This document shows, in pieces, positions 1 to 40,099 of a DNA stretch of 40,099 bases. The DNA is taken from IMG/VR virus record IMGVR_UViG_3300011115_000937, positions 1 to 40,099 of that record. One strand, given 5' to 3'. Positions within the stretch are counted from its first letter, which is position 1. Every line of letters begins with the position of its first letter. The DNA comes from a virus. The position numbers and the translations under genes are program-made. The notes beneath the pieces were generated by a model, which was not told the origin of the DNA, did no database searches, and saw only the letters and a program-made list of their open reading frames with translations.

Positions 1-4
1 CCGG

Positions 5-26
5 CCCCCCCCCCCCCCCCCCCCCC
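5..26. repeat. Left-end poly-C tract
   Basis: A run of 22 C begins four bases from the left end. A longer run (34 C) sits three bases from the right end on the same strand. Equal polarity at both ends is what a circular molecule cut inside one C tract would give. A two-colour-sequencing poly-G artefact at both ends would more likely give C at one end and G at the other. The bases from 27 to 141 hold no convincing gene. Confidence 0.8.
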
Positions 27-141
27 AGCCGTCAAACTGCCACGCTCCAGCCCCGCGCCCCGGCAATCCACGCCCGCGCATTGGGAGTTAATCGGTCTAG
101 TTTTAAGTCTTGCTTGTATCATATCGTTGTAAATCAACAGG

Positions 142-771
142 TTATACATCAATTACAGGGGATTCGATATCCCTTGCCCCCTCGAAATCCTCGAATCCGG
201 CGCCCGATCCAGCCCCGCCATCCGCCAGCCCCGCGCCCTTTTGAAACACTTCCCCCGCCCCCAATACCATTTCCGGGACCTGCGCTGCAGCCATGAACCG
301 CCGGAACTCCCCGACCCGCGGATCCTCCACAAGGGCGGCCCGGCTTGTGACCCCACCACTAAGCAGCTCCGCCTTATCGATCAGCGCACAGACCTCGATG
401 GCGCTGATCTTCCCGGCCTTCGCCTTGTCGATCAGGGCATCCAAGCACAAGGTCACCACCGAGCGCAGTTGCTTCAGCGTCCTTTCTTTATAGGGTGGAA
501 TAGTCCCCGTCGCTTCGCCATCCGCTTGAAATTCCAGCACAATCCGGATATCCAGCCCCAGTAAATCCTCGATCTTCTTCGGGCTGATCCCCTCGCCCAA
601 CAACTTCACGCAGGCCCGGTGAATCTCCGGCTTGCGTGCCTTCACGCGCTCGCCGCTATCAATCCCCCGGGCGGCCAGCGTTTCCGCAAGATCCACCTCC
701 AGCCCCAGACCCGGCGTCTCGTGCATCACCATCGCAGCTTCCTGCGTCTTCCTGACCTTTCGTTGGTTCAT
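142..771 (-). CDS. Hypothetical protein, possible DNA-binding
   Basis: This encodes 209 residues of unrecognised family. Residues about 48-75 (from KPEIHRACVKLLGEG to IEDLLGLDIRIVLEF) look like a helix-turn-helix in which a short recognition helix follows GISPKKIEDLLGL. The middle (about 90-140) is helical and charged, and the C-terminal 40 residues are Gly/Ala-rich and probably disordered. Its ATG at 771 overlaps the stop of the upstream two-HTH gene as ATGA, so the two are translationally coupled. If the molecule is circular, this is the last early gene before the replication genes at the right end. A regulator or small-terminase-type role is possible but unsupported beyond the HTH-like stretch. 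Confidence 0.7.
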   Translation of the reverse strand: MNQRKVRKTQEAAMVMHETPGLGLEVDLAETLAARGIDSGERVKARKPEIHRACVKLLGEGISPKKIEDLLGLDIRIVLEFQADGEATGTIPPYKERTLKQLRSVVTLCLDALIDKAKAGKISAIEVCALIDKAELLSGGVTSRAALVEDPRVGEFRRFMAAAQVPEMVLGAGEVFQKGAGLADGGAGSGAGFEDFEGARDIESPVIDV

Positions 772-1211
772 GCCGGTTTATCCTCCGAAAAAAAATGAGG
801 GCGGGCACCCACGCCCGCAGGCCGCGCCGCTGGCAGGCTCCAGTAGGCCGTGGACGGCACGCGTTTATGACCCAGCACCGTCCTGCACTCGATGACCCCC
901 AGCTCGATCAGCTCATACACCCACGGCACGCTAAAGCCGATCAGCGCCGCAAACTCCGCCACGCTGTAAAGCTGCGGCAGCCCCGGCCCCAGCAATCCCC
1001 GCACCACCCGTTCCGGCACCCGCCAATCACTCCCATCCCGGAATGCCCCTGGAAAAAAAACAGAGCCCGCCTGATTCAGCGCCCGCAGCACCCAGGCCAC
1101 TGGCACCCCCAGCAAATCCGCCACCTCCTCCGGCCCATACACCACCGCCGCCGGCCGCCCGCGTTTCGCGGGAGCCTTCGGGGCCAGGGGAATGGATGGT
1201 AACGCTTTCAA
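768..1211 (-). CDS. Small protein with two helix-turn-helix modules
   Basis: This encodes 147 residues with two similar HTH-like units. One runs from about residue 25 (VYGPEEVADLLGVPVAWVLRAL) and one from about residue 80 (YSVAEFAALIGFSVPWVYELIELGVI), the second followed by a wing-like segment (CRTVLGHKRVPSTAYW). The pattern resembles MerR/excisionase-type winged helices, which bind DNA. No ATG is available; the best start is TTG at 1211, ten bases after the stop of the upstream membrane-protein gene, within a GAGATTT tandem repeat. It overlaps the next gene by ATGA. It may be an excisionase or an early regulator; the duplication of the motif is clear but the target is not. Confidence 0.7.
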   Translation of the reverse strand: MKALPSIPLAPKAPAKRGRPAAVVYGPEEVADLLGVPVAWVLRALNQAGSVFFPGAFRDGSDWRVPERVVRGLLGPGLPQLYSVAEFAALIGFSVPWVYELIELGVIECRTVLGHKRVPSTAYWSLPAARPAGVGARPHFFSEDKPA

Positions 1212-1229
1212 ATCTCAAATCTCAAATTT
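1205..1229. repeat. GAGATTT tandem repeat at gene junction
   Basis: About three copies of a 7-mer (GAGATTT on the minus strand) span the end of the membrane-protein gene and the start of the two-HTH gene. The same 7-mer recurs inside the coding region of the giant virion gene near 15787. It is one of the junction repeats seen through the whole window. Confidence 0.7.
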
Positions 1230-1473
1230 TCCCCGCGTCCCCATACTCCGCCCGCGGCAGCCTGGCCCGGTGCCGCGCCTCATCGATCTGCATTTGCAGA
1301 CTCCGCATCTGCTCCAGCCGCTCCGCCCGGCGTCTCCGGCGCATATACTCCAGCGAATCCAGCCACAGCCAGCTTCCCAGGCCAAAGCACCCCACCGCCA
1401 GCACGATCACCAGCCAGCCCAGAAAGGCATCGCCCTTCGCCAGCGTTTCGAAAATGTAAGTAATTGGTTTCAT
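1222..1473 (-). CDS. Small single-TM membrane protein with coiled coil
   Basis: This encodes 83 residues. A hydrophobic segment at about 18-39 (FLGWLVIVLAVGCFGLGSWLWL) is followed by an Arg-rich stretch (MRRRRRAERLEQM) and a charged helix likely to be a coiled coil up to residue 70. The positive-inside rule places the C-terminus in the cytoplasm. The ATG at 1473 is the first start after the upstream gene; its leader is A/T-rich with no Shine-Dalgarno sequence. It lies in the early block, not beside the endolysin, so a holin role is less likely than an accessory or exclusion role. The function is unknown. Confidence 0.7.
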   Translation of the reverse strand: MKPITYIFETLAKGDAFLGWLVIVLAVGCFGLGSWLWLDSLEYMRRRRRAERLEQMRSLQMQIDEARHRARLPRAEYGDAGKI

Positions 1474-1517
1474 ATTTTGGATAGTTGAAATTTTAAAAAG
1501 TTCCCATTCACCGTTAG

Positions 1518-2243
1518 TCAGTCCCACTCCTCCCTCTCCCCCCGCACGTCGCAAAACCACGGATTCCGCACCCAAGTGCTGAAGGCCCCCAAGCTCCTCC
1601 GGCTCCACAAATGGAAGCCGTCCAAAGCGTGCTGGCGGTGAAAATCCTGACTGCCGCGCCCCAGCGTCCCCGCCCAGCAAATCAAATGCGCCAGCCCACC
1701 TTCTACGACCGCACCCAGCCCGCCCAGCTCCTCCCGCGTTGGCCCGCAGTCCTCCCACAGGTCCAGATCAAAATACCGCCCGGCCCCATACTCCTCCGGC
1801 CGCGCCGCCAGCTCCTCCCGCATCGCATTCACCCGCCGCCCCAGCTCTTCAAACTGCCGCGCCAGCGTCAGCAGGTAGACTTCCGCCGCCATTGGGTGCA
1901 TATGGATCTCCCCCACCGGAGCCTCCGGCATCGGATCCCTGCGCCGCGGCTGCCAGGGCAGCGCGTGATACTCCGGCCACCCCAGACTCCGATTTTGCGC
2001 CCGACGGTCCAATGCGGAAAACCGATCAGGGGCCCGCTCGTGTCGGTGCCGCTGCTCCGGCCTCCGGTCCCATTCCTCTTGCTCCCGCCGCCAGCCCTCC
2101 CGGATTGCCCCTTGCAACGCCTCAGCCTCACCTGCCGGACGCGGCACCACCGCCCGGAACACCGCCTCACCCCCAGGCCCAGTCCCCACCGTCACCGGCC
2201 ACGGTTTTCCATCGTAATAATCTGCCGCCCCGATCGCAGTCAT
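1518..2243 (-). CDS. Hypothetical early protein
   Basis: This encodes 241 residues with no recognised domain. The first 40 residues are beta-like. Then comes a highly charged Arg/Glu segment (about 45-100), a helix (about 115-150, from MAAEVYLLTLARQFEELG to MREELAARPEE), and a Trp-rich C-terminus. The ATG overlaps the stop of the preceding gene by four bases (ATGA), showing coupling. The 44-nt gap to the next gene has no clear promoter or ribosome site. Minus-strand frame openness, coupling on one side and protein-like composition support it as a real gene. Confidence 0.65.
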   Translation of the reverse strand: MTAIGAADYYDGKPWPVTVGTGPGGEAVFRAVVPRPAGEAEALQGAIREGWRREQEEWDRRPEQRHRHERAPDRFSALDRRAQNRSLGWPEYHALPWQPRRRDPMPEAPVGEIHMHPMAAEVYLLTLARQFEELGRRVNAMREELAARPEEYGAGRYFDLDLWEDCGPTREELGGLGAVVEGGLAHLICWAGTLGRGSQDFHRQHALDGFHLWSRRSLGAFSTWVRNPWFCDVRGEREEWD

Positions 2244-2473
2244 TCGGTCCTCCCTTCTGCTATGGCGATGGCGGCGCGAGCGGTGCCATCGACCCGCAGC
2301 GCCATCTCCCGGTAGGTCGCCCAGACGTGGGGAAACGCCGTGCGCACCGCCTGCATCTCGTCATACGAGGAAAACCCCAACGCCACCCCCAGCCGTTTCA
2401 CGAAAGGGCTCCCGTGCAACGCCATCTGTCCAGCCGTCGCCATATCCAGTTCTGCTTCGTTTAGTTCATCCAT
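2240..2473 (-). CDS. Small hypothetical protein, first gene of early block
   Basis: This encodes 77 residues, largely helical and acidic at the N-terminus (MDELNEAELDMATAGQMALHG), with no recognised family. It follows a hairpin-plus-T-tract (2494-2519), so it may begin a transcript or lie beyond an attenuator. Its leader carries TTAACCCAACTGATTATTTG and no Shine-Dalgarno sequence. It is coupled by ATGA to the 241-residue gene. Confidence 0.65.
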   Translation of the reverse strand: MDELNEAELDMATAGQMALHGSPFVKRLGVALGFSSYDEMQAVRTAFPHVWATYREMALRVDGTARAAIAIAEGRTE

Positions 2474-2493
2474 AACAAATAATCAGTTGGGTT

Positions 2494-2519
2494 AAAAAAT
2501 GAAAGGCCGTCTCTCCGGC
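2494..2519 (-). terminator. Possible terminator or attenuator upstream of early genes
   Basis: On the minus strand a GCCG/CGGC stem (2506-2519, loop GAGAGA) is followed within about six bases by a run of six T (2494-2499). It lies downstream of the tRNA-like element and 20 bases before the ATG at 2473. The stem is short, so strength is uncertain. Confidence 0.35.
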
Positions 2520-2628
2520 TGTCATGGTGGACCGATTTTGGGTTGCATGCCCCGCTGCGAGGTGACCGGTCGCGTGTCCCGGGCAGCAGTCGCTCATCTC
2601 TCGTCACCATTTGAGTTTCCGATTTTAG

Positions 2629-2714
2629 TGGGGTGCCGGGGAATCGAACCCCATTGAAGCAGTCGGCAGCCCGTAGGCTGTCAGTCGCCAAGCGCTCCGC
2701 ATACGGCGCACCCC
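2629..2714 (-). tRNA. tRNA-like gene, anticodon unresolved
   Basis: An 86-nt element has a perfect 7-bp acceptor stem (GGGGTGC at 2714-2708 with GCACCCC at 2636-2630), discriminator A, and a T arm with canonical TTCGATT loop flanked by GGGG/CCCC. Length suggests a class II (Ser/Leu/Tyr-like) tRNA. However, the D arm cannot be folded in normal form: positions 8-9 seem missing, with only GCC/GGC pairing across a 15-base loop. No 5-bp anticodon stem with a 7-base loop and T33 is found. The middle instead forms a strong CAGCC-TACG-GGCTG hairpin. No CCA is encoded. It sits between the RHH regulator and the early genes, so it may be a degenerate tRNA or a tRNA-mimic processing signal. Confidence 0.45.
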
Positions 2715-2723
2715 AAATTTGCA

Positions 2724-2942
2724 TCAGCACGCCTTCGCTAGTCCGGGCGGGACGTGGGTAAACGGGATCCCAGCCGGCAGGCCGGCTTCCTTGGCACTGC
2801 GAATGCACAGGCGCATCGCGCCAGACGTGCTATTGCACGTCGCCTTCGCGATCTGCCGGATAAAATCGGCCAGTTCGGGCTCAAGCCGCACCGTCATGGT
2901 GGGGTTGATTTCAGTTTCGGATTCAGTGGTTGTCGCACTCAT
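2724..2942 (-). CDS. Ribbon-helix-helix regulator (leftward)
   Basis: This encodes 72 residues. The core MTVRLEPELADFIRQIAKATCNSTSGAMRLCIRSAKEAG fits the Arc/CopG ribbon-helix-helix fold: a short beta strand (MTVRL), helix A (EPELADFIRQIAKAT), a turn, then helix B (SGAMRLCIRSAKEA). Such proteins bind DNA as dimers of dimers, often as repressors of their own promoter. I chose ATG 2942 because a perfect TATAAT lies only nine bases upstream and further upstream codons would be inside the promoter. A second RHH gene is divergent across a 77-bp gap with nested inverted repeats, a layout typical of a lysogeny or partition switch. It lies upstream of the tRNA-like element and the early block on the same strand. 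Confidence 0.75.
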   Translation of the reverse strand: MSATTTESETEINPTMTVRLEPELADFIRQIAKATCNSTSGAMRLCIRSAKEAGLPAGIPFTHVPPGLAKAC

Positions 2943-3019
2943 ATTTGCAAAATTATACAGAATAAACTTGCAACGCAAGAAGGTTCTTGCATTATTTTGT
3001 AAATTTTCTATTATCCAGT
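2943..3019. promoter_or_regulatory. Divergent promoter/operator between the two RHH genes
   Basis: This 77-bp A/T-rich gap separates the divergent RHH genes. Leftward, TATAAT is at 2957-2952, nine bases from ATG 2942, with possible -35 elements TTGCGT (2978-2973) or TCTTGC (2980-2975). Rightward, TTGCAA at 2968-2973 could be a -35 with an A/T-rich -10 near 2991-2998. Two overlapping inverted repeats lie over these elements: CTTGC-AAC-GCAAG (2967-2979) and CAAGAA-GG-TTCTTG (2976-2989). They are natural operators for the flanking RHH proteins. Confidence 0.6.
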
Positions 3020-3346
3020 GTGCCAAAGAAAACATCCAGCCCGTCCGAAGTCTTCGCGTTCCGCCTGCCTAACGAGGATCGGAAATGGCTGGAGTCCACC
3101 GCCCAAGCAAACGGGGTCGAGGTCTCCCAGATCGTCCGCTGGGCCGTCATTGCCATCAAGCAATACGTGGACGCCCACGGCGGCCGCATCCATCTCCCGC
3201 TCGACATCCGCACCCTTTGGGAACAGCGCCCTGCCTTCCCTGGTCCTTCAGCTTACACCAGCGGCCCATCCGAAAACACGCCAGATCAGCCCACGCAGCC
3301 AGTCAATCACCTCCCAACGCCCAGGAAGCGCATGGGCGGAAAATAA
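3020..3346 (+). CDS. Ribbon-helix-helix regulator (rightward)
   Basis: This encodes 108 residues from GTG 3020; an in-frame ATG at 2987 would add 11 residues but would put the start inside the operator repeats, so GTG is preferred. The N-terminal core from about residue 12 (FAFRLPNEDRKWLESTAQANGVEVSQIVRWAVIAIKQYV) has RHH pattern: strand, helix, turn GVEVS, helix. The C-terminal 45 residues are Pro-rich and probably disordered. It is the divergent partner of the leftward RHH gene, as in paired repressors. Convergent with the small two-TM gene 19 bases downstream. Confidence 0.7.
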   Translation: MPKKTSSPSEVFAFRLPNEDRKWLESTAQANGVEVSQIVRWAVIAIKQYVDAHGGRIHLPLDIRTLWEQRPAFPGPSAYTSGPSENTPDQPTQPVNHLPTPRKRMGGK

Positions 3347-3365
3347 TCCGCGGCCCTTGGCTGCA

Positions 3366-3533
3366 CTAGCCCAGCCACTTCCAGAGCCCACCCAGCGCCA
3401 CGGGCAGCAGCCACAGCCCTACCAGGAGAAAACCACGGCCCTCCTGCCCCTTCTCATCTGCCCGGCTGGCAAAATACGGCAGCGCCGCCCAGCCAGTCAG
3501 GCCCGCATACAAAACCCAGCGCCACAGGTCCAT
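3366..3533 (-). CDS. 55-residue two-TM membrane protein
   Basis: This short gene reads MDLWRWVLYAGLTGWAALPY for its first 20 residues, then a charged turn (SRADEKGQEGRG), then a second hydrophobic helix ending in WKWLG. The two hydrophobic segments are at about 4-22 and 35-52. The ATG at 3533 lies three bases after the lipoprotein stop (3537), so it is the second gene of a two-gene operon. Size and topology resemble small holins or exclusion proteins, but the neighbour is a lipoprotein and no lysis gene is near. I infer an envelope role together with the lipoprotein. Confidence 0.6.
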   Translation of the reverse strand: MDLWRWVLYAGLTGWAALPYFASRADEKGQEGRGFLLVGLWLLPVALGGLWKWLG

Positions 3534-3536
3534 GGC

Positions 3537-4247
3537 TCAGTTCCGGTAAAGCGTGTTGCCGATCCGTTGGGTCGTCGTTCCGTCACTGTGGTAGTAGAAA
3601 TTGCCGACCTTGTGCGTTGTGCTCCCGTCGCTGCCATACCAGAAATTTCCCACCCGGTTCACACTGGTTCCGTCACTGTTATAAAGGGTATTGCCGATTT
3701 TTTGCGTCGTCGTCCCATCCGGGTGATACCAGAAATTCCCGATCCGCTGGTGGATCCCGTCCGGTCCATAAAGAAAATTTCCACTCTGGGAATAAGTTCC
3801 ACTCTGGGAATAAATTCCTCCAGCACTCCTTCCCGCCGCATACCGGCTGGTAGGGGTCGGCCCCGCGTTGTAGTCCACAATCACAGGCTGATAACTATAT
3901 TGCGGCACCGGAGCCGCCGCCATTGCTTGGCTGTAGGCATTCATTCCCGCCGCCGCGCCCAGCAAAAGGCCCGCCAGCGCCCGTTTCCCCGGATCCGCCA
4001 GCATCGCCTCTCTCCGGGCCAGCATTCGGTCCCGGAAGCTTGGCTTTGGAGCCGCTGCCGCCACCACCGGCGGAGCACTTACAGCCTGACTTCCCTTTGG
4101 AGCATCCTTGGCCAGATAGAGCGTCCCATCCGGCCCACGCACCATGCCAGTCTGCCCTGCCCCGGCGGTAGCCGTGGTTGGCGTTTTCGTGGCACACCCA
4201 CCCAACAGCAGCAAAACCCCCGGCAATAGCAAAATTCGGCATTTCAT
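3537..4247 (-). CDS. Lipoprotein with tandem GN-x-x-Y-x-x-DG-T repeats
   Basis: This encodes 236 residues. A type II signal peptide (MKCRILLLPGVLLLLGGC) has lipobox LGGC with the lipidated Cys at residue 18. A low-complexity linker and a small hydrophobic stretch (GKRALAGLLLGAAAGM) follow. The C-terminus (about 155-236) is five near-identical 15-residue units, such as GNFWYGSDGSTTHKV, plus a partial sixth; two shorter YSQSG units precede them. ATG 4247 is chosen over an ATG four codons upstream because GGGGA lies at good spacing before it and the signal peptide then starts correctly. Surface-exposed repeat lipoproteins in temperate phages can serve in lysogenic conversion or superinfection exclusion; that role is inferred. 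Divergent from the plus-strand accessory operon. Confidence 0.8.
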   Translation of the reverse strand: MKCRILLLPGVLLLLGGCATKTPTTATAGAGQTGMVRGPDGTLYLAKDAPKGSQAVSAPPVVAAAAPKPSFRDRMLARREAMLADPGKRALAGLLLGAAAGMNAYSQAMAAAPVPQYSYQPVIVDYNAGPTPTSRYAAGRSAGGIYSQSGTYSQSGNFLYGPDGIHQRIGNFWYHPDGTTTQKIGNTLYNSDGTSVNRVGNFWYGSDGSTTHKVGNFYYHSDGTTTQRIGNTLYRN

Positions 4248-4294
4248 AGATTTCCCCATCCGTAGCCATCCCATCCACTCCTGCCAAATGAAAA

Positions 4295-4564
4295 TTGCAG
4301 CCTCATTCCCAACCCAATACATCCGCCTGCGGGACCGGCAGGCGCGTAGCGAAAACCCGCCGGTGCCCCAAAGACGGCGAAATCACAGGCACCGTCACCG
4401 GCTTTCACCGGCAGGACTCAGAGCATCGTGATTGGTATCTTGTGACATGGGACCGCCAACCTGATCACCCCAATTTAGTGTGCCGGGACATTTTAAAACC
4501 TCTCTTCGTGACCAAAAACAGAAGGAGCCGCCCTGCCATGGCCTCTCTGAAAACTGAACGCTGA
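4295..4564 (+). CDS. Small hypothetical protein, first gene of rightward operon
   Basis: This encodes 89 residues. The stretch from about residue 17 (RVAKTRRCPKDGEITGTVTGFHRQD, then DWYLVTWDRQ) looks like a small SH3-like or KOW-like beta barrel. The exact start is unsure: the first 15 residues are atypical, and the competing frame from ATG 4287 is open only to 4431. It ends seven bases before the DUF551-like gene. No promoter can be picked out in the 47-bp gap to the divergent lipoprotein gene. The junction to the next gene carries a CTGAAAACTGAACGCTGAAC repeat. Confidence 0.6.
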   Translation: MQPHSQPNTSACGTGRRVAKTRRCPKDGEITGTVTGFHRQDSEHRDWYLVTWDRQPDHPNLVCRDILKPLFVTKNRRSRPAMASLKTER

Positions 4565-4570
4565 ACTCCC

Positions 4571-4822
4571 ATGCCCATCCCCATCTACACCCCCCACTGC
4601 CCCACCGGCAGCTACCCCACTTGGATCCCGGTAGCAGCCGCCCTCCCGGATTCCCCCCGCTGCGTCCTCTGCACCGATCTCGAAGGCACCTTCATCGGCT
4701 GCCACTACCAGGAATTGGATGAAGATGGCCCCCAATGGATCGACACCCAAACCGAAGACCCCTTCGACAGCGTCATCACCCATTGGATGGAACTCCCCCC
4801 TGTGCCCGAGGACGACAACTAA
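4571..4822 (+). CDS. DUF551-like small protein
   Basis: This encodes 83 residues. The pattern W-I-P-V-x(3)-LP-D-S-x-RCVL (residues 16-32), G-x-F-I-G, and the C-terminal VITHWMELPPVPED match DUF551, a small domain common in phage accessory genes and of unknown biochemical role. Start ATG 4571 follows the previous stop by six bases. The following 27-bp junction is an AAGAACCAAGAAC-type repeat. Confidence 0.75.
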   Translation: MPIPIYTPHCPTGSYPTWIPVAAALPDSPRCVLCTDLEGTFIGCHYQELDEDGPQWIDTQTEDPFDSVITHWMELPPVPEDDN

Positions 4823-4849
4823 GAACCAAGAACAAAGAACCAAAAACCT
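4823..4849. repeat. GAACCAA-type leader repeat
   Basis: Between two rightward genes the leader consists of degenerate 7-8-mers of the type AAGAACC (three copies). The same repeat type, in the sense direction of the gene, precedes the leftward 90-residue gene at 30793 and the leftward 125-residue gene at 27734, over 20 kb away. Confidence 0.7.
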
Positions 4850-5425
4850 ATGAACAAATTTTCCTACCGCGTCAACGCCGGCCGTCCGCCCTCTCCGCCG
4901 CACACCCAGCCAAAAGACCTCAAAGGCCAGCGCTTCGGCGCCCTCCGCGTCATTGAATTCACCCACTGCCGCGCCGGGAAAGCCTACTGGTCCTGCGTCT
5001 GTGATTGCGGCGGCCCCAGCAGCCAGCTCATCGTCCGGAGCGATAAACTGGTCAGCGGCCAGACCCGCGCCTGCAAATGCCGCACCGGCTACAAAAAACC
5101 CGGCGTCGAACTCGGCACCAAAATGCCCCGCCAGCCCAAACCCGCCCCCGGCGCACCGGATCCCCATCCCGCCCCGGCCCCAACTAGTAAGCAATCCTCA
5201 ATAGTTCACCCCCCATCGCCACCCCCCGCTGAGGATCCCGCCAGACCCGCCCGCCCCCAATACACCCCGGAGCAGCTCGCCGCCGCAGAACTCCTCAGCG
5301 CCCGCCAGATGCGGCTCTGGAAATGTCCTTGGCAGGACATCGCCGCCTACCTCGCCCTCAGCCGCCCCGGCGGCTGCACCATCGCCCGAGCCCAGCAACT
5401 CACCGCCCACTCCGCCGCCGCATGA
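4850..5425 (+). CDS. Zinc-ribbon protein of HNH/AP2-associated type
   Basis: This encodes 191 residues. Residues 22-77 (DLKGQRFGALRVIEF, then YWSCVCDCGG, then SDKLVSGQTRACKC) match the N-terminal zinc-ribbon module often attached to phage HNH endonucleases and AP2 DNA-binding proteins. Cys 49, 51, 53, 75 and 77 are candidate ligands. No HNH motif follows. Instead a Pro-rich linker leads to a helical C-terminal segment (about 138-180, YTPEQLAAAELLSARQMRLW and following) with an HTH look. It may be a DNA-binding protein that has lost, or never had, a nuclease. It overlaps the ParB-like gene as ATGA. Confidence 0.7.
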   Translation: MNKFSYRVNAGRPPSPPHTQPKDLKGQRFGALRVIEFTHCRAGKAYWSCVCDCGGPSSQLIVRSDKLVSGQTRACKCRTGYKKPGVELGTKMPRQPKPAPGAPDPHPAPAPTSKQSSIVHPPSPPPAEDPARPARPQYTPEQLAAAELLSARQMRLWKCPWQDIAAYLALSRPGGCTIARAQQLTAHSAAA

Positions 5426-6315
5426 AAACCAAACCTGCCCCACGCCTGCCCCTCACTTTGGCCAATGGCCATCAAATCACCGTTGCTCTGGAGGCCATCA
5501 CCCCAGAGCAAGCCGCCGCCTGGCTGGCCACCAATAACGTCAAAAACCGCAAGCCCCGCCCGCGTCAGATCGAAATCCTGCGCCGCGAAATGGCCGGCGG
5601 AGCCTGGGCCTTCACCCATCAAGGCATCGCCTTCGGAGAGCCTGCGGAAGAAAATGGCATCGAGCCCCTGCTCGATGGCCAGCATCGCCTTCATGCCATC
5701 GTCGCCAGCGGAGTCACCCTGGCGGATGCCCTCATCTTCCGGGGCCTTCCCGTCAAAGCCCAGGAGGCCACCGACATGGGGCAGGCCCGCCGCATCGCGG
5801 AAAACCTCTCCCTCTTCGATGGGGAAGTCAATGCCACCGCCCTCTGCTCCCTCGTCAATGCCGCCGCCGGCACCTGGGCCAATTATGATTATAAAGTCTC
5901 CCTCCCCCAGACCCGGGAAATCATCAAACTATTCCCGAAATTCCGGCTCTTCGCCAAAATGGATCACAACAAATATCCGCAAGCCTTTGGCCTTACTCCC
6001 GTCAAGGCGGCCTGCGGCATCGCCCTGCATAAATGGCCCAATGAAGCCGCTGCCTTTTGGGACGCCTACCAGCGCGGCCTAAATCTTCATGCCGAGCACC
6101 CTGCCTGGCACCTGCGGAACCACTGCCTCAGCATCGAAGACATGAACTTCAAACGTCGCACCAGCCTCTTCGCTTACGCTGCGGATTGCCTCCAGCTCCA
6201 CATCACCGGCACCCCCATGCCCAGCCCCAAACCCACCGGCACCGGCACCGCCTGGCTCCGACAGGAACTCGCACCAAAATACGCCGCCCTGAAAACCACC
6301 CTCCGCCTCTCATGA
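5422..6315 (+). CDS. ParB/sulfiredoxin-fold phage protein
   Basis: This encodes 297 residues. DGQHRLHA at residues 85-92 is the box II signature of the ParB/Srx fold, which binds nucleotide (CTP in ParB) and, in some phages, acts as an ATPase, nuclease or DNA-modification partner. The preceding ITPEQAAAWL-x-NN-VKNRKPRPRQIEILRREM is the family N-terminal segment seen in phage homologues. The rest is helical with no separate HTH that I can identify, so partitioning is not proven. Its ATG overlaps the upstream stop. It may cooperate with the DNA-binding neighbour. Confidence 0.75.
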   Translation: MKTKPAPRLPLTLANGHQITVALEAITPEQAAAWLATNNVKNRKPRPRQIEILRREMAGGAWAFTHQGIAFGEPAEENGIEPLLDGQHRLHAIVASGVTLADALIFRGLPVKAQEATDMGQARRIAENLSLFDGEVNATALCSLVNAAAGTWANYDYKVSLPQTREIIKLFPKFRLFAKMDHNKYPQAFGLTPVKAACGIALHKWPNEAAAFWDAYQRGLNLHAEHPAWHLRNHCLSIEDMNFKRRTSLFAYAADCLQLHITGTPMPSPKPTGTGTAWLRQELAPKYAALKTTLRLS

Positions 6316-6318
6316 ACC

Positions 6319-6969
6319 ATGAACACCAAGCTCCTCCTCCCGGTTTATGATGACACCCTCCTGTTGGATGCACTCGCTGCCAGCCATCGCATCGGCCCCC
6401 GGCTTCTTGCTATCCTGAACCCCAACAGCGGCTCCAACCTGACAAAAAGCCAGGTAAAACCTTACCAGCGGGCCATCAAATCCCTGTCCAGCAATCGGTC
6501 CTCCATCCTTGGTTATATAGACCTCCATCAGGGCGATGGCTTCACCGGCCCCGGCCCCCGGAAGATCCGGAAAACCGCCGACATCCTCATTGAAATCGCC
6601 CGCTGGAATGACCTCGGCGTCACCTCCTTCTTCTTTGACGATGCCGTGGACTGGCAAGGCACCAAAATAAAACCCCTGCTCGAAGACATCCGCGCCTTCC
6701 TGATTCACCTCGATACCAGTTGGCTCAATCCCGGCGCACCCGCGCCCGGCCTCGCCTCCCTCGGAGCCAATCTCATCACCTTGGAAGACACCACCAGCAA
6801 AAACGCCCCAGCCGGGCCCTCCTGCGGCTGGATCATGCTCGGCCGGAAAACCCTCCCCCCCATCCCCGCCGGACTTGGAGCCTACTTCGCCACCGACCGC
6901 GCCCCCTCCTCCGCTTTCCAGGCCCTCCCCACCTACTGGAATCAGCTCCTAAACAAATTTCCAGCCTAA
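6319..6969 (+). CDS. Spherulin-4-like TIM-barrel protein
   Basis: This encodes 216 residues. The series LLLPVYDD (5-12), AILNPNSGS (31-39), YQRAIKSL (49-56), ILGYIDLHQG (63-72), and GVTSFFFDD (100-108) follows the spherulation-specific family 4 pattern, in which the Asn-Pro-Asn-Ser-Gly loop and the FFDE-type strand lie on the top of a (beta/alpha)8 barrel related to glycoside hydrolases. Here FFDD replaces the usual FFDE. No signal peptide is seen, so it would act in the cytoplasm or be released at lysis. Its length is on the short side, with the C-terminal barrel less conserved. Spherulin-4-like proteins are unexpected in a phage accessory operon; the substrate is unknown. Confidence 0.7.
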   Translation: MNTKLLLPVYDDTLLLDALAASHRIGPRLLAILNPNSGSNLTKSQVKPYQRAIKSLSSNRSSILGYIDLHQGDGFTGPGPRKIRKTADILIEIARWNDLGVTSFFFDDAVDWQGTKIKPLLEDIRAFLIHLDTSWLNPGAPAPGLASLGANLITLEDTTSKNAPAGPSCGWIMLGRKTLPPIPAGLGAYFATDRAPSSAFQALPTYWNQLLNKFPA

Positions 6970-6973
6970 GCCC

Positions 6974-7031
6974 TGAAACCTGAAACCTAAAACCTAAAAC
7001 CTAAAACCTGAAACCTGAAACCTGAAAACTT
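6974..7031. repeat. CCTGAAA/CCTAAAA tandem leader repeat
   Basis: Eight consecutive 7-mers of the form CCTRAAA fill nearly all of the 68-bp gap before the DUF7694-like gene. The leader then ends in ACTTCCTCCC and ATG 7038, with no Shine-Dalgarno sequence. It is the longest and most regular of the junction repeats in this window. Confidence 0.85.
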
Positions 7032-7037
7032 CCTCCC

Positions 7038-7424
7038 ATGAACCCACAATACCTAGCCTATCTCAACAAATGCCGCCTCCGCACCGGAGACTTCGGCACC
7101 GGGGACCAGGACGGCTTCAACGGCCTGTTTCTCATCCGCCCCCTGCACCGCCGGCTACAGGTCATCGCCAGCGATGGCATGGGCTGGCAGCACGTCAGCA
7201 TCAGCATCCCTGGCGCACCACGGGAGACGCCCACTTGGGCAGAAATGGCCGCCATCAAGGACATCTTCTGGCCCCCGGACCAAGCCGTCATGCAGCTTCA
7301 TCCCCCCGCCGCCGATCACATCAACAATCACCCCGGCTGTCTCCACCTCTGGCGTCCCACCGGATTAGAAATCCCCCTCCCACCCTCCTTCATGGTCGGC
7401 CTCCCCGAACTCAACTGCGCCTGA
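7038..7424 (+). CDS. DUF7694-like phage protein
   Basis: This encodes 128 residues. The order W-Q-HVSISIP (about 54-62), PTWAEMAAIKDIFWPPDQAVMQLHPP (about 68-93), then N-HPGCLHLWRP (about 100-110) matches the small phage family called DUF7694, whose function is not known. The start follows the tandem repeat leader. The downstream 64-residue frame begins two bases after the stop. Confidence 0.7.
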   Translation: MNPQYLAYLNKCRLRTGDFGTGDQDGFNGLFLIRPLHRRLQVIASDGMGWQHVSISIPGAPRETPTWAEMAAIKDIFWPPDQAVMQLHPPAADHINNHPGCLHLWRPTGLEIPLPPSFMVGLPELNCA

Positions 7425-7425
7425 A

Positions 7426-7620
7426 ATGCTCACCTTCGGAAAATTCCCTGACGGCACGCCCTTCATCCTTGCCGAAGACCTCAAAGCCTGCGCCCGCCAT
7501 GGACTACTCCGCTGTGAAAAAGGGAAGTGGTTCATTCTGCACAACGCAGAATTCAGCGAGGGCGGGACTCGCGACTCACGAATTGAAACCGCAGCGCAAT
7601 CCCGCCCTTCGCTGCACTGA
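7426..7620 (+). CDS. Small hypothetical protein, possibly fused at cassette boundary
   Basis: This encodes 64 residues. The first 44 (MLTFGKFPDGTPFILAEDLK and following) have the C-ending codon bias of the upstream genes. The last 20, from about 7554, lie in an inverted repeat (7554-7614) and have a different composition. The gene may be truncated, with its original tail replaced when the downstream cassette was acquired. No family is recognised. Confidence 0.45.
   Translation: MLTFGKFPDGTPFILAEDLKACARHGLLRCEKGKWFILHNAEFSEGGTRDSRIETAAQSRPSLH
7554..7614. repeat. Imperfect 14/15-bp inverted repeat at left edge of cassette
   Basis: CAGCGAGGGCGGGA (7554-7567) and TCCCGCCCTTCGCTG (7600-7614) are complementary except for one extra base, separated by 32 bases. 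It marks the point where the strongly C-biased plus strand of the left arm gives way to a balanced composition. Confidence 0.65.
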
Positions 7621-7630
7621 TTTGTTCGCC

Positions 7631-7834
7631 ATGATTCACGTCTATCCAATCAAAGATGACCAAGAGCACGAACTGGAAGGCACGATGTGCCCATGCGGCC
7701 CTCGTGTGGAATGGAACGACCCGAAGACGGGGAATGCACATGCTGAGGCGTTGGTAATCCACAGAGCTTTCGACTGCCGTGAAATCGTAGAGGAAGCCGA
7801 ACGCATATTGGCGAACGCAAAAGCTGACCTATGA
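7631..7834 (+). CDS. Small phage accessory protein (MIHVYP...)
   Basis: This encodes 67 residues. MIHVYPIKDDQEHELEGTMC, then PCGPRVEWND and ALVIHRAFDCRE-x-VEEAE, resemble a small phage protein that typically carries a CxC-type pair and ends in an acidic helix. Its function is unknown. It overlaps the Mom-like gene by four bases (ATGA). Codon use differs from the genes to the left. Confidence 0.65.
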   Translation: MIHVYPIKDDQEHELEGTMCPCGPRVEWNDPKTGNAHAEALVIHRAFDCREIVEEAERILANAKADL

Positions 7835-8433
7835 CCACCGCGCCAACAGACTCCGAATCCACGCAAACCGTCAACGCGGTGGGCATTAGGTCCAGCGCCT
7901 TGTTCGGCTTTGTCGGTTTCGAGCTGGTCACACTGGCCGAGGCAAACAAATGCCTTGCATCGTGGGGTCATAAAATGGGGCCGATCAATCGCGGGAATCA
8001 AGGCGCGACCTGTCACGCACTCATCCACGAAGGAAATGCCGTGGTCGTCACAACCGCAAGCAACCTCATCGCGCCGGTGGTCGGTGGTGGATGCCAATGG
8101 ATGACTCGCGACAACACCATCGAACTATCGCGCCTCTGCGCCGCCCGTGGCGGCCTCTGCCGTGTGGCCCTGCGACTCTGGCGCGAGTTCGTGTTCCCTG
8201 CGATGGGATACGAGTTCGCGGTATCGTATCAGGACGCCGACCTGCACAACGGCAACACCTATCGCTTCGACGGCTGGGAGCGAGTAGGACGGGCACGCAG
8301 CGGCACCGACACGCGATCCGGCAGACCGGGACGCGACAAGTGGGTGTGGGCGTGGCCAGGTAAGCCGAACAGCGTGATATCCAAACCCCCCGGTTTGGAT
8401 ATCACGGATATTTCCGATACTAAACCACAATAA
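7831..8433 (+). CDS. Mom-like / GNAT-fold protein, candidate DNA modifier
   Basis: This encodes 200 residues. The series of a beta-rich N-terminal half, TIELSRLCA (about 90-98), RVALRLWREFVFPAMGYEFAVSYQDADLHNGNTYRFDGWERVG (about 107-150), and TDTRSGRPGRDKWVWAW (about 155-175) matches the GNAT-fold phage proteins related to Mu Mom, which alters adenines to escape restriction. No biochemical residue can be proven from sequence alone; another acyltransferase role is possible. The 3' end runs through a perfect 15-bp inverted repeat and overlaps by 14 bases the end of a convergent recombinase relic. Composition suggests recent acquisition with the 67-residue neighbour. Confidence 0.55.
   Translation: MTTAPTDSESTQTVNAVGIRSSALFGFVGFELVTLAEANKCLASWGHKMGPINRGNQGATCHALIHEGNAVVVTTASNLIAPVVGGGCQWMTRDNTIELSRLCAARGGLCRVALRLWREFVFPAMGYEFAVSYQDADLHNGNTYRFDGWERVGRARSGTDTRSGRPGRDKWVWAWPGKPNSVISKPPGLDITDISDTKPQ
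8373..8406. repeat. Perfect 15-bp inverted repeat
   Basis: CGTGATATCCAAACC (8373-8387) pairs perfectly with 8392-8406 around a CCCC loop. It lies inside the last codons of the Mom-like gene and just before the end of the convergent recombinase relic. There is no T tract after it on either strand, so it is not a standard terminator. It may stop opposing transcription, or mark a recombination edge. Confidence 0.8.
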
Positions 8434-8620
8434 TGCTATTTTTCAATCCCTCACCCAGCCACGCCCCCATCTCCCGGCGCATCAGAGCCGTGACATCGAT
8501 CCGCTTCGCGTAGTGCTTCGCGGTCGTATCCACGCTGCTATGGCCCAGCGCCTCCTGCGCGGTCACAGGAAACACCTCGCCGCGCCACGCCGCCGCATCG
8601 CTTCTCTGTAATCTTTGTGG
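8420..8620 (-). pseudogene. C-terminal relic of a second tyrosine recombinase
   Basis: The minus strand reads an open frame with FPVTAQEALGHSSVDTTAKH followed at once by YAKR and VTALMRREMGAWL. LGHSSVDTTAKHY is the end of box II of a tyrosine recombinase: the conserved H (of GHSS) and the Tyr nucleophile in a TxxHY context. The RxxR-type boxes and N-terminal domains are absent, because the complete integrase gene begins its own stop at 8629. The frame stays open a little into that gene but has no start. It is a different, not duplicated, sequence from the intact integrase, so it represents an older or exchanged integrase. Confidence 0.75.
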
Positions 8621-8628
8621 CCAATCCC

Positions 8629-10092
8629 CTACCCGGCCGCAGCAGATCCCCGCAGCTCCGCATCCGTCACCACCCGCAGCGCCATCCTCGACCGCGCGTA
8701 AAACTGCTGCGCCACCTCCAGCGTATGGCCACCGTGGGCTGCCGCCGCATCCATCCCTTGGCCATCCGCCACCGTGCTCACACTCAGCTTCCGCAGTTGG
8801 TGATTCGTCCCCTTATTCTCCGCGCCGACCCATGGCCGCAGCGCCTTGCTGATCTCCCGGCCCAGCAAATCCCGGCGTCCCGTATAGCTCCGGTCCGGCG
8901 CAAACAGCAGGCCCTCCCGCTCCAGCAGCACCGCCAGCAAATCCCCCTCCACCCGGAACGTCCGCACCTTATCCGCCATCGCCCCCTTCTGCCAAAACCC
9001 TGGCAACCCGTCCACCTTTCCCCCCGCATTTAGCGGTGCCTGCTCCGGGTAATTCCGCACCACCAGCGCCCAGCCGCGCCAGCTCCCGCCCTCCTCCTCC
9101 AGCCATTCCCCCTCCTGGAGCCATCCGCGATGCGCCCAGATCACCTCGCGACTCCGCAGCCCGCACCCCGCCATCAGGCGGAACGCAATCCACTTATCCA
9201 CATCCTCCGTCCGCCACCGTGCCCCCAGCGCCAGCAGCCCCTCAATCGCCGCCCCGCCCAGCCGCACCTGCTGCCCTGGACTACTTGCCAGGCGGGAAAC
9301 CTCCCCAAACGTCAGCACCGGCAGCGCCAGATTCCCCAGATAATAGCTCCGCGCCTTCCGGCCCATTACACTCCGCGCCTTCCCGTATTCGGAATTGACT
9401 GTGTAATTCCCCTCCAGCGGCAGATTACTCACCAGCCCGGGCAGCCCCGCCACCCCCTCCGGCTCCCGCATCCCCTCCTTCGCCCGGGCCAGAGCCGCCC
9501 GCAGCGCCGGCCACTCCCGCCGCCGACCCTCAGGCATCCCCCGCTCCCCATTCCAGACCTGCCGCAGCCGCATCCAATCCAGCGCCAGCTCCCGTGTCAA
9601 CCACGTCACCGCCTGCCCCCGGCACTGCTCCCAACTCCACCCGCTCACTTGGCAAAGAATCGTCTTCAAAGCCGACACATTATCCATCGCCGTCCCGCGC
9701 ATCCGTTCCGGCATCCCCGCCTCATAAGCATCCACCAGCGCCCCCACCGTCACCACCGGCTCACGCACTGCTGCCCGGGGCCGCGCCATCGCCGCCAACT
9801 CCTCCACCCGTCCCGATTGCCAAAGCCGCACCATCGCCCCCAGCTTCGCCTCCGCCCACTGCACCACCGGCCGCAGACACCGGCACCCGCTCCGTTCCCG
9901 CGCCGGATTGCGCTCTGGAGCCACCGCTAGGCACGCGTCACAAATCCCCAGGCGGGAACTCTCCGTCTGCGGCTTCTGGCCTGGCAGCGAAAATCTGACA
10001 ATCCAGGAAGGCTCAAACTCCACCACACCCGCCACCGCCCACCGCCCCGCCGCCCGCTTCTGCCGCATCACCCAAAAATTGCCAGTATTCAT
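8629..10092 (-). CDS. int: Tyrosine integrase
   Basis: This encodes 487 residues. The catalytic domain shows GCGLRSREV (box I Arg), then HQLRK (431-435), HGGH (453-456), and QQFY with the nucleophile Tyr465. These are the R, H-x-x-R, H and Y residues that cut and join attP and attB. The N-terminal half has a Cys cluster (GICDACLAVAP, then SGCRC) that may bind zinc, and a SAM-like core-binding segment (about 140-190). The length is over 450, longer than most phage integrases. ATG 10092 lies next to the 281-bp noncoding gap, where attP would be expected. Relics of another recombinase follow its stop. It reads leftwards, away from the late genes. Confidence 0.9.
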   Translation of the reverse strand: MNTGNFWVMRQKRAAGRWAVAGVVEFEPSWIVRFSLPGQKPQTESSRLGICDACLAVAPERNPARERSGCRCLRPVVQWAEAKLGAMVRLWQSGRVEELAAMARPRAAVREPVVTVGALVDAYEAGMPERMRGTAMDNVSALKTILCQVSGWSWEQCRGQAVTWLTRELALDWMRLRQVWNGERGMPEGRRREWPALRAALARAKEGMREPEGVAGLPGLVSNLPLEGNYTVNSEYGKARSVMGRKARSYYLGNLALPVLTFGEVSRLASSPGQQVRLGGAAIEGLLALGARWRTEDVDKWIAFRLMAGCGLRSREVIWAHRGWLQEGEWLEEEGGSWRGWALVVRNYPEQAPLNAGGKVDGLPGFWQKGAMADKVRTFRVEGDLLAVLLEREGLLFAPDRSYTGRRDLLGREISKALRPWVGAENKGTNHQLRKLSVSTVADGQGMDAAAAHGGHTLEVAQQFYARSRMALRVVTDAELRGSAAAG

Positions 10093-10373
10093 GTTTGTGT
10101 CAGGATAAAATCAGGCCATCCAGCCCCCGGAACCGTCCGGAGCCTATCAAACCACTAGACTGATTTCTAAACCTCCAGCCGACAGAAAGCAACAGAAACC
10201 CGCAGAAACCTAAATCCCCAAAAACCCCCATTTCACTGGGGAAAACAACCCTTTACCACCCATTTCCCCCGTCCCACCACTCCCCTCTCCCGGGGATTAT
10301 GAGTCCCTTCCGGTGACATTTTAAGTCGTTGAAGATCAACGGGGCTTTTGGAAAATGGGGCGAGCTAGACTGA
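10093..10373. other. Noncoding gap between late genes and integrase; candidate attP region
   Basis: No gene is seen in these 281 bases. CTAGACTGATT occurs twice (10155-10165 and 10365-10375), with a close inverted copy at about 90-100 (AATCGGTCTAG). TTTTAAGTC at 10319-10327 is followed by the small palindrome GTTGA-AGA-TCAAC; a similar pair (TTTTAAGTC, GTTGTAAATCAAC) occurs at 102-136. Strand composition flips from C-rich to G-rich within this gap, at about 10.29-10.35 kb. These are the features expected of an attP with integrase arm sites or of a replication origin or terminus; neither is proved. Confidence 0.5.
10226..10241 (-). terminator. Possible terminator of the late transcript
   Basis: On the minus strand CCCCA-GTGAAA-TGGGG is followed by GTTTTTGGGG. 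It lies 130 bases after the last late gene (stop 10374) and before the integrase start. The stem is only five pairs and the T run five, so this is tentative. Confidence 0.35.
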
Positions 10374-13300
10374 TTACTGGGCTTTCAGGCGGCGGGGGTT
10401 TTTGGGGTCGAGTTGGACGGGGGTGAATTTCGGGGTGCCTTTGCGGGCTTCGCGGAGGAGGGCGGGGGGGAGACCCAGGCGGGCGGCGTCGCTCTCAAAG
10501 GTGGCGATCTTCTCCCGGATGGTGGCGAGGGCGGCGTTGGTTTGCTCCAGGGCTCTTTGGGGGGCTCCGGGGAGGTTGTTGTCGAGGATCTTTTGGCCTT
10601 CGGCGCGGATGGCGTTGCCTTCGGAGGCGAGGTTGTGGTAGGCGGTGGCTGCCAGTTGATCCCAGTTCCGGCTGTAGCTGCGGATTCCCACCAGGCGTTT
10701 GGCTTCTTCTTCCACGCTGAAGCTGCGGCCTTTCCGGGTGGCGTCCCGCAGGGCGTAGGTGATGCGTTCCAGCTTGGCGGTGAGGCCGGGCTCCAGGATG
10801 GTTTGACCTGCGGTATCAATGCGCTCCAGGATGCCCGCGATGCCCCGCTGGTTGCTGACGGCCCGGCCACGCCCATCGCGGTTGGCGTAGGCTTGGAGGA
10901 GCGGGTCCATGTGGACGCTGCTCCCAGCAAATTGATTCCAGAGCTGCTCGACGACGCGGCCGGCGCTGTCGGCGGGGTTCTCTCCTTCCCGCGCGGCGTT
11001 GATCAGCTCTGCCATGGTGCCCTGAGGCAGGAGGTAGCTGGAGTTGAAATAGGTGACGCCGGTCTGGTCAAATTTGGTGAAGGCGAGGTTGCCGTTTTTC
11101 TCCCATGGGGCGGCGAAGTATTTCCGGTAGATCCGGTTCCGGTCATCATCACCGCTGGTGCCGGTGATGGCTCCGATCAGGGCTCCGAGGCCCCCGACGG
11201 CGAGCCCTCCGATGGCTGCGGTGCCGATCATTCTGGCGGCGCCACGCTTCTGGAGAGCAGGGTTTTGGCTCCGGATTTCTTCCACAGCATAGCGGCTATT
11301 CCAGGCGAAGTTCCGGTAAACTTCGTATTGAAAGGCAATGAAGCTGCCCACAAACCCGAGGCGGGAGAGTTCCTTCATGACGGGGGGCATTTTGCCATAG
11401 TCCGGGAAGGTGTTGCGGGTCCGTTCTGACGCCCAGTCGAAGGCGTCGTTGCCGGTCAAGCCGCTGGCGTGGGCGGCTTCCAGGTTCCCCATGAATCCGG
11501 TGAGGCGGCCCAGGGCATCCGGCGCAGTCATGACGTATCCGGCGAGTTGGTTCTGCCAGCCGATGATGGTATTGTATCCGGCGGCTGCTCCCGCCAGCCC
11601 TCCTGCCACGGCCCCGGCGGCACGGCCAGGAGCGCCCAGCCCGCGCAGGGCGGCTTGGCCGAGGATGGCCCCTTTCACGGCCCCGAGGGCTCTCTCCCGT
11701 TTGGAGTCATCTGCCACCCATTGCAGCATCTGGCGGGGGATGGTTTCTTCCAGGTTCCGCAGGTTAAAGGATTCGCCGAGGACGCCGGAGCTTTGCAGGC
11801 GGGCGCTCATGGCCCGGTTAGCATCGGCGATGGCTTCAGCGGCGGCGTTAAAGACATCGCCACTGCGGGCGCGGCCGGCCCGCATGAGATCAATGGAGGT
11901 GCCGATGCGTTGCAGGATGTTGCCGTAAAATACGTCACCGGAATTGATGACTGACGTGACGTTGCCGAGGATGTTCACCATCCAGCTATCCGGGCTCAGG
12001 GCCACTTTGTTCAGCTTGGATTCGTTCCCCAGCCAGTGCAGGGTTTTGACTACCAGGCCACCCAGATCCGTGCCGGTGGTGGCTCCACCATCGGTGGTGG
12101 CCAGGGCTTTCATGAGCTGCGGGGTGGTCCAGAGTCCGGCCAGCGGGGTCCAGCGGTGGTTCTCGCCATTGGTGCCGGGGATTTCCTCGGTGAAGACGCC
12201 GCCGCGCTGGGTTTGGAAGAGGCCATTGGCCAGGCCCAGGGTGCGCAGGGCTTGCTGGCCCTCGTGGCGTTGCAGGAATTGGACTTGGAACCCGGCGCTC
12301 TGGGTGAAGCGGTGGAGGGCGTTGGTCTCCTCCCCCATCAGGGCGCGGAGTTCGGCGGGGATGTCTTGCCGGGCGATCAGGCTGCTGATGTTCTTGCGCA
12401 CCTGGCTGTTCCGGCTGGCATTTTGGCGGGCTCCGGTGAAGGCGCTGGCTACGGTGTCCCGGTCCATGAGGTCGCGCAGGTCGGCTTCCAGTTCGGCGGC
12501 GGTGGGGGCGGGTTGGTTATTGGCGGCGGCTTGCTGGCGGAGGAAGTTCCGGGCATCGCGCATGATCCTGGCGGGATCCGCCACGCCGTTGAGGGGCTGC
12601 CCGGCTTGGGCGGCGGCGTCCAGAGCATCGTAGTTCCAGCCGCTGGCGCTGTCGAAGGCGGCGTAGCTGCGGCGCATCCAGGTGCCGATGTTCCCCAGCA
12701 CGGTATTCTGGAGGTCGCCCACGGGGAGCGTCTGGGCGATAGCGGTGCTCAGGTCATCCAGATAGTTCCGGGCGCGGCGGGCACGCTCTGCGAGGACGGG
12801 GTCCAGCGCGGCCAGGGTGGGGCCCGCGCCGGGGGCTCCGTCCATGTAGCCGTTCAGGTGCCCATGGACGGTGGTCAGCGGCAGGCCGGTGCGGGCGGCC
12901 ACGGATTCCGTGGCGGCTTGCAGGTCCCGGCCGATCTGGGCGGCGGCGCTATCGGCGGCACGGCGGGCGCGTTCTGTGCCGCGCACCGTGTCCACAAAGG
13001 CGCGGGGCAAGGGGGAGCCGGTCAGGATGGTGCGCAGGCCCAGCTTGTTGACGCGGAAGGGTTCCCCGGCTTGAAGGCCCAGGCGGCGGCGCAGCCATGG
13101 GTTCTGCACATCGTCGGCATGTATCACGGCGGTGCCGCCCAGGGAGAATTGCAACGCCTCCGGGCTGGTGGGGATGGCGGTGCCGGAGAGGGCGGCCTGC
13201 CGGGCGCGGGTGATCAGGTCCCGCACCTCGTTGGCCCTGTGGGCGCGGCGGCTGAAGTTTTGGAAGGCTTTGGCGAGGAAGGCTTTGATGGTTTCCCACA

Positions 13301-16300
13301 TCTGGCGGGGCAGGCCGGCCAGCCCATCGATGGCATAGCCATTGCGGGCGCTTTCGATGGCTTCCGCTTGCCGGGCCAGCCATTCCAGGCCGAGCTGGGC
13401 GCGGTCCCCATTCAGGTGGCCGTAGTCGGCGGAGATGTCGTCCAGCTCCTCCTGCGGGATTTGCTCCGTGAGCTTGTCCCAGCGGTCCCGGAAATCCTTG
13501 TCCGTGGCCAGCAGGTGGTTCACCCCATCGTGCCCCACCCGCTCATGCAGGATGACCCGGGCCACTGCCGAGCGCGGGGTTTCCCCGGGGCGCACCGTCA
13601 CATTGTCCGTGAAAATGATGGTCCGCCCGGTGCGGGGATCGTGGACGCCCTCCGCCGTGGCCATGGCAGCGCGTTCCTCCGGGGTGAAATAGCCCTCCGG
13701 TGCGTAGCCGCTGGAGGTCAGGGAGTCGGGATTGGCAACAAAATGGACGCGCTCAGTCACCAGCCCGGGCAGGGCGTTGGAGAGTGCGGTCACCGCTTCG
13801 GCGGCGGCCTTGGCGGGGTTGCTGGTCTTGGCGGAGAGGAGCGGCGTGCCGGGATTCTGCTGGGAATACGTTAAGCCTCCTAGCTGACCTATACCTGCCC
13901 TTACTCCTGTTGTTGACGTAACAGCACCAGCTTGGCCTCCTCTTCCGGATCTGGATGGACGGACGGGATTATCAAGTGCCCATTGCGTGATAACCGCGCG
14001 ACGGATCGTCGCGGATCCAAAGCCATCGCGTTGCAACCCAGTAAGGGCCGCGTCGGAGATTGGGTTACCTTGGTATCGGAAGGAGCGGGATCGTCGGTCA
14101 TAAGTCAGGTCGTCAAATTCTGGAACAGCAGCACGGACATTATCCACTTCTTTCAGCAGCAATGCAATTAATTTATCTGTGTCCGTGCCTTGCCAGCGGA
14201 CGCCCTGCTCCGGTGCAGGGTCGCTGTGTGAGGTAAAATTAGGGTCCCCAGCCGCCAGACGGCGCAGGGCAAAACTGATCATGTTGCTGGTGCGGCGCAG
14301 GATATTGATTGGCCACAGATCGCTGGAAATGAATTTATAGTTATTGTTTCGCGCCCAAAGAAAAGCTGCCAAATATGCTTGACTGCCGGTGCTGCGTTGC
14401 CCGGCGGTGGCACTACCCTGCATTCGAGATGTATTAGCTTTATAAACGCCGGGGCTTTGCCTCGTAATATACATCGGACCGCTGCGGGTCTCGATCGTCA
14501 GTCCATTACCTGTGGGCGTGATGGTGATCCAATCCTCCGGCGTGGCCACGGCAGCAGCAATGTCAGCAATATCAGCGGAATCCGTCCAGCCGTAAAGGGA
14601 TCCAGCTTCCTGAGCAATCTCCTTCCAGACCGCTATCATGCGGGCGCGGGCGGACGGCCGGGGCATGGGGGTGACGGCTGGGCGGGGCGTGGCGGCGCTG
14701 GAGGTGGTGGCGGCGCGGGAGGTCCGGGCGCGGGGAGCGGCGGCGGGCTGGGTGGTGGTGGCCGGTGGAGCCGTGGGGAACGGAATGCCAGCCCTTGAGG
14801 CTTCCCGGTAGGTGGGATGCGTGTAATGAGTGCGCAGCCATGCGCCGGGCATATCACTGTAAGTGCCATCAGCATTCCGCTGCTGCTCCCTCACCCTCAC
14901 GGACCAACCATTGCCATTGGATGCAGGGGTAAAGGATTCCACGCGATCCACCATCCCTGATGATGACACGACCAGACTCCCGGGCGTGAAATAGCTGGGC
15001 AGCATGGAGTCAGGAATCCATCCCTCCGGTCTGACGCCTGCTGGGATGGGAGTGGGAGTAGGTAGCGTCAAGCGTGATGGCGCGGCAGGCGCGGCGGGCG
15101 CGGCAGGCGCGGGCGCAGGCGTGGAAACAGCCGCAGGCGTAGAGGCGGGGGCGACAGGCGCAGGCTCCGGCGTAGCTTCCGGTGCCGTCTCATCTTCCGT
15201 CCCGAAAATGTCTCCTATGGCGGACGGGGCTTGAGCGTCTGGGGCCTGCCGCGCGGCTGCCACGTCCGGGATGGATTCATCCGTCAGGGTATCGCCGGGC
15301 TGGGCGCGGTCGTGGAGGGTGGCTTTGACCTGGGCGCGGGTGGACTCGTCCACTTCCACGGCTTTTACCTCCACGCCCTGGGCATTCCGCAGGACTACGG
15401 CCCCGGTGGGGGTGTCCGGGCGGGTGCCGATGCCGTAACCCAGGGCTTCCCCCAGATTACCGGATTGCAGGGCGGCGGTGAAGGTGGGGACATTGGCGGC
15501 GGGCAGGATGGCCACGCCAGCGGGGGTGTCCATGGCGGTGAGCCCATCCCCGGGCTGCGGGGTCAGGGCGGGCGGGAGCTGCTCCAGGGTGGCGCCGGGG
15601 ATGGTCATGGCAGGCTCGATGCCTGCAGCCACGCGCTGGAACTGGGCAGCGAGGGTGGCGGCGGACTCCGGCACGGTGCCCATGGGGTCCTGCGGGGTGG
15701 GCGCGGTGGGCGCGGTGGGCACAGGGAAAGGGCTGGTCTGGTCCACGGTCCCGCCGCGGGCTGCGATTGCGGCGAGGTTTTGGGGATTTGAGATTTGAGG
15801 ATCTGAAATTTGAGATCCGGCGGGGACTGGAGCTGGATTGGAAATTGGAGATCCGGCGGGGACTGGAGCTGGATTTGAAATAGCCGGGGGGCTTATTGCA
15901 ATCGGCGCAGACGGATTGGAATAAGTCGTAGTAGGTGGCGCGGGCTGTGTGCCATTGACAGGAGCAGCAGCAGGAGCGGCAGCGGCTGGATTGGCGGGGG
16001 CTGGCGCGGTGGGTGCGGTGGGATTGGGCGCTCCGATGTTCCTTTGCGGGATGGCCCGCGCGATGGTGGCCCCGCCCATCATGGGCAGACTGCCAAAAAA
16101 TCCACCCATCCCGGCCTTCAGGGGATCCTGCTCCTGTTGACCGGCGGCATTGGCCACCACGTTCTGGAAGTTTGCCCCCACGTATTCTTCCACCCATTCC
16201 TTGGCAGGCATCAGGGCGATGGACTTCCACGGCATCCGCTGGCCGCGCATGAGCTTGGCTTCATCCGGGAAGATGCGCTCGCTGGCCAGTTCGATTGCCG

Positions 16301-17603
16301 CGTTCGTCAGGCTGGTCCATTGGGCGAGGCGGCGGATGCGGGCGGCGCGGGCGGGATCCGTGGGCTCCAGGGCGTCCGCCTCCTGCTGGGCTCCGGCGTA
16401 GCTGCTGCCGTAGGCGGTGGTGTAAAAGCCGGCCCAGCCTGCCCCTGACGTTACGTTTTTGGCGGTGGCAAAGGGCACGCCGCCGGTGGATTCGGTGAGG
16501 GCGGTGGCCACCCGTGCGGCCCGGCCAGCGGCGGTCAGTCCGGCGGTGGCAGTGACGGCCTTGGTGATCAGGGTGGGACCAAAGAGCGTGATGCTGCTCT
16601 CAATGCCTTGGCTGATCTGATCCGCGATGGGCGTGCTGTCCCCGGCCTCGAAGCGGTTCCGCAGTGCTCCGGGCGTGACGATGTCCATGGCGGCCTGCCC
16701 TTCAGCCGTCAGGGCGGCCTTGTTGATGCCGGTGGCTCCAGCGGCGGCTTGCGCCAGGCTGCGGACTACTCCCACCACCGGCCGGGTGGTGAATTGCTCC
16801 ACCCACTTGTTGGGGATCTGCTCCAGAAAGGCCGGGGTTTGCGTCAGGGCGGTATCCAGTCCGGTGTGCAGAGCAGCGCTCAGGTCATTTCCAGTTAGTA
16901 AGTCATAACGGGACTTGGCGGCTTTATATTTGGGGTAGACCGAGAGGTTGCCGCTCACATTGGCCTCCCCCATGAAACCCGCGCCGCCGCCCATGTTGTT
17001 GTCCAGCTCCAGAGCACGGCTGGCTTGGTCAAATTTGGCCTTGGCCTGTTCCTGCATTACGGGCAGGGGAGGAAGATTCACCAAAAAGGGCTGCGGTTTC
17101 TTCCCCTTCTCCAGGGCCACCGGCAGGATGAGGGCTTCGTAGCCTGTGCCGTCTTCTTTGGCACGGATGTCGTAGCTGGCCAGCGAGTTCGGCCCTACGC
17201 CGATGGTCCCGGCCTGCGTGGGCGTGGGGTTGGCGTCAAAGGGGGCACCGGCATCTGCCACGGCCTTCCCGGCGGCCTGCCACTCCGGCGGGGCATCCAT
17301 CTGGTCGGGATCGTGATTGCTGCTGGCCAGCACGTTTATGAATTGCTGGCGCTGCGCCGGGTCCGGGAAAAACTCCCGCGCCTTCCGCTCCTGGGCATAG
17401 CCGGAAATGCCGGAGAGTGCGGCCTGCACATCTGCATCCACGGCATGGGTCCCCTGCCAATATTGCAGAGGATCCTTTACCAGGGCGCGTCCTTCCGTGA
17501 CGGTGTCCGCGTGCCATGCCTTGACGGCCCCGGCGATCTGCTCCGGCGGGAGCTGCTGCTTCAAGCCGTATTGCAGCACTTCATCCAGCGTGGCGTCAGG
17601 CAT
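10374..17603 (-). CDS. Giant internal virion / polyvalent protein (2409 aa)
   Basis: This is the largest gene. Residues 1-500 are mostly helical. A Pro/Ala-rich, probably disordered linker (about 520-860) includes two 36-bp repeats encoding ISNPAPVPAGS. A less G+C-rich block (about residues 1000-1250) carries a distinct globular domain. Near residue 1350, ILHERVGHDGVNHLL matches the metal-binding motif of zincin-type domains found in phage polyvalent proteins. The C-terminal part (about 1960-2170) has Gly/Ala-rich hydrophobic segments (AVAGGLAGAAAG, GLAVGGLGALIGAITG) that could enter membranes. Such proteins are packed in podovirus heads and enter the cell with the DNA. It overlaps the preceding gene at its ATG. 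An ejectosome component is the best call; the protease activity is inferred. Confidence 0.75.
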   Translation of the reverse strand: MPDATLDEVLQYGLKQQLPPEQIAGAVKAWHADTVTEGRALVKDPLQYWQGTHAVDADVQAALSGISGYAQERKAREFFPDPAQRQQFINVLASSNHDPDQMDAPPEWQAAGKAVADAGAPFDANPTPTQAGTIGVGPNSLASYDIRAKEDGTGYEALILPVALEKGKKPQPFLVNLPPLPVMQEQAKAKFDQASRALELDNNMGGGAGFMGEANVSGNLSVYPKYKAAKSRYDLLTGNDLSAALHTGLDTALTQTPAFLEQIPNKWVEQFTTRPVVGVVRSLAQAAAGATGINKAALTAEGQAAMDIVTPGALRNRFEAGDSTPIADQISQGIESSITLFGPTLITKAVTATAGLTAAGRAARVATALTESTGGVPFATAKNVTSGAGWAGFYTTAYGSSYAGAQQEADALEPTDPARAARIRRLAQWTSLTNAAIELASERIFPDEAKLMRGQRMPWKSIALMPAKEWVEEYVGANFQNVVANAAGQQEQDPLKAGMGGFFGSLPMMGGATIARAIPQRNIGAPNPTAPTAPAPANPAAAAPAAAPVNGTQPAPPTTTYSNPSAPIAISPPAISNPAPVPAGSPISNPAPVPAGSQISDPQISNPQNLAAIAARGGTVDQTSPFPVPTAPTAPTPQDPMGTVPESAATLAAQFQRVAAGIEPAMTIPGATLEQLPPALTPQPGDGLTAMDTPAGVAILPAANVPTFTAALQSGNLGEALGYGIGTRPDTPTGAVVLRNAQGVEVKAVEVDESTRAQVKATLHDRAQPGDTLTDESIPDVAAARQAPDAQAPSAIGDIFGTEDETAPEATPEPAPVAPASTPAAVSTPAPAPAAPAAPAAPSRLTLPTPTPIPAGVRPEGWIPDSMLPSYFTPGSLVVSSSGMVDRVESFTPASNGNGWSVRVREQQRNADGTYSDMPGAWLRTHYTHPTYREASRAGIPFPTAPPATTTQPAAAPRARTSRAATTSSAATPRPAVTPMPRPSARARMIAVWKEIAQEAGSLYGWTDSADIADIAAAVATPEDWITITPTGNGLTIETRSGPMYITRQSPGVYKANTSRMQGSATAGQRSTGSQAYLAAFLWARNNNYKFISSDLWPINILRRTSNMISFALRRLAAGDPNFTSHSDPAPEQGVRWQGTDTDKLIALLLKEVDNVRAAVPEFDDLTYDRRSRSFRYQGNPISDAALTGLQRDGFGSATIRRAVITQWALDNPVRPSRSGRGGQAGAVTSTTGVRAGIGQLGGLTYSQQNPGTPLLSAKTSNPAKAAAEAVTALSNALPGLVTERVHFVANPDSLTSSGYAPEGYFTPEERAAMATAEGVHDPRTGRTIIFTDNVTVRPGETPRSAVARVILHERVGHDGVNHLLATDKDFRDRWDKLTEQIPQEELDDISADYGHLNGDRAQLGLEWLARQAEAIESARNGYAIDGLAGLPRQMWETIKAFLAKAFQNFSRRAHRANEVRDLITRARQAALSGTAIPTSPEALQFSLGGTAVIHADDVQNPWLRRRLGLQAGEPFRVNKLGLRTILTGSPLPRAFVDTVRGTERARRAADSAAAQIGRDLQAATESVAARTGLPLTTVHGHLNGYMDGAPGAGPTLAALDPVLAERARRARNYLDDLSTAIAQTLPVGDLQNTVLGNIGTWMRRSYAAFDSASGWNYDALDAAAQAGQPLNGVADPARIMRDARNFLRQQAAANNQPAPTAAELEADLRDLMDRDTVASAFTGARQNASRNSQVRKNISSLIARQDIPAELRALMGEETNALHRFTQSAGFQVQFLQRHEGQQALRTLGLANGLFQTQRGGVFTEEIPGTNGENHRWTPLAGLWTTPQLMKALATTDGGATTGTDLGGLVVKTLHWLGNESKLNKVALSPDSWMVNILGNVTSVINSGDVFYGNILQRIGTSIDLMRAGRARSGDVFNAAAEAIADANRAMSARLQSSGVLGESFNLRNLEETIPRQMLQWVADDSKRERALGAVKGAILGQAALRGLGAPGRAAGAVAGGLAGAAAGYNTIIGWQNQLAGYVMTAPDALGRLTGFMGNLEAAHASGLTGNDAFDWASERTRNTFPDYGKMPPVMKELSRLGFVGSFIAFQYEVYRNFAWNSRYAVEEIRSQNPALQKRGAARMIGTAAIGGLAVGGLGALIGAITGTSGDDDRNRIYRKYFAAPWEKNGNLAFTKFDQTGVTYFNSSYLLPQGTMAELINAAREGENPADSAGRVVEQLWNQFAGSSVHMDPLLQAYANRDGRGRAVSNQRGIAGILERIDTAGQTILEPGLTAKLERITYALRDATRKGRSFSVEEEAKRLVGIRSYSRNWDQLAATAYHNLASEGNAIRAEGQKILDNNLPGAPQRALEQTNAALATIREKIATFESDAARLGLPPALLREARKGTPKFTPVQLDPKNPRRLKAQ

Positions 17604-18457
17604 CAGGGTGTGTTCTGGTTTTGGTAGTAGCCAGCAGCGGTTTTGCTGGCGGCAGGGGGCTTGCCCGTCACGGAATCCACCAGGATGTCGTTGCCATTGG
17701 CGTCACGCATCCTTATCAGCTTGTTTGGAGGCGGCACCGCAGGTGTGCCATACTCCACCCCGTTCACGGTAGCACTCTTTGGCAGCAGGCCAAATTGTTG
17801 GAGCTGTTCCGGAGTTGGCCCGCCAGTCTTGTTCCCATAGGTGCCCATGGCACTGTTTTCCACGCCGTAGATGGATACCCCGGGCACGCCTGGGACTGGC
17901 ACATTCCACGCTGCGGGAGGCGTTTGCCGTTTTTGCTCGAGCGCGGCGGCAGCTTCGGCCGCCGTCTCCTCCCGGTGGCGCTGGGCTCCGTAGCCGGCAA
18001 AGGCCGTGGCGAATTCCATCTTGGCCTTGGGGCTCATGCGCTGGACAGCAGCACCTATTTCCGGCGTCATGTATTTGCCAAACAACGCAAACGTCCCCGC
18101 AGTGATGCCATCAGCGGCATCCGCTTCCTCCTGTTTCTTCTGGGCCTTCTCGGACATGGCATCATCCTTCCTCATGCCGTAGTCTGCCAATTGCTCCTGC
18201 CGGAGCTGTTGGTGCTGGGCGTCCTGCCGGGCATACAGCTTGTTATCCCGTGCCTCCTGCCGGGCGTAGGCGGTTTGGTTATCCTCCTGCTGCCATTGGC
18301 GGTCCTCCACGCGGCGGGCATCGGCGCGTTTATTCTGGCCGTAGGTCTGGAGCGCTCCGGCAAAGGCATTGCCCGCCGCCGTGATGCCGGGGGCGATGCC
18401 CTGGGTGTCCTTGCTGATGGACGCGTCGAGGAGATTGGCTTGGACGTTGTAGGCCAT
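17603..18457 (-). CDS. Internal virion protein candidate (284 aa)
   Basis: This encodes 284 residues. The N-terminal third is Ala-rich, then a long charged helix (about 40-125, Arg/Gln/Glu/Asp-rich) suggests a coiled coil. The C-terminal third is beta-like and Gly/Pro-rich. It sits directly before the giant gene, sharing one base (stop TGA and ATG), and after the 332-residue candidate. In podoviruses this position holds ejection proteins that form the trans-envelope channel. No sequence match to a named family is made. The leader (18458-18486) has a repeated AATCACTT and no Shine-Dalgarno. Confidence 0.6.
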   Translation of the reverse strand: MAYNVQANLLDASISKDTQGIAPGITAAGNAFAGALQTYGQNKRADARRVEDRQWQQEDNQTAYARQEARDNKLYARQDAQHQQLRQEQLADYGMRKDDAMSEKAQKKQEEADAADGITAGTFALFGKYMTPEIGAAVQRMSPKAKMEFATAFAGYGAQRHREETAAEAAAALEQKRQTPPAAWNVPVPGVPGVSIYGVENSAMGTYGNKTGGPTPEQLQQFGLLPKSATVNGVEYGTPAVPPPNKLIRMRDANGNDILVDSVTGKPPAASKTAAGYYQNQNTP

Positions 18458-18486
18458 GGGGGTGGGAAGTGATTGGTTAAAAGTGA

Positions 18487-19485
18487 TTAGAGGAAGGCCA
18501 TGGCGGCGTAGGCCAGGATGCTGGCTCCGGCTCCTACGGCGGCGCTGGTGGTGGCGGATTTCCGGGCGGCGGCGGCGTTGGCGTTGCCATTGGCCATGTT
18601 CAGGGCGCTGTAGTAGGCTGAGTCCTGCCGGCCGATGTCGAATTGGTAGGCTTCCTGATTCAATCGGTTGGTATCGGTGGAGGCATTCAGATTGGACTGC
18701 GCCACATTCACGCCCGCGCCCAGATAAGGGGAGAAGGCGCTGGGGCCGGTGGTCTGGCCGCTGACCTGGCTGCCGCTGCGACCGAACATGCGCTGCTGCG
18801 GGTCCCAGAAGGCACCGAGCGTATTGAAGGCGTTATTGGAGGTGGCGGCATCCGTGGCCCGGCGCTGGGTGGTCTGGCTATCCACCGCGCTGGCGTAGCC
18901 CCGGCGCTGGTCCCGGCGGGCGTCGCTGAATTGCTGGCGGCCCAGCACCTCGGCGATCAGGGAGGAGGTGCCCCCGGCCAGGCCCCTGGCGCTGGCTCCG
19001 GCGCGGCTCTGCTGCACGGCGGCGCGCACGTCCTCCGGGCTCATGGCGCCTTCCAGCTTCAGGTCCCGCAGGGCCTGGCGGTTGGCTTCCTGCTCCAGAG
19101 CGCTGGGGCCGGTCTCCTGAAGCCGGGCCAGCACGGACTGGTTGGCGGCGGTGATTTCCGGGCTGGCTCCGAGGAGCTTTTCCCGCAGGCCCAGCCCCTG
19201 CCGGCCTATGGCGGCGGCCTCTGCCGCGCTGCGGGCTTCTGCCACATCCACCTCATTCCGGGCATAGTCCGCGCCGTATCGCCGGTTCAGGTCCAGGTAA
19301 TAGGGGTAGGCTTCCCCGGCCAGAGTCATGGCATCCCGCCCGGTCTGGAGCAGATTGATCTGCGGGGCCTCGCTGGTAGGGGACTCGGCGGAAAAGTCCG
19401 GCGTATCCTCGGCGGCCTTGGCCTTGGTGGCCTTGGCGGCCTTGCTGGCGGCCAAGGCGGCGGCGTTGCGGGTGAGAGCTGGCAT
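18487..19485 (-). CDS. Internal virion protein candidate (T7 gp14-like position)
   Basis: This encodes 332 residues. Ala/Lys-rich start, a long helical middle (about 80-200, with Arg/Gln/Glu), and a Ser/Thr-rich segment. The C-terminus (SAAVGAGASILAYAAMAFL) is a hydrophobic helix that could insert into a membrane. Glycine/serine-rich, coiled-coil and C-terminal TM fit ejection protein 1 of T7-like phages. The order (this gene, the 284-residue gene, the giant gene) resembles gp14-gp15-gp16. Leader 19486-19516 is nearly free of G on the sense strand. Confidence 0.6.
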   Translation of the reverse strand: MPALTRNAAALAASKAAKATKAKAAEDTPDFSAESPTSEAPQINLLQTGRDAMTLAGEAYPYYLDLNRRYGADYARNEVDVAEARSAAEAAAIGRQGLGLREKLLGASPEITAANQSVLARLQETGPSALEQEANRQALRDLKLEGAMSPEDVRAAVQQSRAGASARGLAGGTSSLIAEVLGRQQFSDARRDQRRGYASAVDSQTTQRRATDAATSNNAFNTLGAFWDPQQRMFGRSGSQVSGQTTGPSAFSPYLGAGVNVAQSNLNASTDTNRLNQEAYQFDIGRQDSAYYSALNMANGNANAAAARKSATTSAAVGAGASILAYAAMAFL

Positions 19486-19516
19486 AGGAAAAAGTCAGGT
19501 AAACAGGGTAAATAAT

Positions 19517-21205
19517 TTAGTAAATCCACTCAAGGACGACCAAGCCAGGCTGGCCGGATCCGCCCACGCCAGTCTGGTATTCCGGGCGGCTTGATTCCGG
19601 GATGATGAGGCTGGTGCGGATGCTGTAAGACATGCCATAATCCGTGCCTGACGTGCCTACCATGGCGGCGGCGGCCAGATAGCCAGTCCCACCTTTGCCA
19701 CCCAGGTTCAGGCCGGTGCCCCCTGAGTAGCCACCCCCGCCGCCGCCCTCTCCGCTGTTTTGGGTGCCATAAGCGTCCGCGCCCTGCATGTTGCTGGACC
19801 CGCCGGAACTGCCGGGGTCATTGCCGTTCCCCCCCTGCGCATTGTTGGCACCGCCACCACTTTGGCCGCCGCAGCCGCCACCTCCGGCGATAGCAAGGGC
19901 GCGGCTGGTATCGCCCGCTCCCACGCCAGTAAATTGGCTGCCGTTGTTTGTGAAGATGCCGCTCAGGCCGCCGCCATTGTGCTGGTGGGCGCTGCCCTGC
20001 CCGGCCCCGCCGAACCCGTAGGCCCGCCGTGCCAGCCCATGCGCTCCCTCCCCCACCACGATGGCTAGGCGCTGTGCAGCAGTGACTGCCATCTTGCCCC
20101 AGGTGAATCCACCCACCCCACCCTTCACCACTCCACTGGCGTCCGGTGCATCGTTTGATCCACCCGCACCCCAGATCCAGAATTTCACAAAGGTAGCGCC
20201 CGTAGGGGCCGTGACAAATTGATCCTGCCCGGTGAAGGCAAAGACCACTTTGTTGGACCCGAGGTCGATCCATTCCGGGAACCCCAGTTTGTTCCAAGTG
20301 ACGACAGGCTTCACCATGTTATTGGGTGCCCCGTCAAAATACCGCATTTGGCCGCTGGTGGTCTGCACCACGAGGCGTGCCCCCTCCAACTTGTCGCCGG
20401 GGCCAAAGATGGGATAGGGCGCTACGACATCCGTGGCCGGGAGCAGGGGAGCCAGCCATGGGGTGGGGGCGCTGGCCTGCTCCAGTTGCGCCTGGCAGAG
20501 TTGCAGGGACTGGCCGGAGGCGGTCAGGCCATCCGTCTTCAATCCGATTTCCGCTCCATTTTGCAGAGCCTGCGTCGCGGCATTCACCACGATTTGCAGC
20601 CGCGTCCATACCCCGGGCTCCAAGGACGTGTTCGTGCCGGATACCATGGTGCCCAGGGCGCTGCGCAGGTCAGGGCTCTGGGCCGGCGTCATGGTCAGGC
20701 AGGCGTAGATAGTGTAACTTTGGAGGTTTTTCACCATCAAGGAGAAACACACGTTGCCCGTGCGCAGGTTCCCGCCAATGCTGCTGGAGATCCAGGTGAC
20801 ATAGCTCACGGACGCGCAGTAGGTATCATCCACCTGCAATTGCGCAGCCCAGGTGCTGAGGTTATTGTAGGAAACTTCGGCGCGAATCACCTTGATCTTG
20901 CCGCCCACCGGCCGGCAGGTCCAGTCGTAGGCATTTTCCTCACTCCCACCCGCCGCCACGGTGCTGCCCTCGGGATTCCGCCAGTCCTGGTAGGCAAACG
21001 CGCAGCGGGGCAGCAGATTCCTGCCCCGCACGCCGGGCGCTATGGCGTTGGTCAGTGCGGCCAAGTCGAGGAACTCCACGCCCATCCCGCCCGTCGGCAC
21101 CAGCTCCACCAGCGGATTGGCGATGAGGTTCAGCGCGGCGGCATCCACCCGGGTGGTGGAGGTGGCAATGAGGCCGGGGGTAGTGGTCAGGGTGATGTTG
21201 GGCAT
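19517..21205 (-). CDS. Tail protein with glycine-rich C-terminal adhesin
   Basis: This encodes 562 residues from ATG 21205; the frame also runs 15 codons upstream, but that would cross the stop of the nozzle gene (21210), so the internal ATG is chosen. Residues 1-300 are beta-rich and contain a segment (RGRNLLPRCAFAYQDWRNPEG and following to about 270) like a galactose-binding/CBM jelly roll. The C-terminal 200 are Gly-rich with islands of Asn and Ser (GGGGGGYSGGTG) and end GLVVLEWIY. Such poly-Gly II sandwiches form receptor-binding tips of tail fibres. The presence next to nozzle and ejection genes supports a tail fibre or tip role. Confidence 0.7.
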   Translation of the reverse strand: MPNITLTTTPGLIATSTTRVDAAALNLIANPLVELVPTGGMGVEFLDLAALTNAIAPGVRGRNLLPRCAFAYQDWRNPEGSTVAAGGSEENAYDWTCRPVGGKIKVIRAEVSYNNLSTWAAQLQVDDTYCASVSYVTWISSSIGGNLRTGNVCFSLMVKNLQSYTIYACLTMTPAQSPDLRSALGTMVSGTNTSLEPGVWTRLQIVVNAATQALQNGAEIGLKTDGLTASGQSLQLCQAQLEQASAPTPWLAPLLPATDVVAPYPIFGPGDKLEGARLVVQTTSGQMRYFDGAPNNMVKPVVTWNKLGFPEWIDLGSNKVVFAFTGQDQFVTAPTGATFVKFWIWGAGGSNDAPDASGVVKGGVGGFTWGKMAVTAAQRLAIVVGEGAHGLARRAYGFGGAGQGSAHQHNGGGLSGIFTNNGSQFTGVGAGDTSRALAIAGGGGCGGQSGGGANNAQGGNGNDPGSSGGSSNMQGADAYGTQNSGEGGGGGGYSGGTGLNLGGKGGTGYLAAAAMVGTSGTDYGMSYSIRTSLIIPESSRPEYQTGVGGSGQPGLVVLEWIY

Positions 21206-21209
21206 GGCT

Positions 21210-22949
21210 TTAGTTCCGGCGTGTGGCCAGGTTGCGTTCGCCGAGTCCATCGGCGCTTACGGTCTTGAGGGTGCAGCGGCCCTTCCGGCTCTCGAAAGTA
21301 AAGGCCAGCCAGCGCACGTCCTGCCGCAGTGGGTAGGCGCTCACCCAATGCTGCGGGGCGGTGAGGGGCAGGCCGCTGCGGACTTGCGGACCGTCGCTGC
21401 ACAGGATGGTGTAGTCCTCCCGGTGCGGGCTGCTCCATGTGTCCGTGGAGTTGAGAGGATTAAACGGGCTCAGGCCGTGGCGGGTGTATTTCGTGCGGCT
21501 GTAGCTGCGCCAGTCACTCAGAGTGCGGGTTTCGCCGGGGCCCTCGCCCACCAGGGAGACGCGGGTTTCCGCCCCCTGGGTGCCGGTGGCGGCGGTGATG
21601 CTGCGGAGTTTTTTCAGCCCGGTGTCTCCCAGAGTGTAGCCGCGTGTGGTCAGGCTCCAAGCAATATCGACCTCCGGGGTGCTGCCACCAAAGGAAGAGA
21701 CGCGCCGCCGGTCGCACAGGCCGGGCTGGTCCAGGGCGATGACGCGGCCGTTGTGCCGTCCATCGATCATGAAGGGCACGCGCCGGCCATAGAGATCCGT
21801 CTGGAGCAGTTGCAGGCAAATCAGCCCATCGCTGTCAAAAGTGTCGATCCCCTGCCAGTAGCCGCTCACGGTATCGTAGACGAGGATGGCGTTGTTGAAC
21901 GTAGCGTGATCCACTGGCACGGCGAGGTAGTAGTAGCGCCCGTGGACGGTGCCGCAGGCTCCGGCGGCGGCGCTCCAATTGATCCGGCGCATGGTGTTTT
22001 CGATGTCGTTACTGAGCGGCACGGCATTGGAAACCAGACGCGCCTCATTGCTCTGCGAAAGGCGGTAGACGCCGCCTTCCGCCAGCCAGATGACATCACT
22101 GCCCACCTGCGCCACACTGCGCCGGGCCAGGCAGCCGATGTTCCGGTTGATCTGTTGCGCGGACAGATCCGCCATGTTCCCGGTGATGCCTGACAAAATG
22201 AAGATGGACTGGCTTTTCCAGACGATGATGTTTTTCTCGATGGGGAAGAGCGCGGTGATTTCGTCGTCTTCTCCGGAGTTGAGGCGGGCGGTGTTGAGGG
22301 CGAGGTCGAAGGCATTGTAGTCCAGCAGGTCACTCCAGGCGATGGTGTCCCGCGCCGTCACCACCCAGAGCCGGTCTGCCGCTACGATGCCATAGTCCGC
22401 AGGCGGCGTGGATGAGAGGAACCGGGGAGCCTCCGGATTGGCCAGATCCGGCGGGGGCTTGCTGCCCAGGTAGAAGCCGCGTGTCTTATCCCCATTCCAG
22501 ATGAGCGGCTCCAGGGTCCGGCCCCGCCAGAGGACCAGCAGGCCAAACGCCTGGGTAAATTCCACCAGGCTGCCCAGCACCACGCCCGCAGGCAGGGAGA
22601 TTTGCTGCCGGTTGCAGCGGTCCGCGCAGAGCCAGACCTTGTCCGGCGTGGCCAGCGCCATCCACTCCCGCCCATCCGGGTCACTGTAGATTCCTGCCCC
22701 CAACAACGCTCCTCCGAATGAGGGGTTGTGATGCACCGGCATCACCGTAGCCGGGCGGGTCTCTGCCTGGCTGCTGACAAAGCGGTTATTGTAAGCCCCG
22801 CATACCAGCCCGGCGGGTTCCTGACCGTTGGAGAATCCCGCCCCGGAGCGGAGCAGGGAGGGGTCCAGCCGGTCATTCCAACCCACGAACCCAGTGTCCA
22901 GATCCGCTTGGAGCGGCTGGTCACCTTGGACTTGTGGGATGCGGCGCAT
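21210..22949 (-). CDS. Tail nozzle / tubular protein B-like
   Basis: This encodes 579 residues. The sequence has repeating beta-blade patterns, with YGIVAADRLWVVTARDTIAWSDLLDYNAF (about 185-215), EDDEITALFPIEKNIIVWKSQSIFIL (about 225-250), DVIWLAEGGVYRLS (about 285-300) and GTVHGRYYYLAVP (about 330-345). These match the beta-propeller tail nozzle proteins of podoviruses (T7 gp12 and relatives). It lies downstream of the tail tube candidate in the late operon, with adhesin and endolysin genes between. ATG 22949 follows a leader of C/A/T repeats. Confidence 0.75.
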   Translation of the reverse strand: MRRIPQVQGDQPLQADLDTGFVGWNDRLDPSLLRSGAGFSNGQEPAGLVCGAYNNRFVSSQAETRPATVMPVHHNPSFGGALLGAGIYSDPDGREWMALATPDKVWLCADRCNRQQISLPAGVVLGSLVEFTQAFGLLVLWRGRTLEPLIWNGDKTRGFYLGSKPPPDLANPEAPRFLSSTPPADYGIVAADRLWVVTARDTIAWSDLLDYNAFDLALNTARLNSGEDDEITALFPIEKNIIVWKSQSIFILSGITGNMADLSAQQINRNIGCLARRSVAQVGSDVIWLAEGGVYRLSQSNEARLVSNAVPLSNDIENTMRRINWSAAAGACGTVHGRYYYLAVPVDHATFNNAILVYDTVSGYWQGIDTFDSDGLICLQLLQTDLYGRRVPFMIDGRHNGRVIALDQPGLCDRRRVSSFGGSTPEVDIAWSLTTRGYTLGDTGLKKLRSITAATGTQGAETRVSLVGEGPGETRTLSDWRSYSRTKYTRHGLSPFNPLNSTDTWSSPHREDYTILCSDGPQVRSGLPLTAPQHWVSAYPLRQDVRWLAFTFESRKGRCTLKTVSADGLGERNLATRRN

Positions 22950-22996
22950 AGGAAAATTGGGAAATCAGGAAATGGAGAAATTGGGAAATTGGGAAA
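22950..22996. repeat. CAATTTCC-type leader repeat before nozzle gene
   Basis: In the sense (minus) direction the whole 47-bp gap is degenerate copies of CAATTTCC, with one G in total, ending TTTTCCT then ATG. It also forms the tail of the endolysin 3' end. The G-free nature rules out a Shine-Dalgarno site. Confidence 0.8.
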
Positions 22997-23479
22997 TTAG
23001 AGGACGCTGCCCTTGCTGGCCATGCGGGCGCGTTTTTCGGGGAGGGTCAGGCCGGTTTTGATTTCGAAGTGGGGTTCGTCTACAATTCCTTTCCAGGTGC
23101 CGCCCCATTCGAGGTTGTGCTTGGTGGCCAAAGCGGTGCCGATGGCGCGGTGGATGCGGGCGGCTTCGCGCCTGTCTTCCGGCGTCCCGTCATCCAGATA
23201 TTTCGTGGCTTTGAAGACGCCAAAATCCAAAGCGATTCCAAAATTGTGATTGGATTGCCCACCCTTGGCATTGGTAACTTTCGGGCCGGCGGTGGTGCGC
23301 CCCTTGGCGTAGAGGGCATCCTGTTCCGCATAGCTGCGGTTGCCGGAAATGGCCACGTAGAGGCACCCGCTCTTCGCCGCCAAATGCATAGCCTCCGCAA
23401 GAAACGCACGGAAAATCGCAGCGGCCTTGGGGTCGAGCGTGGCGAGGTTCTTTTCGGTGCGGGTGGAGAAGGTGCTCAT
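22997..23479 (-). CDS. Endolysin, M15 peptidoglycan peptidase
   Basis: This encodes 160 residues. QSNHNFGIALDFGVF (75-89) gives the zinc ligands His78 and Asp85, and DEPHFE (134-139) gives Glu135 and His137, the signature of VanY/M15-type L-alanyl-D-glutamate endopeptidases that cleave the peptide stem of peptidoglycan. SGNRSYAEQDALYAKGRT (45-62) is the family substrate-binding segment. ATG 23479 is chosen; 20 extra codons upstream are Arg-rich and cross the previous gene. No signal peptide or TM helix exists, so a holin is needed; several tiny membrane proteins lie 2 kb upstream on the same strand. Confidence 0.85.
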   Translation of the reverse strand: MSTFSTRTEKNLATLDPKAAAIFRAFLAEAMHLAAKSGCLYVAISGNRSYAEQDALYAKGRTTAGPKVTNAKGGQSNHNFGIALDFGVFKATKYLDDGTPEDRREAARIHRAIGTALATKHNLEWGGTWKGIVDEPHFEIKTGLTLPEKRARMASKGSVL

Positions 23480-23516
23480 GTGGGTTAATTTGCTTCCACG
23501 GCGGCGGCGGCTGGGA

Positions 23517-23900
23517 TTAAATTCCCGCCCCCTCCACAAAGATTTCGTCTAGCGTTTCTGCGGAGATTTGCAAAGCTCCGGCGATGGCCGCCACCATCGG
23601 ATGGGTGCGCAGGAAATGGCTCGAATATTCCCACTCGATCAGCGCCCCGGTGCGTTGAGGCTCCGGTAGGGCATTGACGGTGGATTCCACGTTAGTCAAC
23701 AGTCCGCGTCGCAACAGTGCCAGCCGGAGCTGGCGCGGCGTGATAGCTTCAGGGACGGGTTCCGGGGTGCTGGCACGGGGGAGATTTATGGCGTCATCCA
23801 CAGGCAGCACCGTGCATCCCTCTGGCGGTTGCCAGTCGGATCCGGGAGCGATGACCACGGTGTTGATGACGATGCCGTCTCTGATGATTGCGTAGTCCAT
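23517..23900 (-). CDS. Tail fibre-associated small protein
   Basis: This encodes 127 residues. MDYAIIRDGIVINTVVIAPGSDWQPPEGCTVLPV and a helical C-terminus with ITPRQLRLALLRRGL and GALIEWEYSSHFLRTHPM follow the pattern of small phage tail proteins found beside tail fibre genes: a short beta N-terminal domain and the TPRQ-x-RLAL helix pair ending in a hydrophobic segment (DEIFVEGAGI). It is probably a fibre chaperone or virion cap. It lies between two adhesin/fibre genes. Confidence 0.65.
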   Translation of the reverse strand: MDYAIIRDGIVINTVVIAPGSDWQPPEGCTVLPVDDAINLPRASTPEPVPEAITPRQLRLALLRRGLLTNVESTVNALPEPQRTGALIEWEYSSHFLRTHPMVAAIAGALQISAETLDEIFVEGAGI

Positions 23901-23962
23901 AATTTATTAGATATCGGTTATCTCAGTGATCTGGCGGTGCAGCGCCTTGTGGTGCCCCGCCG

Positions 23963-25150
23963 TTATCCGGCGGAGGATTGGATGAACGCCATCACCGTGC
24001 AGTGGGTAGTGACCATGACAAATCCCGGTGCGCCATTGCCACCGGCTCCAGAGGAGAAACCAGTCTCGGATGCCCCGCCTCCGCCGCCTCCGGCCCCAAA
24101 GCCGCCACCGTTACCTCCTGCGCCTGAGGGGTCTCCGCTCGCTGATCCGCCGCCCCCTCCTCCAATGCCTGCCCAATACGGAGTTGTGTTACCGGCCCCT
24201 CCGGCCCCCCCTCCTGCCGCGCCACCCGTCCCTCCTGTAAATGCAGGGGTCATGATTCCGCCGGTGACGCCCATTGTGCCGCCAACCCCTCCCGCCGCTT
24301 GAGTGTTGCTGGTATTTAATCCAGCTCCACCTCCTCCTCCGGTGGGCAATGCTGCTGCTGAGGATGTTGAGGAGGTGGCTCCCGCAGAGTTACTGCCCGC
24401 CCCGCCCGCTGAAAGGCTAACAGAGAACGAGGGAAACGATCCACTCCGTAGAGTCGTGGCTGTCCCAGCAGTGCCAGCGGAAGAAGTCCCGCCGCCGCCA
24501 CCGTTACCTCCTACCGCTTGGTAGGGACCGAACAGGGAAAACCCTCCAACAGTGCCAGCAATGCCGTTGCCCAGTGTGCTGCGGCCAGTCCCGCCTAGGC
24601 CCCCGGCTCCCACGGTCACCGATTCCGTTGCATTTACAAAAGATGCCAGACCCCTCCCCTGCACGATACCCGCGCCACTGCCGCCGCCCCCGCCCCATCG
24701 ATCCGTCGTGCCAGCGTCACAGCGACCACTGCCCCCGCCCCCTCCCCCGCCAATCAGCATCACCTCGTAGCTGTAGGCGCGGGCAGGTTTATACCATGTG
24801 CCCGATGCGGTAAAAACTTGAATGTCCACCTGTGGCGAGGAAAAAAACGTGTTCCAGGTGCTGCCGCTATAGATCAACTGCACCCTGAGATAAGCCTTCC
24901 GAATCACGATGTCTGCCGCCGTGCCGTCAATGGTTTTGCCATTCCGGCCAATCGTCACATTATTGGTGGGCCAATTGTATTTTGTGCCGTAGAGCGTGAT
25001 GATATCCCCTGCGGCGGGAGAGGCTGGCAGGGTAACGGTAAAGGCTCCCCCGGCTGTGTCCAAGTCCAGCACATCACCAGCAATGGCAGTATAAGTCGTA
25101 GTTTTGACGGTGGCACGGCTGGCGGCGCGGGAGCTGAATATAGAGATCAT
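23963..25150 (-). CDS. Tail fibre with glycine-rich receptor-binding region
   Basis: This encodes 395 residues. Residues 18-80 (TYTAIAGDVLDLDTAGGAFT, then PASPAAGDIITLYG, NNVTIGRNGKTIDG) form the beta-strand module of tail fibre shafts. A joining segment (ASGTWYKPARAYSYEVMLIGG) leads to a 260-residue Gly-rich region with long Gly runs (GGGGGGGS, GGGGGGAS). It ends in a hydrophobic cap (GFVMVTTHCTVMAFIQ). The Gly-rich part is similar in style to that of the tail protein at 19517-21205. It is a probable adhesin; the low-complexity DNA makes it a likely place for recombination. Confidence 0.75.
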   Translation of the reverse strand: MISIFSSRAASRATVKTTTYTAIAGDVLDLDTAGGAFTVTLPASPAAGDIITLYGTKYNWPTNNVTIGRNGKTIDGTAADIVIRKAYLRVQLIYSGSTWNTFFSSPQVDIQVFTASGTWYKPARAYSYEVMLIGGGGGGGSGRCDAGTTDRWGGGGGSGAGIVQGRGLASFVNATESVTVGAGGLGGTGRSTLGNGIAGTVGGFSLFGPYQAVGGNGGGGGTSSAGTAGTATTLRSGSFPSFSVSLSAGGAGSNSAGATSSTSSAAALPTGGGGGAGLNTSNTQAAGGVGGTMGVTGGIMTPAFTGGTGGAAGGGAGGAGNTTPYWAGIGGGGGGSASGDPSGAGGNGGGFGAGGGGGGASETGFSSGAGGNGAPGFVMVTTHCTVMAFIQSSAG

Positions 25151-25190
25151 ATCAATAAAATTTTTCGACGTTCATAAGAGATCAGCATCC

Positions 25191-25454
25191 TCAGAATTTT
25201 TCCTCAGTGAGAATGACAGCCCCGGTATTGCTCCACAGGCCAATCGGCTGGGAGTAGGCTTTGTATTCTTCATCCGCAAAGGCCACAGGCACCCCAACGG
25301 TTAGGGGGATGCCGCGCTGGGTGGTGGCATTGAGGGTGCGATCCCAGCCCCATGCGGCATCGCCGGATTCGAGATAGACCACGAGGGCTTTGCGGCCGGC
25401 CGCGCCGGGAATTTCTGCCGCACTTCCGGCGGCGATGGTAATGGGGGCGGACAT
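25191..25454 (-). CDS. Small virion protein candidate (87 aa)
   Basis: This encodes 87 residues of beta character (MSAPITIAAGSAAEIPGAAG, ALVVYLESGDAAWGWD, GVPVAFADEEYKAYSQPIG). No family is assigned. Its position between the tiny membrane proteins and the tail fibre, and its soluble beta composition, suggest a small structural or accessory tail protein. Confidence 0.55.
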   Translation of the reverse strand: MSAPITIAAGSAAEIPGAAGRKALVVYLESGDAAWGWDRTLNATTQRGIPLTVGVPVAFADEEYKAYSQPIGLWSNTGAVILTEEKF

Positions 25455-25466
25455 GGTGAGAGGAGA

Positions 25467-25568
25467 TCAGGGGTGGAAATTTGCGAAGGCGAGAAAGAAG
25501 AGAAAGCCCATCCAGGAGACCGTGAGCACAACCAGCAGGAATGCGGTAAACCGTTCCCAGGCAGTCAT
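25467..25568 (-). CDS. 33-residue single-TM micropeptide
   Basis: MTAWERFTAFLLVVLTVSWM opens the protein and FLFFLAFANFHP ends it; nearly all of it is one TM helix. The ATG overlaps the upstream lipoprotein stop (ATGA). Such tiny hydrophobic peptides are hard to call, but exact coupling and the fully hydrophobic helix support it. A pinholin-like or lysis-helper role is inferred from context. Confidence 0.5.
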   Translation of the reverse strand: MTAWERFTAFLLVVLTVSWMGFLFFLAFANFHP

Positions 25569-25792
25569 GGCGCGATGGGGGTTTTGCCGCTGAAACCACC
25601 GGCGGGCAGCAGGGCATTGAAGGAAGACCCCGCTTCTGTGAGGGAAGGGGCGGGGGCTTTGCTGATCAGGGTGATGGACATCTCGACGCCCTCGTAGCCG
25701 ATCCCGAACTTGAGCGAGGGCCCTGTGTAGCTGCTTCCGGCGCAACCTGAAGTAAGGATGGCAGCACATAGCAATAAGAGTTTGGTTTTCAT
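25565..25792 (-). CDS. Small lipoprotein (75 aa)
   Basis: MKTKLLLLCAAILTSGC is a type II signal peptide with near-consensus lipobox; Cys17 would be lipidated, and residues 18-75 are a short soluble beta-like domain (PSLKFGIGYEGVEMSITLI). It is coupled by ATGA to genes on both sides. Size and place suggest an outer-membrane spanin-like (Rz1-type) partner, but it is not Pro-rich as typical Rz1. Part of the micro-membrane cluster. Confidence 0.65.
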   Translation of the reverse strand: MKTKLLLLCAAILTSGCAGSSYTGPSLKFGIGYEGVEMSITLISKAPAPSLTEAGSSFNALLPAGGFSGKTPIAP

Positions 25793-25872
25793 GCGCGGGT
25801 AAGGATGAGGATACAGAGGGTGAAAACGGTAAGGACAATGGCCCAAACCACGAGGCGGCTGATGACGATCAT
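25789..25872 (-). CDS. 27-residue TM micropeptide
   Basis: The frame MIVISRLVVWAIVLTVFTLC with ILILTRA at the end is a single hydrophobic helix with one Arg at each side. ATG overlaps the upstream 149-residue gene stop, and its own TGA overlaps the lipoprotein ATG. Both junctions are exact, which argues for translation. The function is unknown. Confidence 0.45.
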   Translation of the reverse strand: MIVISRLVVWAIVLTVFTLCILILTRA

Positions 25873-26318
25873 AGCGCTTGGGTGGTATCAAGGTAATTAT
25901 CCGGAGGAGGGCCGCAGGGGAGATCCGGCACGATTTCCGCCCGGGGAACATCCCCGCTGTCGAAGTTGCTGGTCTGGTCCACCCATTCCCGGGAGGCCAC
26001 GAGAGCGGCATGCACCAGGTCATAAATTTTCCCGACACGGCGGCGGGCCGCCCCATTGTCAGGCATTTCAAGATCCGCGATGACAGCAAAGTAAAATTCC
26101 TCGAACTCCAGCGGGGTCAGGTCCAACACTTCAGGGAAAACATGCCCGGCATCCAACAGGGCAGCGAGGATTTCACTGGCGTTGCCGATGCCAATCTTCA
26201 CCCATTCAAACAGGGAGATATGACCATCTGCAGCGGCAGTGGTGTAAGACTTCAGAAGAGCGGCCACGGCAATGCCGGCCTCCTTCAGGTTGGTGATTCC
26301 AAGGGTGTTTTTGCTCAT
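25869..26318 (-). CDS. Hypothetical protein upstream of micro-membrane cluster
   Basis: This encodes 149 residues: helical, with KEAGIAVAALLKSYTTAAADGHISLFEWVKIGIGNASEILAALL in the first third, then DLTPLEFEEFYFAVIADLEM, an acidic/helical middle, and a Pro-rich end. No TM helix is strong. It is translationally coupled to the 27-residue peptide. It may belong to the lysis/envelope cassette; no family assigned. Confidence 0.6.
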   Translation of the reverse strand: MSKNTLGITNLKEAGIAVAALLKSYTTAAADGHISLFEWVKIGIGNASEILAALLDAGHVFPEVLDLTPLEFEEFYFAVIADLEMPDNGAARRRVGKIYDLVHAALVASREWVDQTSNFDSGDVPRAEIVPDLPCGPPPDNYLDTTQAL

Positions 26319-26321
26319 AGG

Positions 26322-26567
26322 TCAGGCGGTAGCGGGTGGCGGTTTTCGGAAGGTGCCAGACTCGTGGCGCGGCCAGAGCCGGATCCGGGCGGGACAGTGC
26401 TCGGCCTCACAAGCGCCGATGATTTTCTCCATCGCCTCGATCCTGGCATCCTTCACCTTATGCTCTTCGATGCATTGTTCGGAGCGCGTCCATAGCACTT
26501 TGATGAACCCCGCCATGGCGGACAGTGCGGCAGCGCCAGCGGTGAATAACGCAGCATCAATTTCCAT
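26322..26567 (-). CDS. Small N-terminal TM/coiled-coil protein, spanin- or holin-like
   Basis: This encodes 81 residues from ATG 26567, overlapping the end of the tail tube gene by 11 bases. A hydrophobic helix (about 5-25, AALFTAGAAALSAMAGFIKVLW) is followed by a charged helix (EEHKVKDARIEAMEKIIGACEAEHC) likely to form a coiled coil, then a basic tail. This is the architecture of inner-membrane spanins or XhlA-type holin partners. It lies five genes upstream of the small lipoprotein in the same transcript. Confidence 0.6.
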   Translation of the reverse strand: MEIDAALFTAGAAALSAMAGFIKVLWTRSEQCIEEHKVKDARIEAMEKIIGACEAEHCPARIRLWPRHESGTFRKPPPATA

Positions 26568-27360
26568 GGGCAGTTTGGGATCGATAGGTTTTGGTGTGGC
26601 CGTTCTGATTTTGGATGAGCAGGATTTGCTGCTCCAGCAGGTGAGCCATGGCATTGTCCAGCAGTCCGGCGGTGCCGTATTGCCCCTCTGTGCGGGCAAA
26701 CATGGCTCCGGCTCCGGCCTTCACGGCATCCGCCAGGATGTAGAGCAGGGGCACCTCCACCCAGGATGCGGATGGAGGAGCTGGCACAGGCACTTGAGGA
26801 ACTTGCGGACTTGTGAAATTGAAGGCAATGGCCGTGCAGCGGTAGCAGTGGCCGGTGGATGGCAGATAGCACAGACCGCCAACTGGATAAATGCGGGTGG
26901 AATCCCAGACCGCAGCGGTGAAGCGGGGGGCGTCCTCCCGGTAGTGGACGGTGACGGTGGCAGCGTCTGCGGTCAGGGTGACCCCATCCAAATACCATCC
27001 GTCCGGTCCCATGCGGTAGCATACGGGCTGGGCCTCTGTCGGCTTTGCCAGCGGGTGGGCCGTCCAGATACCCTCCACCACGGCGAGACGTGCGCCCGTC
27101 GCCCGCTGGCGCGGCAGGAACACGCCGCCATGCACGGGGTGGGCACTGACGGTGAGCGGACCCATGCTCATGGCGTCCGGCCAATCGTGGAATTCCCACG
27201 CATAGCGGTAGGCCAGATTGATCCCGCGCGTGATCTGCTCCGCGATGGCGTTATCTATCCCATCCACGGACGGCACGATGCCCTGATCCAGCGCGGTATC
27301 CCACAGCACTTCCTGGAAAGTGACGGTGCGTGGCAGAGTATCCAAGGCGCTCCAGCTCAT
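26557..27360 (-). CDS. Tail tubular protein A-like (adaptor)
   Basis: This encodes 267 residues from ATG 27360, overlapping the stop of the preceding gene (ATGA). ALDTLPRTVTFQEVLWDTALDQGI, then NAIAEQITRGINLAYRYAWEFHDWPD at the N-terminus, are the helices typical of podovirus tail tube/adaptor proteins (T7 gp11-like), which join portal and nozzle. The C-terminus has ALADAVKAGAGAMFARTEGQYGTAGLLDNAMAHLLEQQILLIQNQNG helices. It lies upstream of the nozzle in the late operon. Confidence 0.65.
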   Translation of the reverse strand: MSWSALDTLPRTVTFQEVLWDTALDQGIVPSVDGIDNAIAEQITRGINLAYRYAWEFHDWPDAMSMGPLTVSAHPVHGGVFLPRQRATGARLAVVEGIWTAHPLAKPTEAQPVCYRMGPDGWYLDGVTLTADAATVTVHYREDAPRFTAAVWDSTRIYPVGGLCYLPSTGHCYRCTAIAFNFTSPQVPQVPVPAPPSASWVEVPLLYILADAVKAGAGAMFARTEGQYGTAGLLDNAMAHLLEQQILLIQNQNGHTKTYRSQTAHGN

Positions 27361-27734
27361 GCGGCCTCCTCTCGTGCGGGGGTGCCCCACTGGTTTACAA
27401 TGGTAGTTTGTCCCGAACAGTATTGCACCTTGGACAGCGGGTTATCCCGGCGGAACTCCCGCAGGAATTCTTCATTATCCCAGCAGTCATAGCCCAGCCG
27501 CTGCCCCCAGTAATGGAAGGAGGTAGGATCCAGCACCGTGCTGCAATGGCCGATGCCTGCAATCTCCCCCATGCCCTGCATGGCCCGGGCGTTATCCACC
27601 TGCCGGAAGTGGTGGGTGACCTTTTTGGCCATGGTGCCATAATGCAGCTCCGTGAACAATTCAGTCGCGCCAGCCAGGCCAAAGTTATCGGCAAAGCTGT
27701 CGAAATCGATCTCGATCAGGGTGTCGCTGGGCAT
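27357..27734 (-). CDS. Hypothetical virion-block protein (125 aa)
   Basis: This encodes 125 residues rich in Phe, Tyr, Trp and His (FDSFADNFGLAG, DPTSFHYWGQRLGYDCWDNEEFLREF). No family is recognised. The leader is a GGAACCA-type repeat. It is coupled to the tail tube gene by ATGA, so a head-tail joining role is possible. Confidence 0.6.
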   Translation of the reverse strand: MPSDTLIEIDFDSFADNFGLAGATELFTELHYGTMAKKVTHHFRQVDNARAMQGMGEIAGIGHCSTVLDPTSFHYWGQRLGYDCWDNEEFLREFRRDNPLSKVQYCSGQTTIVNQWGTPAREEAA

Positions 27735-27742
27735 GGGGGAGG

Positions 27743-27786
27743 AGAGTTCCTGGTTCCTGGTTCCTGGTTCCTGGTTCTTGGTTCCT
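27743..27786. repeat. GGAACCA tandem leader repeat
   Basis: Six degenerate 7-mers (GGAACCA/AGAACCA in the sense direction) fill the 54-bp gap before the 125-residue gene. Same type as the repeats at 4823 and 30794, on the opposite and same strands respectively. Confidence 0.85.
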
Positions 27787-27788
27787 GA

Positions 27789-28025
27789 TTACCGGGAACT
27801 GGATTTGGCAGGGGGAGCTACCTTGGCAGGTTCTGGCTCTGGCTCCGTTTTGGCGGGGGCGTCTGCTTTGGCGGGCTCCGGGGCAGGCTCCGGCTCCGGC
27901 TTGGGCAGGGCATCCAGGACCAGGGCGGCAATTTCTTCCGCGATGGTGGGATCCGTCAGGACAACCGGAGCGCCGCCCCGCTGGTGGGCGTAGTTGGAGA
28001 GGAGTTTGGCGAGGGTTTCTTTCAT
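27789..28025 (-). CDS. Small protein with Pro/Glu/Lys-rich tail
   Basis: This encodes 78 residues. An N-terminal helical part (MKETLAKLLSNYAHQRGG, DPTIAEEIAALVLDALP) is followed by a low-complexity tail of PEPEPAPEPAKADAPAK type. It sits directly after the tRNA-Met in the late transcript. Decoration or accessory capsid role possible; not identified. Confidence 0.55.
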   Translation of the reverse strand: MKETLAKLLSNYAHQRGGAPVVLTDPTIAEEIAALVLDALPKPEPEPAPEPAKADAPAKTEPEPEPAKVAPPAKSSSR

Positions 28026-28045
28026 GGAGATAACAAGTAAAGGTT

Positions 28046-28122
28046 TGGTTGTGGAGGTTGGATTTGAACCAACGGCCTTCAGATTATGAGCTTGACGAGC
28101 TACCGGACTGCTCTACCCCACA
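28046..28122 (-). tRNA. tRNA-Met (CAT), CCA encoded
   Basis: Acceptor TGTGGGG/CTCCACA, D arm GAGC-AGTCCGGTA-GCTC, anticodon loop CTCATAA, T arm GTTGG-TTCAAAT-CCAAC, discriminator A and an encoded CCA (28048-28046). The D arm and T arm resemble bacterial initiator tRNA, but position 1-72 is T-A rather than the initiator C-A mismatch, and the anticodon stem lacks the three G-C pairs and has an A-C mismatch. It lies nine bases after the capsid gene stop. Confidence 0.9.
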
Positions 28123-28131
28123 ACAAATGGT

Positions 28132-29130
28132 TCAGGTGGTGATCTTGCCCATCATCCGGGGGTTGCTGACTTCCAGCCCGGTGATGTATTCGATGAACCG
28201 GCGGTAGCCGCCGCCACGGTATTCCAGCGGCTTCACCATGGCATTCCGCACGGGGCGGAGGGCGCAGGATTCCATGTCCACGAAAAGGGCATGGACGCCA
28301 GAGGGCAGGCTGAAGTGAGTGTGCAGGCGCAGCTTGCCGAAGTCCGATTCGTAAATCTGGATGTTCAGCATCAGGGTGCCATCGCTGGCGGCCGCGTTGA
28401 AGCGGCGGAGGGGGGCGGTGGTGGCGCTGGCATCCCCGGTGCGGGCCCAGCCGGAGAAGACGGATTTCATGTCAGGGGTGACAAACACGTCCCACGTCCC
28501 ATTCCGCCGGGCGGCGGAGCTGATGGACTTCATGACGCCGCGCACGTCATCCTCGGTGACGTTGGTGGCGGCGGTCTTCCCAGTGACGATGCTGGCGGTG
28601 GGGCACAGCGCGGCGCTGTTCACGGCCAAGTCCGGCGAGCCGGGGTTGGCGCTGCGGATCCAGTTGGTCAGACCGCGCAACTTGCCTGGAGTGGAGTTGT
28701 CAGTGTTGGCCTGACTATCGGTATTTTTCAGGCAGGTCACCTCCAGATTTTCCCGGGCAAGGATGATGCCGTCTGCCACGGTCTCCGCCAGCAGGGTGCC
28801 GTCCTGGGCGTACTCGTTCCCCAGTTCGTTTGCTACGTCCGTGACGCCTACGACGACGCGGGCTTTTTGGTAGCGGCCTTGGAGCATGACCTTGAGGCCC
28901 TGGCTGTTGATGACTTCGGAGTCAGCCACATCCATGCCATCCGCCACGGCGTTGTCAGAGGGAGTGTGGCGGCTCTTGTATTTCCACTCGAAGAGGGAGG
29001 AAACGGGAGGTTTTCCCTTCCGCACCATGCTGGAGAAGGGGTTTTCCTCCGCACGGGCGTAGGTGAAGGAGGTGTTCACGTCCTTCACCCGGAAGGGGGA
29101 GACAACGTCTCGGTCAAAGGCATCAGCCAT
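28132..29130 (-). CDS. Major capsid protein, SU10/DUF5309-like
   Basis: This encodes 332 residues. NPFSSMVRKGKPPVSSLFEWKYKSRHTPSDNAVADGMD (about 31-68), KARVVVGVTDVANELG (about 89-104), the long alpha helix (TLLAETVADGIILARENLEVTCLKN), and the C-terminal HTHFSLPSGVHALFVDMESCALRPVRN follow the HK97-fold SU10/DUF5309 capsid pattern. It is preceded by the scaffold gene and followed by a tRNA. The leader contains no Shine-Dalgarno sequence even though it must be the most-expressed gene. Confidence 0.8.
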   Translation of the reverse strand: MADAFDRDVVSPFRVKDVNTSFTYARAEENPFSSMVRKGKPPVSSLFEWKYKSRHTPSDNAVADGMDVADSEVINSQGLKVMLQGRYQKARVVVGVTDVANELGNEYAQDGTLLAETVADGIILARENLEVTCLKNTDSQANTDNSTPGKLRGLTNWIRSANPGSPDLAVNSAALCPTASIVTGKTAATNVTEDDVRGVMKSISSAARRNGTWDVFVTPDMKSVFSGWARTGDASATTAPLRRFNAAASDGTLMLNIQIYESDFGKLRLHTHFSLPSGVHALFVDMESCALRPVRNAMVKPLEYRGGGYRRFIEYITGLEVSNPRMMGKITT

Positions 29131-29168
29131 AATATTAGTAAATTAGGGGGTGGTCTGGGTTGGTGGTG

Positions 29169-30257
29169 TCAGGCGGCCATTTCCGCCGCGACGAGGGCCG
29201 CCAGATCATCAGAGTCCCGCGTTGCCGCGTAGCGCTTCTGAAGGGCGGAGAGGTCCGGTTTCCCCCCCTGCGCCCGGGCTACGGGGGCGGAGGTGGCAGG
29301 GCGGACGGTGCCGGGACCCTGGCCTGCCAACGGGGCAGGCTTGGTGCCGGGCTTGATAGGGGTGGCGGGTTTCTGAGGGGCAACGACTTTGCCATCCTTC
29401 AGTTCCATCCTGACGTATTTTGCCTTGCCAGCCTCGATCTCGGCGACCTGGGCGATGGACCGCGCCGCAGCGGCGAGGAACATTTCCCAGTTGGGCAGCT
29501 TGGTGCGGATCTCCGGACACATCTTCAGCGCCATCTCGGCGAATTGATTCTGCTCCGTGCCGGCGGTGAAGAGTTCCGGGCAAACGCGCCGGGCGCCTTC
29601 CCACGGTTTCTGCTCCGCGCGGCGGTGCAGGCGGCTCTGCCAGTCAGGCGCGGCTTCCAGCACTGTTTCGGCGTGGGCCAGCTTCATGGCCACGTCTTCC
29701 GCGCTGACTTCCAGGTTGCCGATCAGGCCGCCATCCGGGTTGGCCTTGCACCATTGGCGGATTTGCTTTGCCAGATTTGTCTGGGATTGCAGGTCCTCCA
29801 GGCTGTCCACATGGGCCAGCGGACTGGCAGGCGTGGGCAGGACGCCGAAGGGTTTGGTGGCCAGTTCTTCGCGCAGGGCCTTCACGGTTTCAGCCTGTTT
29901 TCCGAGCCGCTTCTGCGCCCACTGGGGGAGCTTCTTGAAGTGTTCCGGGGGCAGGTCCTCGTGGGCCGCGTCATCGGCGGGGTCACCCTCTTCCGGCGCG
30001 GCATCGTCTCCTGCATCGGAGTCGTCCGTGTCATCTGTCAAAGAGGGGTCTTGATCGTCGGGGATCTCGGTTTCGTCAGGTGGTGTCTCCGGATTGACCG
30101 TGGCGGCAGGGGCATCATCACCAAGCTCCGCAGCGACCATTTCCTCAAAGGAAAGCGCCGGCGCGGCCGGGGTGGGAGACGCGGCCGGTCGGGTCGCGGT
30201 GGAGGCTCCCTTCACAGGGGCCGCAGCAGAGGCAGATTGCAGATTTTCGACAGCCAT
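29169..30257 (-). CDS. Scaffolding protein
   Basis: This encodes 362 residues. Long acidic disordered N-terminus (about 40-110, with DETEIPDDQDPSLTDDTDD), a charged helical centre (KKLPQWAQKRLGKQAETVKALREELA), and a basic Ala/Pro/Lys-rich C-terminus (KPATPIKPGTKPAPL and following). That architecture and the position between portal and capsid are typical of podovirus scaffolds. ATG 30257 is 44 bases after a series of three 19-bp repeats. Confidence 0.75.
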   Translation of the reverse strand: MAVENLQSASAAAPVKGASTATRPAASPTPAAPALSFEEMVAAELGDDAPAATVNPETPPDETEIPDDQDPSLTDDTDDSDAGDDAAPEEGDPADDAAHEDLPPEHFKKLPQWAQKRLGKQAETVKALREELATKPFGVLPTPASPLAHVDSLEDLQSQTNLAKQIRQWCKANPDGGLIGNLEVSAEDVAMKLAHAETVLEAAPDWQSRLHRRAEQKPWEGARRVCPELFTAGTEQNQFAEMALKMCPEIRTKLPNWEMFLAAAARSIAQVAEIEAGKAKYVRMELKDGKVVAPQKPATPIKPGTKPAPLAGQGPGTVRPATSAPVARAQGGKPDLSALQKRYAATRDSDDLAALVAAEMAA

Positions 30258-30300
30258 GCCCCGGCTGTAAAGGATTCCGGCGGAATGTCACGGCACCACG

Positions 30301-30357
30301 CGCCGGAGTCGATGTTAATCGCAGGAGTCACCGCTAAACGCAGGAGTCAGCACAAGA
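30301..30357. repeat. Three exact-period 19-bp repeats before scaffold gene
   Basis: CGCAGGAGTC (or CGCCGGAGTC in the first) begins at 30301, 30320 and 30339, exactly 19 bp apart. Positions outside the 10-mer are less conserved. It lies between the tRNA-Met/Ile and the scaffold start, in what would be the 5' leader of a tRNA-released scaffold-capsid mRNA. On the sense strand the motif is GACTCCTGCG. Confidence 0.8.
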
Positions 30358-30361
30358 TAAA

Positions 30362-30433
30362 TGGGCCGGACTGGGATCGAACCAGTGACCAAGCGATTAT
30401 GAGTCGCACGCTCTACCATTGAGCTACCGGCCC
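30362..30433 (-). tRNA. tRNA with CAT anticodon (Met or Ile2)
   Basis: GGGCCGG acceptor with CCGGCCC, D arm GCTC-AATGGTA-GAGC, anticodon loop CTCATAA, T arm ACTGG-TTCGATC-CCAGT, discriminator A, 72 nt, no CCA encoded. It folds in standard form apart from a T-T at the base of the anticodon stem. CAT may read AUG, or AUA if C34 is lysidine-modified (tRNA-Ile2); sequence cannot tell. It lies between the 90-residue gene and the scaffold gene. Confidence 0.9.
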
Positions 30434-30520
30434 GCTTGTGCAAGTTCTGCCGGAGCCGCTGGGGTTTCAAGGGGTTTTGCGGGGCGACGGGCAATCGCAG
30501 GGCCACGATGACTTCCCCGC

Positions 30521-30793
30521 TCACCCCTCTCCTTCCTGCTCCGGCGTGCCGGTGAGTTCGGGTTCGTGGGCGGCGGTGTAGAGCAGCAGGCCCAGCTCTG
30601 CCAGGCCAGCGGCGGCTCCCAGTTGGTAGCTGGAGGATTCCCCATTGGCGGCCTGTTGCGCGGCGGTGGCCAGGCTGTTGAGGGCGTGTTGCTGCATGGC
30701 GCGGAGGATGAGGTGCAGGACGGGGGACTCTGCATATTCCCGCAGGGGGGGATGCAGCAGGGTGGGAGGGAGGGGAATGTTTAGGAATTCCAT
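30521..30793 (-). CDS. Small helical protein downstream of portal
   Basis: This encodes 90 residues: MEFLNIPLPPTLLHPPLREY, then an Ala-rich helical core (VLHLILRAMQQHALNSLATAAQQAANGESSSYQLGAAAGLAELGLLLYTAA) and an acidic end. Unrecognised. It sits between portal and scaffold, after an AACCAAG-type repeat leader. May be a minor head protein. Confidence 0.55.
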   Translation of the reverse strand: MEFLNIPLPPTLLHPPLREYAESPVLHLILRAMQQHALNSLATAAQQAANGESSSYQLGAAAGLAELGLLLYTAAHEPELTGTPEQEGEG

Positions 30794-30828
30794 TTTAGGT
30801 TCTTGGTTGTTGGTTCTTGGTTTTTAGT
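30794..30828. repeat. AACCAAG/AACCAAC leader repeat
   Basis: The 35-bp gap between portal stop and the 90-residue gene is composed, in the sense direction, of AAACCAAGAACCAACAACCA and similar copies ending AACCTAAA and ATG. No Shine-Dalgarno sequence. Confidence 0.8.
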
Positions 30829-33132
30829 TCACGCCGCCGGGGCTTGTTGTTGGGCTTTGACGCCAAGCTTGCCGGTGTTGGCGTTGGTTTGCTGGGCGAG
30901 CTGGAAGTCGTGGAATTTGATGCGGTTTTCCACGAGGGCGGCGACGTCCGGATCCGCCTGCATGGTGCGCTGGATCTTGGTGGGGCTGCCGTCCTGGTTG
31001 GTGGCGCTGAGGCGTTGCAGGAGGACATCCTTCCGCGCTTTGTGATCCTTGCCGGGGAGGTAGGGCTGTTCCTGACCGGCAAGGAGGGCGGTGAGGATGC
31101 GGTCCTCATCCGCCACCTCCGCTTGGAGGACTTGCTCCGGGGCGTGGGGCATGATCTCGCCCACCCAGCCGGGCAGCAGGGCGCTGACGGCGGCGCGGAG
31201 GATGTTGTGGGTGTTCAGGCTGCCGGTGCGGTCCAGCGGCAGCAGGCCCTCGTTGAGGATCTTCAGCTTGCTCAGGACGGTGTCCATGTTCAAGTCCGCG
31301 GGGTCGAAGCTGACATTCAGCGAGACGCCGCCCTGGATTTCGGCACGGCTGACCTGCAGGTCCACGGGCAGGCCGCCCACGTTGGCGGCGCGGATTTCGT
31401 CCGGGCTGTATTGCTGGATCAGCTTGAAGATGAGCTTGGCAACTTCCCCCACATCGGAGAGGAAATCCTTCACGCGCTTCCGCAGCCGGGTGAGTTTTAC
31501 CTCCGGATCCACCAGCGGGCCCCGGCTCCAGTATTCGTTGAGCTGGGCCAGGATGTCGGCCACTACCTTCTCGCTGCCGCGTGTGTCGCCGGGCGGCTTC
31601 AGCCAATTGATGCCACCGGATCCGCCAGTGGTGAGGCGAGGGATCTGGCGGCCGGGGCGCAGGTCCACCTTCCCGCCGGCCATGCGGGCGGGGACTTCCG
31701 CCGGGGGCAGGAGTTGCAGGCTGGCATTATCCTCCTGCATGTCCATCTGGGTCTTGACGCCGATCTGGCTGGTAAAACTGACCTCCCCCACGCCCCGGCT
31801 GGCATCCATGCTCCAGGCGGCGGTCTCCCGCACACGCTCCACCAGCGGATAGGTGCCGTGCTGGTCCTGACAGCACTTGTGCAGGCCGTGGCTTTCTGTG
31901 AGGCCGGGGTGGATGACGGTGTGATAGACCGCAGGCACGCCGCCGAGGGCGCTGGCCCGGTAGTGGACGTGGAGGATTTGATAACGGGGATTTTCCAGCT
32001 CCGTCTGGTTGATGACGCGGCTGCCTACATCTCCGCCGGAGCCCACCCAGGCGGTAAGGGTGGAGGCCACGCCGCTCTTGTCCCACGCCCGGCCCTTGTG
32101 CCCTCCGGCGATGAGCGCCTCCACCCACGCTTTGTCATACTTCCGGGAAAGCACGCGTTCCCGAAGCTCCACTTCCGTAAGCCACTCCGGCAGGACGAAC
32201 CACGGCAGATCCTGAGCAAAGCGGTAGCCGGTGGGCTTGATGATGTCCAAGCCATTGCGCAACGCCCGGATCTCCGGGCAGCTCTGCTGGACGTAGGGCG
32301 CGTAATACTCCACCGCGCCACTATCCGAGAGCTTGGCGGCCACGCGCCGGGCCTCGCTCAGGGGCATGTCCGGATCAAACTGGAGCAGGGCGGCGATGAG
32401 CGGGTCCTTCAATTCAGGATCCGTGATCAGATCCGTGAGGGTGGTGGCCACACCTTGGGCGATGGCGGCGGCCTGCTCTTCCGTGAGGTAGCTGTCCTGC
32501 TCCGGCGGCAGGGCCTGCCCGCTCTGCTGCGCGGCGGCAGCGGCCTGGCCCTCCGCCGCCTGCATGGCGGCGGCGGTGGAGATGCGCAGGAGATCCTCCG
32601 CGCTGATGCTGCGGGGCTCCAATTGCAGGGTTTCCTTCCAGCCGAGGAACAGGACGCTGTGGCCAAATTCCTCCGCCCAGTCCGCCCACTGATTGATGGC
32701 CACGCGGGTGCGGGCGGCGTTTTCGTCTGCGTAGTATTCGTTTACGCGGCCCCAGAGCGCGGTCTGATTCTGCGGGCCCTCCTCCGGCGCCAGGTCGCGC
32801 GGGCCTACGTTGGTGCGCCCCATGTCGTAGGCCACCATGAGCTGGTCCACGCGCTCCGAGATGATGCCATCAATGAGCGGCACGCGGTTATCCGCCGCAT
32901 TCACCCAAGGGAAGATTTTGGAAGGATCCGTGCCGGGCGGGCAAACCTTCCGGCCGCTCCAGTCCTGCCGCTCCCACTGGCAGTAGCGGTAATAGTGATT
33001 CTGCTCCATCCGCTCCCAGCTCCCCAGGTGGGTGGCACTGGTGAGGGCAGATTGGATTTCAGAGAGCAGGGTGGAAACGTCCGGCTTGGTGCGCAGGGCG
33101 AGGGAGGAAAGGAGGGCGGTGGTGGGTTTCAT
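30829..33132 (-). CDS. Portal protein
   Basis: This encodes 767 residues from ATG 33132; the frame extends 59 codons further but would run into the HAD gene. Size, helical content, the motif-rich N-terminus (RYCQWERQDWSGRKVCPPG, FPWVNAADNRVPLIDGIISERVDQLMVAY) and the later PGRQIPRLTTGGSGGINWLKPPGD and NEYWSRGP segment fit large podovirus head-tail connector proteins. The place between terminase and scaffold also fits. A Gln/Ala-rich insertion (about 195-230) lies in the wing region. The ring forms the packaging channel and binds terminase and tail tube. Confidence 0.75.
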   Translation of the reverse strand: MKPTTALLSSLALRTKPDVSTLLSEIQSALTSATHLGSWERMEQNHYYRYCQWERQDWSGRKVCPPGTDPSKIFPWVNAADNRVPLIDGIISERVDQLMVAYDMGRTNVGPRDLAPEEGPQNQTALWGRVNEYYADENAARTRVAINQWADWAEEFGHSVLFLGWKETLQLEPRSISAEDLLRISTAAAMQAAEGQAAAAAQQSGQALPPEQDSYLTEEQAAAIAQGVATTLTDLITDPELKDPLIAALLQFDPDMPLSEARRVAAKLSDSGAVEYYAPYVQQSCPEIRALRNGLDIIKPTGYRFAQDLPWFVLPEWLTEVELRERVLSRKYDKAWVEALIAGGHKGRAWDKSGVASTLTAWVGSGGDVGSRVINQTELENPRYQILHVHYRASALGGVPAVYHTVIHPGLTESHGLHKCCQDQHGTYPLVERVRETAAWSMDASRGVGEVSFTSQIGVKTQMDMQEDNASLQLLPPAEVPARMAGGKVDLRPGRQIPRLTTGGSGGINWLKPPGDTRGSEKVVADILAQLNEYWSRGPLVDPEVKLTRLRKRVKDFLSDVGEVAKLIFKLIQQYSPDEIRAANVGGLPVDLQVSRAEIQGGVSLNVSFDPADLNMDTVLSKLKILNEGLLPLDRTGSLNTHNILRAAVSALLPGWVGEIMPHAPEQVLQAEVADEDRILTALLAGQEQPYLPGKDHKARKDVLLQRLSATNQDGSPTKIQRTMQADPDVAALVENRIKFHDFQLAQQTNANTGKLGVKAQQQAPAA

Positions 33133-33161
33133 GGACTTTTTAGTGTTTGAGTTGTCAGTTT

Positions 33162-33545
33162 TCAATGGGTGAGGGCAGAATATTTGTTGGCGGACAATGC
33201 CATGCCCGTATTGCATTCGACAGAGATGGCGTGGTCGTCCCAGAGTTCGGCCATGCCAAAATCTTTGACGTTGGTCACCTCCAGCTCCTGCCCGAGGTGC
33301 AGCTTGCACCAGGCTTTGATGGGGGTGATGGCATCCTCCCAGCCGCCGCCGATGATGGGCAGCCCGTGGCCAGACACGCGGGCGGTGAATATTTTAACGG
33401 TGCGGCCCTCGGCCAGCCAACGCCGGACGCGTTCCTGCATAAGCGGCACGGGCTGACCAATGTGGTCTGCTCCTTTCCACCCATCGTAAACAGCCAGCGT
33501 GCCGTCGAGATCGACGCCGGTCCATGCAGAGGTTTGTGATGACAT
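33162..33545 (-). CDS. HAD-family phosphatase
   Basis: This encodes 127 residues. DLDGTLAVYDGW (12-23) provides the nucleophile Asp12 and acid/base Asp14. KIFTAR (51-56) supplies the motif II Thr and ELWDDHAI (100-107) the acidic motif. The series IGQPVPLMQERVRRWL and NTG-x-AL are standard for small phage HAD proteins, whose substrates may be nucleotides or nucleic-acid 3' phosphates. Leader AACCCAAT repeats precede the ATG. Confidence 0.8.
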   Translation of the reverse strand: MSSQTSAWTGVDLDGTLAVYDGWKGADHIGQPVPLMQERVRRWLAEGRTVKIFTARVSGHGLPIIGGGWEDAITPIKAWCKLHLGQELEVTNVKDFGMAELWDDHAISVECNTGMALSANKYSALTH

Positions 33546-33572
33546 AAGTTATTGGGTTATTGGGTTAGCAGG
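33546..33572. repeat. AACCCAAT leader repeat
   Basis: In the sense direction AACCCAAT is repeated, with the first copy overlapping the last codons of the 201-residue gene (LTQ stop) and the others forming the leader of the HAD gene (ATG 33545). Confidence 0.75.
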
Positions 33573-34162
33573 GGAAGTCCGATGGAGCACTCCCCGCAGA
33601 AATCGTGGGCAAGAGAGACAAGTTGGGGGAGGGTTTCGGGAGGCGGGGGGCCGAAAGCAGAATCGTAGCAGAGAAGGCGATTGTTGGGGACGGCGGCAAA
33701 CCAGCCGCCCTCCACTTGGAGGAAATGGAGTTGCTTGTGCTGCTCAAAACAATCGGCGAGGGCATTGTTTTGGAAATCGAGCGTGAAGAGATATTTGGCA
33801 GGGATGCGGGCGGGGAGTTCAAAGGATTTGAAGTTAAGGAGGAGGGCATTGGAATTCCGCAGCAGCCCGAATTCATGGACGGCAAAGGAGCTGGAAAAAG
33901 TATCCCACGGCTGCAAGAGTTCGGCGGATGGCAGCTCACAGGGCTGCCAGCAAATGGCCTGCAAAGGCAGACAAAACATGATTCCGGAATAACCTTCCTG
34001 CTGGAAGCGGACCTGAAATTGCAGACTGGAGCCAGCCTGACAGCGCACGCCGAGGAGATGCGCCTCGATGTATTCGCCCTGACCGGACTGGAGGTTTTGC
34101 AGGAATTCCTTCCGGACAAGGACGGTGAGAAGACGGGGCAGGTCGCTTAGAATTTCTGGCAT
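33557..34162 (-). CDS. Hypothetical protein (201 aa)
   Basis: This encodes 201 residues. MPEILSDLPRLLTVLVRKEFLQNL, GEYIEAHLLGVRCQAGSSLQFQVRF, LQPWDTFSSSFAVHEFGLL and EQHKQLHFLQVEGGWFAAVPNNRLLCYD suggest a beta-rich fold; I have seen similar phage proteins between terminase and portal but cannot name a function. Its G+C is lower than that of its neighbours. Confidence 0.6.
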   Translation of the reverse strand: MPEILSDLPRLLTVLVRKEFLQNLQSGQGEYIEAHLLGVRCQAGSSLQFQVRFQQEGYSGIMFCLPLQAICWQPCELPSAELLQPWDTFSSSFAVHEFGLLRNSNALLLNFKSFELPARIPAKYLFTLDFQNNALADCFEQHKQLHFLQVEGGWFAAVPNNRLLCYDSAFGPPPPETLPQLVSLAHDFCGECSIGLPLLTQ

Positions 34163-34180
34163 AATATTGGCATTGAAAGG

Positions 34181-34402
34181 TCATTTGGTGGTGGTGGGGA
34201 GCATGGCTCCAAGGGCGGATTCAAGCTCGTAGTAGGCGCGGGTATTGTGGGAGCCGTAGCGGATGGCGGGAATGGTGCCGGTATCAATCAGCACGCGCAC
34301 GGTGTGGGAGGTCAGCCCCAGCCGGGCCCCCAACAGAGTCAGGGTGCCGCGCCGCAGCAGTGGCGTGAACTCTTTGCGGGCATCAGTGGCGGTGTAGGAC
34401 AT
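34181..34402 (-). CDS. Small HTH protein
   Basis: This encodes 73 residues. RRGTLTLLGARLGLTSHTVRVLIDTGTIPAIRYGSHNTRAYY is an HTH with a wing, MerR/excisionase-like: two helices with turn GLTSH and recognition helix TVRVLIDTG. Directly downstream of the large terminase; small terminase, regulator or excisionase are options. Leader contains a TCAGTTTTC repeat. Confidence 0.65.
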   Translation of the reverse strand: MSYTATDARKEFTPLLRRGTLTLLGARLGLTSHTVRVLIDTGTIPAIRYGSHNTRAYYELESALGAMLPTTTK

Positions 34403-34494
34403 GGCGGGGAAGTTTGGGAAGTGCTTGATTATTGGGTGGTGGTGGCTAGGTTAAATGGTTAAAAACTGAAAACTGAAACACTGAAAACTCCCCC
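34403..34494. repeat. TCAGTTTTC-type repeats in terminase-HTH gap
   Basis: In the 92-bp gap, the half near the terminase stop has three CAGTTTTC/CAGTGTTTC units (sense direction), and the half near the HTH start is C/A-rich without a Shine-Dalgarno sequence. Confidence 0.65.
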
Positions 34495-36492
34495 TCAATA
34501 ACTCCCTCCGCCCCGGGCGTAGAGGTCGGTGGGATCGTAGTGGCGGGGGTTGGCAATGGTAAGATAGCGGATGCAGTCGATGGGATCCTTCCGGGCACCC
34601 TCGCCGCCATCCCGGCCGGTCCAGTGGGCCATGGCGTCGATGAGGTTGGCGCAGCGGTCGGCGATGATGAGGCTGGGGGACTTCCCCCCGAAGGCGAGGA
34701 CGCCGGAGGGCTGGAGGGTGGCGAGGGCGCTATCGTAGTTCAGGCGGTCGGTGATCATGCCCACGCCTTCCCGGATGGTGGTCTTCCCCTGCTCTGCGCC
34801 GCTGTCCCGGCCGGCGGGGGCGAAATCCAGGCCGTATTTCCCGGACATGATCTGGATCAGCGTCAGGCTTTCGCCGTGGGTGGTGGTTTCCGTGTTTCCG
34901 GCGCGGCCGTCCATGATTCGGCAGCCATCGTGCAAGGTGATCCGGCCTTCAGCGGTGGCCCAACCGGCATCGCCTGCCATTTTCTGCTCCAGTTGATAGA
35001 GTTCCTTTTCGACGCGGGCGATTTCGTCGGCGATTTGCTGGTAGCCCAGGCCCCAGCAGAGTTGAGCGGGGCCGGGGACGCCGTCCGCTTTCTTGCCATT
35101 GCCGTTCTCCGCCCACTCGCCGGGGTCGCCGATCTGGTTGGCCTCGATCCAGTCGCCAGGCTGCGGCCACTCCCGGGCGACGAAGATGAGATCCTCCCCT
35201 CCGGGCTGGGGGCAGACCTTGGCCCAAATCATGAACCAATTCCGGCCCGCCACGGGATCCGCGATGTGATACCAAGTGCCGGTTTTGGGCAGCCAGGAGA
35301 TCTCCCGGACGTGCGCCTCCCGGCTGAAGAGGGGAAACTGGACGCCAATGGTTTTGACGGCGACGCCGTAGGCTTTCCAGAGCTTCACGGCGCGGCCTTC
35401 CTTGGCCAGGACGCTTTTCATGGCCTGCCAGTTCCCGCCGAAGGGATTGTCATAGACGTGGAAATAACGGATGATGGCTTTCTCCTCCGCATTCCAACGC
35501 AGGCGTGGCACGCTTTCAAATCCGGTGGGCGTGGGCAGCAGCTCGGCAGGGACGGCTTTCTTGATAACGGATTTCCCTTCCAACTTTGCCACGGTGGGGG
35601 TGTAGCCGTATTTTGGCGTGAAGGTGATGAGCAGCACGCCCTCCATGAGGCGGGGGATGAGGGGGCGGAGGTATTTTTCCCAGGCGTCAGGGTCCCCGGC
35701 GTCCCGTTGGGCGATGGCGTGGGCCAGGGCGGGGACGATGGCGGTGGTGTTCCCGGCCTTGGTGAGGAGACGGTCCCGGCAGGTGCTCATGAATTCCACG
35801 GGGATCAACTCGTCCGCCCAGCAAAAGTTCGGGCGCGGACCTTCCAGGGCTTTGATGTTGGAATTGTAGAAGATGAAGTTGCAGCGGCTGCGGTTGTCCA
35901 GGCCGAAGCTGTTATCCGTGAAGCCGTTCACGGCGTTGTAGGTCATCTTGGTGCGGGCGTTTTTTTTGTGCTTCCCCGTATCCGGTCGCAGCTCCTCCGG
36001 CAGGCTGGCGTAGGTCCATTGCTGCGGGACTTCCCGGCTGGTTTTCTCTTCCTCAGCGAATTGCCAGCAGAGCCAGTTCTCGTTTTCATGCATGGCCCAG
36101 GCGAGACGCTTGGCGGCATACCAGGTTTTGGAGGAGCCATTGCCGCCCAGCACGGCCATGGTGATGGGCTGGCCGGGAAAGGCGCAGCGCAGGGCGGCGA
36201 GGTCCCAATCCGTCTCCCTCCAGACTTCCGGCTCAAAGCCATAACGGTAAGGGTCCGCCGCCTCCCGCCGCATGGTGAGGTCCCGGTCCTCGATCAACTT
36301 CAGCAGCCGCGCCACGCTCATGACCTGCGCCACGCCGCCCACCACCGCCGTGCATTGCGTGATGTCATACGGCTGCTCCCAGTCAATCCCCAGGCAGGGA
36401 TAGACTGCGTGCGGGCGCTGGGTGGACAGCAGGCTTTCCAGATGCTGGCGCAGGGCATCCGGGGCGGGGGCGATGGCAGGGAGGGCGTTCAT
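34495..36492 (-). CDS. terL: Terminase large subunit
   Basis: This encodes 665 residues. Walker A-like GGNGSSKT (116-123), Walker B with catalytic acid NFCWADE (222-228) and an RNase-H-like nuclease domain (WYHIADPVAGRNWFMIWAKV; Asp late residues AGRDSGAEQGKTT, ITDRLNYD) identify the DNA-packaging ATPase/nuclease. The order terL, portal, scaffold, capsid along the minus strand is standard. It is a long terminase, with an extra N-terminal segment (about 1-100). Starts seven bases after the SSB-like gene stop. Confidence 0.85.
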   Translation of the reverse strand: MNALPAIAPAPDALRQHLESLLSTQRPHAVYPCLGIDWEQPYDITQCTAVVGGVAQVMSVARLLKLIEDRDLTMRREAADPYRYGFEPEVWRETDWDLAALRCAFPGQPITMAVLGGNGSSKTWYAAKRLAWAMHENENWLCWQFAEEEKTSREVPQQWTYASLPEELRPDTGKHKKNARTKMTYNAVNGFTDNSFGLDNRSRCNFIFYNSNIKALEGPRPNFCWADELIPVEFMSTCRDRLLTKAGNTTAIVPALAHAIAQRDAGDPDAWEKYLRPLIPRLMEGVLLITFTPKYGYTPTVAKLEGKSVIKKAVPAELLPTPTGFESVPRLRWNAEEKAIIRYFHVYDNPFGGNWQAMKSVLAKEGRAVKLWKAYGVAVKTIGVQFPLFSREAHVREISWLPKTGTWYHIADPVAGRNWFMIWAKVCPQPGGEDLIFVAREWPQPGDWIEANQIGDPGEWAENGNGKKADGVPGPAQLCWGLGYQQIADEIARVEKELYQLEQKMAGDAGWATAEGRITLHDGCRIMDGRAGNTETTTHGESLTLIQIMSGKYGLDFAPAGRDSGAEQGKTTIREGVGMITDRLNYDSALATLQPSGVLAFGGKSPSLIIADRCANLIDAMAHWTGRDGGEGARKDPIDCIRYLTIANPRHYDPTDLYARGGGSY

Positions 36493-36498
36493 AGATAA

Positions 36499-36825
36499 CT
36501 AGAACGGAAGCCGCTCGTCATCGCTCCCGCTGAGCGGGGCGCCTTCGGACTTGCCGCCGTTGCCGGGGCGATCATCCGGCTTCGGCTCGAAGACGGAGCA
36601 GATGAAATTATCGTCGCCAGCCTTCATGCTGGCGCTGCGCACGAGGGCGTAGAGACTGGCGTGCAGGATGTCCGCATCCATCTTGATCCAGAGGTTCCGG
36701 CGGCCATCCGAGTGGATGCTCTGCATAAGGGTGCCGATATTTTTATAACGGTTTTTCTCCTGGGCTCCCTTCATGTATTTGCCGGTGACGGCGGCGATCC
36801 GCCCGAGTTCGATGTATTCTGCCAT
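36499..36825 (-). CDS. Single-stranded-DNA-binding-like protein
   Basis: This encodes 108 residues. MAEYIELGRIAAVTGKYMKGAQEKNRYKNIGTLMQSIHSDGRRNLWIKMDADIL is like an OB fold with a conserved K-x-RY-x-x-IGTL strand; the end DDERLPF is close to the DDDIPF-type SSB acidic tip that recruits replication partners. A Gly/Ser/Asp tail precedes it. Context, next to a DnaB-type helicase, supports this. Confidence 0.65.
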   Translation of the reverse strand: MAEYIELGRIAAVTGKYMKGAQEKNRYKNIGTLMQSIHSDGRRNLWIKMDADILHASLYALVRSASMKAGDDNFICSVFEPKPDDRPGNGGKSEGAPLSGSDDERLPF

Positions 36826-36851
36826 GGTGTTTGGTTGATTGGATTATTGCG

Positions 36852-38609
36852 TTAGAATCCAGCGTCGTCATCTGACGCCGCCGGGAGATTTTGCTGCCGC
36901 TGGTTGGGGTTGTTGCTATACAGGCTGGCGGTTTTGGGGGCGAAGCGGGCAAGGTCGCCCCGGAAGAGGACGGGCAGGTCCGCCTGGGCGCAGGCCCGGC
37001 CTTTCCGGATGGCGAAGATGCCCTGGGCGCTGTAGTATGACTCCCCATCCCAGCGTGGCTCCTTGAGCAGCTCGGCGTCCTTGCTGCTGTTGCGGCCCTT
37101 GGCGTATTCCTCCCACTTTTCCTGGTCGTCCTCTTTGAGCTTGTCCCACGGTTTGTAATAACTCTCCCGGTGGACGAAGGCGACGCCGTCCGCGTATTCC
37201 TCCATGGAGCCGCCTTCCTTCAGGTGGGAGAGCATGGGGACGCGCCCGGCGTTTTCCTCCGCGCCGCGGGAGACCTGGGCCAGTCCCACGATGACGATCT
37301 GGAATTTCTTCGCCAGGCCCTTCAGCATTTCGCAGACTTCCATGATGGCGAGTCGGGGGTCGCCCTTGGCCTTTTTCTCGCAGGCTTTGACAAGCTGGAG
37401 GTAGTCTACGATGACGAGCGGGGGCTGGTGGCCCTGCTTCAGCTTTTCCGCATCCCAGCCAATTCGCCGGACGAAATCCGTGATCTGGGCGCGGAGTTCC
37501 TGCGAGGTGACGCCGTAGCCGTCATAAAACTTCAGGCTGCCGGTGAGGATGCTGGCGATGGACTGGGAGAGGCGGCGGATTTCGTCCTGGGCATCCTGGA
37601 TGTGGGCGTTGGTGATTTCCACGGGCGGCTTCCCCTCAGCGGCGCGGCGGGCGGCTTTGGCGGTCATGCGCTCCTGCAACTCGCCCACGGCTTCCACGGC
37701 GAGGGTGCGGTAGAGCGTGTCGGCATTCGCCCCCCGGTTTGCATCCGCGACGCGGCGGGCGACCTTCCAGACCATGGCCTCGGCGGCGGAAAACATGCCG
37801 GTGCGGCTCTTGCCCAGGGCGATGCGGGCGCGGCCAAGGACGCTGCGGCCCATGATCTGGACATCGGACATTTCCAGGGTTACCATGAGCACATCGCAGT
37901 TCTTTTTGTTGGACGCATCCAGGGCGATGGCTTCGGCGATGGCGGTGGCGAAGCTGGTTTTCCCCATGCCGGGGCGCGCGGCGATGATCCAGAACTCCTG
38001 CGGCTGCAGGCCATTCACCACGCGATCGATGTCCGGAAAGCCCAGGGACAGTCCCATGGGATTCCCCCGGTGCTTGAACGCAGCGGCCATGCTATCCGCG
38101 AGGTCCAGCACCACGTCCCGGCCATCCCGCAGGCCCTTGTGGGAATTGGTGCTGCGCATGCCCATGAGGCTGGCCTCCACGCTTTCGACGCTGGGGAGCC
38201 ATTCCTCCGAGGTGTCCATGAAGGCTTCCTCCATCTGCTCGGCCAGGGCGATCCCGCGCCGGCGGCGGGCTTTGTCGAGGATCTCCTCACAGTAGTGCTC
38301 CAACGCAGTGGAGTTGGGCGCGAAGGTGTAGATCTCCGGCACCATGGCGGGCCCGCCTACTTTCTCCATGAGGTCGCGGTCCATCAGGGTCTGCTGAAGC
38401 AGCGTGGGATCCACCATGCGCCCGGCATTGTAAGCCTCCCGCATGAGACCGAAGATGATGCGGTTCCCCGGGAGGTAAAAATCCTCCTCCGTGACGAGGG
38501 CGCAGAGGCGCGGCATGTTGCGCCCGGGGTCGATCATGGCCGTGGACAAGGCCCCCTTCTCGCCGGTTTCAGCGTAAGGGTAGGAGCGGAGGGAATCAGG
38601 GGAGGTCAT
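36852..38609 (-). CDS. Replicative DnaB-type helicase
   Basis: This encodes 585 residues from ATG 38609, coupled (ATGA) to the initiator-like gene. The N-terminal DnaB domain (to about 150), Walker A ARPGMGKTS (211-219), and Walker B VIVDYLQL (399-406) are clear, with Arg-finger segment HLKEGGSMEEYADGVAFVHRES later. The distance from Walker A to B is about 185 residues, roughly 75 more than in bacterial DnaB; the extra part (about 265-350) is helical and charged. It unwinds DNA at the phage replication fork. C-terminus extended by a small Asn/Gln/Asp-rich tail. Confidence 0.85.
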   Translation of the reverse strand: MTSPDSLRSYPYAETGEKGALSTAMIDPGRNMPRLCALVTEEDFYLPGNRIIFGLMREAYNAGRMVDPTLLQQTLMDRDLMEKVGGPAMVPEIYTFAPNSTALEHYCEEILDKARRRRGIALAEQMEEAFMDTSEEWLPSVESVEASLMGMRSTNSHKGLRDGRDVVLDLADSMAAAFKHRGNPMGLSLGFPDIDRVVNGLQPQEFWIIAARPGMGKTSFATAIAEAIALDASNKKNCDVLMVTLEMSDVQIMGRSVLGRARIALGKSRTGMFSAAEAMVWKVARRVADANRGANADTLYRTLAVEAVGELQERMTAKAARRAAEGKPPVEITNAHIQDAQDEIRRLSQSIASILTGSLKFYDGYGVTSQELRAQITDFVRRIGWDAEKLKQGHQPPLVIVDYLQLVKACEKKAKGDPRLAIMEVCEMLKGLAKKFQIVIVGLAQVSRGAEENAGRVPMLSHLKEGGSMEEYADGVAFVHRESYYKPWDKLKEDDQEKWEEYAKGRNSSKDAELLKEPRWDGESYYSAQGIFAIRKGRACAQADLPVLFRGDLARFAPKTASLYSNNPNQRQQNLPAASDDDAGF

Positions 38610-39550
38610 GCCGCGCTTGAGGTTGAGGTGAGGTAGGCCACCACGGCATCGCGGGCGTGGACCTGTTGCTGGTGCCATTCGCCGCGCGGCGGGATGTCGT
38701 AGATGGCCTCAAAGGCGTCCTGCCAGCCGTCCGGCGCGGCAGGCACGGCGTCCGCCTGAAAGTGCCGGGCGGCCCCCCCTGATTTTTTTTCGGTATCCGG
38801 CGGGCTGGAGTTCACGAGCCGGGACCAATGCGCCGCCAGGGCGGAGGCGGTGAGGGTAGCGCCGGGGAACTCGGCGCGGTAGGCGTCCGCCCGGCGGCGG
38901 ATTTCTGCCACGGTGAGGCCAGGGCAGGCGAGGCGGATTTCGGCGAGGGCGTGGTTCAGCCGCCCCCTTTCACTTTTTGTGAGATTGGCCAGACTGGAGC
39001 CTTGGAGGTTGCACAAGGATTCAAAACAGCCATCCGAAACGCGGGGAGCTTTGGGCGGTGGTGGTGGGCTGTCTGGATTCTCAAAACCGGGAATTTCCTC
39101 CTGCGAGGCGACAGCCGCGCCAAGAGATACTCTTCTCTTATCTACTCTTATCTTATCGACCCCCCGGAAGGCTGGCTTAGGAGGTTCTTCGGACTCCTCC
39201 AAGGGTGGCTTAGGCGGGGTCTTAAGAGTTTGTTTTCCCTGATGTGTGCTCCACGCAGTCCAATTCCGGACCAAAACGGCGTTTTTTTCCGCCCAATCGT
39301 GGACTTCGTAGGTGCCATCCTGGCGGTCATCGAGCAACTGACACTCTACGAGGACTCTTAAGAGATTCTCAGGACCTGCATACCGGCAGATGCCAGACAG
39401 CATGATGGGACTCAGCCGGAAGACCCAGGCGCGGGAGTTTTGGCAGTGCGCCCACAAGCCCAGGATGGCCGTCAGGGCCTCGCCCGTGCCGAGCTGGGCG
39501 CAGAGCGCCTGGATTTTCCAGTGGCTCAGGATGTCGGGTTGCACCACCAT
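38606..39550 (-). CDS. Replication initiator / helicase-loader-like protein
   Basis: This encodes 314 residues. The N-terminal 100 (MVVQPDILSHWKIQALCAQL, LTAILGLWAHCQNS, LSPIMLSGICRYAG, LVECQLL, YEVHDWAE) is a winged-helix domain like phage replisome organisers. A Lys/Pro/Glu-rich linker and a helical C-terminus (about 190-250, ESLCNLQGSSLANLTKSERGRLNHALAEIR) follow. Coupled to the helicase gene, it is the likely origin-binding or helicase-loading protein; upstream codons (to 39724) would cross the HTH gene, so ATG 39550 is used. Confidence 0.7.
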   Translation of the reverse strand: MVVQPDILSHWKIQALCAQLGTGEALTAILGLWAHCQNSRAWVFRLSPIMLSGICRYAGPENLLRVLVECQLLDDRQDGTYEVHDWAEKNAVLVRNWTAWSTHQGKQTLKTPPKPPLEESEEPPKPAFRGVDKIRVDKRRVSLGAAVASQEEIPGFENPDSPPPPPKAPRVSDGCFESLCNLQGSSLANLTKSERGRLNHALAEIRLACPGLTVAEIRRRADAYRAEFPGATLTASALAAHWSRLVNSSPPDTEKKSGGAARHFQADAVPAAPDGWQDAFEAIYDIPPRGEWHQQQVHARDAVVAYLTSTSSAA

Positions 39551-40044
39551 CAGACGGCCCCCCCTTCTTTTTTTGGCAAGGGTGAGGCATGGCCCTGGTG
39601 GACGCATTCCCAGCGGCCGTCCGGATGCCCCAAACAAAGCAGGAGGACGCCCAGGCGTAATCCCGTGCGGCGACGCACCGCCACCTCCGCCACGGTGCCC
39701 CCCGGCAGCGCCACGGCCACCCACAGCGGGTTCGGCAGCATCCGCACCACCTTCAGCCGCACCGGATCCGGCAGCGGCGCAGGGAGCGCTTCCGTCGCCC
39801 CCTCTTTTTTTTCCAGCCCCAGCAGGGCCCAGACCCGATCCCGGCCCGCTGGCGTGTAAGCCACGCGCCCGGACGGCTCCTCCCGCGTCCAGTGCTCACC
39901 CTCCGCCAAGTGATCCCGGCGCACCGCCGCCACCAGCCCAGCATTCAAGCCCAGCTCCTCCGCCACCTGTTGATCTGCCGCAGCCATTAGATGCGCCCTC
40001 CTTTTGCAAAAATAATCCAGTCGTTGGATGTAATTGTAGAGCAT
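39550..40044 (-). CDS. HTH protein at right end
   Basis: This encodes 164 residues from ATG 40044 (or 145 from ATG 39987). DQQVAEELGLNAGLVAAVRRDHLAEGEHWTREEPSGRVAYTPAGRDRV is an HTH plus wing common in phage early genes. The C-terminal half is hydrophobic beta-like with GVLLLCLGHPDGRWECVHQG. It overlaps the initiator-like gene (ATGATG). Only 19 bases separate ATG 40044 from the 34-base poly-C tract, which may belong to its leader. Confidence 0.65.
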   Translation of the reverse strand: MLYNYIQRLDYFCKRRAHLMAAADQQVAEELGLNAGLVAAVRRDHLAEGEHWTREEPSGRVAYTPAGRDRVWALLGLEKKEGATEALPAPLPDPVRLKVVRMLPNPLWVAVALPGGTVAEVAVRRRTGLRLGVLLLCLGHPDGRWECVHQGHASPLPKKEGGAV

Positions 40045-40061
40045 ACAGCGCCGGCCACGCC

Positions 40062-40096
<35 letters not shown>

Positions 40097-40099
40097 ACC

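Follow-up and report, generated by a model that had tools for sequence, protein, structure and literature searches.

Two tRNA genes with the anticodon CAT lie at the borders of the scaffold-capsid gene pair of a virus genome from IMG/VR (record IMGVR_UViG_3300011115_000937, positions 1 to 40,099; this whole stretch of 40,099 nucleotides is called the window here). A preliminary description of this DNA proposed that the late transcript is punctuated at the two tRNAs, as is known from mitochondria, and that a phage could in this way set its capsid mRNA level without a special promoter. Does this bracket of tRNAs define the expression unit of the capsid genes, or do the tRNAs merely sit at borders that are marked by other elements?

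The gene pair and the two tRNA genes

The window is probably derived from a phage of Verrucomicrobia, and five of the six loci of terminase relatives that lie in cellular assemblies are in Verrucomicrobiota. Relatives were gathered by a terminase search, with identities of 60% for the nearest (L001/L002), 52% and 49% for the following ones and about 30% for many others. Portal, scaffold, capsid and tRNA genes were placed over 94 loci, several of which are fragments, and a capsid gene was found in 43 of them. Capsid and portal alignments recovered no relative nearer than L001/L002, and the lineage of the window and L002 is sampled by essentially one other virus. For the hosts, CAT tRNAs were collected from 15 genomes, made up of Verrucomicrobiota drawn by phylum and of assemblies with terminase relatives (one of the latter labelled Flavobacteriaceae). 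We assigned their classes from each genome's set of CAT tRNAs, and compared the window tRNAs against the Verrucomicrobiota examples.

The positions of the features are given in Table 1. The capsid ORF matches the SU10-type family with 110.7 bits (cut-off 24.1) over positions 9-289 of the 292 in the profile, which identifies its product as a capsid protein of this type, and it also matches PHROG 1328, major head protein, at 6e-25. The preceding protein is named by none of the family models. It is probably the scaffold, judging by its location between portal and capsid and by its homologues in relatives (49% to that of L002). L002 also has a short ORF after the capsid gene similar to that in the window.

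Table 1. Features at the scaffold-capsid locus of the window and related elements in other loci
Feature	Position	Strand	Remarks
Next late ORF, 78 aa	27789..28025	-	begins 20 nt beyond the downstream tRNA
Initiator-derived tRNA, CAT, CCA encoded	28046..28122	-	ARAGORN and Rfam RF00005, 58.1 bits
Major capsid protein, SU10 type, 332 aa	28132..29130	-	Pfam PF17236 (SU10_MCP), 1.3e-31
Scaffold-position protein, 362 aa	29169..30257	-	homologues between portal and capsid in relatives
Non-coding leader	30258..30361	-	three direct repeats GACTCC[TG]GCG; putative promoter or operator
Leader repeats GACTCC[TG]GCG, 10 bp	30339-30348, 30320-30329, 30301-30310	-	19-bp period
tRNA-Ile2-type gene, anticodon CAT, no encoded CCA	30362..30433	-	ARAGORN and Rfam RF00005, 70.3 bits
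ORF preceding the upstream tRNA, 90 aa	30521..30793	-	positional counterparts: 96-aa ORF (L002), 109-aa ORF (L089)
GGACTTTAGACC motif	L005:14259, L009:7839, L068:10141 and 3363(-), L070:14211, L083:14334, others		one clade
Covarying hairpin, candidate conserved RNA element	L006:16352-16438, L009:9928-10014, L082:7602-7688 and nine further loci		

Both tRNA genes were confirmed by ARAGORN and Rfam RF00005, whose gathering score is 29, and both lie on the minus strand like the scaffold and capsid genes. As had been described, exactly 9 nt lie between the capsid stop and the downstream tRNA. The upstream tRNA does precede the scaffold gene, but more loosely than the "just before" of that description, with gaps of 104 nt to the start of the scaffold ORF and 87 nt to the stop of the preceding ORF. 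A 69-aa ORF overlying the upstream tRNA (30315-30524, minus strand) was set aside as a likely spurious frame that merely reads through the tRNA; it holds the tRNA-derived peptide SSMVERATHNRLVTGSIPVRP.

The tRNA-Ile2 of bacteria combines a CAT anticodon, with lysidine at position 34, with the pairs C4:G69 and C5:G68. Both pairs are present in the upstream tRNA, which matches Verrucomicrobia Ile2 at 83% and the next best class, Met, at 75%. We assign it to the Ile2 (lysidine) type, a predicted reader of AUA and not a Met tRNA. The scaffold and capsid genes have no AUA codons (14 of 368 Ile codons overall are AUA) and thus no need of this tRNA, which rules out codon supply to the capsid genes as its role.

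Bacterial initiator tRNAs are recognised by A11:U24 with an initiator D arm, by a weak or absent 1:72 pair, and by G-C pairs at 29:41, 30:40 and 31:39. That one of the two tRNAs resembles an initiator, as noted in the preliminary description, holds for the downstream one. It matches Verrucomicrobia initiators at 85% (next best class, 65%) and has A11:U24 and the initiator D-loop, its D arm (GAGC-AGTCCGGTA-GCTC) being identical to that of one Verrucomicrobia initiator. Its U1:A72 pair is within the natural range, since one host initiator has the same pair, the others having U1.U72 or C1.A72. The anticodon stem departs from the initiator pattern, with A29:U41, A30.C40 and G31.U39 in place of the A-U, G-C and G-C of the host initiators at these positions. 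From its sequence, we assign the downstream gene as a derivative of an initiator tRNA in which the anticodon stem has been weakened. The A30.C40 mismatch and the G31.U39 wobble, together with a fold weaker than that of the upstream tRNA (z -0.99 vs -2.47), would also be expected if a captured initiator gene were decaying and had no function. However, the acceptor, D and T arms, the anticodon loop and the CCA end are all intact, and the Rfam score is twice the cut-off; we consider such decay unlikely.

A further tRNA-like element at a gene border, 2629-2714, had been likened to these two tRNAs. It has a tRNA-like fold (z -2.5) but is accepted as a tRNA by neither ARAGORN nor Rfam. On the minus strand it scores 20 bits against the 47-bit cut-off for tRNA-Sec. 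Its T arm and acceptor are perfect, but its centre is a single long arm, and no anticodon arm can be recognised. Its position at a gene border is what would be expected for any tRNA, because the phage genome is gene-dense. We rejected the element as a host-tRNA-derived attachment site, as a search of 289 Verrucomicrobia genomes with its last 22 bases, allowing up to one mismatch, gave no match. An ORF with a weak match to Arc-like repressors lies beside it at 2724-3035.

The borders of the pair in the window and its relatives

What separates the upstream tRNA from the scaffold gene is a non-coding leader with 13 repeat pairs, compared with 0.4 in shuffled sequences; no further exact copies of the repeat occur elsewhere in the 40-kb window. 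Other repeats are found at the same site in relatives, often at multiples of about 10 bp (L015, L004), and several of the lineages examined have none. In one clade, a conserved GGACTTTAGACC motif lies a few bases upstream of the scaffold start. A second copy of this motif, on the opposite strand, adjoins the tRNA array of L068, as would suit a promoter element. No convincing sigma-70 site was found in the leader of the window. We argue that the leader is probably a promoter or operator region.

The other border is marked by structured RNA. In the 75 nt past the capsid stop the median z is -1.99, and z is below -2 in 18 of 36 capsid loci, which are kin and do not amount to a tally of independent events. 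Among control ends from the same loci (terminase, portal, scaffold, o125, o277 and helicase), 1 of 267 is structured. The hairpins of L002, L003, L004, L017, L021, L026, L089 and L091 occupy the same place with differing sequence, and among 17 further capsid loci in Verrucomicrobia genomes, inspection by eye gave similar hairpins at about 11. Covariation was found in one clade whose gap is shorter, where the hairpin runs across the capsid stop into the start of the following gene. Of its cells, 97% are paired (about 50% in slid controls) and 20 are double-changed, a number reached by none of 500 shuffles; coding constraint acts in this region too. Many of the relatives' hairpins have no T-run.

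In the window the hairpin is missing (z +0.63) and the initiator-derived tRNA is found in its slot, and a simple scan gave no terminator-like sites at either border of the pair. It is conceivable that the downstream tRNA alone matters, having replaced the hairpin so that its folding and processing would set the 3' end of the capsid mRNA, with the upstream tRNA being cargo. Most lineages have kept the hairpin, L002 as the nearest relative among them, and it is gone in the window just where the tRNA lies. Yet the exchange is seen in one lineage only, and in L318/L327, where an initiator-type tRNA is found one gene past the capsid gene, the post-capsid hairpin is kept, so that the two co-occur as separate elements. 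We regard the replacement of the hairpin as distinctly unlikely to be the explanation.

A bracket of tRNAs round the pair was found in none of the capsid-bearing relatives. In L001/L002 an Ile2-type tRNA lies before the scaffold gene, antisense to the late genes, in an inserted block together with a reverse-strand ORF. In L002, this inserted ORF (15334-16065, minus strand, 243 aa) lies between the portal block and the scaffold gene, and its product, judged by eye, is possibly a trypsin-like protease. A second CAT tRNA of L002 is in sense but displaced: it lies two genes beyond the capsid gene, where the o125 frame ends. L089 has an Ile2-type tRNA in sense immediately before its scaffold gene and a hairpin after its capsid gene. 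The remaining loci have no tRNA adjoining the pair, and several of them have tRNA arrays before the terminase gene. Each of the phage Ile2 tRNAs before the scaffold gene (in the window, L001/L002 and L089) is nearer to a bacterial gene than to the others, a pattern consistent with repeated captures into a single tolerated gap, within the limits of the weak phylogeny that 73-base tRNA genes afford. A tRNA in L091 (20097-20172) was dropped as phage cargo. Since no other CAT tRNA of Ile2 type was seen in that genome, this one probably belongs to the host itself and lies near the edge of a prophage. It adjoins structural genes of the related prophage, and an integration site is possible.

Punctuation, cargo and counter-defence as possible explanations

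A tRNA that matures from a longer transcript must be excised. If the two tRNAs mature from the late transcript, RNA ends are thus expected at both, and the processing chemistry of the preliminary description is plausible. Its regulatory claim is not supported. The claim was that cleavage at the two tRNAs, by RNase P and at their 3' ends, frees the scaffold and capsid genes as one bicistronic mRNA whose level is set in this way. The anatomy on which it was built is right: two well-formed tRNAs in the sense orientation enclose exactly the scaffold-capsid pair, the downstream one in the place of the family's hairpin. However, the arrangement is not conserved, with the upstream tRNA antisense in the closest relative. 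The repeat-bearing leader intervenes between scaffold gene and upstream tRNA, and a cut 9 nt past the stop would strip the capsid mRNA of the protective hairpin of its relatives. That the capsid mRNA level is set without a promoter is likewise unsupported, the unit in relatives being delimited by a leader and a post-capsid hairpin, and the window having such a leader with repeats. We found no precedent for tRNA punctuation in phages in the literature searched. Overall, we judge punctuation by the two tRNAs to be highly improbable.

The account that we favour, with moderate confidence, is that scaffold and capsid are expressed as a discrete unit, with a leader at one border and a structured RNA at the other, and that the tRNAs are acquired cargo in the gaps. 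Family-wide, the borders would be a non-coding leader before the scaffold gene, holding a promoter or operator of its own, and a structured RNA, in most cases a strong hairpin, immediately behind the capsid stop. The late operon is tightly packed, and tRNA genes would have been captured into its few non-coding gaps, tRNA-Ile2 into the leader gap and the initiator-derived tRNA into the hairpin's slot. There they would ride on late transcription and then be excised by the usual tRNA enzymes, the cuts being mainly incidental, or at most a local substitute for the hairpin. We favour cargo because the positions and strands of the tRNAs shift among relatives, from antisense in L001/L002 to sense in L089, past the capsid gene in L318/L327 and absent in the others. 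Against it count the failure to find a convincing sigma-70 site in the leader and the sampling of this lineage by essentially one other virus. In addition, the exact replacement of the hairpin by a tRNA in the window could be a functional swap, and the Ile2-type tRNA before the scaffold gene in three lineages might reflect selection for the place rather than mere tolerance.

What the phage would gain from such cargo is an initiator tRNA and an AUA-reading tRNA, replacing the host's or resisting their loss; translation under attack is the more likely benefit, rather than the codon needs of the capsid genes. The initiator-derived tRNA could serve in counter-defence, in which case the changes at and beside position 39 would prevent its inactivation by VapC-type toxins that cut initiators. 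Enteric VapC cleaves initiator tRNA between A38 and C39 (PMC4105405), a site that borders U39 of the phage tRNA, and phage tRNAs are frequently altered at nuclease sites (PMC10264068). U39 is found in the window and in L318/L327, that is, in both clear initiator-type tRNAs of the phage family, while the host initiators recovered have C39. A pattern that permitted U39 found none among at least 119 viral initiator-type tRNAs, with C39 in the matches listed; viral stretches with U39 number only eight overall, L327 among them. PIN-domain genes were found in four of five Verrucomicrobia genomes checked. On the other hand, the mismatched stem may harm initiator function. The comparison hints at a counter-defence role, which we think a reasonable lead though a doubtful one. 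That both roles are combined, the tRNA having been swapped in for the hairpin so that its processing sets the 3' border of the capsid mRNA while its altered toxin site protects initiation, seems very improbable indeed.

The findings are of interest beyond the window. A structured RNA after the capsid gene is found family-wide in a large group of Verrucomicrobia-associated phages that has been little studied, and it suggests that transcript ends are controlled specifically for the capsid. The window itself is a clear test case for whether a tRNA can assume the role of the hairpin, and it holds an initiator-tRNA variant altered beside a known toxin cut site. The weakened idea of punctuation is a guard against over-reading the placement of tRNAs as regulation.

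Comparison with known systems

In T7, the capsid gene (gene 10) is followed by the terminator Tphi. The layout here is similar in that the capsid gene has its own upstream control region and, in relatives, a structured 3' end. The phages are unrelated, however; the promoter here is a putative one, many of the hairpins have no T-run, and the hairpin has given way to a tRNA in the window.

Mitochondrial punctuation is resembled in so far as the tRNAs lie between genes of one transcript and their processing would make mRNA ends. The window differs in having only two tRNAs, with gaps of 87 and 104 nt at the upstream one compared with 9 and 20 nt at the downstream one, and in that the bracket is not conserved and the strand is reversed in the nearest relative.

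Like other phage-encoded tRNA genes, those of the window are host-like, and at least 119 viral stretches carry initiator-type tRNAs. Here, though, they are lone tRNAs within the head-gene block rather than an array, and the anticodon stem of the initiator-derived tRNA is unlike any among those at least 119 listed. As in the nuclease-evading tRNAs of phages (PMC10264068), a host-like tRNA is changed at a known nuclease cut site. The case in the window differs in that it concerns an initiator, the tRNA that, according to that study, Shigella phages generally avoid.
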